The notes under the pieces were generated by a model that saw only the letters and a program-made list of their open reading frames with translations, made no database searches and was not told the origin of the DNA. A stretch of 36,335 nt of DNA, from positions 1-36,335 of the forward strand of contig JAICEW010000019.1 in the NCBI GenBank assembly GCA_025923995.1. The letters run 5' to 3'. How positions within the stretch are numbered: position 1 is the stretch's first letter; the number at the start of each line of letters is the position of its first letter. Below, piece after piece: positions 1 through 36,335 of the stretch. The translations under genes were made by a program, and so were the position numbers. Source of the DNA: Vicinamibacteria bacterium. GTDB taxonomy: Bacteria > Acidobacteriota > Vicinamibacteria > Fen-336.

Positions 1-567
1 CACCACCTCGGCCGCGGTGAACACGTCCTGCTCGGGCAGGGCCAGCGCCGCCTCGTCCACGATGTAGTTGAGGCACAGCGTCCGGCGCACCCGCAGCAGG
101 CGGCTGAGCGCGGTCAGCACCAGGCACACGCCCCACGCGCGTCCCTCGCGGGCCACGAGGAACACGTCCACGTCGTCGTCGGTCGCATTCTCGTGCGCGC
201 AGGCGCCGGAGATCGCGACCATGCGCACGAAGGGCAGGCGGCCGAGCAGGCCCAGGACACGTCGATGCCGCGCGAGCAGCCGGCGGCTGTGGGCCCGCCG
301 CTCGGCCCGTTGCGCGATCCAGTCGCGCCGGCCGCGCGGGATCACGAGCCCGCGCACGACCTCGATGCGCCGCCGGAGCCAGGGGTCACCCAGGGCCTCC
401 TCGATCTCCGCGTGCGACAGCGACGCGCCCATGAGGTTCCGGTGCAGCCGGTCGAGCGTGAGCGGAGCCTGGAACAGCGACGCGTAGGTCACCGTGCGCA
501 GGATGGCCTCCGCCGTCGCGGTCATGGCGTGGCCGGGCTCGAGGGGAAGGGGGGCCGCGGCGCTCAT
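1..567 (-). CDS. Nucleotidyltransferase-fold protein, 3'-truncated by window edge
   Basis: The 189 visible codons run off the left edge without a stop, so the C-terminus is missing. Residues about 118-137 (VAISGACAHENATDDDVDVF) match the nucleotidyltransferase signature: a Gly-containing turn, then a D-x-D pair (D132, D134) that binds metal in this superfamily. The Gly-Ser of the classic motif is Gly-Ala here. The first 110 residues are helical and basic and look like an accessory domain. The ATG at 567-565 overlaps the TGA of the upstream flippase (ATGA, 564-567), which supports this start over the internal Met15. The superfamily moves nucleotidyl groups onto proteins, antibiotics or sugars; the substrate here is unknown. 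From memory, similar stand-alone proteins occur beside radical SAM and glycan genes, as here. The fold call is fairly firm; the function is not. Confidence 0.7.
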   Translation of the reverse strand, partial: MSAAAPLPLEPGHAMTATAEAILRTVTYASLFQAPLTLDRLHRNLMGASLSHAEIEEALGDPWLRRRIEVVRGLVIPRGRRDWIAQRAERRAHSRRLLARHRRVLGLLGRLPFVRMVAISGACAHENATDDDVDVFLVAREGRAWGVCLVLTALSRLLRVRRTLCLNYIVDEAALALPEQDVFTAAEVV

Positions 568-2039
568 CGCGCGCTCCCCTCGCCCAGGAAGCGCAGCACG
601 CGGGCCGGGGCCAGCCGCCAGGCGGCCGCCAGCGTCATCCCGTAGATGGCGGCGCCCAGCGCGGCGGCGGCCACCGGCTTGCCGCCGAAGCGCGCGACCG
701 CGAGGCTCATGGGCAGCGACGCGAACAGCGCCAGCACGAGCGGCTTGGCCAGCGGCACCGCGAACCGCGCCAGCGCGCAGGCGCGCCAGGCCAGGGCGCC
801 CAGCAGCAGCTCGGAGGCCAGGAACCCGAACGCCGCGCCGGCCACGCCGAAGCGCGGCACCAGCGCGAACGCCAGCAGCGCGGCCACGCTCACCCGGATG
901 GCCGTGAGACGCGGCAGGGCCTCGGCGCGGCCGACGGCGATCAGCGCGTGCAGGAGCACCGTGTTCATGAAGAGCGCCACCAGCGCGGGCGCCAGGATCC
1001 GCAGTGGCTGGGCCGCCTGCTCGTACCCGGGCCCGAGGAACGCGGCCAGCCCTGGAGCCAGCAGGCCCAGGCCGAGCGCACCCGGGACGGCCAGCAGCGC
1101 GACGGTGGACGCCGTGCGCCCGCGCACCAGCCCCGCCCCGCGCAGCCCTTCCCGCGTGAGCGCCGGCATGGCCCCGCCCGCGATCGCCGCCGGCACCGCG
1201 TTCAACGACTCGACGAACTTGAGCGCGGCGCCGAACAGCCCGGCCTCGCGCGCCCCGCGCAGGCCGAAGACCACGAGCAGCTCGATGCGCAGGCTGAGCA
1301 GCGCCAGCCCGCCGTTGACGGCGAGCGGCCAGGACACGCGCAGGACGTCGGAGATGGAGCGCGCGGGCGCGTCGGCCGCGTCCGCCGCGCGCCGGAGCAG
1401 CAGCGCGCCCAGCGCGACGGGCAGGATCGTGGAGAACACGTGCGCCCACGCCACCCCGGCCAGCCCGCCGCCGCGCGCGAGCACGAGCGCGACCGCGGCC
1501 AGGTTGCTCGCGCGCAGGCACAGGATGACGCCCGCCTCCTGCCCGCGGCGCCCGCGTGCGCGCAGTGCGACGCCCAGGAACTCGCTCCAACCGGCCAGCG
1601 CGAAGTAGAAGACGAACGGCACCAGCAGCCCGACCCCGCGGGTCACCGCCTGGAAGGACGCCTGCCACGCGTCCGGCACCAGCGGCCAGAGGGCCGGGAA
1701 CAGCGCGCGAATGCCCCACACCAGCAGCGGCGCGGCGAGCACCAGCCCGGCCGTGAGCGCGAGCTTGGCCCGGACCATGTCGCGCCGGCGGAACTGCCCC
1801 GCGACCAGCGCGCGCTGCGCAGTGCCCTGGAGGCCCAGCTCCCCCAGCTCGGCCAGGATGACCGCGAGACCGGAGACCGCCGCGTAGACGCCGAAGCCCT
1901 CGACGCCGAGCCCGACCGCGATCAGGAACGAGGTGAGCAGGCTCAGCGCGCGGCCGGCGACCTCGGCTCCCAGGCGCACCCCGCTGCCGCGGGTCGCCTC
2001 CGCCGCCTCGCGCTGCGAGAGCGCCGCGTCGTCCGTCAC
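564..2039 (-). CDS. Polysaccharide/lipid-linked oligosaccharide flippase-like membrane protein (MATE/Wzx superfamily)
   Basis: This 491-aa protein is almost wholly hydrophobic, with about 12-14 predicted membrane helices. The order, including the early segment SLLTSFLIAVGLGVEGFGVY, is typical of Wzx/MATE-fold polysaccharide exporters. The open frame extends upstream into the radical SAM gene, but that stretch is an Arg/Ala/Pro-rich shadow. I chose the GTG at 2039-2037 because it overlaps the radical SAM stop as GTGA (2036-2039) and leaves a short cytoplasmic tail before the first helix. The family moves undecaprenyl-linked glycans, or occasionally lipids, across the inner membrane. Its coupling to two radical SAM enzymes and a nucleotidyltransferase suggests it exports the product of that small cluster. 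A second, distinct flippase lies at 33000-34316. The substrate cannot be read from the sequence. Confidence 0.8.
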   Translation of the reverse strand: MTDDAALSQREAAEATRGSGVRLGAEVAGRALSLLTSFLIAVGLGVEGFGVYAAVSGLAVILAELGELGLQGTAQRALVAGQFRRRDMVRAKLALTAGLVLAAPLLVWGIRALFPALWPLVPDAWQASFQAVTRGVGLLVPFVFYFALAGWSEFLGVALRARGRRGQEAGVILCLRASNLAAVALVLARGGGLAGVAWAHVFSTILPVALGALLLRRAADAADAPARSISDVLRVSWPLAVNGGLALLSLRIELLVVFGLRGAREAGLFGAALKFVESLNAVPAAIAGGAMPALTREGLRGAGLVRGRTASTVALLAVPGALGLGLLAPGLAAFLGPGYEQAAQPLRILAPALVALFMNTVLLHALIAVGRAEALPRLTAIRVSVAALLAFALVPRFGVAGAAFGFLASELLLGALAWRACALARFAVPLAKPLVLALFASLPMSLAVARFGGKPVAAAALGAAIYGMTLAAAWRLAPARVLRFLGEGSAR

Positions 2040-3427
2040 CGGACCCTCTGCCCCTCGAGCAGCGCCATGCCCAGCCATCCGGCTCCGGCGCGCGTCGCCG
2101 CGCGCGCGGCGCGCAGGTAGCGGCCCGCGCGCCAGTGACGGTCGCGAGCCACCTCGCTCTCCATCCATTGCCGCGCGAAGCGGTAGAACAGCGGCGTCCG
2201 CCGCCCGACGACCGTCAGGTCGCGGTCGGTGCGCGCCTCCCACGGCAGCTCGGAGCGCAGGCGCGGCCGCACCTCCTCATGGTAGGGCGTGCCCTTGATG
2301 GGATAGGCGACGGTCGTGAGGAAGACGTCGGGGGCCGAGACCTTCAGGTGATCCACCGTCGCCTGCAGGTCCGCGGGCTCCTCTCCTTCGTAGCCGAGCA
2401 TGATGAACATGCCGACCTGGATGCCGCGCGCCTGCAGCAGGCGCGTCGCGTGCTGGACCTGGTCGACCGTGACACGCCGGTCCATGGCGTCGAGCACCTT
2501 CTGCGAGCCGCTCTCGGAGCCGATCCACAGCCGCCGGCAGCCGAGGCGGCCCAGCGCCTCGGCCATGTCCTCGTCCAGCCGGTCGGCGCGCGAGATGCAC
2601 TCGAAGGGGACGCGCAGGTCGCGCCGCTGCATCTCGTCGGCCAGCGCGCGCACGAAGCCGGGATGGATCGTGAACACGTCGTCGACGTACCAGAGCTGGT
2701 CCGGGCGGTACCGCTCCTGGACCCACGCCACCTCGTCCGCGACGCTCGCGGCGGACCGCCTGCGGTGCGTCTCGCCGAACACGGAGCGGCTGCACCAGCG
2801 GCAGGTGAACGGGCACCCGCGGGCGGTCAGCATCGAGATCGAGCTGAAGCCGTGCCGGCCACGCCAGGCCGCGAGGTAGGCCGGGATGTCCACGGCCTCG
2901 CGGTCCGGCCACGGCTGCGCGTCCAGGTTGCGGATGAGCGCCCGCGGGCGCGTGCGCACCACGCGGTCCGACTCGTTGCGGTACACGATGCCGGCCACGT
3001 CCGACCAGTCGCGGCTCCAGGGACGGGCCAGCAGCAGCGGCAGCAGCTCGGCCAGCGTGGCCTCGCCCTCGCCGACCACGACGGCGTCCACGTCGCGCGC
3101 GAGGTACTCCTCCGCCTCCGCCGGCGGCTCGGGCCCGCCCACCACGACGCGCGCGCCGACGCGGCGGCACTCCGACGCCATGCGCAGCACGTTGCGCTTG
3201 GTCATCAGGTTGCAGTACAGGCCGACGACCGACGGCCGCTCGCGCTCGAGGCACGCGCGGAAGGACTCGAAGCTCTCGAAGGTGGAGTCGAACACGCCGA
3301 CCGTGAAGCCGAGCGCCTTCAGGTGGGACGAGACGTAGAGCAGCCCCATGGGGGGGTACGGCTTCATGACGCGCCGCTCCTGCGCGTCCTCCGCCAGGAA
3401 GTAGCCGTGGGTGAGAAGCAGGTCCAT
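2036..3427 (-). CDS. B12-binding domain radical SAM protein (copy 2 of tandem pair)
   Basis: The protein has 463 residues. Residues about 1-135 form a Rossmann-like cobalamin-binding region (PPMGLLYVSSHLKALGF, then VVVGGPEPPAEAEEYL and VVVGEGEATLAELL). The radical SAM core follows from about residue 195, with its [4Fe-4S] ligands in GCPFTCRWC (C205, C209, C212, spacing CxxxCxxC). Later core signatures include WYVDDVF and WIGSESGSQKVLD. The classical DxHxxG cobalamin motif is absent, as in many members, so cobalamin use is inferred. Class members do methylations and other C-C or C-P chemistry; the substrate is unknown. It starts 9 nt after its paralogue ends, and its TGA overlaps the flippase GTG. 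The shared WRGRHG motif before the cysteines shows that the two tandem copies are related. Confidence 0.88.
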   Translation of the reverse strand: MDLLLTHGYFLAEDAQERRVMKPYPPMGLLYVSSHLKALGFTVGVFDSTFESFESFRACLERERPSVVGLYCNLMTKRNVLRMASECRRVGARVVVGGPEPPAEAEEYLARDVDAVVVGEGEATLAELLPLLLARPWSRDWSDVAGIVYRNESDRVVRTRPRALIRNLDAQPWPDREAVDIPAYLAAWRGRHGFSSISMLTARGCPFTCRWCSRSVFGETHRRRSAASVADEVAWVQERYRPDQLWYVDDVFTIHPGFVRALADEMQRRDLRVPFECISRADRLDEDMAEALGRLGCRRLWIGSESGSQKVLDAMDRRVTVDQVQHATRLLQARGIQVGMFIMLGYEGEEPADLQATVDHLKVSAPDVFLTTVAYPIKGTPYHEEVRPRLRSELPWEARTDRDLTVVGRRTPLFYRFARQWMESEVARDRHWRAGRYLRAARAATRAGAGWLGMALLEGQRVR

Positions 3428-3436
3428 GGACGACGC

Positions 3437-4957
3437 TTACGATCCCTGCTCGCTGGGGACGGCGGCCTGCGCGGGCGAGAGGCTCGCGCGCAGCGGGCCG
3501 ATCCCCTGGTGCGCCCGCCGGGCCAGCCGCTCCATGCGGCGGCGCGCCCAGGGCAGCGTGACCGCGTGGTACAGCATCGAGGCCGTCTGCCGCGGACGGC
3601 GCGCGCGGCCGCGCAGGCGGCGCAGGCGGAACTCCTGGTGCACCACGCGATGGAGCGCGCGGTAGAACTCGGTCGAGAAGGGCCCGCGGTACATCATGGC
3701 CAGGTCGTTCGAGTCGTCCCAGTTCCGCTTGGCGCCCAGTTCCGCCTTCACCCGCTCGTGGAAGCGCGTGCCGGGCAGCGGGTACGACACGGAGATGCCG
3801 ATGTCGTCCGGACGGCACTGCTCGACCAGCCGCCGCGTCAAGTCGATGTCCTCGCGCGTCTCGCCCGGGTAGCCGAACTGCAGGAAGAAGCCGACCTCGA
3901 TGCCGGCCGCCTGGAGCCGCGACGCGGCGAGGCGGATGTCCTCCACGGTATTGCCCTTCTCCATCGCGTCGAGGATGCGCTGCGACCCCGACTCCGCGCC
4001 GATCCAGACCGTGCGGCAGCCGGCGCGGCGCAGCGCCGCCACCGTATCGTCGCCCAGCAGGTCCGCGCGCGTGAGGCAGCGGAACGGCAGCCGCGCGTCC
4101 TCCGCGTCCACCGCGCGCGCGAACTCCTCGACCCAGCCCGGACGCAGGCCGAAGATGTCGTCCACGAAGGAGACGTGGTCGGGCGCGTAGGTGCGCTTGA
4201 GCCAGGCCATCTCCTCGGCGACCGCCTGCGGGCTGCGCACGGCGTAGCGCTGCCCGTAGATCGGCTTCGCGCACCAGTTGCAGTGGTACGGGCAGCCGCG
4301 CGTGGTGGCGAGGTTGATGGAGTGGTAGCCGTGCCGGCCGCGCCAGATGCGGCGGTAGCGGTCCCAGTCCACGAGGTCCCACGCGGGGCGCGGCAGCGCG
4401 TCGAGGTCCTTGAGGAACGGACGCGCCGGCGTGCGCACGGTGGCGCCGCCGGGCCCGCGGAGCGACAGCCCGGCCACGCGGTGGAGGCCTCCCTCTCCGG
4501 CTTCCGCCAGCGCCCCGACCGCTTCGCACAGCGTCGCCTCGCCCTCGCCGCGGATCACGGCCGCGGCGCCGCGCGCGAGGTAGTCGGCGTCGTGGTCGGT
4601 CGCGTCCGAGCCCGAGACGAGCGTGAGGCAGCCGCGCGCGCGCGCCGCCTGCAGCATCTCGAAGGTGGCCTCGCGCATGCGCCCGAGGCACATCTTGCTC
4701 AGGTAGTTGAAGCTGTCCTCGTAGACCACCGCGACGGCCGGGCGGGTCCGCTCCAGCGCGCGCTCCCACTCGGCGGGCGAGGCGGCGAGCATCGAGTCGA
4801 ACAGGGAGACCGCATGGCCCGCCTGCCGCAGGCACGCGGCCGCGACGAGGGTCCCCAGCGGCGGATAGGGCTGGGCAGCCTCCGCCAGCTTGGGATCGAA
4901 GCGCTGGTAGTAGCCCTGCCCCAGGAGGATTCCGGTCATGCCAAGGGTCGCCCTCAT
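3437..4957 (-). CDS. B12-binding domain radical SAM protein (copy 1 of tandem pair)
   Basis: This 506-aa protein opens the leftward operon. A B12-binding-like domain (PYPPLGTLVAAACLRQAGHA, VIRGEGEATLCEAV) covers about residues 20-160. The radical SAM core follows with RGCPYHCNWC (C222, C226, C229), SFVDDIF and WIGAESGSQRILDAM. A basic helical C-terminal tail (about 420-506) has no recognisable motif. DxHxxG is not seen. ATG 4957 has a G-run directly in front, too close for a normal ribosome site. ATG 4939 (Met7) has GGGGGG and GAGGG upstream and sits better relative to a possible promoter at 4971-5000, so the true protein may be six residues shorter. It and its neighbour look like duplicated enzymes acting in series on one lipid or glycan; that role is inference. 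Confidence 0.87.
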   Translation of the reverse strand: MRATLGMTGILLGQGYYQRFDPKLAEAAQPYPPLGTLVAAACLRQAGHAVSLFDSMLAASPAEWERALERTRPAVAVVYEDSFNYLSKMCLGRMREATFEMLQAARARGCLTLVSGSDATDHDADYLARGAAAVIRGEGEATLCEAVGALAEAGEGGLHRVAGLSLRGPGGATVRTPARPFLKDLDALPRPAWDLVDWDRYRRIWRGRHGYHSINLATTRGCPYHCNWCAKPIYGQRYAVRSPQAVAEEMAWLKRTYAPDHVSFVDDIFGLRPGWVEEFARAVDAEDARLPFRCLTRADLLGDDTVAALRRAGCRTVWIGAESGSQRILDAMEKGNTVEDIRLAASRLQAAGIEVGFFLQFGYPGETREDIDLTRRLVEQCRPDDIGISVSYPLPGTRFHERVKAELGAKRNWDDSNDLAMMYRGPFSTEFYRALHRVVHQEFRLRRLRGRARRPRQTASMLYHAVTLPWARRRMERLARRAHQGIGPLRASLSPAQAAVPSEQGS

Positions 4958-4970
4958 CCCCCCGAATCCG

Positions 4971-5000
4971 AGACTAGCAATCGCGCCGCGCGCGGGTCAA
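4971..5000 (-). promoter_or_regulatory. Possible sigma70-type promoter for the radical SAM operon
   Basis: On the minus strand, TTGACC (5000-4995) is followed after 18 nt by TAGTCT (4976-4971). The -35 is close to consensus and the -10 is weak. Initiation would fall near 4964, leaving room for a ribosome site only if translation starts at ATG 4939. This is a sequence match only. Confidence 0.3.
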
Positions 5001-5206
5001 CCAATGCGGTCCGGCGTCGGCCGGCCCGGGTACCCTCGAACAAGACCGCGTGTCCGCCTCTCGAAGAGCAAACGCTGTGCCTCGCTAATTCCTTCACTCC
5101 CTTGCCGATTCGCCCGTTCCGGGCCCATCCAGCTTACGTGCGTCGTCGCCACTTACCGTCGGCGAAAGGGCCCCGGGACGAGCCCGGGACACGCGCGCGC
5201 GGCGTG

Positions 5207-5212
5207 TATACT
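5207..5212 (+). promoter_or_regulatory. TATACT -10-like element close to a GTG start
   Basis: TATACT differs from the -10 consensus at one position and lies only 7 nt before the GTG at 5220. No TTGACA-like element is visible 16-18 nt upstream. If it is real, the transcript would be leaderless or nearly so. Chance is a fair alternative. Confidence 0.2.
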
Positions 5213-5219
5213 CAGCCGC

Positions 5220-6059
5220 GTGTCGGGAGGGTTGCGCGCATTCATCGTCCTGCTCACCTGGTCCGCGGCCGCCGTGATCCTCTGCTGGGGAAGGATCTCG
5301 GCGCCGTGGCGCCGCTTCCTGGCGCTCACGCTGAGCGCCGCGGGATTCGGCTTCCTGATCCTCGCGCTCAACACGGGCGGGCTGCGCGAGATGCCTTCGA
5401 CCGGCGGCTTCCTGCTCGGATCGCGTTACGTCACGGGAACGGCTTCCGCGTCCGCCAGCCTCCCGCACTACGTGATGACGGGGCTGTGCCTCCTGCTGGG
5501 CACGGCCGCGCTGGCGTTGCCCGAGTCGTGGGCGCGAGCCTGGTCGCGGCGCTGGCTCATGGTCGCGATCCTGATGAGCGCGACGGTCAGCCTGCTCCGA
5601 CTCGTCCTGGAGGTCGCCGCCGCGCCGACGACGTGGACGTGGGCGGCCGGCATCACCGGCCTGGCGCCGCTGGTCGGCGCGTTCTTCGCGGTGTCGGTGC
5701 GCGCGGAGCGCGCGTCGTGGGGACGGCTGGTGGGATCCCTGCTCGTCTACGGCGTCACGGTGCGCGCGTGGGTCGCGCTGCTCTACGTCGCCGCGACGCG
5801 CTGGCACCTTGGCTCGCATTACGACCTGTCGGCCGCCGACGTGGCGGTCCGCAATCCGCTCACGGGCGCTGTCTACCAGTTTCCCCCCGGCAGCTTCGCG
5901 CAGCTCGTGAACCTGGCCATCGTGCCGCAGCTCGTGTTCTGGCCCCTCTATACGCTCTGCGCGGGCCTCTTCGGAGCGGGGCTGGCCACGATCGCGATGT
6001 GGGCCTGGAGCCGGGGACACGGTCCCGCCGCGCCCCCGATCCCCGCTCCCGAAGGCTAG
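5220..6059 (+). CDS. Unrecognised multi-pass membrane protein
   Basis: I do not recognise this protein. From the GTG at 5220 it has 279 residues and about seven or eight hydrophobic segments (for example FIVLLTWSAAAVIL, FLALTLSAAGFGFLILAL, LCLLLGTAALAL, LVGSLLVYGVTVRAWVALLY). Near the C-terminus is a loop containing YQFPPGSFAQLVNLAIVPQ. The frame is open further upstream to 4938, but those codons lack membrane character, so the start was placed just before the first helix; a TTG at 5232 is also possible. There is no clear Shine-Dalgarno sequence. It stands alone between divergent and convergent neighbours, with its stop 4 nt from the end of the opposing lipoprotein gene. It is likely an inner-membrane protein of unknown role. 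Confidence 0.7.
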   Translation: MSGGLRAFIVLLTWSAAAVILCWGRISAPWRRFLALTLSAAGFGFLILALNTGGLREMPSTGGFLLGSRYVTGTASASASLPHYVMTGLCLLLGTAALALPESWARAWSRRWLMVAILMSATVSLLRLVLEVAAAPTTWTWAAGITGLAPLVGAFFAVSVRAERASWGRLVGSLLVYGVTVRAWVALLYVAATRWHLGSHYDLSAADVAVRNPLTGAVYQFPPGSFAQLVNLAIVPQLVFWPLYTLCAGLFGAGLATIAMWAWSRGHGPAAPPIPAPEG

Positions 6060-6063
6060 ACGC

Positions 6064-6255
6064 TCAGCGCACCCGGCACGTCGTGGCCCCGACGCCGGAG
6101 CCGCAACGGCGGCTGCCGTCGCTGAAGTCCGTGCAGAAGAACCCGTCCCTGCAATCGCTGTCGCTCGAGCACGTGTCGCACTCGTCCCCGGACGAACAGC
6201 CGATCACGGGCAGCGCGGCGAGCACCAACATCAACAAGAGCCGAGACCGTCTCAT
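6064..6255 (-). CDS. Small cysteine-rich lipoprotein
   Basis: A 63-aa precursor. Residues 1-20 (MRRSRLLLMLVLAALPVIGC) form a type II signal peptide with lipobox VIGC, so Cys20 should be lipidated. The mature part of about 44 residues has six further cysteines with spacing like CxxCxxxxDCxxGxxC, enough for three disulfides. This resembles the small DxDC cysteine-rich modules common in myxobacterial secreted proteins. ATG 6255 was chosen over the longer frame (to 6297) because GAGGGAGGG lies about 10 nt upstream and the signal peptide starts there. Its maturation would need Lgt and LspA, encoded about 3 kb away. A possible promoter lies at 6330-6357. The function is unknown; it could be a surface-exposed binding or structural peptide. 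Confidence 0.7.
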   Translation of the reverse strand: MRRSRLLLMLVLAALPVIGCSSGDECDTCSSDSDCRDGFFCTDFSDGSRRCGSGVGATTCRVR

Positions 6256-6329
6256 CGCTCGAGTACCCTCCCTCTGGCACCTCCGCGGAGGCGCCATGCG
6301 GCGGTCGTCTGCAAGAACCGCGCGAGGCG

Positions 6330-6357
6330 ATTGTAGCCGAAGCGGCGGCCCTTCGAA
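6330..6357 (-). promoter_or_regulatory. Possible promoter for the cysteine-rich lipoprotein gene
   Basis: On the minus strand, TACAAT (6335-6330) differs from the -10 consensus at one position. TTCGAA (6357-6352) sits 16 nt upstream as a weak -35. Initiation near 6323 would give a leader of about 65-70 nt. This is a sequence match only. Confidence 0.35.
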
Positions 6358-6373
6358 CCCCTAGGCTCTTCAT

Positions 6374-6403
6374 TTGACGGACTTTGCGCGGGCGTGTTAC
6401 TTT
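6374..6403 (+). promoter_or_regulatory. Possible sigma70-type promoter for the ileS operon
   Basis: TTGACG (6374-6379) is followed after 18 nt by TACTTT (6398-6403). The -35 is strong and the -10 is moderate. Initiation would fall near 6410, about 30 nt before the ileS ATG. It lies back-to-back with the possible leftward promoter at 6330-6357 in a locally AT-richer patch. No T-box or long leader is visible. Confidence 0.4.
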
Positions 6404-6441
6404 GCCTGTTCTCGCGCGCGAGTCACGAGAAGAGACAGGCA

Positions 6442-9249
6442 ATGACCTCCACCGCGGACCTCAAGTCCACGCTCAACCTTCCGCAGACCGCCTTCCCCAT
6501 GAAGGCCAACCTCCCGCAGGCCGAGCCGCGCCGCCTCGAGGCGTGGAAGGCCGAGGACCTGTACGGGCAGGTGCGCGCGGCGCGGAAGGGCGCGCCCAAG
6601 TACGTGCTGCACGACGGCCCGCCCTACGCGAACGGGCACATCCACCTGGGGACCACGCTCAACAAGATCCTGAAGGACGTGGTGGTGCGCAGCCGGAGCC
6701 TGGCCGGCTTCGATGCTCCCTACGTCCCCGGCTGGGACTGCCACGGGCTGCCCATCGAGCTGCGCGTGGACAAGGACCTCGGCGCGAAGAAGCGCGAGAT
6801 GAGCCCCGTCGCCTTCCGCCAGGCGTGCCGCGCGTACGCCGAGAAGTACCTGGACATCCAGCGCACCGAGTTCGTGCGGCTGGGCGTCATGGGCGACTGG
6901 GACCATCCGTACCGCACGATGGATCCCGGCTACCAGGCGACGATCGTGCGCGAGCTGGCGACGTTCGCCGAGCGCGGCCTCGTCTACAAGGCGAAGAAGT
7001 CGGTCCACTGGTGCATCACGGACCGCACGGCGCTCGCGGAGGCGGAGATCGAGTACGACGAGGCCCACGTCAGCCCGTCGATCGACGTGCGCTTCGACCT
7101 GGCCGGCGGCGAGGCCGCGCGGCTGGGCCTGCCCGCGGCGGGGCGCGTGTCCGCCGTCATCTGGACCACGACCCCCTGGACGCTCCCCGCGAACCTGGCG
7201 CTCGCGTTCCATCCCGAGGCGGACTACGGCGTGTACGAGGTGGAGGGCGCGCCCGACGAGCGGATCGTCCTGGCCCGGGCCCTGCGCGAGGCGGCGGTGG
7301 CCCGCTGGAGCGGGAAGGGCGGCGGCGGCCTGGTCCTGGGCCGCGAGGTGGGCGCGCTCAAGGGCGCCGCGTTCGAGGGGGCGCGCTTCCGCCATCCCTG
7401 GATCGACCGCGACTCCAAGGGCGTGCTGGGCGACTACGTCACGCTCGACACGGGCACCGGCGTCGTGCACACCGCGCCCGGCCACGGCTGGGACGACTAC
7501 CTGACCGGCGTGAAGTACGGACTCGACATCTACTGCCCCGTGGACGAGGCGGGCCGCTTCCTGCCCGAGGTCGAGCACTTCGCGGGGCAGAAGGTCTTCG
7601 ACGCGAACCCCAAGGTGATCGAGCTCCTGCGCGAGCGGGGGGCGCTGCTCTCGTCGGGCCAGGAGAAGCACTCGTACCCGGTCTGCTGGCGCTGCAAGAA
7701 CCCGATCATCTTCCGCGCGACCCCCCAGTGGTTCATCGCCCTCGACGGCGAGCAGGACCTGCGGGGCCGCACGCTCAAGGCGATCGACGAGCAGATCACG
7801 TGGCACCCCGCGTGGGGGCGCGACCGCATCTACAACATGATCGAGGGACGGCCCGACTGGTGCATCTCGCGCCAGCGGCTGTGGGGCGTGCCCATCCCCG
7901 CGTTCTACTGCGAGGGCTGCGGCGAGGCGCTGCTGCGTCCGGAGCTGGTGCGGCGGGTGGCGGACGTGTTCGAGCAGCACAGCGCCGACGCCTGGTACGA
8001 CCGCGACGCCGCGGCCTTCCTGCCCGACGGCTTCCGTTGCCCCAGTTGCGGCGGCGATGCCTTCCGCAAGGAGACCGACATCCTCGACGTCTGGTTCGAC
8101 TCCGGCTCCTCGCACGCGGCCGTTCTCGCGCAGCGGCCGGAGCTGCGCTGGCCCGCCGACGTGTACCTGGAGGGCAGCGACCAGCACCGCGGCTGGTTCC
8201 ATTCGTCCCTGCTGATCGGCATGGGCGCGCACGACGCGCCGCCGTACAAGGACGTCGTGACCCACGGGTTCACGATCGACGCCCAGGGCCGGAAGATGTC
8301 GAAGAGCCTGGGCAACGTCATCGAGCCCCAGAAGGTCTGGGACAGGTACGGGGCCGAGGTGCTGCGGCTGTGGGTGTGCATGGTCGACTACCGCGAGGAC
8401 ATGCCCGTCTCCGACGCCATGTTCCAGCAGGTGGCCGAGGCCTACCGCAAGCTGCGCAACACCTGCCGCTACCTGCTCTCGAACCTCTACGACTTCGACC
8501 CGGGCCGCGACGCGGTCGCCGAGGCCGACCTGCTGGAGCTGGACCGCTACGCGCTGGCCCGCCACCGGCAGGTGGTGGCCCGCGTGCTGCAGGCCTACGA
8601 CGAGTTCGAGTTCCACGTCATCTACCACCAGCTCGTGCAGTACTGCGCCGCCGACCTGTCGTCGTTCTACCTGGACGTGCTCAAGGACCGGCTCTACTGC
8701 GACGCGGCGGCCGGCGCCCGCCGGCGCTCGGCGCAGACGGTGCTCCACCGCATGGCGTGCGACCTGGCCCTGCTGATGGCGCCCGTGCTGCCGTTCACCG
8801 CCGACGAGGTGTGGCCTCTCATCCCGGGCCAGGCGGGCAGCGTCCACACCGCGCTGTTCCCCAGGGCCGAGGCCGCGGACGAGGAGACCGTCCAGCGCTG
8901 GTCGGCGCGGCTCGAGACCCGCGCGGCCGTCACCCGCGCGCTGGAGGAAATGCGGGCGCAGAAGACCATCGCCTCGGGGCTGGAGGCGCAGGTGACGATC
9001 GCCGCCCCGCCCGACCTGCTGGAGGCCCTCCAGGCGTACGAGCGCCAGGGGCCGGCCTTCCCCACCCACCTGGCCAGCCTGTTCATCGTGAGCCGGGTGG
9101 CGCTGGAGGCGGGGAGCGCGCTCGCGGTCCGAGTGGAGCGCGCGGGCGGGTCGAAGTGCGAGCGCTGCTGGACGTATTCTGGGAACGTGGGCAAGGCGCA
9201 CCCGGGGGTCTGCGAGAGGTGCGCCGAAGTGCTGTCCGGTGCGGACTAG
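6442..9249 (+). CDS. ileS: Isoleucyl-tRNA synthetase
   Basis: This cytoplasmic enzyme charges tRNA-Ile with isoleucine. The 935 residues match the usual bacterial length. The class I HIGH motif is PYANGHIHLG (H66-G70). A CP1 editing region follows (WTTTPWTLPANLAL), then DWCISRQRLWGVPIPAFYC and DVWFDSGSSH. KMSKS is at 618-622. The C-terminal zinc site typical of the bacterial type has C906, C909, C924 and C927 in CERCW and CERC. The frame is open to an earlier start at 6394, but ATG 6442 begins the normal N-terminus and follows the possible promoter at 6374-6403. It is the first gene of a plus-strand operon; lspA starts 19 nt after its stop, a linkage seen in many bacteria. Confidence 0.98.
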   Translation: MTSTADLKSTLNLPQTAFPMKANLPQAEPRRLEAWKAEDLYGQVRAARKGAPKYVLHDGPPYANGHIHLGTTLNKILKDVVVRSRSLAGFDAPYVPGWDCHGLPIELRVDKDLGAKKREMSPVAFRQACRAYAEKYLDIQRTEFVRLGVMGDWDHPYRTMDPGYQATIVRELATFAERGLVYKAKKSVHWCITDRTALAEAEIEYDEAHVSPSIDVRFDLAGGEAARLGLPAAGRVSAVIWTTTPWTLPANLALAFHPEADYGVYEVEGAPDERIVLARALREAAVARWSGKGGGGLVLGREVGALKGAAFEGARFRHPWIDRDSKGVLGDYVTLDTGTGVVHTAPGHGWDDYLTGVKYGLDIYCPVDEAGRFLPEVEHFAGQKVFDANPKVIELLRERGALLSSGQEKHSYPVCWRCKNPIIFRATPQWFIALDGEQDLRGRTLKAIDEQITWHPAWGRDRIYNMIEGRPDWCISRQRLWGVPIPAFYCEGCGEALLRPELVRRVADVFEQHSADAWYDRDAAAFLPDGFRCPSCGGDAFRKETDILDVWFDSGSSHAAVLAQRPELRWPADVYLEGSDQHRGWFHSSLLIGMGAHDAPPYKDVVTHGFTIDAQGRKMSKSLGNVIEPQKVWDRYGAEVLRLWVCMVDYREDMPVSDAMFQQVAEAYRKLRNTCRYLLSNLYDFDPGRDAVAEADLLELDRYALARHRQVVARVLQAYDEFEFHVIYHQLVQYCAADLSSFYLDVLKDRLYCDAAAGARRRSAQTVLHRMACDLALLMAPVLPFTADEVWPLIPGQAGSVHTALFPRAEAADEETVQRWSARLETRAAVTRALEEMRAQKTIASGLEAQVTIAAPPDLLEALQAYERQGPAFPTHLASLFIVSRVALEAGSALAVRVERAGGSKCERCWTYSGNVGKAHPGVCERCAEVLSGAD

Positions 9250-9268
9250 CGGTGGCGGCAGGTCAACG

Positions 9269-9796
9269 ATGAACGAGACGACGTCGGGGCGCAGGATGTA
9301 CTTCGGTGTGGCGGGCCTCATCGTCTGCCTCGACCAGATCACGAAGGCGCTGGTGGACCGCTACATGTCGCTCTACGAGAGCCGCGCGGTCGTGGACGGG
9401 CTGGTGAAGCTGACCTACGTCCAGAACCGCGGCGCCGCCTTCGGGATCCTCTCGGACGCGGACCTGCCGTACCAGTCGTGGCTGTTCGCGGTCGTGAGCC
9501 TGCTGGCCCTGGGCGCGATCGCCGCCTACGCCTGGAAGCTGCCGCCGGGCAGCCGGACGCCGCGGCTGGCGCTGGCGCTCATCATGGGCGGCGCGGTCGG
9601 GAACCTCCTCGACCGCCTGCGCCTGGGGTACGTCGTCGATTTCGTGGACGTCCACTGGGGCGTGCACCACTGGCCCGCGTTCAACGTGGCCGACTCGGCC
9701 ATCAGCGTGGGTGTCGCCCTGCTGCTCCTCGACATCCTGCGCCACCCGCAGGGCGAGGCGCGCACCGAAGCCTCGCCGGCGGGGCCGGGAGAGTAA
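9269..9796 (+). CDS. lspA: Lipoprotein signal peptidase (signal peptidase II)
   Basis: LspA is an inner-membrane aspartyl protease that removes the signal peptide from diacylglyceryl-prolipoproteins. The 175-aa protein has four hydrophobic helices and all family blocks: LDQITKALV near the N-terminus, VQNRGAAFGIL (51-61), GNLLDRLRLGYVVDFVDVHW (111-130) and FNVADSAISVGV (138-149). The catalytic aspartates are D124 and D142. The frame is open from 9239, overlapping ileS, but ATG 9269 places the N-terminus where the family begins. The ribosome site (GGCAGG) is weak. It lies between ileS and lgt, so consecutive steps of lipoprotein maturation are co-transcribed. Likely clients in this window include the lipoproteins at 6064-6255 and 23561-25003. 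Confidence 0.97.
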   Translation: MNETTSGRRMYFGVAGLIVCLDQITKALVDRYMSLYESRAVVDGLVKLTYVQNRGAAFGILSDADLPYQSWLFAVVSLLALGAIAAYAWKLPPGSRTPRLALALIMGGAVGNLLDRLRLGYVVDFVDVHWGVHHWPAFNVADSAISVGVALLLLDILRHPQGEARTEASPAGPGE

Positions 9797-9803
9797 GCCA
9801 AGA

Positions 9804-10634
9804 ATGCATGCGAAGCTGCTGACGCTGCCCGGGTTCGCGCTGTTCGGCTGGAACGTGCCGTCCTTCACGCTCCACACCTACGGCGCCCTGCTCGCCATCG
9901 CCTTCCTGGCCGGGCTGTGGATCGCCCACCGCGAGGCCAAGCGAACGGGCATGGACGCGGCGCGGATCACCGACATGGCCGTCTACGTCCTGATCGGCGG
10001 CCTGATCGGGGCCCGCCTCCTCCTGCTGCTCGTGGACTGGCGGCACTTCGTGGCCAACCCGCGCGAGATGGTGGCGCTCGTCCAGAGCGGCGGCGTGTTC
10101 TACGGCGGCCTGCTGGGCGCGCTGCCCGTCGCCTGGTGGTACGTGCGGCGGCACAAGCTGGACCCCTGGCGCTCGGCCGACGTGCTGGCCCCGGGCGTCG
10201 TGCTCGGCCAGTCCATCGGCCGGCTGGGCTGCTTCGCCGCGGGCTGCTGCTGGGGACGCGCCACCGACGTGGCCTGGGCGGTGACCTTCACCGACACGTA
10301 CGTGCAGAAGCAGGTGGGCACTCCCCTCGACCTTCCCCTGCACCCGTCGCAGATCTACGAGTCGCTCCTGTGCCTGGGCATCTTCGTGGTCGTGATGTGG
10401 ATCGCGCGGCGCAAGCGGTTCCACGGGCAGGTCATGCTCGCCTACGTCGCCCTCTACGCCGCCGGGCGCTTCGTGCTCGAGTACTTCCGCGGCGACGCGG
10501 CGCGGGGCACGCTGTTCGGTGGCGCGCTCAGCACCTCCCAGTTCATCGCGATCCTGATGGCGGTGGCGACCGCGCTGCTCTACCCCTACCTCGCCAGGAA
10601 ACAGCGGATCGAGCCTCCCGCCAAAGCCGCCTGA
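9804..10634 (+). CDS. lgt: Prolipoprotein diacylglyceryl transferase
   Basis: Lgt transfers diacylglycerol from phosphatidylglycerol to the lipobox cysteine, the step before LspA. It is 276 aa with about seven membrane helices. Family marks are QSGGVFYGGLLGA (94-106, a Tyr where E. coli has the HGGL His), the signature GQSIGRLGCFAAG with R140 (135-147), HPSQIYE (180-186) and GRFVLEYFRGD (221-231). The frame overlaps lspA upstream, but ATG 9804 lies 7 nt after the lspA stop with GGGAGAG in front and gives the usual N-terminus. Its tight spacing with lspA and the rluD-like gene indicates one transcript. Confidence 0.97.
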   Translation: MHAKLLTLPGFALFGWNVPSFTLHTYGALLAIAFLAGLWIAHREAKRTGMDAARITDMAVYVLIGGLIGARLLLLLVDWRHFVANPREMVALVQSGGVFYGGLLGALPVAWWYVRRHKLDPWRSADVLAPGVVLGQSIGRLGCFAAGCCWGRATDVAWAVTFTDTYVQKQVGTPLDLPLHPSQIYESLLCLGIFVVVMWIARRKRFHGQVMLAYVALYAAGRFVLEYFRGDAARGTLFGGALSTSQFIAILMAVATALLYPYLARKQRIEPPAKAA

Positions 10635-10641
10635 CGCGTCC

Positions 10642-11589
10642 ATGCCGGACGCCCACGCGTTCGTGGTCGAGGCGGAGGCCGACGGCGTCCGCCTCGACGT
10701 GTTCCTGGCCCGCCGCCTGCCCGCGCTCAGCCGGGCCCGCATCCAGGCGGTGATCGCGGCGGCCGGCGCGGCGGTCGACGGCCGGACCGCGCGCCCCTCG
10801 CACCGCCTGAAGGCCGGCGCTTCGGTGTCGGTCGTCCTGCCCGATCCCGAGCCCGCCGAGCCGGCGCCCGAGGACATCCCGCTGCGCGTCCTCCACGAGG
10901 ACGCGCACCTGCTGGTCGTGGACAAGCCCGCGGGCCTGGTCGTGCACCCCGGCGCGGGCGCCGCCTCGGGCACGCTCGTGAACGCGCTGCTGCACCACGT
11001 GCGCGACCTCTCCGGCATCGGGGGCGTCCTGCGTCCCGGCATCGTGCACCGGCTGGACAAGGGCACCTCGGGCCTCATCCTGGTGGCCAAGGACGACGCG
11101 ACCCATCGCGCCCTGGCCCGCCAGTTCGCGCAGCGCTCGGTGCGCAAGGAGTACCAGGCGGTGGTGCTGGGCGTGCCCACCCGCGCGCAGGGCGAGATCG
11201 ACCGTCCCATCGGACGCGATCCCGTCCACCGGCGGCGCAGGGCCGTCGACGCGCCGCGGGCGCGCGCGGCGCGCACGAGCTACGCGACGCGCGAGCGGCT
11301 GGACGGCGCGGCGCTGCTGGACGTCCGCATCCACACCGGCCGCACCCACCAGATCCGCGTGCACCTCGCCTGCATCGGGCACCCGGTCGCGGGCGACGAC
11401 ACCTACGGCGGCCGCCGGGCCCCCTCGTCGCGCAGCGCCCGGGCCCGCGAGGCGCTCCACGCGCTCGCGCGGCCCGCGCTGCACGCCGCCCGCCTCTCGT
11501 TCGACCACCCCGCGACCGGCGAGGCGATCACGGCCGAGAGCCCCCTGCCGCCCGACCTGACGGCGCTCGTCGAGGCCCTCCGCCCGTGA
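10642..11589 (+). CDS. rluD: RluA-family 23S rRNA pseudouridine synthase, RluD-like
   Basis: A 315-aa cytoplasmic enzyme that isomerises uridine to pseudouridine in RNA. An S4-like RNA-binding region covers about residues 12-70 (VRLDVFLARRLPALSRARIQ). The catalytic domain follows, with VVDKPAGLVVHPG (92-104) and motif II HRLDKGTSGLILVAKDD, where D139 is the expected nucleophile. Later blocks are TGRTHQIRVHL and GHPVAGDDTYGG. An N-terminal S4 domain favours RluD or RluC over RluA, and position next to lspA/lgt is common for RluD homologues, but the exact target uridines cannot be assigned. It starts 7 nt after lgt. The segment between the two core blocks is unusually Arg-rich. Confidence 0.93.
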   Translation: MPDAHAFVVEAEADGVRLDVFLARRLPALSRARIQAVIAAAGAAVDGRTARPSHRLKAGASVSVVLPDPEPAEPAPEDIPLRVLHEDAHLLVVDKPAGLVVHPGAGAASGTLVNALLHHVRDLSGIGGVLRPGIVHRLDKGTSGLILVAKDDATHRALARQFAQRSVRKEYQAVVLGVPTRAQGEIDRPIGRDPVHRRRRAVDAPRARAARTSYATRERLDGAALLDVRIHTGRTHQIRVHLACIGHPVAGDDTYGGRRAPSSRSARAREALHALARPALHAARLSFDHPATGEAITAESPLPPDLTALVEALRP

Positions 11590-11608
11590 CGGCTTGGTAG
11601 ACTGCGGC

Positions 11609-12163
11609 ATGCCACACGAGGGATCGCCGCGCGCACGGGTGGTGGGCCACCGCGTGGTCTACGACGGCAAGGTGCTGGCGCTCCACGTGGACGAGGTGGA
11701 GGAGCCGGGCGGCGTGCGCGCGACGCGGGAGGTCGTGCGCCAGCGCGGGTCGGTGGCGGCGCTCGCGTTGAGCGCGGACGACCGCGTCGTGCTGGTGCGC
11801 CAGTACCGCTACGCGGTGGACGGCGCGCTGTGGGAGCTGCCCGCCGGCCGGCTCGACCCCGGCGAGACGCCCGAGCAGGGCGCGCGGCGCGAGCTGGTCG
11901 AGGAGGTGGGCCTCGAGGCGGAAACGATGGAGCCGCTCGCGGTCTTCTACACGACGCCGGGCTTCTGCGACGAGCTGATGCACGTCTTCCGCGCGACCGC
12001 GCTGCGCCAGGTGCCGCCCCGTCCCGAGGACGACGAGCGCATCGAGGCCCGCTGGTTCGGGCTCGACGAGGCGATGGGCATGATCGAGCGGGGCGAGATC
12101 CGGGAAGGCAAGACGCTGGTGGCGCTGCTGCGCGAGCACGCCCTCCGCGCCGGACGCGGCTGA
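11609..12163 (+). CDS. NUDIX hydrolase, ADP-ribose pyrophosphatase-like
   Basis: A 184-aa hydrolase with a perfect Nudix box at 80-102 (G-x5-E-x7-REL-x-EE-x-GL; G80, E86, R94, E95, E98, E99, G101). The N-terminal strands (GKVLALHVDEV, REVVRQRGSVAALAL), VRQYRYAVDGALWELPAGRLD and the TPGFCDE segment just after the box match ADP-ribose/nucleoside-diphosphate-sugar pyrophosphatases of the NudF type. Such enzymes split ADP-ribose into AMP and ribose 5-phosphate. The frame opens at a TTG (11594), but ATG 11609 gives a normal N-terminus 19 nt after the rluD-like gene. No strong ribosome site is visible. It sits in the envelope operon 22 nt before the large TamB-BamA-type gene. Confidence 0.92.
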   Translation: MPHEGSPRARVVGHRVVYDGKVLALHVDEVEEPGGVRATREVVRQRGSVAALALSADDRVVLVRQYRYAVDGALWELPAGRLDPGETPEQGARRELVEEVGLEAETMEPLAVFYTTPGFCDELMHVFRATALRQVPPRPEDDERIEARWFGLDEAMGMIERGEIREGKTLVALLREHALRAGRG

Positions 12164-12185
12164 CCCCCGGGTCGCGAAGGGGCGC

Positions 12186-15100
12186 GTGAGAGTCTCCCGA
12201 CGCGGCGTGGTCCTGCTCCTGCTGGCGGCGGCCGCGGCCGTGGTCGCGGCCCTCCTGCTCGGCTGGTTCCCGCAGGAGCCCGTGCGCCGGCTGGTCGAGG
12301 GCCGGCTGCAGCAGGCGCTGGGCCCCGGCGCGCGCGTCTCCCGGCTGCGCGTGTGGCCGGGGCGGCTGTACGCGGAGATGGAGGGGCTGGTCGTGGACGT
12401 GCCGGCCTACCGGCTCGAGGCCCGGACGGCGCGCGTCGCCATCGACCGGCGCACGCTGTTCGGGCCCGTGGTCGCCCTGACCCGCCTCGAGGCGGACGGC
12501 GTCACGCTGCTCGTCCGCGGGGATGCTCCCGCCGCGCCGGCCGGCGCCGCCCCGACCACGACCGTCGTGATGGGCCGCGTCCACGTCACGAACGCCAGCG
12601 CGCGCTACGAGTCGCAGTCCGTCCGCGGGGCGGTCGCGATCGACGGCGTGACGATCGAGGGCGCGGTCGGCCACGACGCGCTCGAGCTCTCCGCGGCCGG
12701 CGGGCGCTGGGAGTCCGACCGCACCGTGGCGCTGGGGCCCACGCGCGCGCGCGTCCGCATCACGCCCACGCTCGACCTGCACGTCGAGTCCTTCGAGACC
12801 GGGCTCGCGCGCTCGCGCCTCTCGGCCTCGGGCCCGCTGGGAAACGCGATGCGGCCCCAGCCGGACCTGGCCTGGACGGCGACCCTCGACGTCGCGGAGA
12901 TCGCGCCGATCGCGGACCTGGGCGACGCCTCGGGCTCGCTGCGGGCCCAGGGCACGCTGCGGACGCCGTCCTCGGGGCTGGCCCTCGTCGCGGACGTCTC
13001 CGGCGAGCGCCTCCGCCGGGGCGAGTGGTCCGTGGACACGGTGAAGGGCCACGTCACCCACGAAGGCGGCCGCACGACGGGTGACCTCGACGCCACGCTG
13101 CTGGGCGGCGCCGCGACGCTCCAGGCCTCACACGCCGGCGCGTCCCTCCGGGGACGCGTGGTCGCGACGGGGATCGACCTGGCCCGGGTGCGCGCGTCGC
13201 CATCGCTGGCGGGACGGGCCTCGGCCACGCTCGACCTCCGCGGCGATCCCGCGGGCACGCTCGAGATCGACGCGCGCGTGACGGCGGAGGGAGCGAGCGG
13301 CTCGACGCCGTTCCGTGCCGAGGTCCTGGCGGAGGGCGCGGTCGCCGCGGACGGCTCGCGCATCGACGTCGACTGGGCGGCGTCGGGCGAGGGCGGCGAC
13401 GCCGACGCGTCGGCCCGCCTGCAGGCCAGCGGCCGGGCCCAGGGCGCGCTGCCACCCGCGGTGACCGGCCACGTGGAGGGCGTGCTGCGCGCGACGCGGA
13501 CCGGCGAGCTCCCGTTCGAAGCGGACGTGACCTTCGCGAACGGCGCGCTGGACGCCGCGGGCGCGATCCGCGGCCTGGGCGAGCCGCTCACCCTGCGCGC
13601 CACCGGCGTGGACGGCCGCTCCGGCCGGATCGAGCTGGCCAGCGAGGGGCTGGCGCTCGATCGCCTGCTGCCCGGCGCGCGCGGCCAGGCGCGCCTCTCC
13701 GCCACGGCGAGCGGCCGCTTCGACGCGCCCTCGGGGCACGCGTCGATCCAGCTCGAGGATGCCGTCTGGCGCGGCATCGCCCTCGGTCCGGCGACGGCCG
13801 AGCTCACCGCGAAGGACGGCGCGGCAACGATCGAGCTGCACGTGCCCGAGTGGAACCTGTCGGGCCACGCCGACGTCGCGGCGGACCGGGCGCGGACGCT
13901 GCGCGGACGCGTCGACCTGGCGGCGACGCCGCTGGACCGGCTGGGTCCGTTGCTTCCCGAGGGACCGGCGCTCGAGGGTGCGGTCACCGCGGCCATCGAC
14001 CTCGACGTGCCGCTGACGCGTCCGTCCGGTGCGGACGTGCGCATCGAGGTCGCGGAGGCGCAGGTCGCGCGTGGCGCCTTGCGCGTGCGCAACCGTGGCC
14101 CCGTTCGCCTCGCCTGGCGCGAAGGCCGCGTGGAGGTCGAACGTCTCGAGGTGGAGGGCGAAGGCTTCGCCGCGCGGGCCGCGGGCCGCCTGGGCGTGGC
14201 CGCGACCGAGCCGCTCGACCTGCAGGTCTCCGCCGAGACGGAGCTGGACGCGCTTCCCATCCCGGAGGGCTGGACGGTGGCGGGGCGCGTCGCGGCGGAG
14301 CTGGACGTGGGCGGCACGCGCCTCCGGCCGCTCGTGACCGGGGACGTCACCTTCGACGACGCGGGCTTCTCGGGCCCCTCCCTGCCGCCCTTCTCGATCG
14401 CCCAGGGCCGGGTGGAGCTGGCTGGCGAGTCGCTGCTGCTGCCGGACCTGCCGATCGATGTGGCCGGCGGCCGCGTGGTCCTGTCGGGCACCCTGCCGCT
14501 GGCGGCGGCGCTGCCCGCGGCCCGCGACCGCTCCGACCGCCTGGCCCCGGATGAGGCGGCGGACGTGCGCGCGGCCTGGAAGGGCGTGCGCGTCGAGGAG
14601 TGGCCGCAGGGCGGGGGCGACACGCGACTGGCGGGCGTGCTGGAGGGCACGCTCGCCGTGACGGGCGGGCTCGCCTCGCTGCGCGAGGTGCGCGCCAGGC
14701 TCGAGGTGCCGGCCACCTCGCTCCACGTCGAGGAGATCCGCTTCCAGGTCGACCCGTTCGCGGCCGTGCTCGCGGACGGCCGCGTGGAGCTCGATGCGCT
14801 GCAGGTGGGAGCGGCCGACTCGGTCGTCCGCTTGTCGGGCGCCGCCGACCTCGCGCGCCGACGGATCGAGGCCGCGGCGCTGGGCTCGCTGAACCTGCGG
14901 GCCGTGTCGCCCTTCGTGCCCGAGGCGGCGCTGTTCGGCACGGCCGAGGTGGACGTCTCGGCCAGCGGCGACTGGAGCGCGCCCGAGGTGCACGGCGACG
15001 TGACGGTCGAGGACGCGAGCCTGCGCCTGCGGCTGCTCCCCCAGGCCGTGACGTCGCTCGCCGCGCGCATCGTCTTCGACGGCGACTCGCTGCGCGTCCC

Positions 15101-18100
15101 CTCCGCCTCCGCGGTGATGGGCGGCGGCGAGCTGGCGCTCTCGGGGGACGCGCGCCTGCGGGGCGGGCTCGCGGATGCGCGCTTCACGATCACCGGCCGC
15201 GACATCACGCTGTCGTACCCGCCGGGCCTGCGCAGCCGGCTGGACGCGGACCTCACGCTGACGGGCGGGCCCGAGGCCTACAAGCTGGCCGGCGACGTGC
15301 GGGCGGTGCGCGGCCTGTTCGACCTCGACATCGTGTTCGAGCAGAGCCTGCAGGCCCCGAAGACGGTCGCCTCCGATTCGGCCGCGCTGCGGAAGTTCGG
15401 CCTGGACCTGCGCGTCGAGGTCCAGAACCCGATCCAGGTGCGGAACAACATGACCGACCTCACGGCCACCGGCACCCTGCACGTGCGCGGCGACATGAAC
15501 GCGCCGGCCCCGGTGGGGAACCTGGACATCGAGACCGCGGGCAAGGTGTACCTGAGCGGACGCGCGTTCGAGATCGCGAGCGGGCGCCTCACGTACCGGG
15601 GCAACTGGAACCCGACCGTCGAGATCGAGGCCACGGACCTCATCAGCGGCTCCGACGCCAACAACCTGACGACGGAGTACGAGGTCACCGTTCGCCTGGT
15701 CGGATCGCTCGACCGGCCGGGCCTCGTGATGTCCTCCGATCCGCCCCTCTCGGAAGGGCAGATCGTGAGCCTGATCGCCACCGGCCGCACCGACGGCGGC
15801 GGATCCGCGCTCAAGGTCGCCGTGGGCGGCCAGGCCGCGATGCTGCTGGCCGGGCGCCTCACGCGCCGCGTGCGCGAGCTGGGCCTGGACGAGGTGTCGG
15901 TGCAGCCGGAGCTGGTGGCGCGCGAGGAGGGCAACGAGACGGGCGCGCGCTTCACCTTCGGCAAGCGCCTCACGCAGCGCCTCGAGCTCATCTACTCGCT
16001 CAGCCTGCAGGATCCCGAGGCGCGCTTCATCCTGCTGGAAGCGCGTCCGGGCCGGGGGGTCATCGTCCGCGGGCAGCGCAACGACGCCGGCACGCTGGCG
16101 GCCAGCGTGGGGCAGCGCTTCCAGTTCGGCGGCCCGCCGCGGCGGCGGCCCGCCTCGGTGGAGCGCCGCGTGCGCCTGACCGCCGTGACCTTCGAGGGCG
16201 AGCAGCCGGTGCCGAACGACGAGCTGGCCCGGCTCGCGGACGTGCGGGCCGGGCAGCGCAAGACCGTGTGGGACCTGCAGGACGCCGCCGACCGGCTGCG
16301 GGCGCGGCTGATCGAGCGCGGGTACATCGAGGCGGAGGCGGGAGCGCGGCTGGACGAGGGCGTCGCCGTCTTCCGCGTGCGCACCGGCGCCCGCTACGAC
16401 TGGCGGGTCGAGGGCATGGCCGACCCTCCCGACCTGGCGAAGACCATCCGCGAGTCGCTCTTCGAGGAGGAGGCGATCCAGCGCGGCGAGGACGCGGTCC
16501 TGCGCGTGCTGCACGAGCGGGGCCACCTGCGCGCCCGCGCGACCGCGCGCGCGGAGCCATCGGACGGCCGGCGCACGCTCGTGTTCGCCGCGGAGCCCGG
16601 ACCGCGCTACCAGCCCGTGCAGGTGGAGTTCCCCGGCGCACAGGCGCTCTCCGCGAAGCACCTGCTGGGCGAAGCGGGAGGCGCGGGTCGCCTCGTCTCG
16701 GAGCCGGGCGCCGCCCGGCAGGCGATCGAGGACGCGTACCACGGCGCGTTCCACCTCACGGCCCAGGTGGATCCGCCGCAGGTGGCCGAGGTTCCGCCGA
16801 ACGGCCTGCGCGTCACGGTGGCGGTGCGCGAGGGCCCGCGCGCGAGCGTGGGCGCGGTGCGATTCGAAGGGGTCACGCGCCCGGTCGCCGACCTCGAGCG
16901 CGCCGTGGCCCTCCAGCCGGGGGCGCCGTACGAGCCCGAGGCGGCCCTGGCCGCGACCGAGCGGCTGCGCGAGCACTACTTCCGGCTGGGCCACGGCGAC
17001 GTGCGCGTGCAGGCGGCGGCGGTCCCCAGCGGCGCTCAGGTCGACGTGGTGTTCACGGTCGAGGAGGGGCGGCGGGCGGTGCTCGGCCGCATCGTCATCC
17101 AGGGCCTGCGCGTCACGCGCGAGTCGCTGGTCCGCCGGCAGATCCGACTGCGGCCGGGCTCGCCCCTCGACCCGCGCCGGCTCGCCAACCTGGAGCGTCG
17201 GCTGCTCGACATGCGGCTCTTCTCGCGCGTGGTGACCACGGTCTCGGACGAGGACCCGGCGACGCTCACGATCGCGCTCGAGGAGGACGACCGCTTCTTC
17301 GGGCGCTACGCGCTCTCCTACGAGCAGGAGCGGATCCAGCCGGGCGACGAGACCCCGAGCTTCCTGGAGCGGAGCACCGCCGAGGTGGACGTGGAGATGC
17401 GCAACCTCCTGGGCTGGGGCGCCAGCGCGGGCGCGCGCGGCCGGGTGGGCGCGGACGTGCGCGACGCGAGCGCGTCGATCGCGATCCCGTCGCTGCCCTT
17501 CCTCGGGAACTTCACGGGCAACGTGTTCCGGATCCAGGAGGACATCGCGATCACGCCCGACGCCGTGACCGGGGAGAAGCGGGAGAGCCAGCGGACGCAG
17601 GACGGTTTCGAGGTCTCCTTCACCCGCCGCCTGCCGCGCCGGACGGACCTGCTCTACGGCTACCGCTTCGAGGACTCGGAGGTGGTCTCCCCCGACTTCA
17701 TCGAGCCGCAGTCCGCGCGTACCGCGGTGCTGCGCGGCTCCGTGCTGCGCGACACCCGCGACAGCATCCTCGACTCGCGCACCGGGCGGTTCCTGAGCGT
17801 GAGCCTGGACTACGCGCCCGACTTCCTGCGCGGCGACTTCACGTTCGTGAAGGGCCTGGCCCAGGCGTTCCTGGCCCGGCCGCTCGGAGCCTCGATCACC
17901 TGGGCGCAGGGCTATCGGCTCGGGCTGGGCACCGGGCTCAAGGGACAGAGCATCCGCTCGACCGAGCGCTTCCGCGCCGGCGGCGCCAACTCCATCCGGG
18001 GGTTCGAGACGGACACCGTCGGGCCGTTCGACGCGCTCACGAAATCGTTCGCGGGGGGCGAGGCGGTCGTGATCGTCAACGAGGAGCTGCGCTTCCGGCA

Positions 18101-18344
18101 CCGCAGCGGCTTCGGCGCGGCCGTCTTCTACGACGGCGGCAACGTGTTCGCGACGGTCGACGACGTGAGCTTCGACTGGCTCCACACGCTGGGCCTGGGC
18201 CTGCGCTGGGACTCCCCCATCGGCCTGCTGCGGCTGGACCTGGGCCTGCCGCTCAACCCCCGGACGCTGCCGTTCGACGCCGAGGGGCCGCCGCGCAAGG
18301 AGTCCGGCTACCAGATCTTCTTCAGCTTCGGCCAGGCCTTCTAG
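12186..18344 (+). CDS. TamB-like (DUF490) protein fused to five POTRA repeats and an Omp85 (BamA/TamA-type) barrel
   Basis: A single unbroken frame of 2052 residues from GTG 12186. Residues about 8-27 are one hydrophobic helix with no clear cleavage site, as in TamB/AsmA inner-membrane anchors. Residues about 30-1000 are repetitive beta-rich AsmA/TamB-like sequence. Residues about 1000-1325 match the conserved TamB C-domain (RNNMTDLTATGTLHVRGDM, YLSGRAFEIASGRLTYRG, SDPPLSEGQIVSLIATGR). Five POTRA-like units follow at about 1328-1395, 1400-1470, 1474-1548, 1551-1624 and 1628-1698. A 16-strand-type barrel domain occupies about 1700-2052, with the Omp85 motif SIRGFE (about 1936) and a terminal Phe. 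TamA has three POTRAs and BamA five, so the barrel half is BamA-like in layout. The chain would span inner membrane, periplasm and outer membrane. The expected role is outer-membrane protein insertion and/or lipid transport; the fusion is seen directly, the function is inferred. Confidence 0.93.
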   Translation: MRVSRRGVVLLLLAAAAAVVAALLLGWFPQEPVRRLVEGRLQQALGPGARVSRLRVWPGRLYAEMEGLVVDVPAYRLEARTARVAIDRRTLFGPVVALTRLEADGVTLLVRGDAPAAPAGAAPTTTVVMGRVHVTNASARYESQSVRGAVAIDGVTIEGAVGHDALELSAAGGRWESDRTVALGPTRARVRITPTLDLHVESFETGLARSRLSASGPLGNAMRPQPDLAWTATLDVAEIAPIADLGDASGSLRAQGTLRTPSSGLALVADVSGERLRRGEWSVDTVKGHVTHEGGRTTGDLDATLLGGAATLQASHAGASLRGRVVATGIDLARVRASPSLAGRASATLDLRGDPAGTLEIDARVTAEGASGSTPFRAEVLAEGAVAADGSRIDVDWAASGEGGDADASARLQASGRAQGALPPAVTGHVEGVLRATRTGELPFEADVTFANGALDAAGAIRGLGEPLTLRATGVDGRSGRIELASEGLALDRLLPGARGQARLSATASGRFDAPSGHASIQLEDAVWRGIALGPATAELTAKDGAATIELHVPEWNLSGHADVAADRARTLRGRVDLAATPLDRLGPLLPEGPALEGAVTAAIDLDVPLTRPSGADVRIEVAEAQVARGALRVRNRGPVRLAWREGRVEVERLEVEGEGFAARAAGRLGVAATEPLDLQVSAETELDALPIPEGWTVAGRVAAELDVGGTRLRPLVTGDVTFDDAGFSGPSLPPFSIAQGRVELAGESLLLPDLPIDVAGGRVVLSGTLPLAAALPAARDRSDRLAPDEAADVRAAWKGVRVEEWPQGGGDTRLAGVLEGTLAVTGGLASLREVRARLEVPATSLHVEEIRFQVDPFAAVLADGRVELDALQVGAADSVVRLSGAADLARRRIEAAALGSLNLRAVSPFVPEAALFGTAEVDVSASGDWSAPEVHGDVTVEDASLRLRLLPQAVTSLAARIVFDGDSLRVPSASAVMGGGELALSGDARLRGGLADARFTITGRDITLSYPPGLRSRLDADLTLTGGPEAYKLAGDVRAVRGLFDLDIVFEQSLQAPKTVASDSAALRKFGLDLRVEVQNPIQVRNNMTDLTATGTLHVRGDMNAPAPVGNLDIETAGKVYLSGRAFEIASGRLTYRGNWNPTVEIEATDLISGSDANNLTTEYEVTVRLVGSLDRPGLVMSSDPPLSEGQIVSLIATGRTDGGGSALKVAVGGQAAMLLAGRLTRRVRELGLDEVSVQPELVAREEGNETGARFTFGKRLTQRLELIYSLSLQDPEARFILLEARPGRGVIVRGQRNDAGTLAASVGQRFQFGGPPRRRPASVERRVRLTAVTFEGEQPVPNDELARLADVRAGQRKTVWDLQDAADRLRARLIERGYIEAEAGARLDEGVAVFRVRTGARYDWRVEGMADPPDLAKTIRESLFEEEAIQRGEDAVLRVLHERGHLRARATARAEPSDGRRTLVFAAEPGPRYQPVQVEFPGAQALSAKHLLGEAGGAGRLVSEPGAARQAIEDAYHGAFHLTAQVDPPQVAEVPPNGLRVTVAVREGPRASVGAVRFEGVTRPVADLERAVALQPGAPYEPEAALAATERLREHYFRLGHGDVRVQAAAVPSGAQVDVVFTVEEGRRAVLGRIVIQGLRVTRESLVRRQIRLRPGSPLDPRRLANLERRLLDMRLFSRVVTTVSDEDPATLTIALEEDDRFFGRYALSYEQERIQPGDETPSFLERSTAEVDVEMRNLLGWGASAGARGRVGADVRDASASIAIPSLPFLGNFTGNVFRIQEDIAITPDAVTGEKRESQRTQDGFEVSFTRRLPRRTDLLYGYRFEDSEVVSPDFIEPQSARTAVLRGSVLRDTRDSILDSRTGRFLSVSLDYAPDFLRGDFTFVKGLAQAFLARPLGASITWAQGYRLGLGTGLKGQSIRSTERFRAGGANSIRGFETDTVGPFDALTKSFAGGEAVVIVNEELRFRHRSGFGAAVFYDGGNVFATVDDVSFDWLHTLGLGLRWDSPIGLLRLDLGLPLNPRTLPFDAEGPPRKESGYQIFFSFGQAF

Positions 18345-19015
18345 GCCGCACGCGCCAGGGCCACCGGCCGGCGGGCCATCCAGGCGCGAACGGACAGGCC
18401 GATGAGGGTCACGCCCACCGCGACCAGCAACCGTGGGACCGGCTGGCGGACCTCGGGAAGCACCGTTCCCAGTCCGATCGTGAGGAAGGAGTCGTGAGTC
18501 GCAATGAAGTTCAGCATGGCGCCGTTCATGTGGTGAGCGAGCCACCAGCGGGCATCCCGCACCGGCGCCAGGGCGAGCCTCCACATGTTGGCGCCGAATC
18601 CCACGCCCAGGAGCGAGAGGAACATCATCAGGGGACGGCCGCGAACGACCCCCAGGCCGAACAGCGCCACGCCGGCGGCGATCAGCCACGTGGCGAGCCC
18701 GCGGTACATGCCTCCCAGCAGGCTGGTGGGCTCACGCCGCCGCCGGATCGAGAACCACGTCAGCCAGGACGCCGTGCCGACCAGGGAGATGAGGAACGCG
18801 TAGAAGACGGCGAAGCCCGGGTCGCCCTGAAGGAGCTTTCCCGCGACCAGCAACGTGGCGAAGGCCATCACAGCGAGCAACGAGATGAGGTACACCTTCC
18901 CGGCCTTCCGGTGGACGTCGCCCCCCTTGCGCGCGAGCGCCGCCACCCAGAAGGAGACCAGCGCGCTGACTCCCACGGCACCGTGGAGCGCGACTCCCAG
19001 CTCGAACACTCTCAT
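18341..19015 (-). CDS. DUF2306-like multi-pass membrane protein
   Basis: A 224-aa protein with about six or seven hydrophobic segments. The N-terminal block contains HRKAGKVYLISLL, close to the HRxxGxxY signature I associate with DUF2306 predicted membrane proteins. A later block, WWLAHHMNGAMLNFIATHDSF, has clustered histidines that could bind a metal or haem; that is inference. ATG 19015 is preceded by AGGGAGGT at ideal spacing. Its TAG shares the palindrome CTAG (18341-18344) with the stop of the converging TamB-BamA-type gene. Upstream lies an 8-bp inverted repeat (19089-19108) and then the ATPase gene on the same strand, so the two may be co-transcribed. The function is unknown. Confidence 0.75.
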   Translation of the reverse strand: MRVFELGVALHGAVGVSALVSFWVAALARKGGDVHRKAGKVYLISLLAVMAFATLLVAGKLLQGDPGFAVFYAFLISLVGTASWLTWFSIRRRREPTSLLGGMYRGLATWLIAAGVALFGLGVVRGRPLMMFLSLLGVGFGANMWRLALAPVRDARWWLAHHMNGAMLNFIATHDSFLTIGLGTVLPEVRQPVPRLLVAVGVTLIGLSVRAWMARRPVALARAA

Positions 19016-19088
19016 CTCGCACCTCCCTGCTCGTCTGCTCGACGGGCTTCGCAGGAAGGTGCGTCCAGGGGCTGCCCATCCGCCAGAT

Positions 19089-19108
19089 CAGGAACTGACG
19101 AGTTCCTG
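19089..19108. repeat. Perfect 8-bp inverted repeat with 4-nt spacer
   Basis: CAGGAACT (19089-19096), gacg, AGTTCCTG (19101-19108). It lies 74 nt before the DUF2306-like start and 15 nt after the ATPase stop. No T-run follows on either strand, so a regulator-binding site is more likely than an intrinsic terminator. The remaining sequence between 19016 and 19122 shows only the ribosome site of the downstream gene. Confidence 0.5.
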
Positions 19109-19122
19109 TCCGGGCGGTGGGG

Positions 19123-21201
19123 TCAGGACGGCGGGAGGGCCCGCTCGCGATGCCACAGGGACCGCGCGAGGCGCTCGATCCCCCGCGCCAGGTGGTGGCG
19201 GTAGGTGCTGAACGGGAGGCCCAGGCGCTGCGCGGCCAGCTCCTGCGTGGGCAGCGGCTCGATGTAGGTGTGGAGCACCGCGCGATGGAGCTTGGCGTCG
19301 CGCGGATGCGCGCGCAGCTCGTCGAGCGCCGCGCGGATCAGCTCCCGCAGGCGCGCCGAACGCGCGGCGGCGTCCGGCAACGCGCGCAGCAGGCGGGCCG
19401 ACCTCAGCGGACCGTTCGCGAGCGCGTCGGGGCGCGTGAAGTCCCGCAGCGCCTGGCGGACGGCCTCGGCGAACTCGGCCGGGCCGAGACTCCCCGTCGC
19501 GCCCGTGGCCGGATCGGCGGCGAAGGGCATCGCCGGGCGCACGCCCATCACCCAGTCCTCAGGGGACTCGACCCGCCAGTCGTGCGCGAAGACGCCGTAG
19601 GCTCGCCCGCCGACCTCGAAGTCCGCCGCGGGCACGCGCGGGAAGTTCACGCCCTCGAAGTGCGGCGCCCAGAACGCCGGATCCGCCATGGCGACGAAGT
19701 TCCAGGCGATCCCGGGGCGCGTCAGGCAGTGCGACACGACGTGCATCGCGGTGAGGTTGATGGCCGCGGTGACGCCCTGGTACTCCTCCGCGTGCATCCA
19801 CCAGCGCAGGTGGACGACGCTCTCGCCCTTCGCGACGGGACCGTGCGCCTCCACGAACGCGCGGGCGCGAGCGACCGCCGGGTCGGGCGGCTCGGACGGC
19901 GCGGCCTCCGCCAGCTCGAGCAGCGCCAGGAAGCCGGCCCGCTCGTCCTCGCTTCCGCGGAAGACACGGAACGCCGACGGCTGCGCGCGCCACCACAGCC
20001 GCGCGAGCTCCGCCGAGGCGGGCCCCTCGTGCCGCTCCACGAGCCGGAGGACGAAGTCCTCGTCGCCCGCCTCGGCCCGGTCGAGCCTGGCTTCGTCCAT
20101 CGCGCTCCAGTCGAAGAAGCCCGCGTTCGTGGGACGCATGCGCGTGACGTAGAGCGCGTCCATGTGCAGCGCCTGCCTGTCCCGGCCCTGCGCCCCAGCG
20201 GCCTGCGCCTGGAGTGCGCCATAGATGCGCCGCCAGAGCCGTCCCAGCGCGGCGGCGTCGCGCCACCGCGCGTCCGCCAGGAGGACCTCGCGCACCAGGT
20301 CGTGCGGGAACAGGCCCCGGGGCCCGCTCTCGACGAAGGACTGGCGGCGCAGCCACTCGAACGCAGCCTCCCCCCTCTCGCGGCCGGACAGCTCGACCAG
20401 CAGTGGCAGCCGCGTCACGCGAGCGATGGCGCACGCGTCGAGCGCGTCGCGCTGCCACGTCTCCGGGATGGCGTCGAGGAACAACGCCGACAGGTGGCGC
20501 ACCACCTCCGGCGCGTCGGCGGGGTCGAAGGCCCCGGGCGCCGCGCGCTGTCGGAGCAGGTCCGCGACCAGCGCGAGCGCCAGCGGGTGGCCCCGCGTGA
20601 ACTCGAGGACCGGTCCGTGCGCGGCCGGGTCGACGCCGCGCGACAGCAGCAGGTCCACGGCATCGGGAGCCTCCAGGTTGCGCAGCGGCACGAAGCGCGC
20701 CAGGGCGGACCACGCGGCATCCGTCGTCCAGGGACTGGAGGGCGCCTCGCGCCCCGCGAGCACGACCTGCACGTGTGCGGGCCACGCAGGCAGGATCGTC
20801 TCGCGCAGCCAGGAGTCGAGGGGCGCGAGCATCTCGTACGTGTCGACCAGGACGACCGCGCCGGCGGGCGGGATCGGCCCCTGGGCGCCCTGCGCCACCA
20901 GCGCTTCCTCGAGCGCGCGCGCGAACGCGTCAGGCGTCGGCGGCACGTCGCGGCCGTCCAGCCGGACGACGCACGGCCGCTGCTCACGCGCGATGCGCTC
21001 CAGCTCGCGGAGGAGGCTCGTCTTGCCGACCCCCCCGGGGCCGTGGATGAAGAGGACCGTGAACGGCGGCGCCGCGGCGGACAGCGCCGAGCGGAAGAGG
21101 TCCCGCTCGGCGGTCCGGCCGACGAACCCGGTCTCGCGAGCGGCCGCCAGGCGATCGGCGATCCTCGGCGTCTCGACGGCACCGGAGCGCTCCCCTCGCA
21201 T
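19123..21201 (-). CDS. P-loop (STAND-like) ATPase with C-terminal helix-turn-helix
   Basis: From ATG 21201 the protein has 692 residues. The ATPase domain starts with FVGRTAERDLFRSAL, then Walker A GPGGVGKTS (54-62), a Walker B-like strand AVVLVDTYEML and a sensor-like VVLAGRE. A helical winged-helix-like middle follows (LFLDAIPETWQRDALDACAI). The C-terminal half has a conserved-looking domain around WWMHAEEYQGVTAAINLTAM. The last 50 residues (QELAAQRLGLPFSTYRHHLA) form an HTH-like end found in proteins annotated simply as AAA or ATP-binding proteins. It is probably a signal-transducing NTPase regulator, but the ligand and targets are unknown. The frame opens 40 codons earlier (21321), but those residues are Pro/Gly/Cys-rich and non-domain. 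The gene diverges from the CreD-like gene. Confidence 0.8.
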   Translation of the reverse strand: MRGERSGAVETPRIADRLAAARETGFVGRTAERDLFRSALSAAAPPFTVLFIHGPGGVGKTSLLRELERIAREQRPCVVRLDGRDVPPTPDAFARALEEALVAQGAQGPIPPAGAVVLVDTYEMLAPLDSWLRETILPAWPAHVQVVLAGREAPSSPWTTDAAWSALARFVPLRNLEAPDAVDLLLSRGVDPAAHGPVLEFTRGHPLALALVADLLRQRAAPGAFDPADAPEVVRHLSALFLDAIPETWQRDALDACAIARVTRLPLLVELSGRERGEAAFEWLRRQSFVESGPRGLFPHDLVREVLLADARWRDAAALGRLWRRIYGALQAQAAGAQGRDRQALHMDALYVTRMRPTNAGFFDWSAMDEARLDRAEAGDEDFVLRLVERHEGPASAELARLWWRAQPSAFRVFRGSEDERAGFLALLELAEAAPSEPPDPAVARARAFVEAHGPVAKGESVVHLRWWMHAEEYQGVTAAINLTAMHVVSHCLTRPGIAWNFVAMADPAFWAPHFEGVNFPRVPAADFEVGGRAYGVFAHDWRVESPEDWVMGVRPAMPFAADPATGATGSLGPAEFAEAVRQALRDFTRPDALANGPLRSARLLRALPDAAARSARLRELIRAALDELRAHPRDAKLHRAVLHTYIEPLPTQELAAQRLGLPFSTYRHHLARGIERLARSLWHRERALPPS

Positions 21202-21413
21202 CGCCTTCGCATTGTCGCTCCCGCGGTGGCGCGCGAACAGTGCCTTTGGTCCGCCGACTTTCGGGGGGGCTTCGTGTCCACAGGGACACGCGCCCGGCCC
21301 CGCCGGACACGTCGGAGGCACAGGCCACAGCGCCTGATGCCAGTGGATCAGGGACTTGCGCCGACGGCCGGGCGGGCATCCGGCTTGCCTGTGGCTGCGC
21401 CAGGGAGGTGCGC
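21202..21413. other. Divergent intergenic region between ATPase and CreD-like genes
   Basis: About 210 nt that must carry promoters for both directions if the inferred starts are right. I found no convincing -35/-10 pair. A short self-complementary stretch, TGTCCACAGGGACA, lies at about 21273-21286 and could be a small operator or chance. The only clear element is the ribosome site AGGGAGGT just before 21414. Confidence 0.35.
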
Positions 21414-22670
21414 ATGAGCGCGGTGCGGCTGCTGGCGGTGGGGTTCATCGTTCTGTGCACGTCGGTCGCCTGGTTCACGCTGGGCGCGACGGTTGTCAAC
21501 CGGACCGGCGAGTCCGACGCCGCACTCGGGCAGGAGGTCGCGAAGCTGTGGGGCGGCCAGCACCAGCAGGTCGCTCCGCACGTGGTGGTCGAACGGCCGC
21601 GCAAGGACGTCCAGGAGACGCTCGAGAAGGACGACCAGGGGCGCGTGATCACGCGGCGGGTCACGAAGGACGTCGTCGACTCGGTGCCTGTCCCGCTCGA
21701 CCAGAGCCGCGTGCGCGTCGCGATCGACCTCGAGCCGCGGCGCAAGGGGCTGCTGTGGTACGACACCTACGGCGTGACCTTCCACGCCTCGTATCGGCTC
21801 CACAACCCCGACCCCGCCGAGCGCAAGCTGGTCGTCGGCTTCAGGTTCCCCTCGAGCGAGGGGCTGTACGACGACTTCGCGTTCCGCCTGGGTGGTGCCG
21901 AGATCGCTCCCGGCACGGACCTCTCGCAGGGCGTGACGGCGCCGATCGTGCTGCCTCCAGGGGGCGAGACGTCGCTCGAGGTGGGCTATCGCTCGCGGGG
22001 CCTCGGCCCCTGGACCTATGCGTTCGCGCCCAGCGGCGTCAGCCAGGTGCGCGACTTCCAGCTCGACCTCGACACCGGCTTCCACGACGTCGACTTCCCC
22101 GCCGGCAGCCTCTCGCCGACCGCGCACGGGCCGCGCGACGGCGGGCACGCGTCGAGCTGGCGCTTCACCAGCCTCGTCACCGGCCAGACGATCGGCATGG
22201 ATCCGCCCGACCGTCTCCACCCCGGCCCGCTGGCCGCGCGCATCACGTTCTTCGCGCCCGTGTCGCTGCTGTTCTTCGTGACCGTGATGGTCATCCTGGG
22301 CGTGCTGCGCGGGCAGAGCCTGCATCCCATGAACTTCTTCTTCCTGGCCGCTGCGTTCTTCGCGTTCCACCTCCTGCTCGCGTACCTGGTGGACCACGTG
22401 GACGTGCACGTCGCGTTCGCCGCCGCGTCCGCGGTCAGCATCTTCCTGGTCGTGAGCTACCTGCGCGTGGTGGCGGGGCTGCGCACGGCCCTGGTGGAGG
22501 CGGGCGCCGCCCAGCTCGTCTTCCTGGTGCTCTTCGGCTACGCGTTCTTCTTCGAGGGCTTCACGGGCCTCACGGTCACGGTGGGCGCGATCCTCACGCT
22601 GTTCGTGCTGATGCAGATGACGGCGCGGGTCGACTGGAGCGCGGTCTTCGCTCGCACGGCACGGACCTGA
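21414..22670 (+). CDS. CreD-like inner membrane protein
   Basis: A 418-aa protein. One N-terminal helix (about 5-28) leads into a beta-rich domain of about 230 residues. The C-terminal third has about six helices: FFAPVSLLFFVTVMVILGVL, then HPMNFFFLAAAFFAFHLLLA, then repeated hydrophobic runs. This architecture and the C-terminal pattern match the CreD family (inner membrane proteins linked in enterobacteria to the CreBC response and beta-lactam tolerance). No creB or creC homologue is nearby, so that role cannot be transferred. ATG 21414 was chosen because GGGAGGT precedes it at good spacing; the earlier open frame overlaps the divergent ATPase leader. Its stop lies 6 nt from the end of the converging OPX gene. 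Confidence 0.7.
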   Translation: MSAVRLLAVGFIVLCTSVAWFTLGATVVNRTGESDAALGQEVAKLWGGQHQQVAPHVVVERPRKDVQETLEKDDQGRVITRRVTKDVVDSVPVPLDQSRVRVAIDLEPRRKGLLWYDTYGVTFHASYRLHNPDPAERKLVVGFRFPSSEGLYDDFAFRLGGAEIAPGTDLSQGVTAPIVLPPGGETSLEVGYRSRGLGPWTYAFAPSGVSQVRDFQLDLDTGFHDVDFPAGSLSPTAHGPRDGGHASSWRFTSLVTGQTIGMDPPDRLHPGPLAARITFFAPVSLLFFVTVMVILGVLRGQSLHPMNFFFLAAAFFAFHLLLAYLVDHVDVHVAFAAASAVSIFLVVSYLRVVAGLRTALVEAGAAQLVFLVLFGYAFFFEGFTGLTVTVGAILTLFVLMQMTARVDWSAVFARTART

Positions 22671-22676
22671 CCGCGA

Positions 22677-23546
22677 TCAGAACAGCTTGGCCTTCACGAC
22701 GATCGTGTCGCCGGGCCGGATGCGCTCGTCCAGCTTCATCTTGAAGGTCGCGCTGACGCCGTCCACGTCGCGCACGACCCGCGCGTTCTTGGTGGACGCG
22801 TCGGGGGTGAACCCGCCCGCCAGCGCGATGGCCTGGCGGATGGTGAGGCCGGACGTGAACGGGAACGCGCCGGGGTTGCGTACCTCGCCCGAAACGAAGA
22901 TGCGCGTGGCCTCGGGCACGAACACGGTGTCGTTGGCCTTGAGGCGCAGGTTCTTCTCGAGGCGCCCCGCGCGGAGCTCACGCATGTCCACGCGCAGGAC
23001 CTCGGCCTCGGCGGGACTCGAGACGTCCTCGGGGAGGACCGGCTTGTCGACCTGGCGCTTCGGGCGCACCACGACCACCTCGGTCCCCGCGTTGGGCGAG
23101 AGCGGGCCCGCGCGGGCCAGGATCTCGACGACGGTCGCGTCGCCCGCGAGCGGGTAGGGCCCGGGACGCGTGACCTCACCGACCGCGAACACGACCTGGC
23201 TGCGGAAGTCCTGCACCACGACGCTGACCTTCGGATCGCGGATCAGGCCCTTGCCCAGACGGTCGGCGATGTGCTCGGCCAGCTCCGCCGGCGTGGCGCG
23301 CACCACCTGGATCGTGCCCAGCAGCGGGAACACGAAGCTGCCGTCGGGCTGGATGGTGATGGTCTGCGTGAGGTCCTCGTGGCCGTACACCGTCACCCGC
23401 AGCACGTCGCCGGGACCCACGCGGTAGTCCTGGCCGGCGGCACCGGCCGGGCGGACGTCGCCGGCCGCGGGCGGCGGCGCGGGCGCCGGAGGTGCGCCGG
23501 CCGGAGCCTGTGCGGACGCCAGGGCGAGCATCAGGATGCACAGCAT
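22677..23546 (-). CDS. Outer-membrane polysaccharide export protein (OPX/Wza-like) with SLBB domains
   Basis: The 289-aa precursor has a short signal peptide (MLCILMLALASAQA, likely cut near 14) and a Pro/Ala-rich linker. A Poly_export domain (about 39-113; DYRVGPGDVLRVTVYG, DGSFVFPLLGTIQV) and two SLBB-type ligand folds (about 117-190 and 216-285; VFAVGEVTRPGPYPL and IFVSGEVRNPGAFPF) follow. The family forms export channels for capsule or exopolysaccharide in the outer membrane or its periplasmic face. There is no lipobox cysteine and no long C-terminal amphipathic barrel helix as in Wza, so it may be periplasmic or need a partner. ATG 23546 has GGGAGG upstream. It is the last gene of the polysaccharide operon in this window, 14 nt after the beta-helix lipoprotein. 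Confidence 0.92.
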   Translation of the reverse strand: MLCILMLALASAQAPAGAPPAPAPPPAAGDVRPAGAAGQDYRVGPGDVLRVTVYGHEDLTQTITIQPDGSFVFPLLGTIQVVRATPAELAEHIADRLGKGLIRDPKVSVVVQDFRSQVVFAVGEVTRPGPYPLAGDATVVEILARAGPLSPNAGTEVVVVRPKRQVDKPVLPEDVSSPAEAEVLRVDMRELRAGRLEKNLRLKANDTVFVPEATRIFVSGEVRNPGAFPFTSGLTIRQAIALAGGFTPDASTKNARVVRDVDGVSATFKMKLDERIRPGDTIVVKAKLF

Positions 23547-23560
23547 CTCGAACCTCCCGA

Positions 23561-24999
23561 TCAGGGCGACACGCCGGTCCAGGGGACCGAGACGTTCCCG
23601 AACACGCGGTTGCGCACGCAGCCGGGCCCGATGGTGATGTCGGCGCGGGTCTGAGGGCCCAGGCGGCAGACGTTCTGCGTCACCAGGTTGTCGTTGGACG
23701 ACGCCACCAGCTCGATCGCGTCGTAGCGCTTCGAGGTCTCGGCTCCGGCGCCCGCGACCTGGTTCCCGCGCACCTCGCTCTCGGTGACGCTCCGCAGGAG
23801 GATGCCGCGCTGGCCGGCGTCCTCCACGCGGTTGTCCGAGATCTCGACCCGCGACACCAGCTGCGCCGCGATTCCCGAGCCGGCCGCGCGGCGCACGAGG
23901 TTCTGCCTCACCACGCACGCGCCGGCCAGCAGCCCGCGGAGCCCGCGGCAGATGATGCCGTCCCCGTCCTCCCCGGACGCGGCGTCGCCGGTGGTGCCGG
24001 TGCCGGTCAGGATGTTGCCCCGGATCTCGACCTCGGTCGCGCCCGCGCTCACGATCCCGCGGAAGTTGTCCTCCAGCACGTTGTCGGCCACGACCGCGCG
24101 CGAGGTCTCCTCGCCCAGCGCGATGCCGGACCGCACGCGCCCCCGGTGGCCGCTCACCCGGTTGCGCCGGATCGTCACCCCGGACACGGCCGACGCCACG
24201 ATACCGTGCTCGTTGCCGGCCACGACGTTGTCCTCGACGGTCGCGTCCGAGACCGACACGCCCAGCGCGCGGTGGATGTAGATGCCGATGCCCGCGTTGT
24301 CCGCGAAGGTCGAGCGCGTGATGCGGACCTGCCGCACCTCCCCGCCGGCGTTGGGCTCGCAGTTGACGCCGGCCTGGGGCGACTGGCCGCGGCTGCCACG
24401 GAACGCGCTGTTCTCGATGGTCAGCTCGGCGACCGCCGGGGCGGCCAGGCCGGTCCGCCGGTTGTTCTCGGCGGTCACGTTGCGCACCTGCACGCGGCGG
24501 CAGCCGCGGTTGCCCGTGAGCAGGATCCCGTCGAAGAAGAAGTCGCGGAAGGTCGTGCCCTCGATCACCAGGTCGTCCGCGTCGCTGGCCAGGATGCCGA
24601 CGCCCCACTGCGGCGCGCCCACGCGGCTGCCCACCAGCGTGCCGCCGCGGATGGTCACGTTGCGCCGGCCCGACACCTCGATCAGGCGGCAGCGCGCGCC
24701 GTTGACGTTGGGTCCGGTGAGCGTCGCGTCGCCCAGCTCGAGGCGCAGGTCGTCCTTGAGCACCAGCCCGCGGTCGCTCGCGATGCGGTAGGTGCCGGGC
24801 GGGATGCGCACCGTCCCCCCGGGGGGCGCGGCGTCGATCGCGGCCTGCAGCGCCGCCGTGTCGTCGGTCTGTCCGTCGCCCACGGCGCCGAAGGAAGCCG
24901 GCGAGACGTCGTCCGCCCCGCCGGGCCCGGTCGAGCTCGAGGAGCCGCAGGCACACGCGGCCAGCGCCACCGCCAGCATCGCGCGCACCCCCGGCCGCC

Positions 25000-25003
<4 letters not shown>
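23561..25003 (-). CDS. Right-handed parallel beta-helix lipoprotein (pectate lyase/NosD-like)
   Basis: A 480-aa protein with a lipoprotein signal (lipobox LAAC, Cys17) and a Ser/Gly spacer. It then has the pectate-lyase-3-like entry motif FGAVGDGQTDDTAALQAAI. About fifteen short repeats with regular Val/Ile and Asn spacing follow (IRGGTLVGS, IENSAFRG, VEDNVVAGNEHGIV, ISDNRVEDAGQRGILL), typical of right-handed beta-helix rungs. Such proteins bind, cleave or epimerise polysaccharides in the envelope. Catalytic residues cannot be assigned. ATG 25003 overlaps the upstream aminotransferase stop (ATGA, 25000-25003). Its place in the polysaccharide operon, just before the exporter, suggests it trims, edits or holds the polymer in the periplasm or on the outer membrane. 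Confidence 0.87.
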
Positions 25004-26801
<1,798 letters not shown>

Positions 26802-26805
<4 letters not shown>

Positions 26806-27422
26806 GGGCTCACCACGCTGCCCCGGAACTCAGGCATCGAGTCCGACCCCGCCGCGGTGATCCCGCGCCGCGACAGCACGGTCCACAGCGTCCGGGCCAG
26901 TATCTGCGCGTCCAGGGCGAGCGACCAGTGGTCCACGTACCAGACGTCGAGCGCCAGCCGCTCGTCCCAGGAGACCGCGTTGCGCCCGTGCACCTGCGCC
27001 CAGCCGGTGAGGCCCGGCCGGACCTCGTGCCGCCGCGACTGCTCGGGGGTGTACCGGTCGAGGTACTGCGTGAGCAGCGGGCGGGGCCCCACCAGGCTCA
27101 TCTCCCCGCGCACGACATTCCACAGCTCCGGCAGCTCGTCCAGGCTGCACGAGCGCAGGAAGCGACCCAGGCGCGTCAGCCGCTCGCCGTCGCCGCCGGC
27201 ACCCACGCGCATCGTCCGGAACTTCACCAGCACGAACGGCCGGGCCCCCAGGCCGGGCCTCGTCTGGCGGAAGAGGACCGGCCGGCCGAGGCCGGTGCGC
27301 ACCGCGACGGCGACCAGCGCCAGGACCGGCGCGGCCAGGACCAGCGCGGCCGCGGCGATGGCGCGGTCGGCCACGGCCTTCACGGCGCGGGCGAAGCGAT
27401 GGCGCTCAACGGCTGGCGGCAT
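26802..27422 (-). CDS. PglC-type initiating sugar-1-phosphate transferase
   Basis: A 206-aa monotopic phosphoglycosyltransferase (bacterial sugar transferase family) that starts a repeat unit by moving a sugar phosphate onto undecaprenyl phosphate at the cytoplasmic face. An N-terminal re-entrant hydrophobic helix covers about 20-42. Core motifs are FRQTRPG, VKFRTM, SLDELPELWNVVRGEMSLVG with the catalytic D95-E96 pair, and HEVRPGLTGWAQVHGRN. It has the short PglC-like form, without the extra transmembrane domain of WbaP or the Rossmann domain of PglB-type fusions. The ATG lies 17 nt inside the 3' end of the upstream double glycosyltransferase gene. The neighbouring PglD-PglE-like fusion suggests a UDP-diacetamido sugar as donor. 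Confidence 0.93.
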
Positions 27423-29709
27423 GGGCCTCCTCGTGGTGCGCGGGCGGAGGAACGGCGTGGGCCAGACCCTTCTCGCGGAGCAGGCGCTCGTACTCGGCCA
27501 GGACGCGGCCGAACACGCGCCGCTCGTCGAACTCCTGGAGGGCGCGCCGGCGTCCTTCCTCGCCCAGGCGGCGGGCGTGCAGCGGGTCGGTCAGCAGCGA
27601 CAGGATCGCGTGGGCCAGGGCGGGCACGTCGCGCGGCGGGACCAGCAGCCCGTTGCGCTCGTGCGCGACCGCCTGGCGGCATCCCCGCACGTCGCTGACG
27701 ACGCAGGGGACCTTCATGGCCGAGGCCTCGAGCGGCGCGCGCGGGAACCCCTCGCGGTGGGAGGGCAGCACGAAGACGTCCATCGCCTGGTACAGCTCCG
27801 GCATGTCCTGGCGCACGCCGGTGAACACGCACGCGCCGGCCACGCCCTTGGCCTGCGCGACGTCCGGCGTCAGCCGGTCCGCCTTCTCGAGGTCGGTGCC
27901 TCCCACCAGCAGGAAACGCACCTCGGGAAAGCGCTCGATCACGATCCGCGCGGCATCCAGCAGCTCGGGCACGCCCTTCTCCGCCACCAGCCGGCCCACG
28001 AAGCCGACCACCGGCACGTCGGCGGGAATGCCGAGCGACGCGCGCGTGCGGTGCCGCGTCTGCGGCGTGAAGCGCGCGGGATCGAACCGCTTCACGTCGA
28101 TGCCGTTGCCCAGGTGGCGGATCTGGCCGGGACGCGCGATGCCGAGGTCGAGCGCGGTGCGGACGTCCTCGTCGTTCTGCGACAGGATGACGTCCGAGCA
28201 GCGGGCGGCCAGCCGCTCGAGCGCCACGTAGAACCGCCGGACCGCCGGACGCATGCGGTCGTGGAAGTAGAACCCGTGCAGCGTGTTCACCACCACCGGC
28301 ACGCCGGCCAGGCGCGCGGCGACCTGGCCCAGGAGGCCCGGCTTGGGGTTGTGCGTGTGCACGATGGTGAACCGGCGCCGCCGCATCAGCCGGAACAGGC
28401 GGACGAGCGCGACCAGGTCGCGCCCGGGCGTGAGGCGGCGGGACATGGGCACGGCCGCGTGCTCGATGCCCCGCGCCGTGAGCGCGGGCACGTCGGGGCC
28501 CGGCGAGGAGATGCCGGTGACCGCGTATCCTTCCCCGCGGATCGCCTGCAGCTGGTTCAGCAGCAGGTAGCGCAGCGACAGGTCCGCGGTCGTGACGTGC
28601 GCGACCGCCGCCGGACCGCCCTGGTGGTCCCGGCCTCCGGCCCGCGCCAGCGCCTGGTGGAACGCCGCCAGGTGGCCGTCCACCATGACCGACACGTCGT
28701 GCCGCTCCTGCACGTACCGGCGCCCCGCGCTCCCCAGCCGCGCCCGCAGGGCCTCGTCGTCCAGCAGCCGGGAGAGCGCGGCCGCGAGGCCAGGGGCGTC
28801 GCCCGGCTGCACCAGCAGGCCGGTGCGGCCGTCCTGCACCACCTCGCTCACGCCGCCCACGCGCGAGGCGACGACGGGGACGCCGGCCCGCATGGCCTCG
28901 AGCAGCGAGGTCGGCATGCCCTCGCGGTGGAGCGTCGGCAGCGCGACGATCGTGGCGCGCTCGAGGTAGGGCCCCACGTCGTCCGAGAAGCCCACCGCCT
29001 CGTAGGTGTCCGCGAGCCCCGCGGCGTCCGCGTGCGCGAAGAACCGCCCCCGCGTGAAGTCGCGGCCCACGAGCGTCGCGCGCAGGTCCGGGAAGCGCGC
29101 GCGCAGCAGACGGACCGCCTCCAGCAGCACCCCCTGCCCCTTGTTCGGCGTGATGTTGCCGATGCACACGATCGACGCGGGCTGCGCCACCCGCCGCGGG
29201 ACGTCGGCCGTGCGCCGGCCGGCGATGCCGTTGGGCACGACGAACACGGGGGGCGCCCCCTCGCCGAGCGTTCGCTGCAGGTTGCCCCCGGCGAAGTCGG
29301 AGTTGGCCACGTAGGCCTGGACCAGGAAGCGGTCCAGCGCCCGCGCCAGGCGGTCGCTGCGCCGGTTGGCCGAGGACCGCTCCGCGGCCACCACGCAGCG
29401 CACGCCGGCCAGCCGGGCCACGAGCGTCCAGGGGATCGTGCGGACGCGCCCGAACACGTAGAGCACGTCCGGCCGGTGGCGCCGGAGCAGGCGCAGCAGC
29501 CCCGTCATGTCGGCCGGCGTCAGGCCGTGGTACGGAACGCCCAGCACGCCGCTCGCCTGCCGCAGCTCCGCGTTCTCGGGCGCGAGCACGACGATGCGGC
29601 AGTCGAGCCGGTCCGGGTGGGTCTGCTCGATGAGCCGCAGCATCGAGCGCTCCGCGCCGCCGATGGCGCGGGCGGCGAACGCGAACGCGACGCGCAGCGG
29701 GGCGCTCAT
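27406..29709 (-). CDS. Tandem-fused double GT4 glycosyltransferase
   Basis: One open frame of 767 residues carries two complete GT-B/GT4 enzymes. The first (about 1-355) runs from VAFAFAARAIGGAERSMLRL through GNITPNKGQGVLLEA to the EX7E motif EGMPTSLLE (263-271). After a linker of about 14 residues (355-368) the second (about 369-750) begins with VAHVTTADLSLRYLLLNQL. It contains HTHNPKPGLLG and FVGRLVAEKGVPELL, and ends with EGFPRAPLE (EX7E, 653-661). No stop or obvious frameshift lies in the linker. The protein should add two successive sugars to the lipid-linked repeat unit at the cytoplasmic face. ATG 29709 overlaps the stop of the upstream GT (ATGA). Donor specificities are unknown. Confidence 0.92.
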   Translation of the reverse strand: MSAPLRVAFAFAARAIGGAERSMLRLIEQTHPDRLDCRIVVLAPENAELRQASGVLGVPYHGLTPADMTGLLRLLRRHRPDVLYVFGRVRTIPWTLVARLAGVRCVVAAERSSANRRSDRLARALDRFLVQAYVANSDFAGGNLQRTLGEGAPPVFVVPNGIAGRRTADVPRRVAQPASIVCIGNITPNKGQGVLLEAVRLLRARFPDLRATLVGRDFTRGRFFAHADAAGLADTYEAVGFSDDVGPYLERATIVALPTLHREGMPTSLLEAMRAGVPVVASRVGGVSEVVQDGRTGLLVQPGDAPGLAAALSRLLDDEALRARLGSAGRRYVQERHDVSVMVDGHLAAFHQALARAGGRDHQGGPAAVAHVTTADLSLRYLLLNQLQAIRGEGYAVTGISSPGPDVPALTARGIEHAAVPMSRRLTPGRDLVALVRLFRLMRRRRFTIVHTHNPKPGLLGQVAARLAGVPVVVNTLHGFYFHDRMRPAVRRFYVALERLAARCSDVILSQNDEDVRTALDLGIARPGQIRHLGNGIDVKRFDPARFTPQTRHRTRASLGIPADVPVVGFVGRLVAEKGVPELLDAARIVIERFPEVRFLLVGGTDLEKADRLTPDVAQAKGVAGACVFTGVRQDMPELYQAMDVFVLPSHREGFPRAPLEASAMKVPCVVSDVRGCRQAVAHERNGLLVPPRDVPALAHAILSLLTDPLHARRLGEEGRRRALQEFDERRVFGRVLAEYERLLREKGLAHAVPPPAHHEEAHAASR

Positions 29710-30950
29710 GCGGCGCTCCGCCGCGGCAGCCCGGCCGCGAACTCCAGCACGCGCCCCGCGTGCACCGCACGGTCGAAGGCGCGCGCGCCGGCCTCGCGGC
29801 CCCGCAGCCCGATCTCCGCGCCCCGGTCGGGACGCGCGACGATCTCGGCCACCGCTCCCGCCACCCGCATCGGGTCCCGCGGGTGCAGCAGGACGGCGTC
29901 GCGCCCGTGGCGCAGGTAGCGCCCGACGTCGCCCACGTCGGACACGAACACCGGCCGGCCGTGGCGGAGGTACTCGACCAGGCGCGTGGGGAACGACAGC
30001 TCCTCGGTGCGCGCGTCGCGCCGCGTCAGCAGCAGCCCGTCGGAGGACGCGAGCGTGCCCTGCAGCGCCTCGTCGCTCAGCGACCCGCGGAACCGCACGT
30101 GCGCCGCCAGCGTCGGGTCGGCGTCGCACTCCGCGCGGAACCGGCGGCCCTGGGCCGTCCCGTCGTAGTGGCCGATGACGTCCAGCACGACGGGCGCCCG
30201 CTGGCGGGCCAGCACCCGCATCGCGTCCAGCAGGACCCTTGGCGCGTCCCGCTCGTGGAGCGCGCCCACGTACGCCAGGCGGAACTCCGGGTTGCCGGTG
30301 ACGGCCACGGGCGGCGGCTCGGGCCAGGCCTCGATGGACGGCACGACCAGCGTGTGCGCGCAGCCGAGCGACCGGTAGAGCGTCTGCAGCGCCTCCGAGA
30401 TGACCGTGATGCCGTCGAACAGCCGCGGCGTCGCCCGCGCTCCCGCCACGAAGTCCCAGTAGAGGAGATTGAGCCGCCGGCGCCGCATCTGCTCGCTGGC
30501 CTCGACCACGTCGAGCAGCACCGTCACGCCGCGCGAGCGGCACAAGCGCGCCAGCGGGGCGATCCGCAGGAGGCTGCGGTCGTACACGATCACGAGGTCG
30601 CACTCGCCGCGCTCGACGCGCTCGGCCAGCAGCCGTCGCGCGCCGGGGATCGATCCGTACAGCCCGGCGAACCAGCGGGCCTTGTCGACCAGCCGCCCCC
30701 GCAGGTGCGGTACCGTGCGGTCGGCGTCCCTCCATCCGCTCACCGCCGCACGCGTGGGCGCGGCGTACTCGTAGGTGATGCCCGGAGCGAAGGTGCGCGG
30801 GCCTTCCTCGAGCGGGCGCGGCTGCGGGACGGTGCCGATCACGTGGACGCGCGCCCCGCGTTCGCGCAGGCCCAGCGCGAGGTTGCGTACGCGGGCGGCC
30901 GAGGCCGCGCCCTGCGGGAACCAGAAGCTGCCGACGATCACGACGTTCAC
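29706..30950 (-). CDS. GT4-like glycosyltransferase
   Basis: A 414-aa GT-B fold protein. The N-terminal Rossmann half opens VNVVIVGSFWFPQGAASAAR and contains CDLVIVYDRSLLRIAPLA. The C-terminal half has FRLAYVGALHERDAPRVLLDA, VRFRGSLSDEALQGTLASSD and SFPTRLVEYLRHGRPVFVSD. The final Glu of the EX7E motif is present, but the first position is not Glu, a variation seen in some GT4 enzymes. It probably adds one sugar to the undecaprenyl-linked repeat. The start is GTG 30950, inside a GTGA overlap with the membrane ligase/polymerase gene. The longer open frame upstream is an out-of-frame shadow of that gene. Donor and acceptor are unknown. Confidence 0.86.
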   Translation of the reverse strand: MNVVIVGSFWFPQGAASAARVRNLALGLRERGARVHVIGTVPQPRPLEEGPRTFAPGITYEYAAPTRAAVSGWRDADRTVPHLRGRLVDKARWFAGLYGSIPGARRLLAERVERGECDLVIVYDRSLLRIAPLARLCRSRGVTVLLDVVEASEQMRRRRLNLLYWDFVAGARATPRLFDGITVISEALQTLYRSLGCAHTLVVPSIEAWPEPPPVAVTGNPEFRLAYVGALHERDAPRVLLDAMRVLARQRAPVVLDVIGHYDGTAQGRRFRAECDADPTLAAHVRFRGSLSDEALQGTLASSDGLLLTRRDARTEELSFPTRLVEYLRHGRPVFVSDVGDVGRYLRHGRDAVLLHPRDPMRVAGAVAEIVARPDRGAEIGLRGREAGARAFDRAVHAGRVLEFAAGLPRRSAA

Positions 30951-32341
30951 TCGGCCGCCTCCGCGGGGACCGTGTCCGCGGGCGCGTCCCTCTCCTGCGA
31001 GAGGAGGTAGCCCATGCAGAGACCCACCATCGTCAGGTCGTAGGACATCGACATCACGAACCAGCCCTCCTGGAGCAGGAACAGCGCGTGGATCGCGACC
31101 ACGAAGAAGGCGGCGGCCGCGAAGGGGTCGCGCAGCTGCCGGCAGCCGCGCAGGAGGGCCAGCAGCAGGCCCGAGTAGTACGCGACGGCCAGCACGAGCC
31201 CGCCCTTGAAGAACGGCATCAGGCCCCCCACGTGCAGCTGCCGGCGTCCGAACTCGCGCACGTCGTCGAGCCAGACGCCCCATTCCTCGTCACGCGGAAC
31301 GAAGTACCCGCCGAAGCCTCGGCCGAGCACCCACTCCTGCGGCTCGAGCGTCTCCAGGAACATGCCGACCTCGTAGAAGCGCTCGTTCTGGTAGGTCAAC
31401 ATGCCGGCGGCGCCGCCCGCGTAGCGCTCGCCGCTGATGCGGTCGCGCAGCCCTTCCAGCTGGCCCCGGAAGAGCCAGGGCGCGAGCGTCCCCGCGACGA
31501 GCAGGCCCACGAGCACGGTCCCGGCGAACGCCGTCCGCACCCACCTCTCGCCGCCCGGCAGGAGCCACCGGCGCGCGCCGGGCAGGCGCGGCAGCACCAG
31601 GAAGAACACGAGCAGGAACAGCGCGATGCGCAGCGTGGGCGCGCGCTTCTGGAAGAGGATCTGCTGCGCGACCACGAAGCACACGCCGGCGAAGGCCAAA
31701 AGCGCCACCCGCCGCCGGCGCAGGCGCGCGGTCAGCAGGAGCAGCGGCCAGAACGCGAGCGCGCCCTGCGTCCGGTAGGCCGTGATCCCGATGCCCGCGC
31801 GGTCGTCCGGCTGCGCCTCGCTCACCACCTCCGTCATCCCGGTCATCCCCAGCGCGTTCACGGCCAGCGCGGCCACGAACAGCGCGACCAGCGGGCCATC
31901 CGCGTCCTCCCACACCCGGGACATCGAGCCGAGCACCGCGCACAGGACGATCACCAGGTACGGCGCCAGGTCGTGGAGGACGGGCTCGATGCGGTACTCC
32001 TGCTCGATCCAGCCGTACAGGAACAGCAGCCCCGACAACAGCAGCACGAGCGTGGCCCACAGCTTCGCGCCCGGCACGAGGCGCCCGAGCAGGCTGCCCG
32101 ACCGGAGCCCGTATGCGAGGACCGCGACGGGCAGCAGGCCGACGGAGACCAGCCCCGCCTGTGACGCGGCATAGGCCGCGATCCCGCCCAGGTAGTCGAT
32201 CAGGAACACGCGCGTCAGGCTCACGAACTGCGCGGCCAGGAACCCCGTGAGGCACAGCGCCCCGAAGCCCCAGACCACACGCTCGGAGGCGCGCGGCGCC
32301 GCCGCCGGCCAGGCCCAGGCCGCCTCGGTCCGCGTCGTCAC
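30947..32341 (-). CDS. O-antigen ligase/polymerase-like membrane protein (Wzy/WaaL superfamily)
   Basis: The 464-aa protein has about 11-12 membrane helices. Between the late helices lies a large hydrophilic loop (about residues 305-390) with GMLTYQNERFYEVGMFLETL and WVLGRGFGGYF. This has the LGRG-x-G style of the Wzy_C/O-antigen ligase family, where periplasmic Arg residues bind the lipid-linked glycan. It would polymerise repeat units or ligate glycan in the periplasm. In a locus with flippase, initiating transferase and OPX exporter, polymerase (Wzy) is the better guess. The start is GTG 32341, overlapping the acyltransferase stop by 4 nt. Sequence in this superfamily diverges fast, so assignment rests on topology, loop motif and context. 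Confidence 0.8.
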   Translation of the reverse strand: MTTRTEAAWAWPAAAPRASERVVWGFGALCLTGFLAAQFVSLTRVFLIDYLGGIAAYAASQAGLVSVGLLPVAVLAYGLRSGSLLGRLVPGAKLWATLVLLLSGLLFLYGWIEQEYRIEPVLHDLAPYLVIVLCAVLGSMSRVWEDADGPLVALFVAALAVNALGMTGMTEVVSEAQPDDRAGIGITAYRTQGALAFWPLLLLTARLRRRRVALLAFAGVCFVVAQQILFQKRAPTLRIALFLLVFFLVLPRLPGARRWLLPGGERWVRTAFAGTVLVGLLVAGTLAPWLFRGQLEGLRDRISGERYAGGAAGMLTYQNERFYEVGMFLETLEPQEWVLGRGFGGYFVPRDEEWGVWLDDVREFGRRQLHVGGLMPFFKGGLVLAVAYYSGLLLALLRGCRQLRDPFAAAAFFVVAIHALFLLQEGWFVMSMSYDLTMVGLCMGYLLSQERDAPADTVPAEAAE

Positions 32342-33003
32342 GGCCACGCCTCGGCCGGCATCCCGCCCGGCTCGCGCGTCCCACGGGGCGACATGCGCAC
32401 GCGCACCGGCGCGGCGGGGTTGCCGGCCCAGAGCTGCCCCGCGGGCACGCGGCCGCGCACGACGGAGCCCGCGCCCACGATCGCCCCTTCGCCGATCGCG
32501 ACTCCCTTGAGCAGGATCGAGTGGCCGCCCACGAACGCGCGCGGCCCGATCACGACGGGAGCGGTGCGCGCTCCCGGGTTGCCCGCGCGCTCGCGCTCGT
32601 CGGCGTCCAGCGAGTGGAAGTCCGTGTCGTAGACCTTGCTGTCGCCGCCCAGGAACACGCGGTCCCCGATCGTGACCTCGCGCAGGCAGACGATCGTCGA
32701 GTTGCTGAGGCCCGCGTCGTCCCCGATCGTGAGCCGCCCGTCGCGCCCGACCCAGAAGGCCATGCGGCCGCCGCCGCCCACCGCGTTGCCCGCGAAGCCC
32801 GACTGGATGCGGCAGCGGTCGCCGATGCGGATCGAGCCCGTGCGATGGCAGTGCAGCCGTATCGGCCCGCGCACGCGCAGCCCGCGGCCGACCTGCGCGC
32901 CGTGCGCGCGCAGCCGGATGTAGGCGACGGCCGTCCAGAAGCCCGTCGACAGGGACGCCCTCACCAGGCCCGCCCCCGCCAGGCACCAGCGCACCGCCTT
33001 CAC
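32338..33003 (-). CDS. Left-handed beta-helix (hexapeptide) acyltransferase
   Basis: A 221-aa protein. The first 35 residues are hydrophobic and basic (WCLAGAGLVRASLSTGFWTA), possibly a membrane-associating helix. From about residue 40 it has hexapeptide-type repeats (IRIGDRCRI, LTIGDDAGL, VTIGDRVFLGG, VVIGPRAFVGG, VAIGEGAIVGAGSVV), ending with the usual WAGNPAAPVR. The loop KVYDTDFHSLDADERER contains a His that often serves as catalytic base. The family transfers acetyl or other acyl groups from acyl-CoA to sugars. It probably O- or N-acylates a repeat-unit sugar. The start is GTG 33003, in a GTGA overlap with the flippase stop. The longer open frame upstream is a shadow of the flippase gene. 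Confidence 0.87.
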   Translation of the reverse strand: MKAVRWCLAGAGLVRASLSTGFWTAVAYIRLRAHGAQVGRGLRVRGPIRLHCHRTGSIRIGDRCRIQSGFAGNAVGGGGRMAFWVGRDGRLTIGDDAGLSNSTIVCLREVTIGDRVFLGGDSKVYDTDFHSLDADERERAGNPGARTAPVVIGPRAFVGGHSILLKGVAIGEGAIVGAGSVVRGRVPAGQLWAGNPAAPVRVRMSPRGTREPGGMPAEAWP

Positions 33004-34316
33004 GTGGCCACCTTCCGAGGCGCGGTCGCGCGCAGGACGAGCACGAGCGAGAGGGCGCCGGTCACGGCGGCGGCCGCCACGTTGCCCTGCGCGACGCCCT
33101 CGAGGGGGGCGTGGCCGTGCGAGAGCCACCAGGGGAAGGTCCAGCGCGCCACGAGCGCCACCCCGACGCAGGCGGCCATGCTGGTCCAGGCCTTGAGGCT
33201 GCCGAGGACTTGCGACGCGGGCGAGACGCTCCACAGCAGCCCCGCCAGCAGCGACCAGCGCACCGCCGGGATGGAGGCCTCGTAGCGGGGGAAGAAGTGG
33301 GCGATCAGCGGCGGCGCGGCCAGCCAGCCGGCGACGGCCAGCGGCAGGCCGGCCGCCAGCGAGACGGCGGCGCCCCCCAGGGCCGTGCGGCGCATCTCCT
33401 GCGGCGCACGTCCCTGCCCCAGCGCGTAGCTCATGCGCGGGTACACGTAGGTGGCGACCGCGCCAGGGACGATGGCCATGGCCGCGACGACCGCCACCGC
33501 CGGCGCGTAGTACCCCACGGCTTCGACACCGGCCCGGCGCAGCAGGATCACGCGGTCGAAGCCCGCGGCCAGCGTCTGCAGGTACCCGAAGGCGAACAGC
33601 GGCAGGCCGATCCCGACCAGCTCGCGGGCCAGCCGGCCCTCGAAGCGCGAGGGCACCACCAGCGGACGCCAGGCGTGGGCCAGGAGGGTCACGATCACGC
33701 TCTGCACCGCGGTGTGCACGCACAGGCCCGCGAAGCCGAAGAGGGAGACGCTCGCGGGCAGCAGGACCATCAGGACCGCCTGCACCCAGTGCACGCGCGC
33801 GAGCCGGTCGAAGTCGGCGTCGGAGCGGAACGTGGCCTGCAGGTAGGTGAGGTAGAAGGTCGAGGTGGCCACGACCGCCATCGAGGAGAGCGCCAGCCTC
33901 CAGGTCCCGCCCGCGTTCCAGCGGGCGGCGAGCAGGATGGCGAAGGTGAGCGCCACCAGCGCGCCGCCGACCAGGCTCGCCGTCTGTGACGTGGACGCGA
34001 TGCGCTCCGCGCGAGACCGGTCGCCGCGGCCCAGCGCGAACGGCAGCTCGCGGCCCATGCCGTTCACCAGGCCCAGGCGGAAGACGGTCAGGTAGTTCGC
34101 GAGCAGCAGCAGCGTGTGCCAGACCCCCATCGACCAGGGGTCCACCCAGCGGAACGCGAGCCCGTTGCCGGCGAGCGAGGCGACGTTGACGGCGACGACG
34201 GACGCGGTGAACGTCACGAAGGTGCGCCGCTCGGCCAAGCGACCGCCCTGGGTGGGCGGCAGGCGCGCCGTGTCCCAGGCGCGGCCGGTGACGGCCGCCG
34301 GACGCGCGAGGCTCAC
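33000..34316 (-). CDS. Wzx-like polysaccharide repeat-unit flippase
   Basis: A 438-aa membrane protein with about 12 helices after a short hydrophilic N-terminus (about 28 residues). Early helices include FTASVVAVNVASLAGNGLAF. The middle has FGYLQTLAAGFDRVILLRRAGVEAVGYYA, typical of polysaccharide biosynthesis (Wzx/RfbX) proteins, where a helix bearing D-R and a GYYA turn recurs. It is expected to flip the undecaprenyl-linked repeat to the periplasm. It lies in the polysaccharide operon, unlike the second flippase at 564-2039. The start is GTG 34316, overlapping the upstream acyltransferase stop (GTGA). The open frame further upstream is out-of-frame coding sequence. Confidence 0.86.
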   Translation of the reverse strand: MSLARPAAVTGRAWDTARLPPTQGGRLAERRTFVTFTASVVAVNVASLAGNGLAFRWVDPWSMGVWHTLLLLANYLTVFRLGLVNGMGRELPFALGRGDRSRAERIASTSQTASLVGGALVALTFAILLAARWNAGGTWRLALSSMAVVATSTFYLTYLQATFRSDADFDRLARVHWVQAVLMVLLPASVSLFGFAGLCVHTAVQSVIVTLLAHAWRPLVVPSRFEGRLARELVGIGLPLFAFGYLQTLAAGFDRVILLRRAGVEAVGYYAPAVAVVAAMAIVPGAVATYVYPRMSYALGQGRAPQEMRRTALGGAAVSLAAGLPLAVAGWLAAPPLIAHFFPRYEASIPAVRWSLLAGLLWSVSPASQVLGSLKAWTSMAACVGVALVARWTFPWWLSHGHAPLEGVAQGNVAAAAVTGALSLVLVLRATAPRKVAT

Positions 34317-34936
34317 CGCTCCTCGCCCCAGAAGCGCCGCGTGAGCTGGCGGCGCAGCTCCACCCGGTCCGAGGAGAGGCCGGAGATCATGTGGGTGCGA
34401 TAGCTCTCGACGTACTGCTCGACGGTGCTCACCACGCGCGCCGGCGTGCCGCAGGCCACGGTGCCGGGCGGGATGCTGCGCGTGACCAGGCTGCCCGCCC
34501 CCACGATGCTGTCGGGCCCGATCGTCACGCCGGGCATCAGGATCGCGCGCAGGCCGACCACGCTGTTGTCCCGTACGCGGATGGGCGCGAAGCAGTTCCC
34601 GTACGGCGACCCGCCGGGGATGCGGTCGCGGATGACGCGGCTGGCCCCGTCGTGCGTGACGAAGACGACGCCGGCCGCGATGCTCACCCGCGAGCCGATC
34701 TCGATCAGCCAGGGCTCGCTCCCGAAATCCCCGACGCGGCAGAGGATCGCGGTCTGCTCGCCGATGCGCGCGCCCAGCCGACGCAGGTAGGCGACCTTGT
34801 TGCCGCGGCAGACCACCCATCGCTCCAGCAGGCGCCGGACCCTCCGCGGCAGCGCGGCCAGCACGCCACGGCGGTCGGTCGCCCACGCGGGGGGAACGAC
34901 GTGTGCGCTCGCGGGCGGGGCCGCGGCCTCGCTCAC
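34313..34936 (-). CDS. Hexapeptide-repeat acyltransferase (NodL/WcaF-like)
   Basis: A 207-aa left-handed beta-helix protein. After an Arg-rich N-terminal helix region it shows IGEQTAILCRVGDFG, IEIGSRVSIAAGVVFVTHDG (the His in THDG matches the catalytic His of the maltose/galactoside acetyltransferase group), IRVRDNSVVGLRAILMPGVTIG and PDSIVGAGSLVTRSIP, ending CGTPARVV. The C-terminal 40 residues are helical. It likely acetylates a sugar of the repeat unit. It is one of two stand-alone hexapeptide enzymes here, in addition to the PglD-like domain, so the polymer may be multiply acylated. The start is GTG 34936, overlapping the upstream stop (GTGA). Confidence 0.87.
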   Translation of the reverse strand: MSEAAAPPASAHVVPPAWATDRRGVLAALPRRVRRLLERWVVCRGNKVAYLRRLGARIGEQTAILCRVGDFGSEPWLIEIGSRVSIAAGVVFVTHDGASRVIRDRIPGGSPYGNCFAPIRVRDNSVVGLRAILMPGVTIGPDSIVGAGSLVTRSIPPGTVACGTPARVVSTVEQYVESYRTHMISGLSSDRVELRRQLTRRFWGEER

Positions 34937-36335
34937 GCCACCCCCCGCGCCTCGGACCGGGCCGGCGTCTCCGGCGACGCGTCGCCGGCCACGATCCGGT
35001 AGAACAGCTCGGCGTCGCGCGGGCTCCCCGGCCCGGACAGGAACAGGTCGCGCGCGCGGTACGTGGGGCTGAAGGCGAAGAACGAGAAGTCGCGGAACAC
35101 GAGGCTCAGGTACGCGCGGGCGCGGGCCTGCGTCTCGGGCGCGACCACCGGCGTGGAGCGGGCCAGCCGCTCCAGCGCCTCGAAGTAGCCGTCGAAGGTC
35201 TGGGGCTCCTCGACCAGCCCCAGCTCGTGGTACTTCGGGCGGGCCGCGGCCAGGACGGGCACGCCGCGCGCCGCCATGTCCGCGCCGATCGAGCTGATCC
35301 AGACCAGCCCGCCCGAGAGCCCGGGCATGAGGGAGTAGCTGCTCGCGTCCTCGTCCCCGCCCACCACGAACACGTTCGGCGCGCCCTGCGCCAGCTCGCG
35401 CGCCACCTCGCCCATGCGCACCACCACCTTGTGGCGGATGAACGCCTCGTCCGGGTGGGCGCGCACGATCAGGTTCCAGCCCGGCCGCGCGCGGAAGCGC
35501 TCGATGGTGTGACGCATCCAGTCCCGCTGGCTGCGGAAGACGGACGGCCGCCGCAGCATCGAGCTGTCGCCCACCACGTTGGTGGCCATCAGGAAGCGCG
35601 GGCCCGGCCGCTCGACGAAGGCGCGCAGCGCGGGAGGCAACGGCGCGAGCGTGCTGGACCGCTGGGCCCGGTGCAGCTCGTCCGGTCCCGACGAGTCCGG
35701 GGCCGCGCCCTCCTGGAAGCGCAGCAGGCGCGACGCGCCGTGCTCGCGGTCCGTGTCCCACGGGCCCAGCGCGCGCAGCCAGCTCGACAGGTTGTACTCG
35801 AGCGCGGGGGCGTTGAGGTTGCAGATCATGTGTCCCGGACGCCAGGCCCACCCCTCGACCGTGAGCACCTCCACGTCGAGACCCCGCGCGGCCTCGCAGA
35901 TGGCGGGACTCGACCCGATGAGCCCGCTGTAGCAGACGACGCGCGCGACCGGGTTCTCGCCCAGGATGCGCGTGAACGCGGCGGCGGTGTCGGCCAGCAT
36001 CCGCTCCGCGCGCGACACGGCGCGCCGGTAGCTCGGCTCCAGCGGCCCCTCCTCGTTCTCCTCCACGTGCAGGTCGTAGGCGGCCACGGTCGGCGCGAAG
36101 GAGCGCGCGAACTCGCGAAAGGGGGCCGACTCCGCGGAGGTGGGGCGCCAGTCGTCGAGGTCCACCAGCCGCAGGTCCGCAATGTCCTCGACGCCCGCCC
36201 AGAAGCCGAGCTGGTCCACGCCCGAGACGCGGGTCAGGGGGTAAAGCCGGCGGATCTCGGACGACGAGTAGACGAGCGTCGTGGCCACGCCCAGGCGTCG
36301 GAGATGGCAGGTGGCGTAGACCGCCCACTCGATCC
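34933..36335 (-). CDS. Capsule-polysaccharide-biosynthesis-like GT-B protein, 5'-truncated by window edge
   Basis: About 466 residues are visible. A GTG at 36288 could be a start, but the frame stays open to the right edge and the extra codons read as good protein (IEWAVYATCHLRRLG) leading into the strand VATTLVYSS. I therefore treat the N-terminus as lying outside the window. The C-terminal half has NLIVRAHPDEAFI, VFVVGGDEDASSYSLM and WISSIGADMAARGVPVLAAA. This pattern is typical of capsule-synthesis-type GT-B proteins and relatives that move sugars or polyol phosphates. It is the most upstream gene of the polysaccharide operon visible here, and its TGA overlaps the next GTG. The donor is unknown, and annotation as a plain glycosyltransferase is equally possible. 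Confidence 0.72.
   Translation of the reverse strand, partial: IEWAVYATCHLRRLGVATTLVYSSSEIRRLYPLTRVSGVDQLGFWAGVEDIADLRLVDLDDWRPTSAESAPFREFARSFAPTVAAYDLHVEENEEGPLEPSYRRAVSRAERMLADTAAAFTRILGENPVARVVCYSGLIGSSPAICEAARGLDVEVLTVEGWAWRPGHMICNLNAPALEYNLSSWLRALGPWDTDREHGASRLLRFQEGAAPDSSGPDELHRAQRSSTLAPLPPALRAFVERPGPRFLMATNVVGDSSMLRRPSVFRSQRDWMRHTIERFRARPGWNLIVRAHPDEAFIRHKVVVRMGEVARELAQGAPNVFVVGGDEDASSYSLMPGLSGGLVWISSIGADMAARGVPVLAAARPKYHELGLVEEPQTFDGYFEALERLARSTPVVAPETQARARAYLSLVFRDFSFFAFSPTYRARDLFLSGPGSPRDAELFYRIVAGDASPETPARSEARGVA

Follow-up and report, generated by a model that had tools for sequence, protein, structure and literature searches.

The final strand of E. coli TamB pairs with strand β1 of TamA in the TamAB complex, and TamB also contacts the TamA POTRAs (PMC12800296). 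A signal anchor is given as a hallmark of the TamB family, and in Spirochaetes the gene order is TamB followed by Omp85 (PMC4494059). A phrase search of an open-access library, and term searches within papers on TAM, Omp85 and outer-membrane proteins (OMPs), returned no mention of a natural fusion of TamB to TamA or BamA. The window analyzed here, the whole stretch of 36,335 nucleotides from a Vicinamibacteria bacterium, contains such a fusion, in the order of the spirochaetal genes; it joins parts whose mutual contact is already established for E. coli TamAB (PMC12800296). The gene and its parts are as follows.

12186..18344, + strand: complete TamB-Omp85 fusion gene, 2052 aa, GTG start, stop at 18342-18344 (domain profiles, codon signal, full-length homologues)
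12198..12257, + strand: N-terminal transmembrane helix, residues 5-24, preceded by arginines (N-in), predicted inner-membrane signal anchor (AF2 helix)
12330..15755, + strand: continuous β-groove, residues ~49-1190, strands alternating polar and hydrophobic residues (AF2)
15117..16067, + strand: Pfam TamB (DUF490) domain, residues 978-1294 (E 2.1e-37)
15891..16127, + strand: six-strand TamB C-terminal pseudosubstrate, residues 1236-1314, with its last strand GTLAASVGQRFQFGG kept (AF2, strands 347-425 of the C-half model)
16128..16181, + strand: linker from the TamB end to POTRA1, residues 1315-1332, ~18 residues (AF2, alignment of joins, hydropathy)
16182..16382, + strand: POTRA1, residues 1333-1399, a β-α-α-β-β unit in AF2 that overlaps the Pfam POTRA_2 match
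16392..16595, + strand: POTRA2, residues 1403-1470 (AF2)
16617..16817, + strand: POTRA3, residues 1478-1544 (AF2)
16845..17063, + strand: POTRA4, residues 1554-1626 (AF2; best Pfam POTRA stretch at 1555-1628)
17091..17285, + strand: POTRA5, residues 1636-1700 (AF2)
17295..18341, + strand: 16-strand Omp85 barrel, residues 1704-2052, with a terminal Phe (Pfam Omp85, AF2, Foldseek to BamA and TamA)
17991..18005, + strand: Omp85 loop-6 signature SIRGF, residues 1936-1940, in the conserved RGF region

The initial annotation had described an uninterrupted frame of 2052 codons with an N-terminal hydrophobic segment, a TamB/DUF490 C-domain, five POTRA-like units and a barrel with SIRGF(E) and a terminal Phe. 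Re-reading of the window bears out the frame, and each of these parts was recovered: the profile searches and structure prediction that it had proposed as checks place the TamB, POTRA and Omp85 domains in the claimed order. The window sequence contains no stop between 16100 and 16200, where one had been named as telling against a fusion. The possibility that an assembly error or the high GC produced a false frame, with tamB and omp85 truly separate genes here, draws on the window GC of 74%, a composition where long spurious frames abound, and on the source genome being a metagenome assembly in 592 contigs. The probability of this is practically nil. A GC-rich spurious frame is ruled out by full-length single-frame homologues at 35-45% identity, by the codon signal (GC3 of 0.96 across the frame, the same frame scoring best from ~12151 to 18300, continuously over the TamB/Omp85 join) and by a relative at 46% GC with a fused frame of 2043 codons (chance p ~1e-48). 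An assembly join is likewise ruled out, as full-length single-frame homologues occur in many independent genomes, the closed genome G084 among them; the artefact is thereby already refuted for the family, and the disappearance of the Omp85 signal peptide (see below) also speaks against it. A 2052-codon open frame has a chance of p ~6e-14 (window composition, single frame, i.i.d. bases), but the decisive evidence comes from the full-length homologues and the fused frame at 46% GC.

As the initial annotation had suggested, the same fusion was sought in related genomes. Of the 297 Acidobacteriota genomes that made up the survey sample, at least 68, in 27 families, carry a full-length fusion: it is a deep and widespread Acidobacteriota family, not a one-off. 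In the barrel tree, all 48 fused barrels sampled form a single clade (SH-aLRT 87, then 94 with more sampling), whose sister lineage is that of the unfused tandem tamB-omp85 barrels, apart from the BamAs of the genome. One ancient fusion is therefore the simplest history, and the fusion apparently had a single ancient origin, judging from these trees. Repeated origins are rejected: one clade is enough in the barrel trees, and the lone “unfused” TamB row in the fused clade (L169, nearly identical to the fused L032) is truncated where its contig stops. Once L169 is left out, the TamB tree agrees with the barrel tree. No TamB besides the fusion was found in seven of the 15 fusion-bearing genomes checked, namely G084 (the closed genome), G108, G123, G114, G060, G207 and G191.

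AF2 was run on two overlapping halves of the 2052-residue chain. The N-half is predicted as a helix (5-24) followed by an unbroken β-groove (pLDDT 85), in which polar and hydrophobic residues alternate more than in shuffled strands (z = 7, residues 49-990), giving the long groove with a hydrophobic face that is typical of the TamB family. Over its whole length the groove has ~70 strands. Its Foldseek matches include ApoB100 and LPD-3, both lipid carriers; these are distant and have low TM-scores (0.1-0.2). The TamB (DUF490) profile PF04357 scores 129.7 bits, as compared to a gathering threshold of 22.4. Conversely, NF047952, the NCBIfam equivalog profile of proteobacterial TamB, yields 78.5 bits versus a cut-off of 825; the protein is therefore homologous to the proteobacterial TamB equivalog without being one. 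The six terminal strands that mimic an outer-membrane barrel in this family are present: residues 1236-1314 align with the C-termini of unfused TamBs, and in an alignment of ten fused homologues the last strand is conserved (0.69, versus 0.41 for the linker).

The N-terminal helix is the lowest-confidence part of the AF2 model (block pLDDT 54-66); those homologues whose N-terminus is included have an N-terminal hydrophobic peak (KD15) of ~2.8-3.2. A basic stretch followed by a hydrophobic helix also resembles a signal peptide; were it cleaved, the product would lack an inner-membrane anchor and would sit in the outer membrane, with a very long arm reaching into the periplasm. This is highly improbable: the hydrophobic stretch continues into an amphipathic helix, an obvious AxA site is not seen, relatives show DUF748/AsmA-type N-termini, and a signal anchor is what the TamB family is stated to possess. 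The helix is a putative inner-membrane anchor.

The C-half model (pLDDT 86.5, pTM 0.69) exhibits five β-α-α-β-β POTRAs and a 16-strand barrel. In the alignment behind it, ~80 residues of extra POTRA from the unfused rows spill into the TamB columns, an effect judged minor. Pfam detects three separate POTRA stretches, a POTRA_2 domain at residues 1330-1385 and Omp85 at residues 1740-2026 (E 5e-34), and Foldseek matches the POTRAs and barrel to solved BamA and TamA structures. The RGF region (residues 1932-1942) has a mean top-residue frequency of 0.81 in the ten-row alignment of fused homologues. With a PF01103 16-strand barrel, POTRAs and an RGF motif, this half belongs to the Omp85 superfamily. 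It is neither of the two equivalogs: the TamA profile NF047950 scores 77.7 bits versus a cut-off of 625 (with five POTRAs instead of three), and the BamA profile TIGR03303 scores 186.5 bits versus 297.15. An identity as BamA is ruled out by this sub-threshold TIGR03303 score and by the position of the barrel in the tree, apart from the BamA clade. The number of POTRAs had been presented as BamA-like; the count of five stands, but not as a gain towards BamA, since the unfused Omp85 partner in the same genome would harbor ~7 POTRA-sized units, as suggested by spacing and weak profile matches, and in the trees the barrel lies among the tandem Omp85s of the TAM side, away from the BamAs of this genome.

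At the join, neither a signal peptide nor a lipobox was found in the sequence. The maximum 15-residue hydropathy has a median of 0.34 at the join of 43 fused loci versus 2.02 in 92 unfused Omp85 N-terminal regions, and a signal-peptide-like hydrophobic stretch is absent from every fused homologue measured: as read from the joins, the Omp85 signal peptide is lost in fused forms. An internal start yielding a separately exported barrel, raised by the initial annotation as fatal to its reading, is thus rejected as unlikely, because nothing resembling a signal peptide remains there. A different way to two proteins would be a polyprotein, a single chain that periplasmic cleavage around residues 1315-1332 would split into an ordinary TamB and its ordinary Omp85 partner. 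Among the segments measured, the linker is conserved least (0.41); it is also partly of low confidence in AF2 and varies in length and sequence between homologues, all of which would suit a cleavage site. It remains short, however, no conserved cleavage motif is visible in the aligned joins, and no sequence feature demands cutting, because both halves are expected to touch anyway; cleavage is accordingly considered unlikely. No reversion of order or frame occurs in the 48 sampled fused members, which bears little on cleavage, for or against.

The genome of the window holds an unfused tamB-omp85 pair (C126) and at least three fused copies (that of the window and two further ones). In answer to the question whether separate bamA and tamA genes exist, three ORFs pass the BamA cut-off TIGR03303 with 428-502 bits, and the unfused pair is present besides. 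Since the genome keeps this pair, its main TAM need not be the window fusion, which, as one of at least three fused copies beside the pair, may be specialized. The genes upstream are the following (all assigned by Pfam).

6394-9249, + strand: ileS
9239-9796, + strand: lspA
9711-10634, + strand: lgt
10642-11589, + strand: rluD-like gene
11594-12163, + strand: NUDIX gene

The fusion gene starts 22 bases after the NUDIX stop, and in G003 and G008, too, tblastn finds lspA-lgt-rluD-NUDIX ahead of the fusion. The fused copies may then be specialized paralogues with a non-TAM role, such as exporting a single surface polymer or protein, in which case the unfused pair would be the true TAM. The three fused copies alongside that pair, as well as the long branches and several subtypes within the fused clade, are in line with such a role, to which a small but real probability is assigned: in several genomes the fusion is the sole TamB detected, and its neighbors here are housekeeping genes with no dedicated cargo.

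The preferred reading is a one-chain TAM. A single frame encodes an N-terminal helix, a β-groove, a full TamB mimic domain, five POTRAs and an Omp85 barrel, an arrangement conserved across the clade of fused Acidobacteriota proteins, and the coupling of TamB to an Omp85 barrel that defines a TAM is covalent. The one-chain TamB-Omp85 protein of the initial annotation, with its matching domain order, therefore stands; its role in OMP insertion or lipid transfer is inferred. The protein probably bridges both membranes as an uncut chain, and probably carries phospholipid and/or helps OMP insertion. A lipid conduit is slightly favored as the main role, while OMP assembly in that place is possible but doubtful. 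The groove would be long enough in principle to span the periplasm, and it leads to the POTRAs and barrel of the same chain, to which the preserved mimic strands could dock in cis. In lineages that have no other TamB, the fusion probably performs the entire TAM function. A fuller version, which we hold to be evenly balanced between right and wrong, is that the polypeptide is a permanent inner-outer membrane bridge and a complete TAM, which arose once deep in Acidobacteriota, was kept as one chain and became the only TAM in several lineages. In this version the gate of its own barrel receives the mimic strands in cis, so that function would require no free TamB C-terminus and no TamA-TamB complex that dissociates.

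A natural one-chain version sets the TamB:Omp85 stoichiometry at 1:1 and makes the contact permanent. It bears on whether TamB-TamA is a stable bridge or a transient contact, and on whether the cargo is phospholipid, OMPs or both; if the chain is uncut, the free TamB carboxyl terminus is dispensable. It represents a Rosetta-stone case for direct TamB-Omp85 coupling outside Proteobacteria and, where it is the only TamB, provides a system in which deletion concerns a single gene, and purification or imaging across the two membranes a single protein. A question of biogenesis arises too: how BAM folds the far end into the outer membrane when the chain should be anchored in the inner one.

The proteobacterial TAM (TamA and TamB; cryo-EM structures PDB 9xdc/9xdd, PMC12800296) shares with the fusion the TamB groove, the DUF490 C-domain with six terminal strands, a signal anchor (predicted in the fusion), an Omp85 barrel with POTRAs and the same TamB-Omp85 contact. 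It differs in being made of two proteins from two genes instead of one covalent chain, in the E. coli gene order, tamA then tamB, opposite to that of the fusion, and in TamA having three POTRAs instead of five. In the hybrid BAM-TAM of Borrelia burgdorferi (PMC11361582, PMC13382580), the TamB DUF490 domain also binds the POTRAs of a five-POTRA Omp85; these are separate proteins, however, and the partner is the only BamA, whereas the fusion host has three separate BamAs. The unfused Acidobacteriota pair (C126; Heinz et al. 2015, PMC4494059) belongs to the sister lineage of the fused barrels and has the same gene order in Vicinamibacteria, but encodes separate proteins, with a TGATG stop-start overlap, an Omp85 signal peptide and the putative longer array of ~7 POTRA-sized units. 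The long MlaD of Veillonella parvula (PMC10665443) is also a single protein, predicted to have both an inner-membrane anchor and an outer-membrane β-barrel end, and a lipid bridge; conversely, it is an MCE hexamer of an unrelated family, with proposed retrograde transport and a small barrel without POTRAs. Finally, the WD40-Omp85 proteins (Heinz and Lithgow 2014, PMC4104836) likewise join an Omp85 barrel to an apparent member of its usual set of partners, which is BamB-like; unlike TamB, this partner is periplasmic or associated with the outer membrane, without an inner-membrane anchor, and these proteins form no bridge between the membranes.

The TamB-Omp85 fusion lies on one contig (C19) of a 6.8 Mb assembly in 592 contigs, in the following setting.

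12186-18344, plus strand: TamB-Omp85 fusion gene, 2052 codons
25003-36333, minus strand: polysaccharide or capsule biosynthesis cluster, downstream of the fusion and on the opposite strand
25003-26805, minus strand: PglD-type hexapeptide acyltransferase and DegT/DnrJ/EryC1 aminotransferase in a single 601 aa frame

The uninterrupted frame of the initial annotation is open throughout, no stop being present in the window sequence at the TamB/Omp85 join, and the proposed order, TamB, then POTRAs, then Omp85, is borne out by Pfam. The GC content by codon position keeps its signal to this frame from ~12151 to ~18300. A fused homologue in 46% GC DNA has an open frame of 2043 codons (chance ~1e-48), and one fused homologue sits in the closed genome G084.

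The fusion recurs in related genomes, as had been anticipated: it is full-length and in a single frame in G003, G008, G011, G012, G013 and G016, and truncated at contig ends in others. The named relatives with full-length homologues belong to the Acidobacteriota, most of them to the class Vicinamibacteria. The same genome carries a second fused copy in one frame on contig C9 (41% identity over nearly the full length) and a third, more distant, also in one frame but cut by the contig end, on C291. A profile search gave join-spanning matches in at least 68 of 297 Acidobacteriota genomes, from 27 families, a lower bound as two candidates were scored per genome; all 29 loci read back from this phylum search hold the TamB and Omp85 domains in one open frame. 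Loci L154 (2540-11446) and L155 (4381-13287) represent a fused subtype with 2969-codon frames and several hundred extra residues ahead of the TamB domain.

The genes ileS, lspA, lgt, a rluD-type pseudouridine synthase and a NUDIX hydrolase lie upstream on the same strand, the fusion gene starting 22 bases past the NUDIX stop. These neighbours are housekeeping genes, lipoprotein processing among them, and the block lspA-lgt-rluD-NUDIX also precedes the fusion in G003 and G008, which marks the locus as old. The downstream cluster encodes a PglD-type acyltransferase-DegT aminotransferase fusion, a glycosyltransferase, a hexapeptide transferase, a flippase-like protein and a capsule protein.

The unfused tamB-omp85 pair of the same genome (contig C126) offers a comparison for the join. 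There, the tamB stop TGA overlaps the omp85 start as TGATG, and the omp85 product has a hydrophobic signal peptide. In the fused proteins, the terminal TamB strand leads through a short linker directly to POTRA1. The peak 15-residue hydropathy at the join has a median of 0.34 and a maximum of 1.31 (43 fused loci), and stays at or below 1.33 in 29 additional loci from the phylum search, the same measure giving a median of 2.02 for the N-terminal regions of unfused Omp85 (n=92). With this low hydropathy, the Omp85 half lacks a separate export signal and must leave as part of the chain; an internal start is thus unlikely to yield a working barrel, an argument that bears on such a start and not on cleavage after export.

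In a maximum-likelihood barrel tree of 23 sequences, the fused barrels form one clade (SH-aLRT 87). A larger tree, rooted on the BamAs of the window's genome, places 48 phylum-wide fused sequences in one clade with an SH-aLRT of 94, which is good but not decisive. In these trees the clade adjoins the unfused tandem Omp85 partners. The TamB-domain tree is compatible; in its sole apparent exception, L169, the gene is interrupted by the end of the contig. Most simply, a tamB-omp85 pair fused once, at an early stage of the phylum, and the fused gene was duplicated later. Gene order fits: unfused pairs read tamB to omp85 in Vicinamibacteria, Blastocatellia and Aminicenantes (L072, L077, L091, L127 and loci under genome handles), and the reverse, omp85 first, in Terriglobia (L071-L138 set). 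For the Acidobacteria sampled by Heinz et al. (2015), the reported order is BamA-TamB (PMC4494059). An Acidobacteriaceae-like omp85-tamB pair also occurs on a contig labelled Bacillota (L129, isolate HOT.MB2.40), a genome probably mislabelled or misbinned. The fused form has five POTRA-sized units and the unfused partner from the same genome (L053:9166-11793) about seven, in line with the seven-POTRA proteins reported from Acidobacteria (PMC4494059).

AlphaFold2 was run on two overlapping pieces of the chain. The model of residues 1-1005 (pLDDT 85.1) predicts a helix (5-24), a second helix (30-45) and then an unbroken series of β-strands. Polar/hydrophobic alternation in 50 of these strands is far above that of shuffled strands (z = 7), which fits a groove with one greasy face. 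Among solved structures, Foldseek matches this piece best to ApoB100 and to the lipid-bridge protein LPD-3. The probability is high but the TM-scores are low, so these matches hint at the kind of protein and not at homology. The six C-terminal TamB strands, or mimic domain, are counterparts of those of E. coli TamB, whose last strand pairs with TamA β-1 in a hybrid-barrel state (PMC12800296). Across ten fused homologues, conservation is 0.69 for the last TamB strand versus 0.41 for the linker, so that the mimic domain has been retained although it no longer forms the C-terminus.

A separate bamA, whose presence the initial annotation had left to be checked, exists: three ORFs, an unusual copy number, score above the BamA equivalog cut-off (L055-L057, on C32, C248 and C57). 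The TamB-Omp85 set of this genome comprises the unfused pair and three fused copies. Apart from the BamAs, tandem pair and fusions, nine more ORFs (L013-L021, on C49, C36, C242, C486, C42, C485, C18, C280 and C97) match the Omp85 barrel weakly (E 1e-12 to 1e-4); most of their frames span 850-1400 aa. Elsewhere, 7 of the 15 fusion-bearing genomes searched have a single TamB match, which is fused: G084 (one contig, 99% complete), G108, G114, G123, G060, G207 and G191. An Omp85 search (E 1e-20) turns up a single additional Omp85 in each of six of them and two in G108. No candidate TAM other than the fusion was found in these lineages.

The domain content, order, conservation and loss of the second signal peptide are observed or predicted with good confidence. 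From what is known of the TAM, Sec would export the chain and the N-terminal helix would hold it in the inner membrane, with the N-terminus inside since basic residues precede the helix. A groove of ~70 strands at ~4.8 Å each could cross the periplasm, and cargo would travel along it towards the POTRAs and the gate of the barrel. For TamAB, phospholipid transport and OMP insertion both have published support (PMC12800296, PMC11341756); in Veillonella, published work supports TamB in an anterograde lipid role (PMC10665443). The fusion seems somewhat more likely than not to serve mainly as a lipid conduit, as the groove is its most extensive conserved element; OMP assembly is the less likely main role.

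By sequence family, the fusion belongs both to Pfam TamB and to the Omp85 superfamily. Its scores against the curated equivalogs of proteobacterial TamB, TamA and BamA stay below the cut-offs, and it is therefore named a TAM-type TamB-Omp85 fusion rather than a TamA or BamA; we infer that it operates in the manner of the TAM. No published description of a natural TamB-Omp85 fusion was found in the open-access literature, and the architecture may already have an uninterpreted entry in domain-architecture databases. Three systems come near in concept: the Borrelia BamA-TamB complex, which consists of separate proteins; WD40-Omp85 fusions, whose partner lacks an inner-membrane anchor; and long MlaD, which is likewise a single-chain bridge but belongs to another family.
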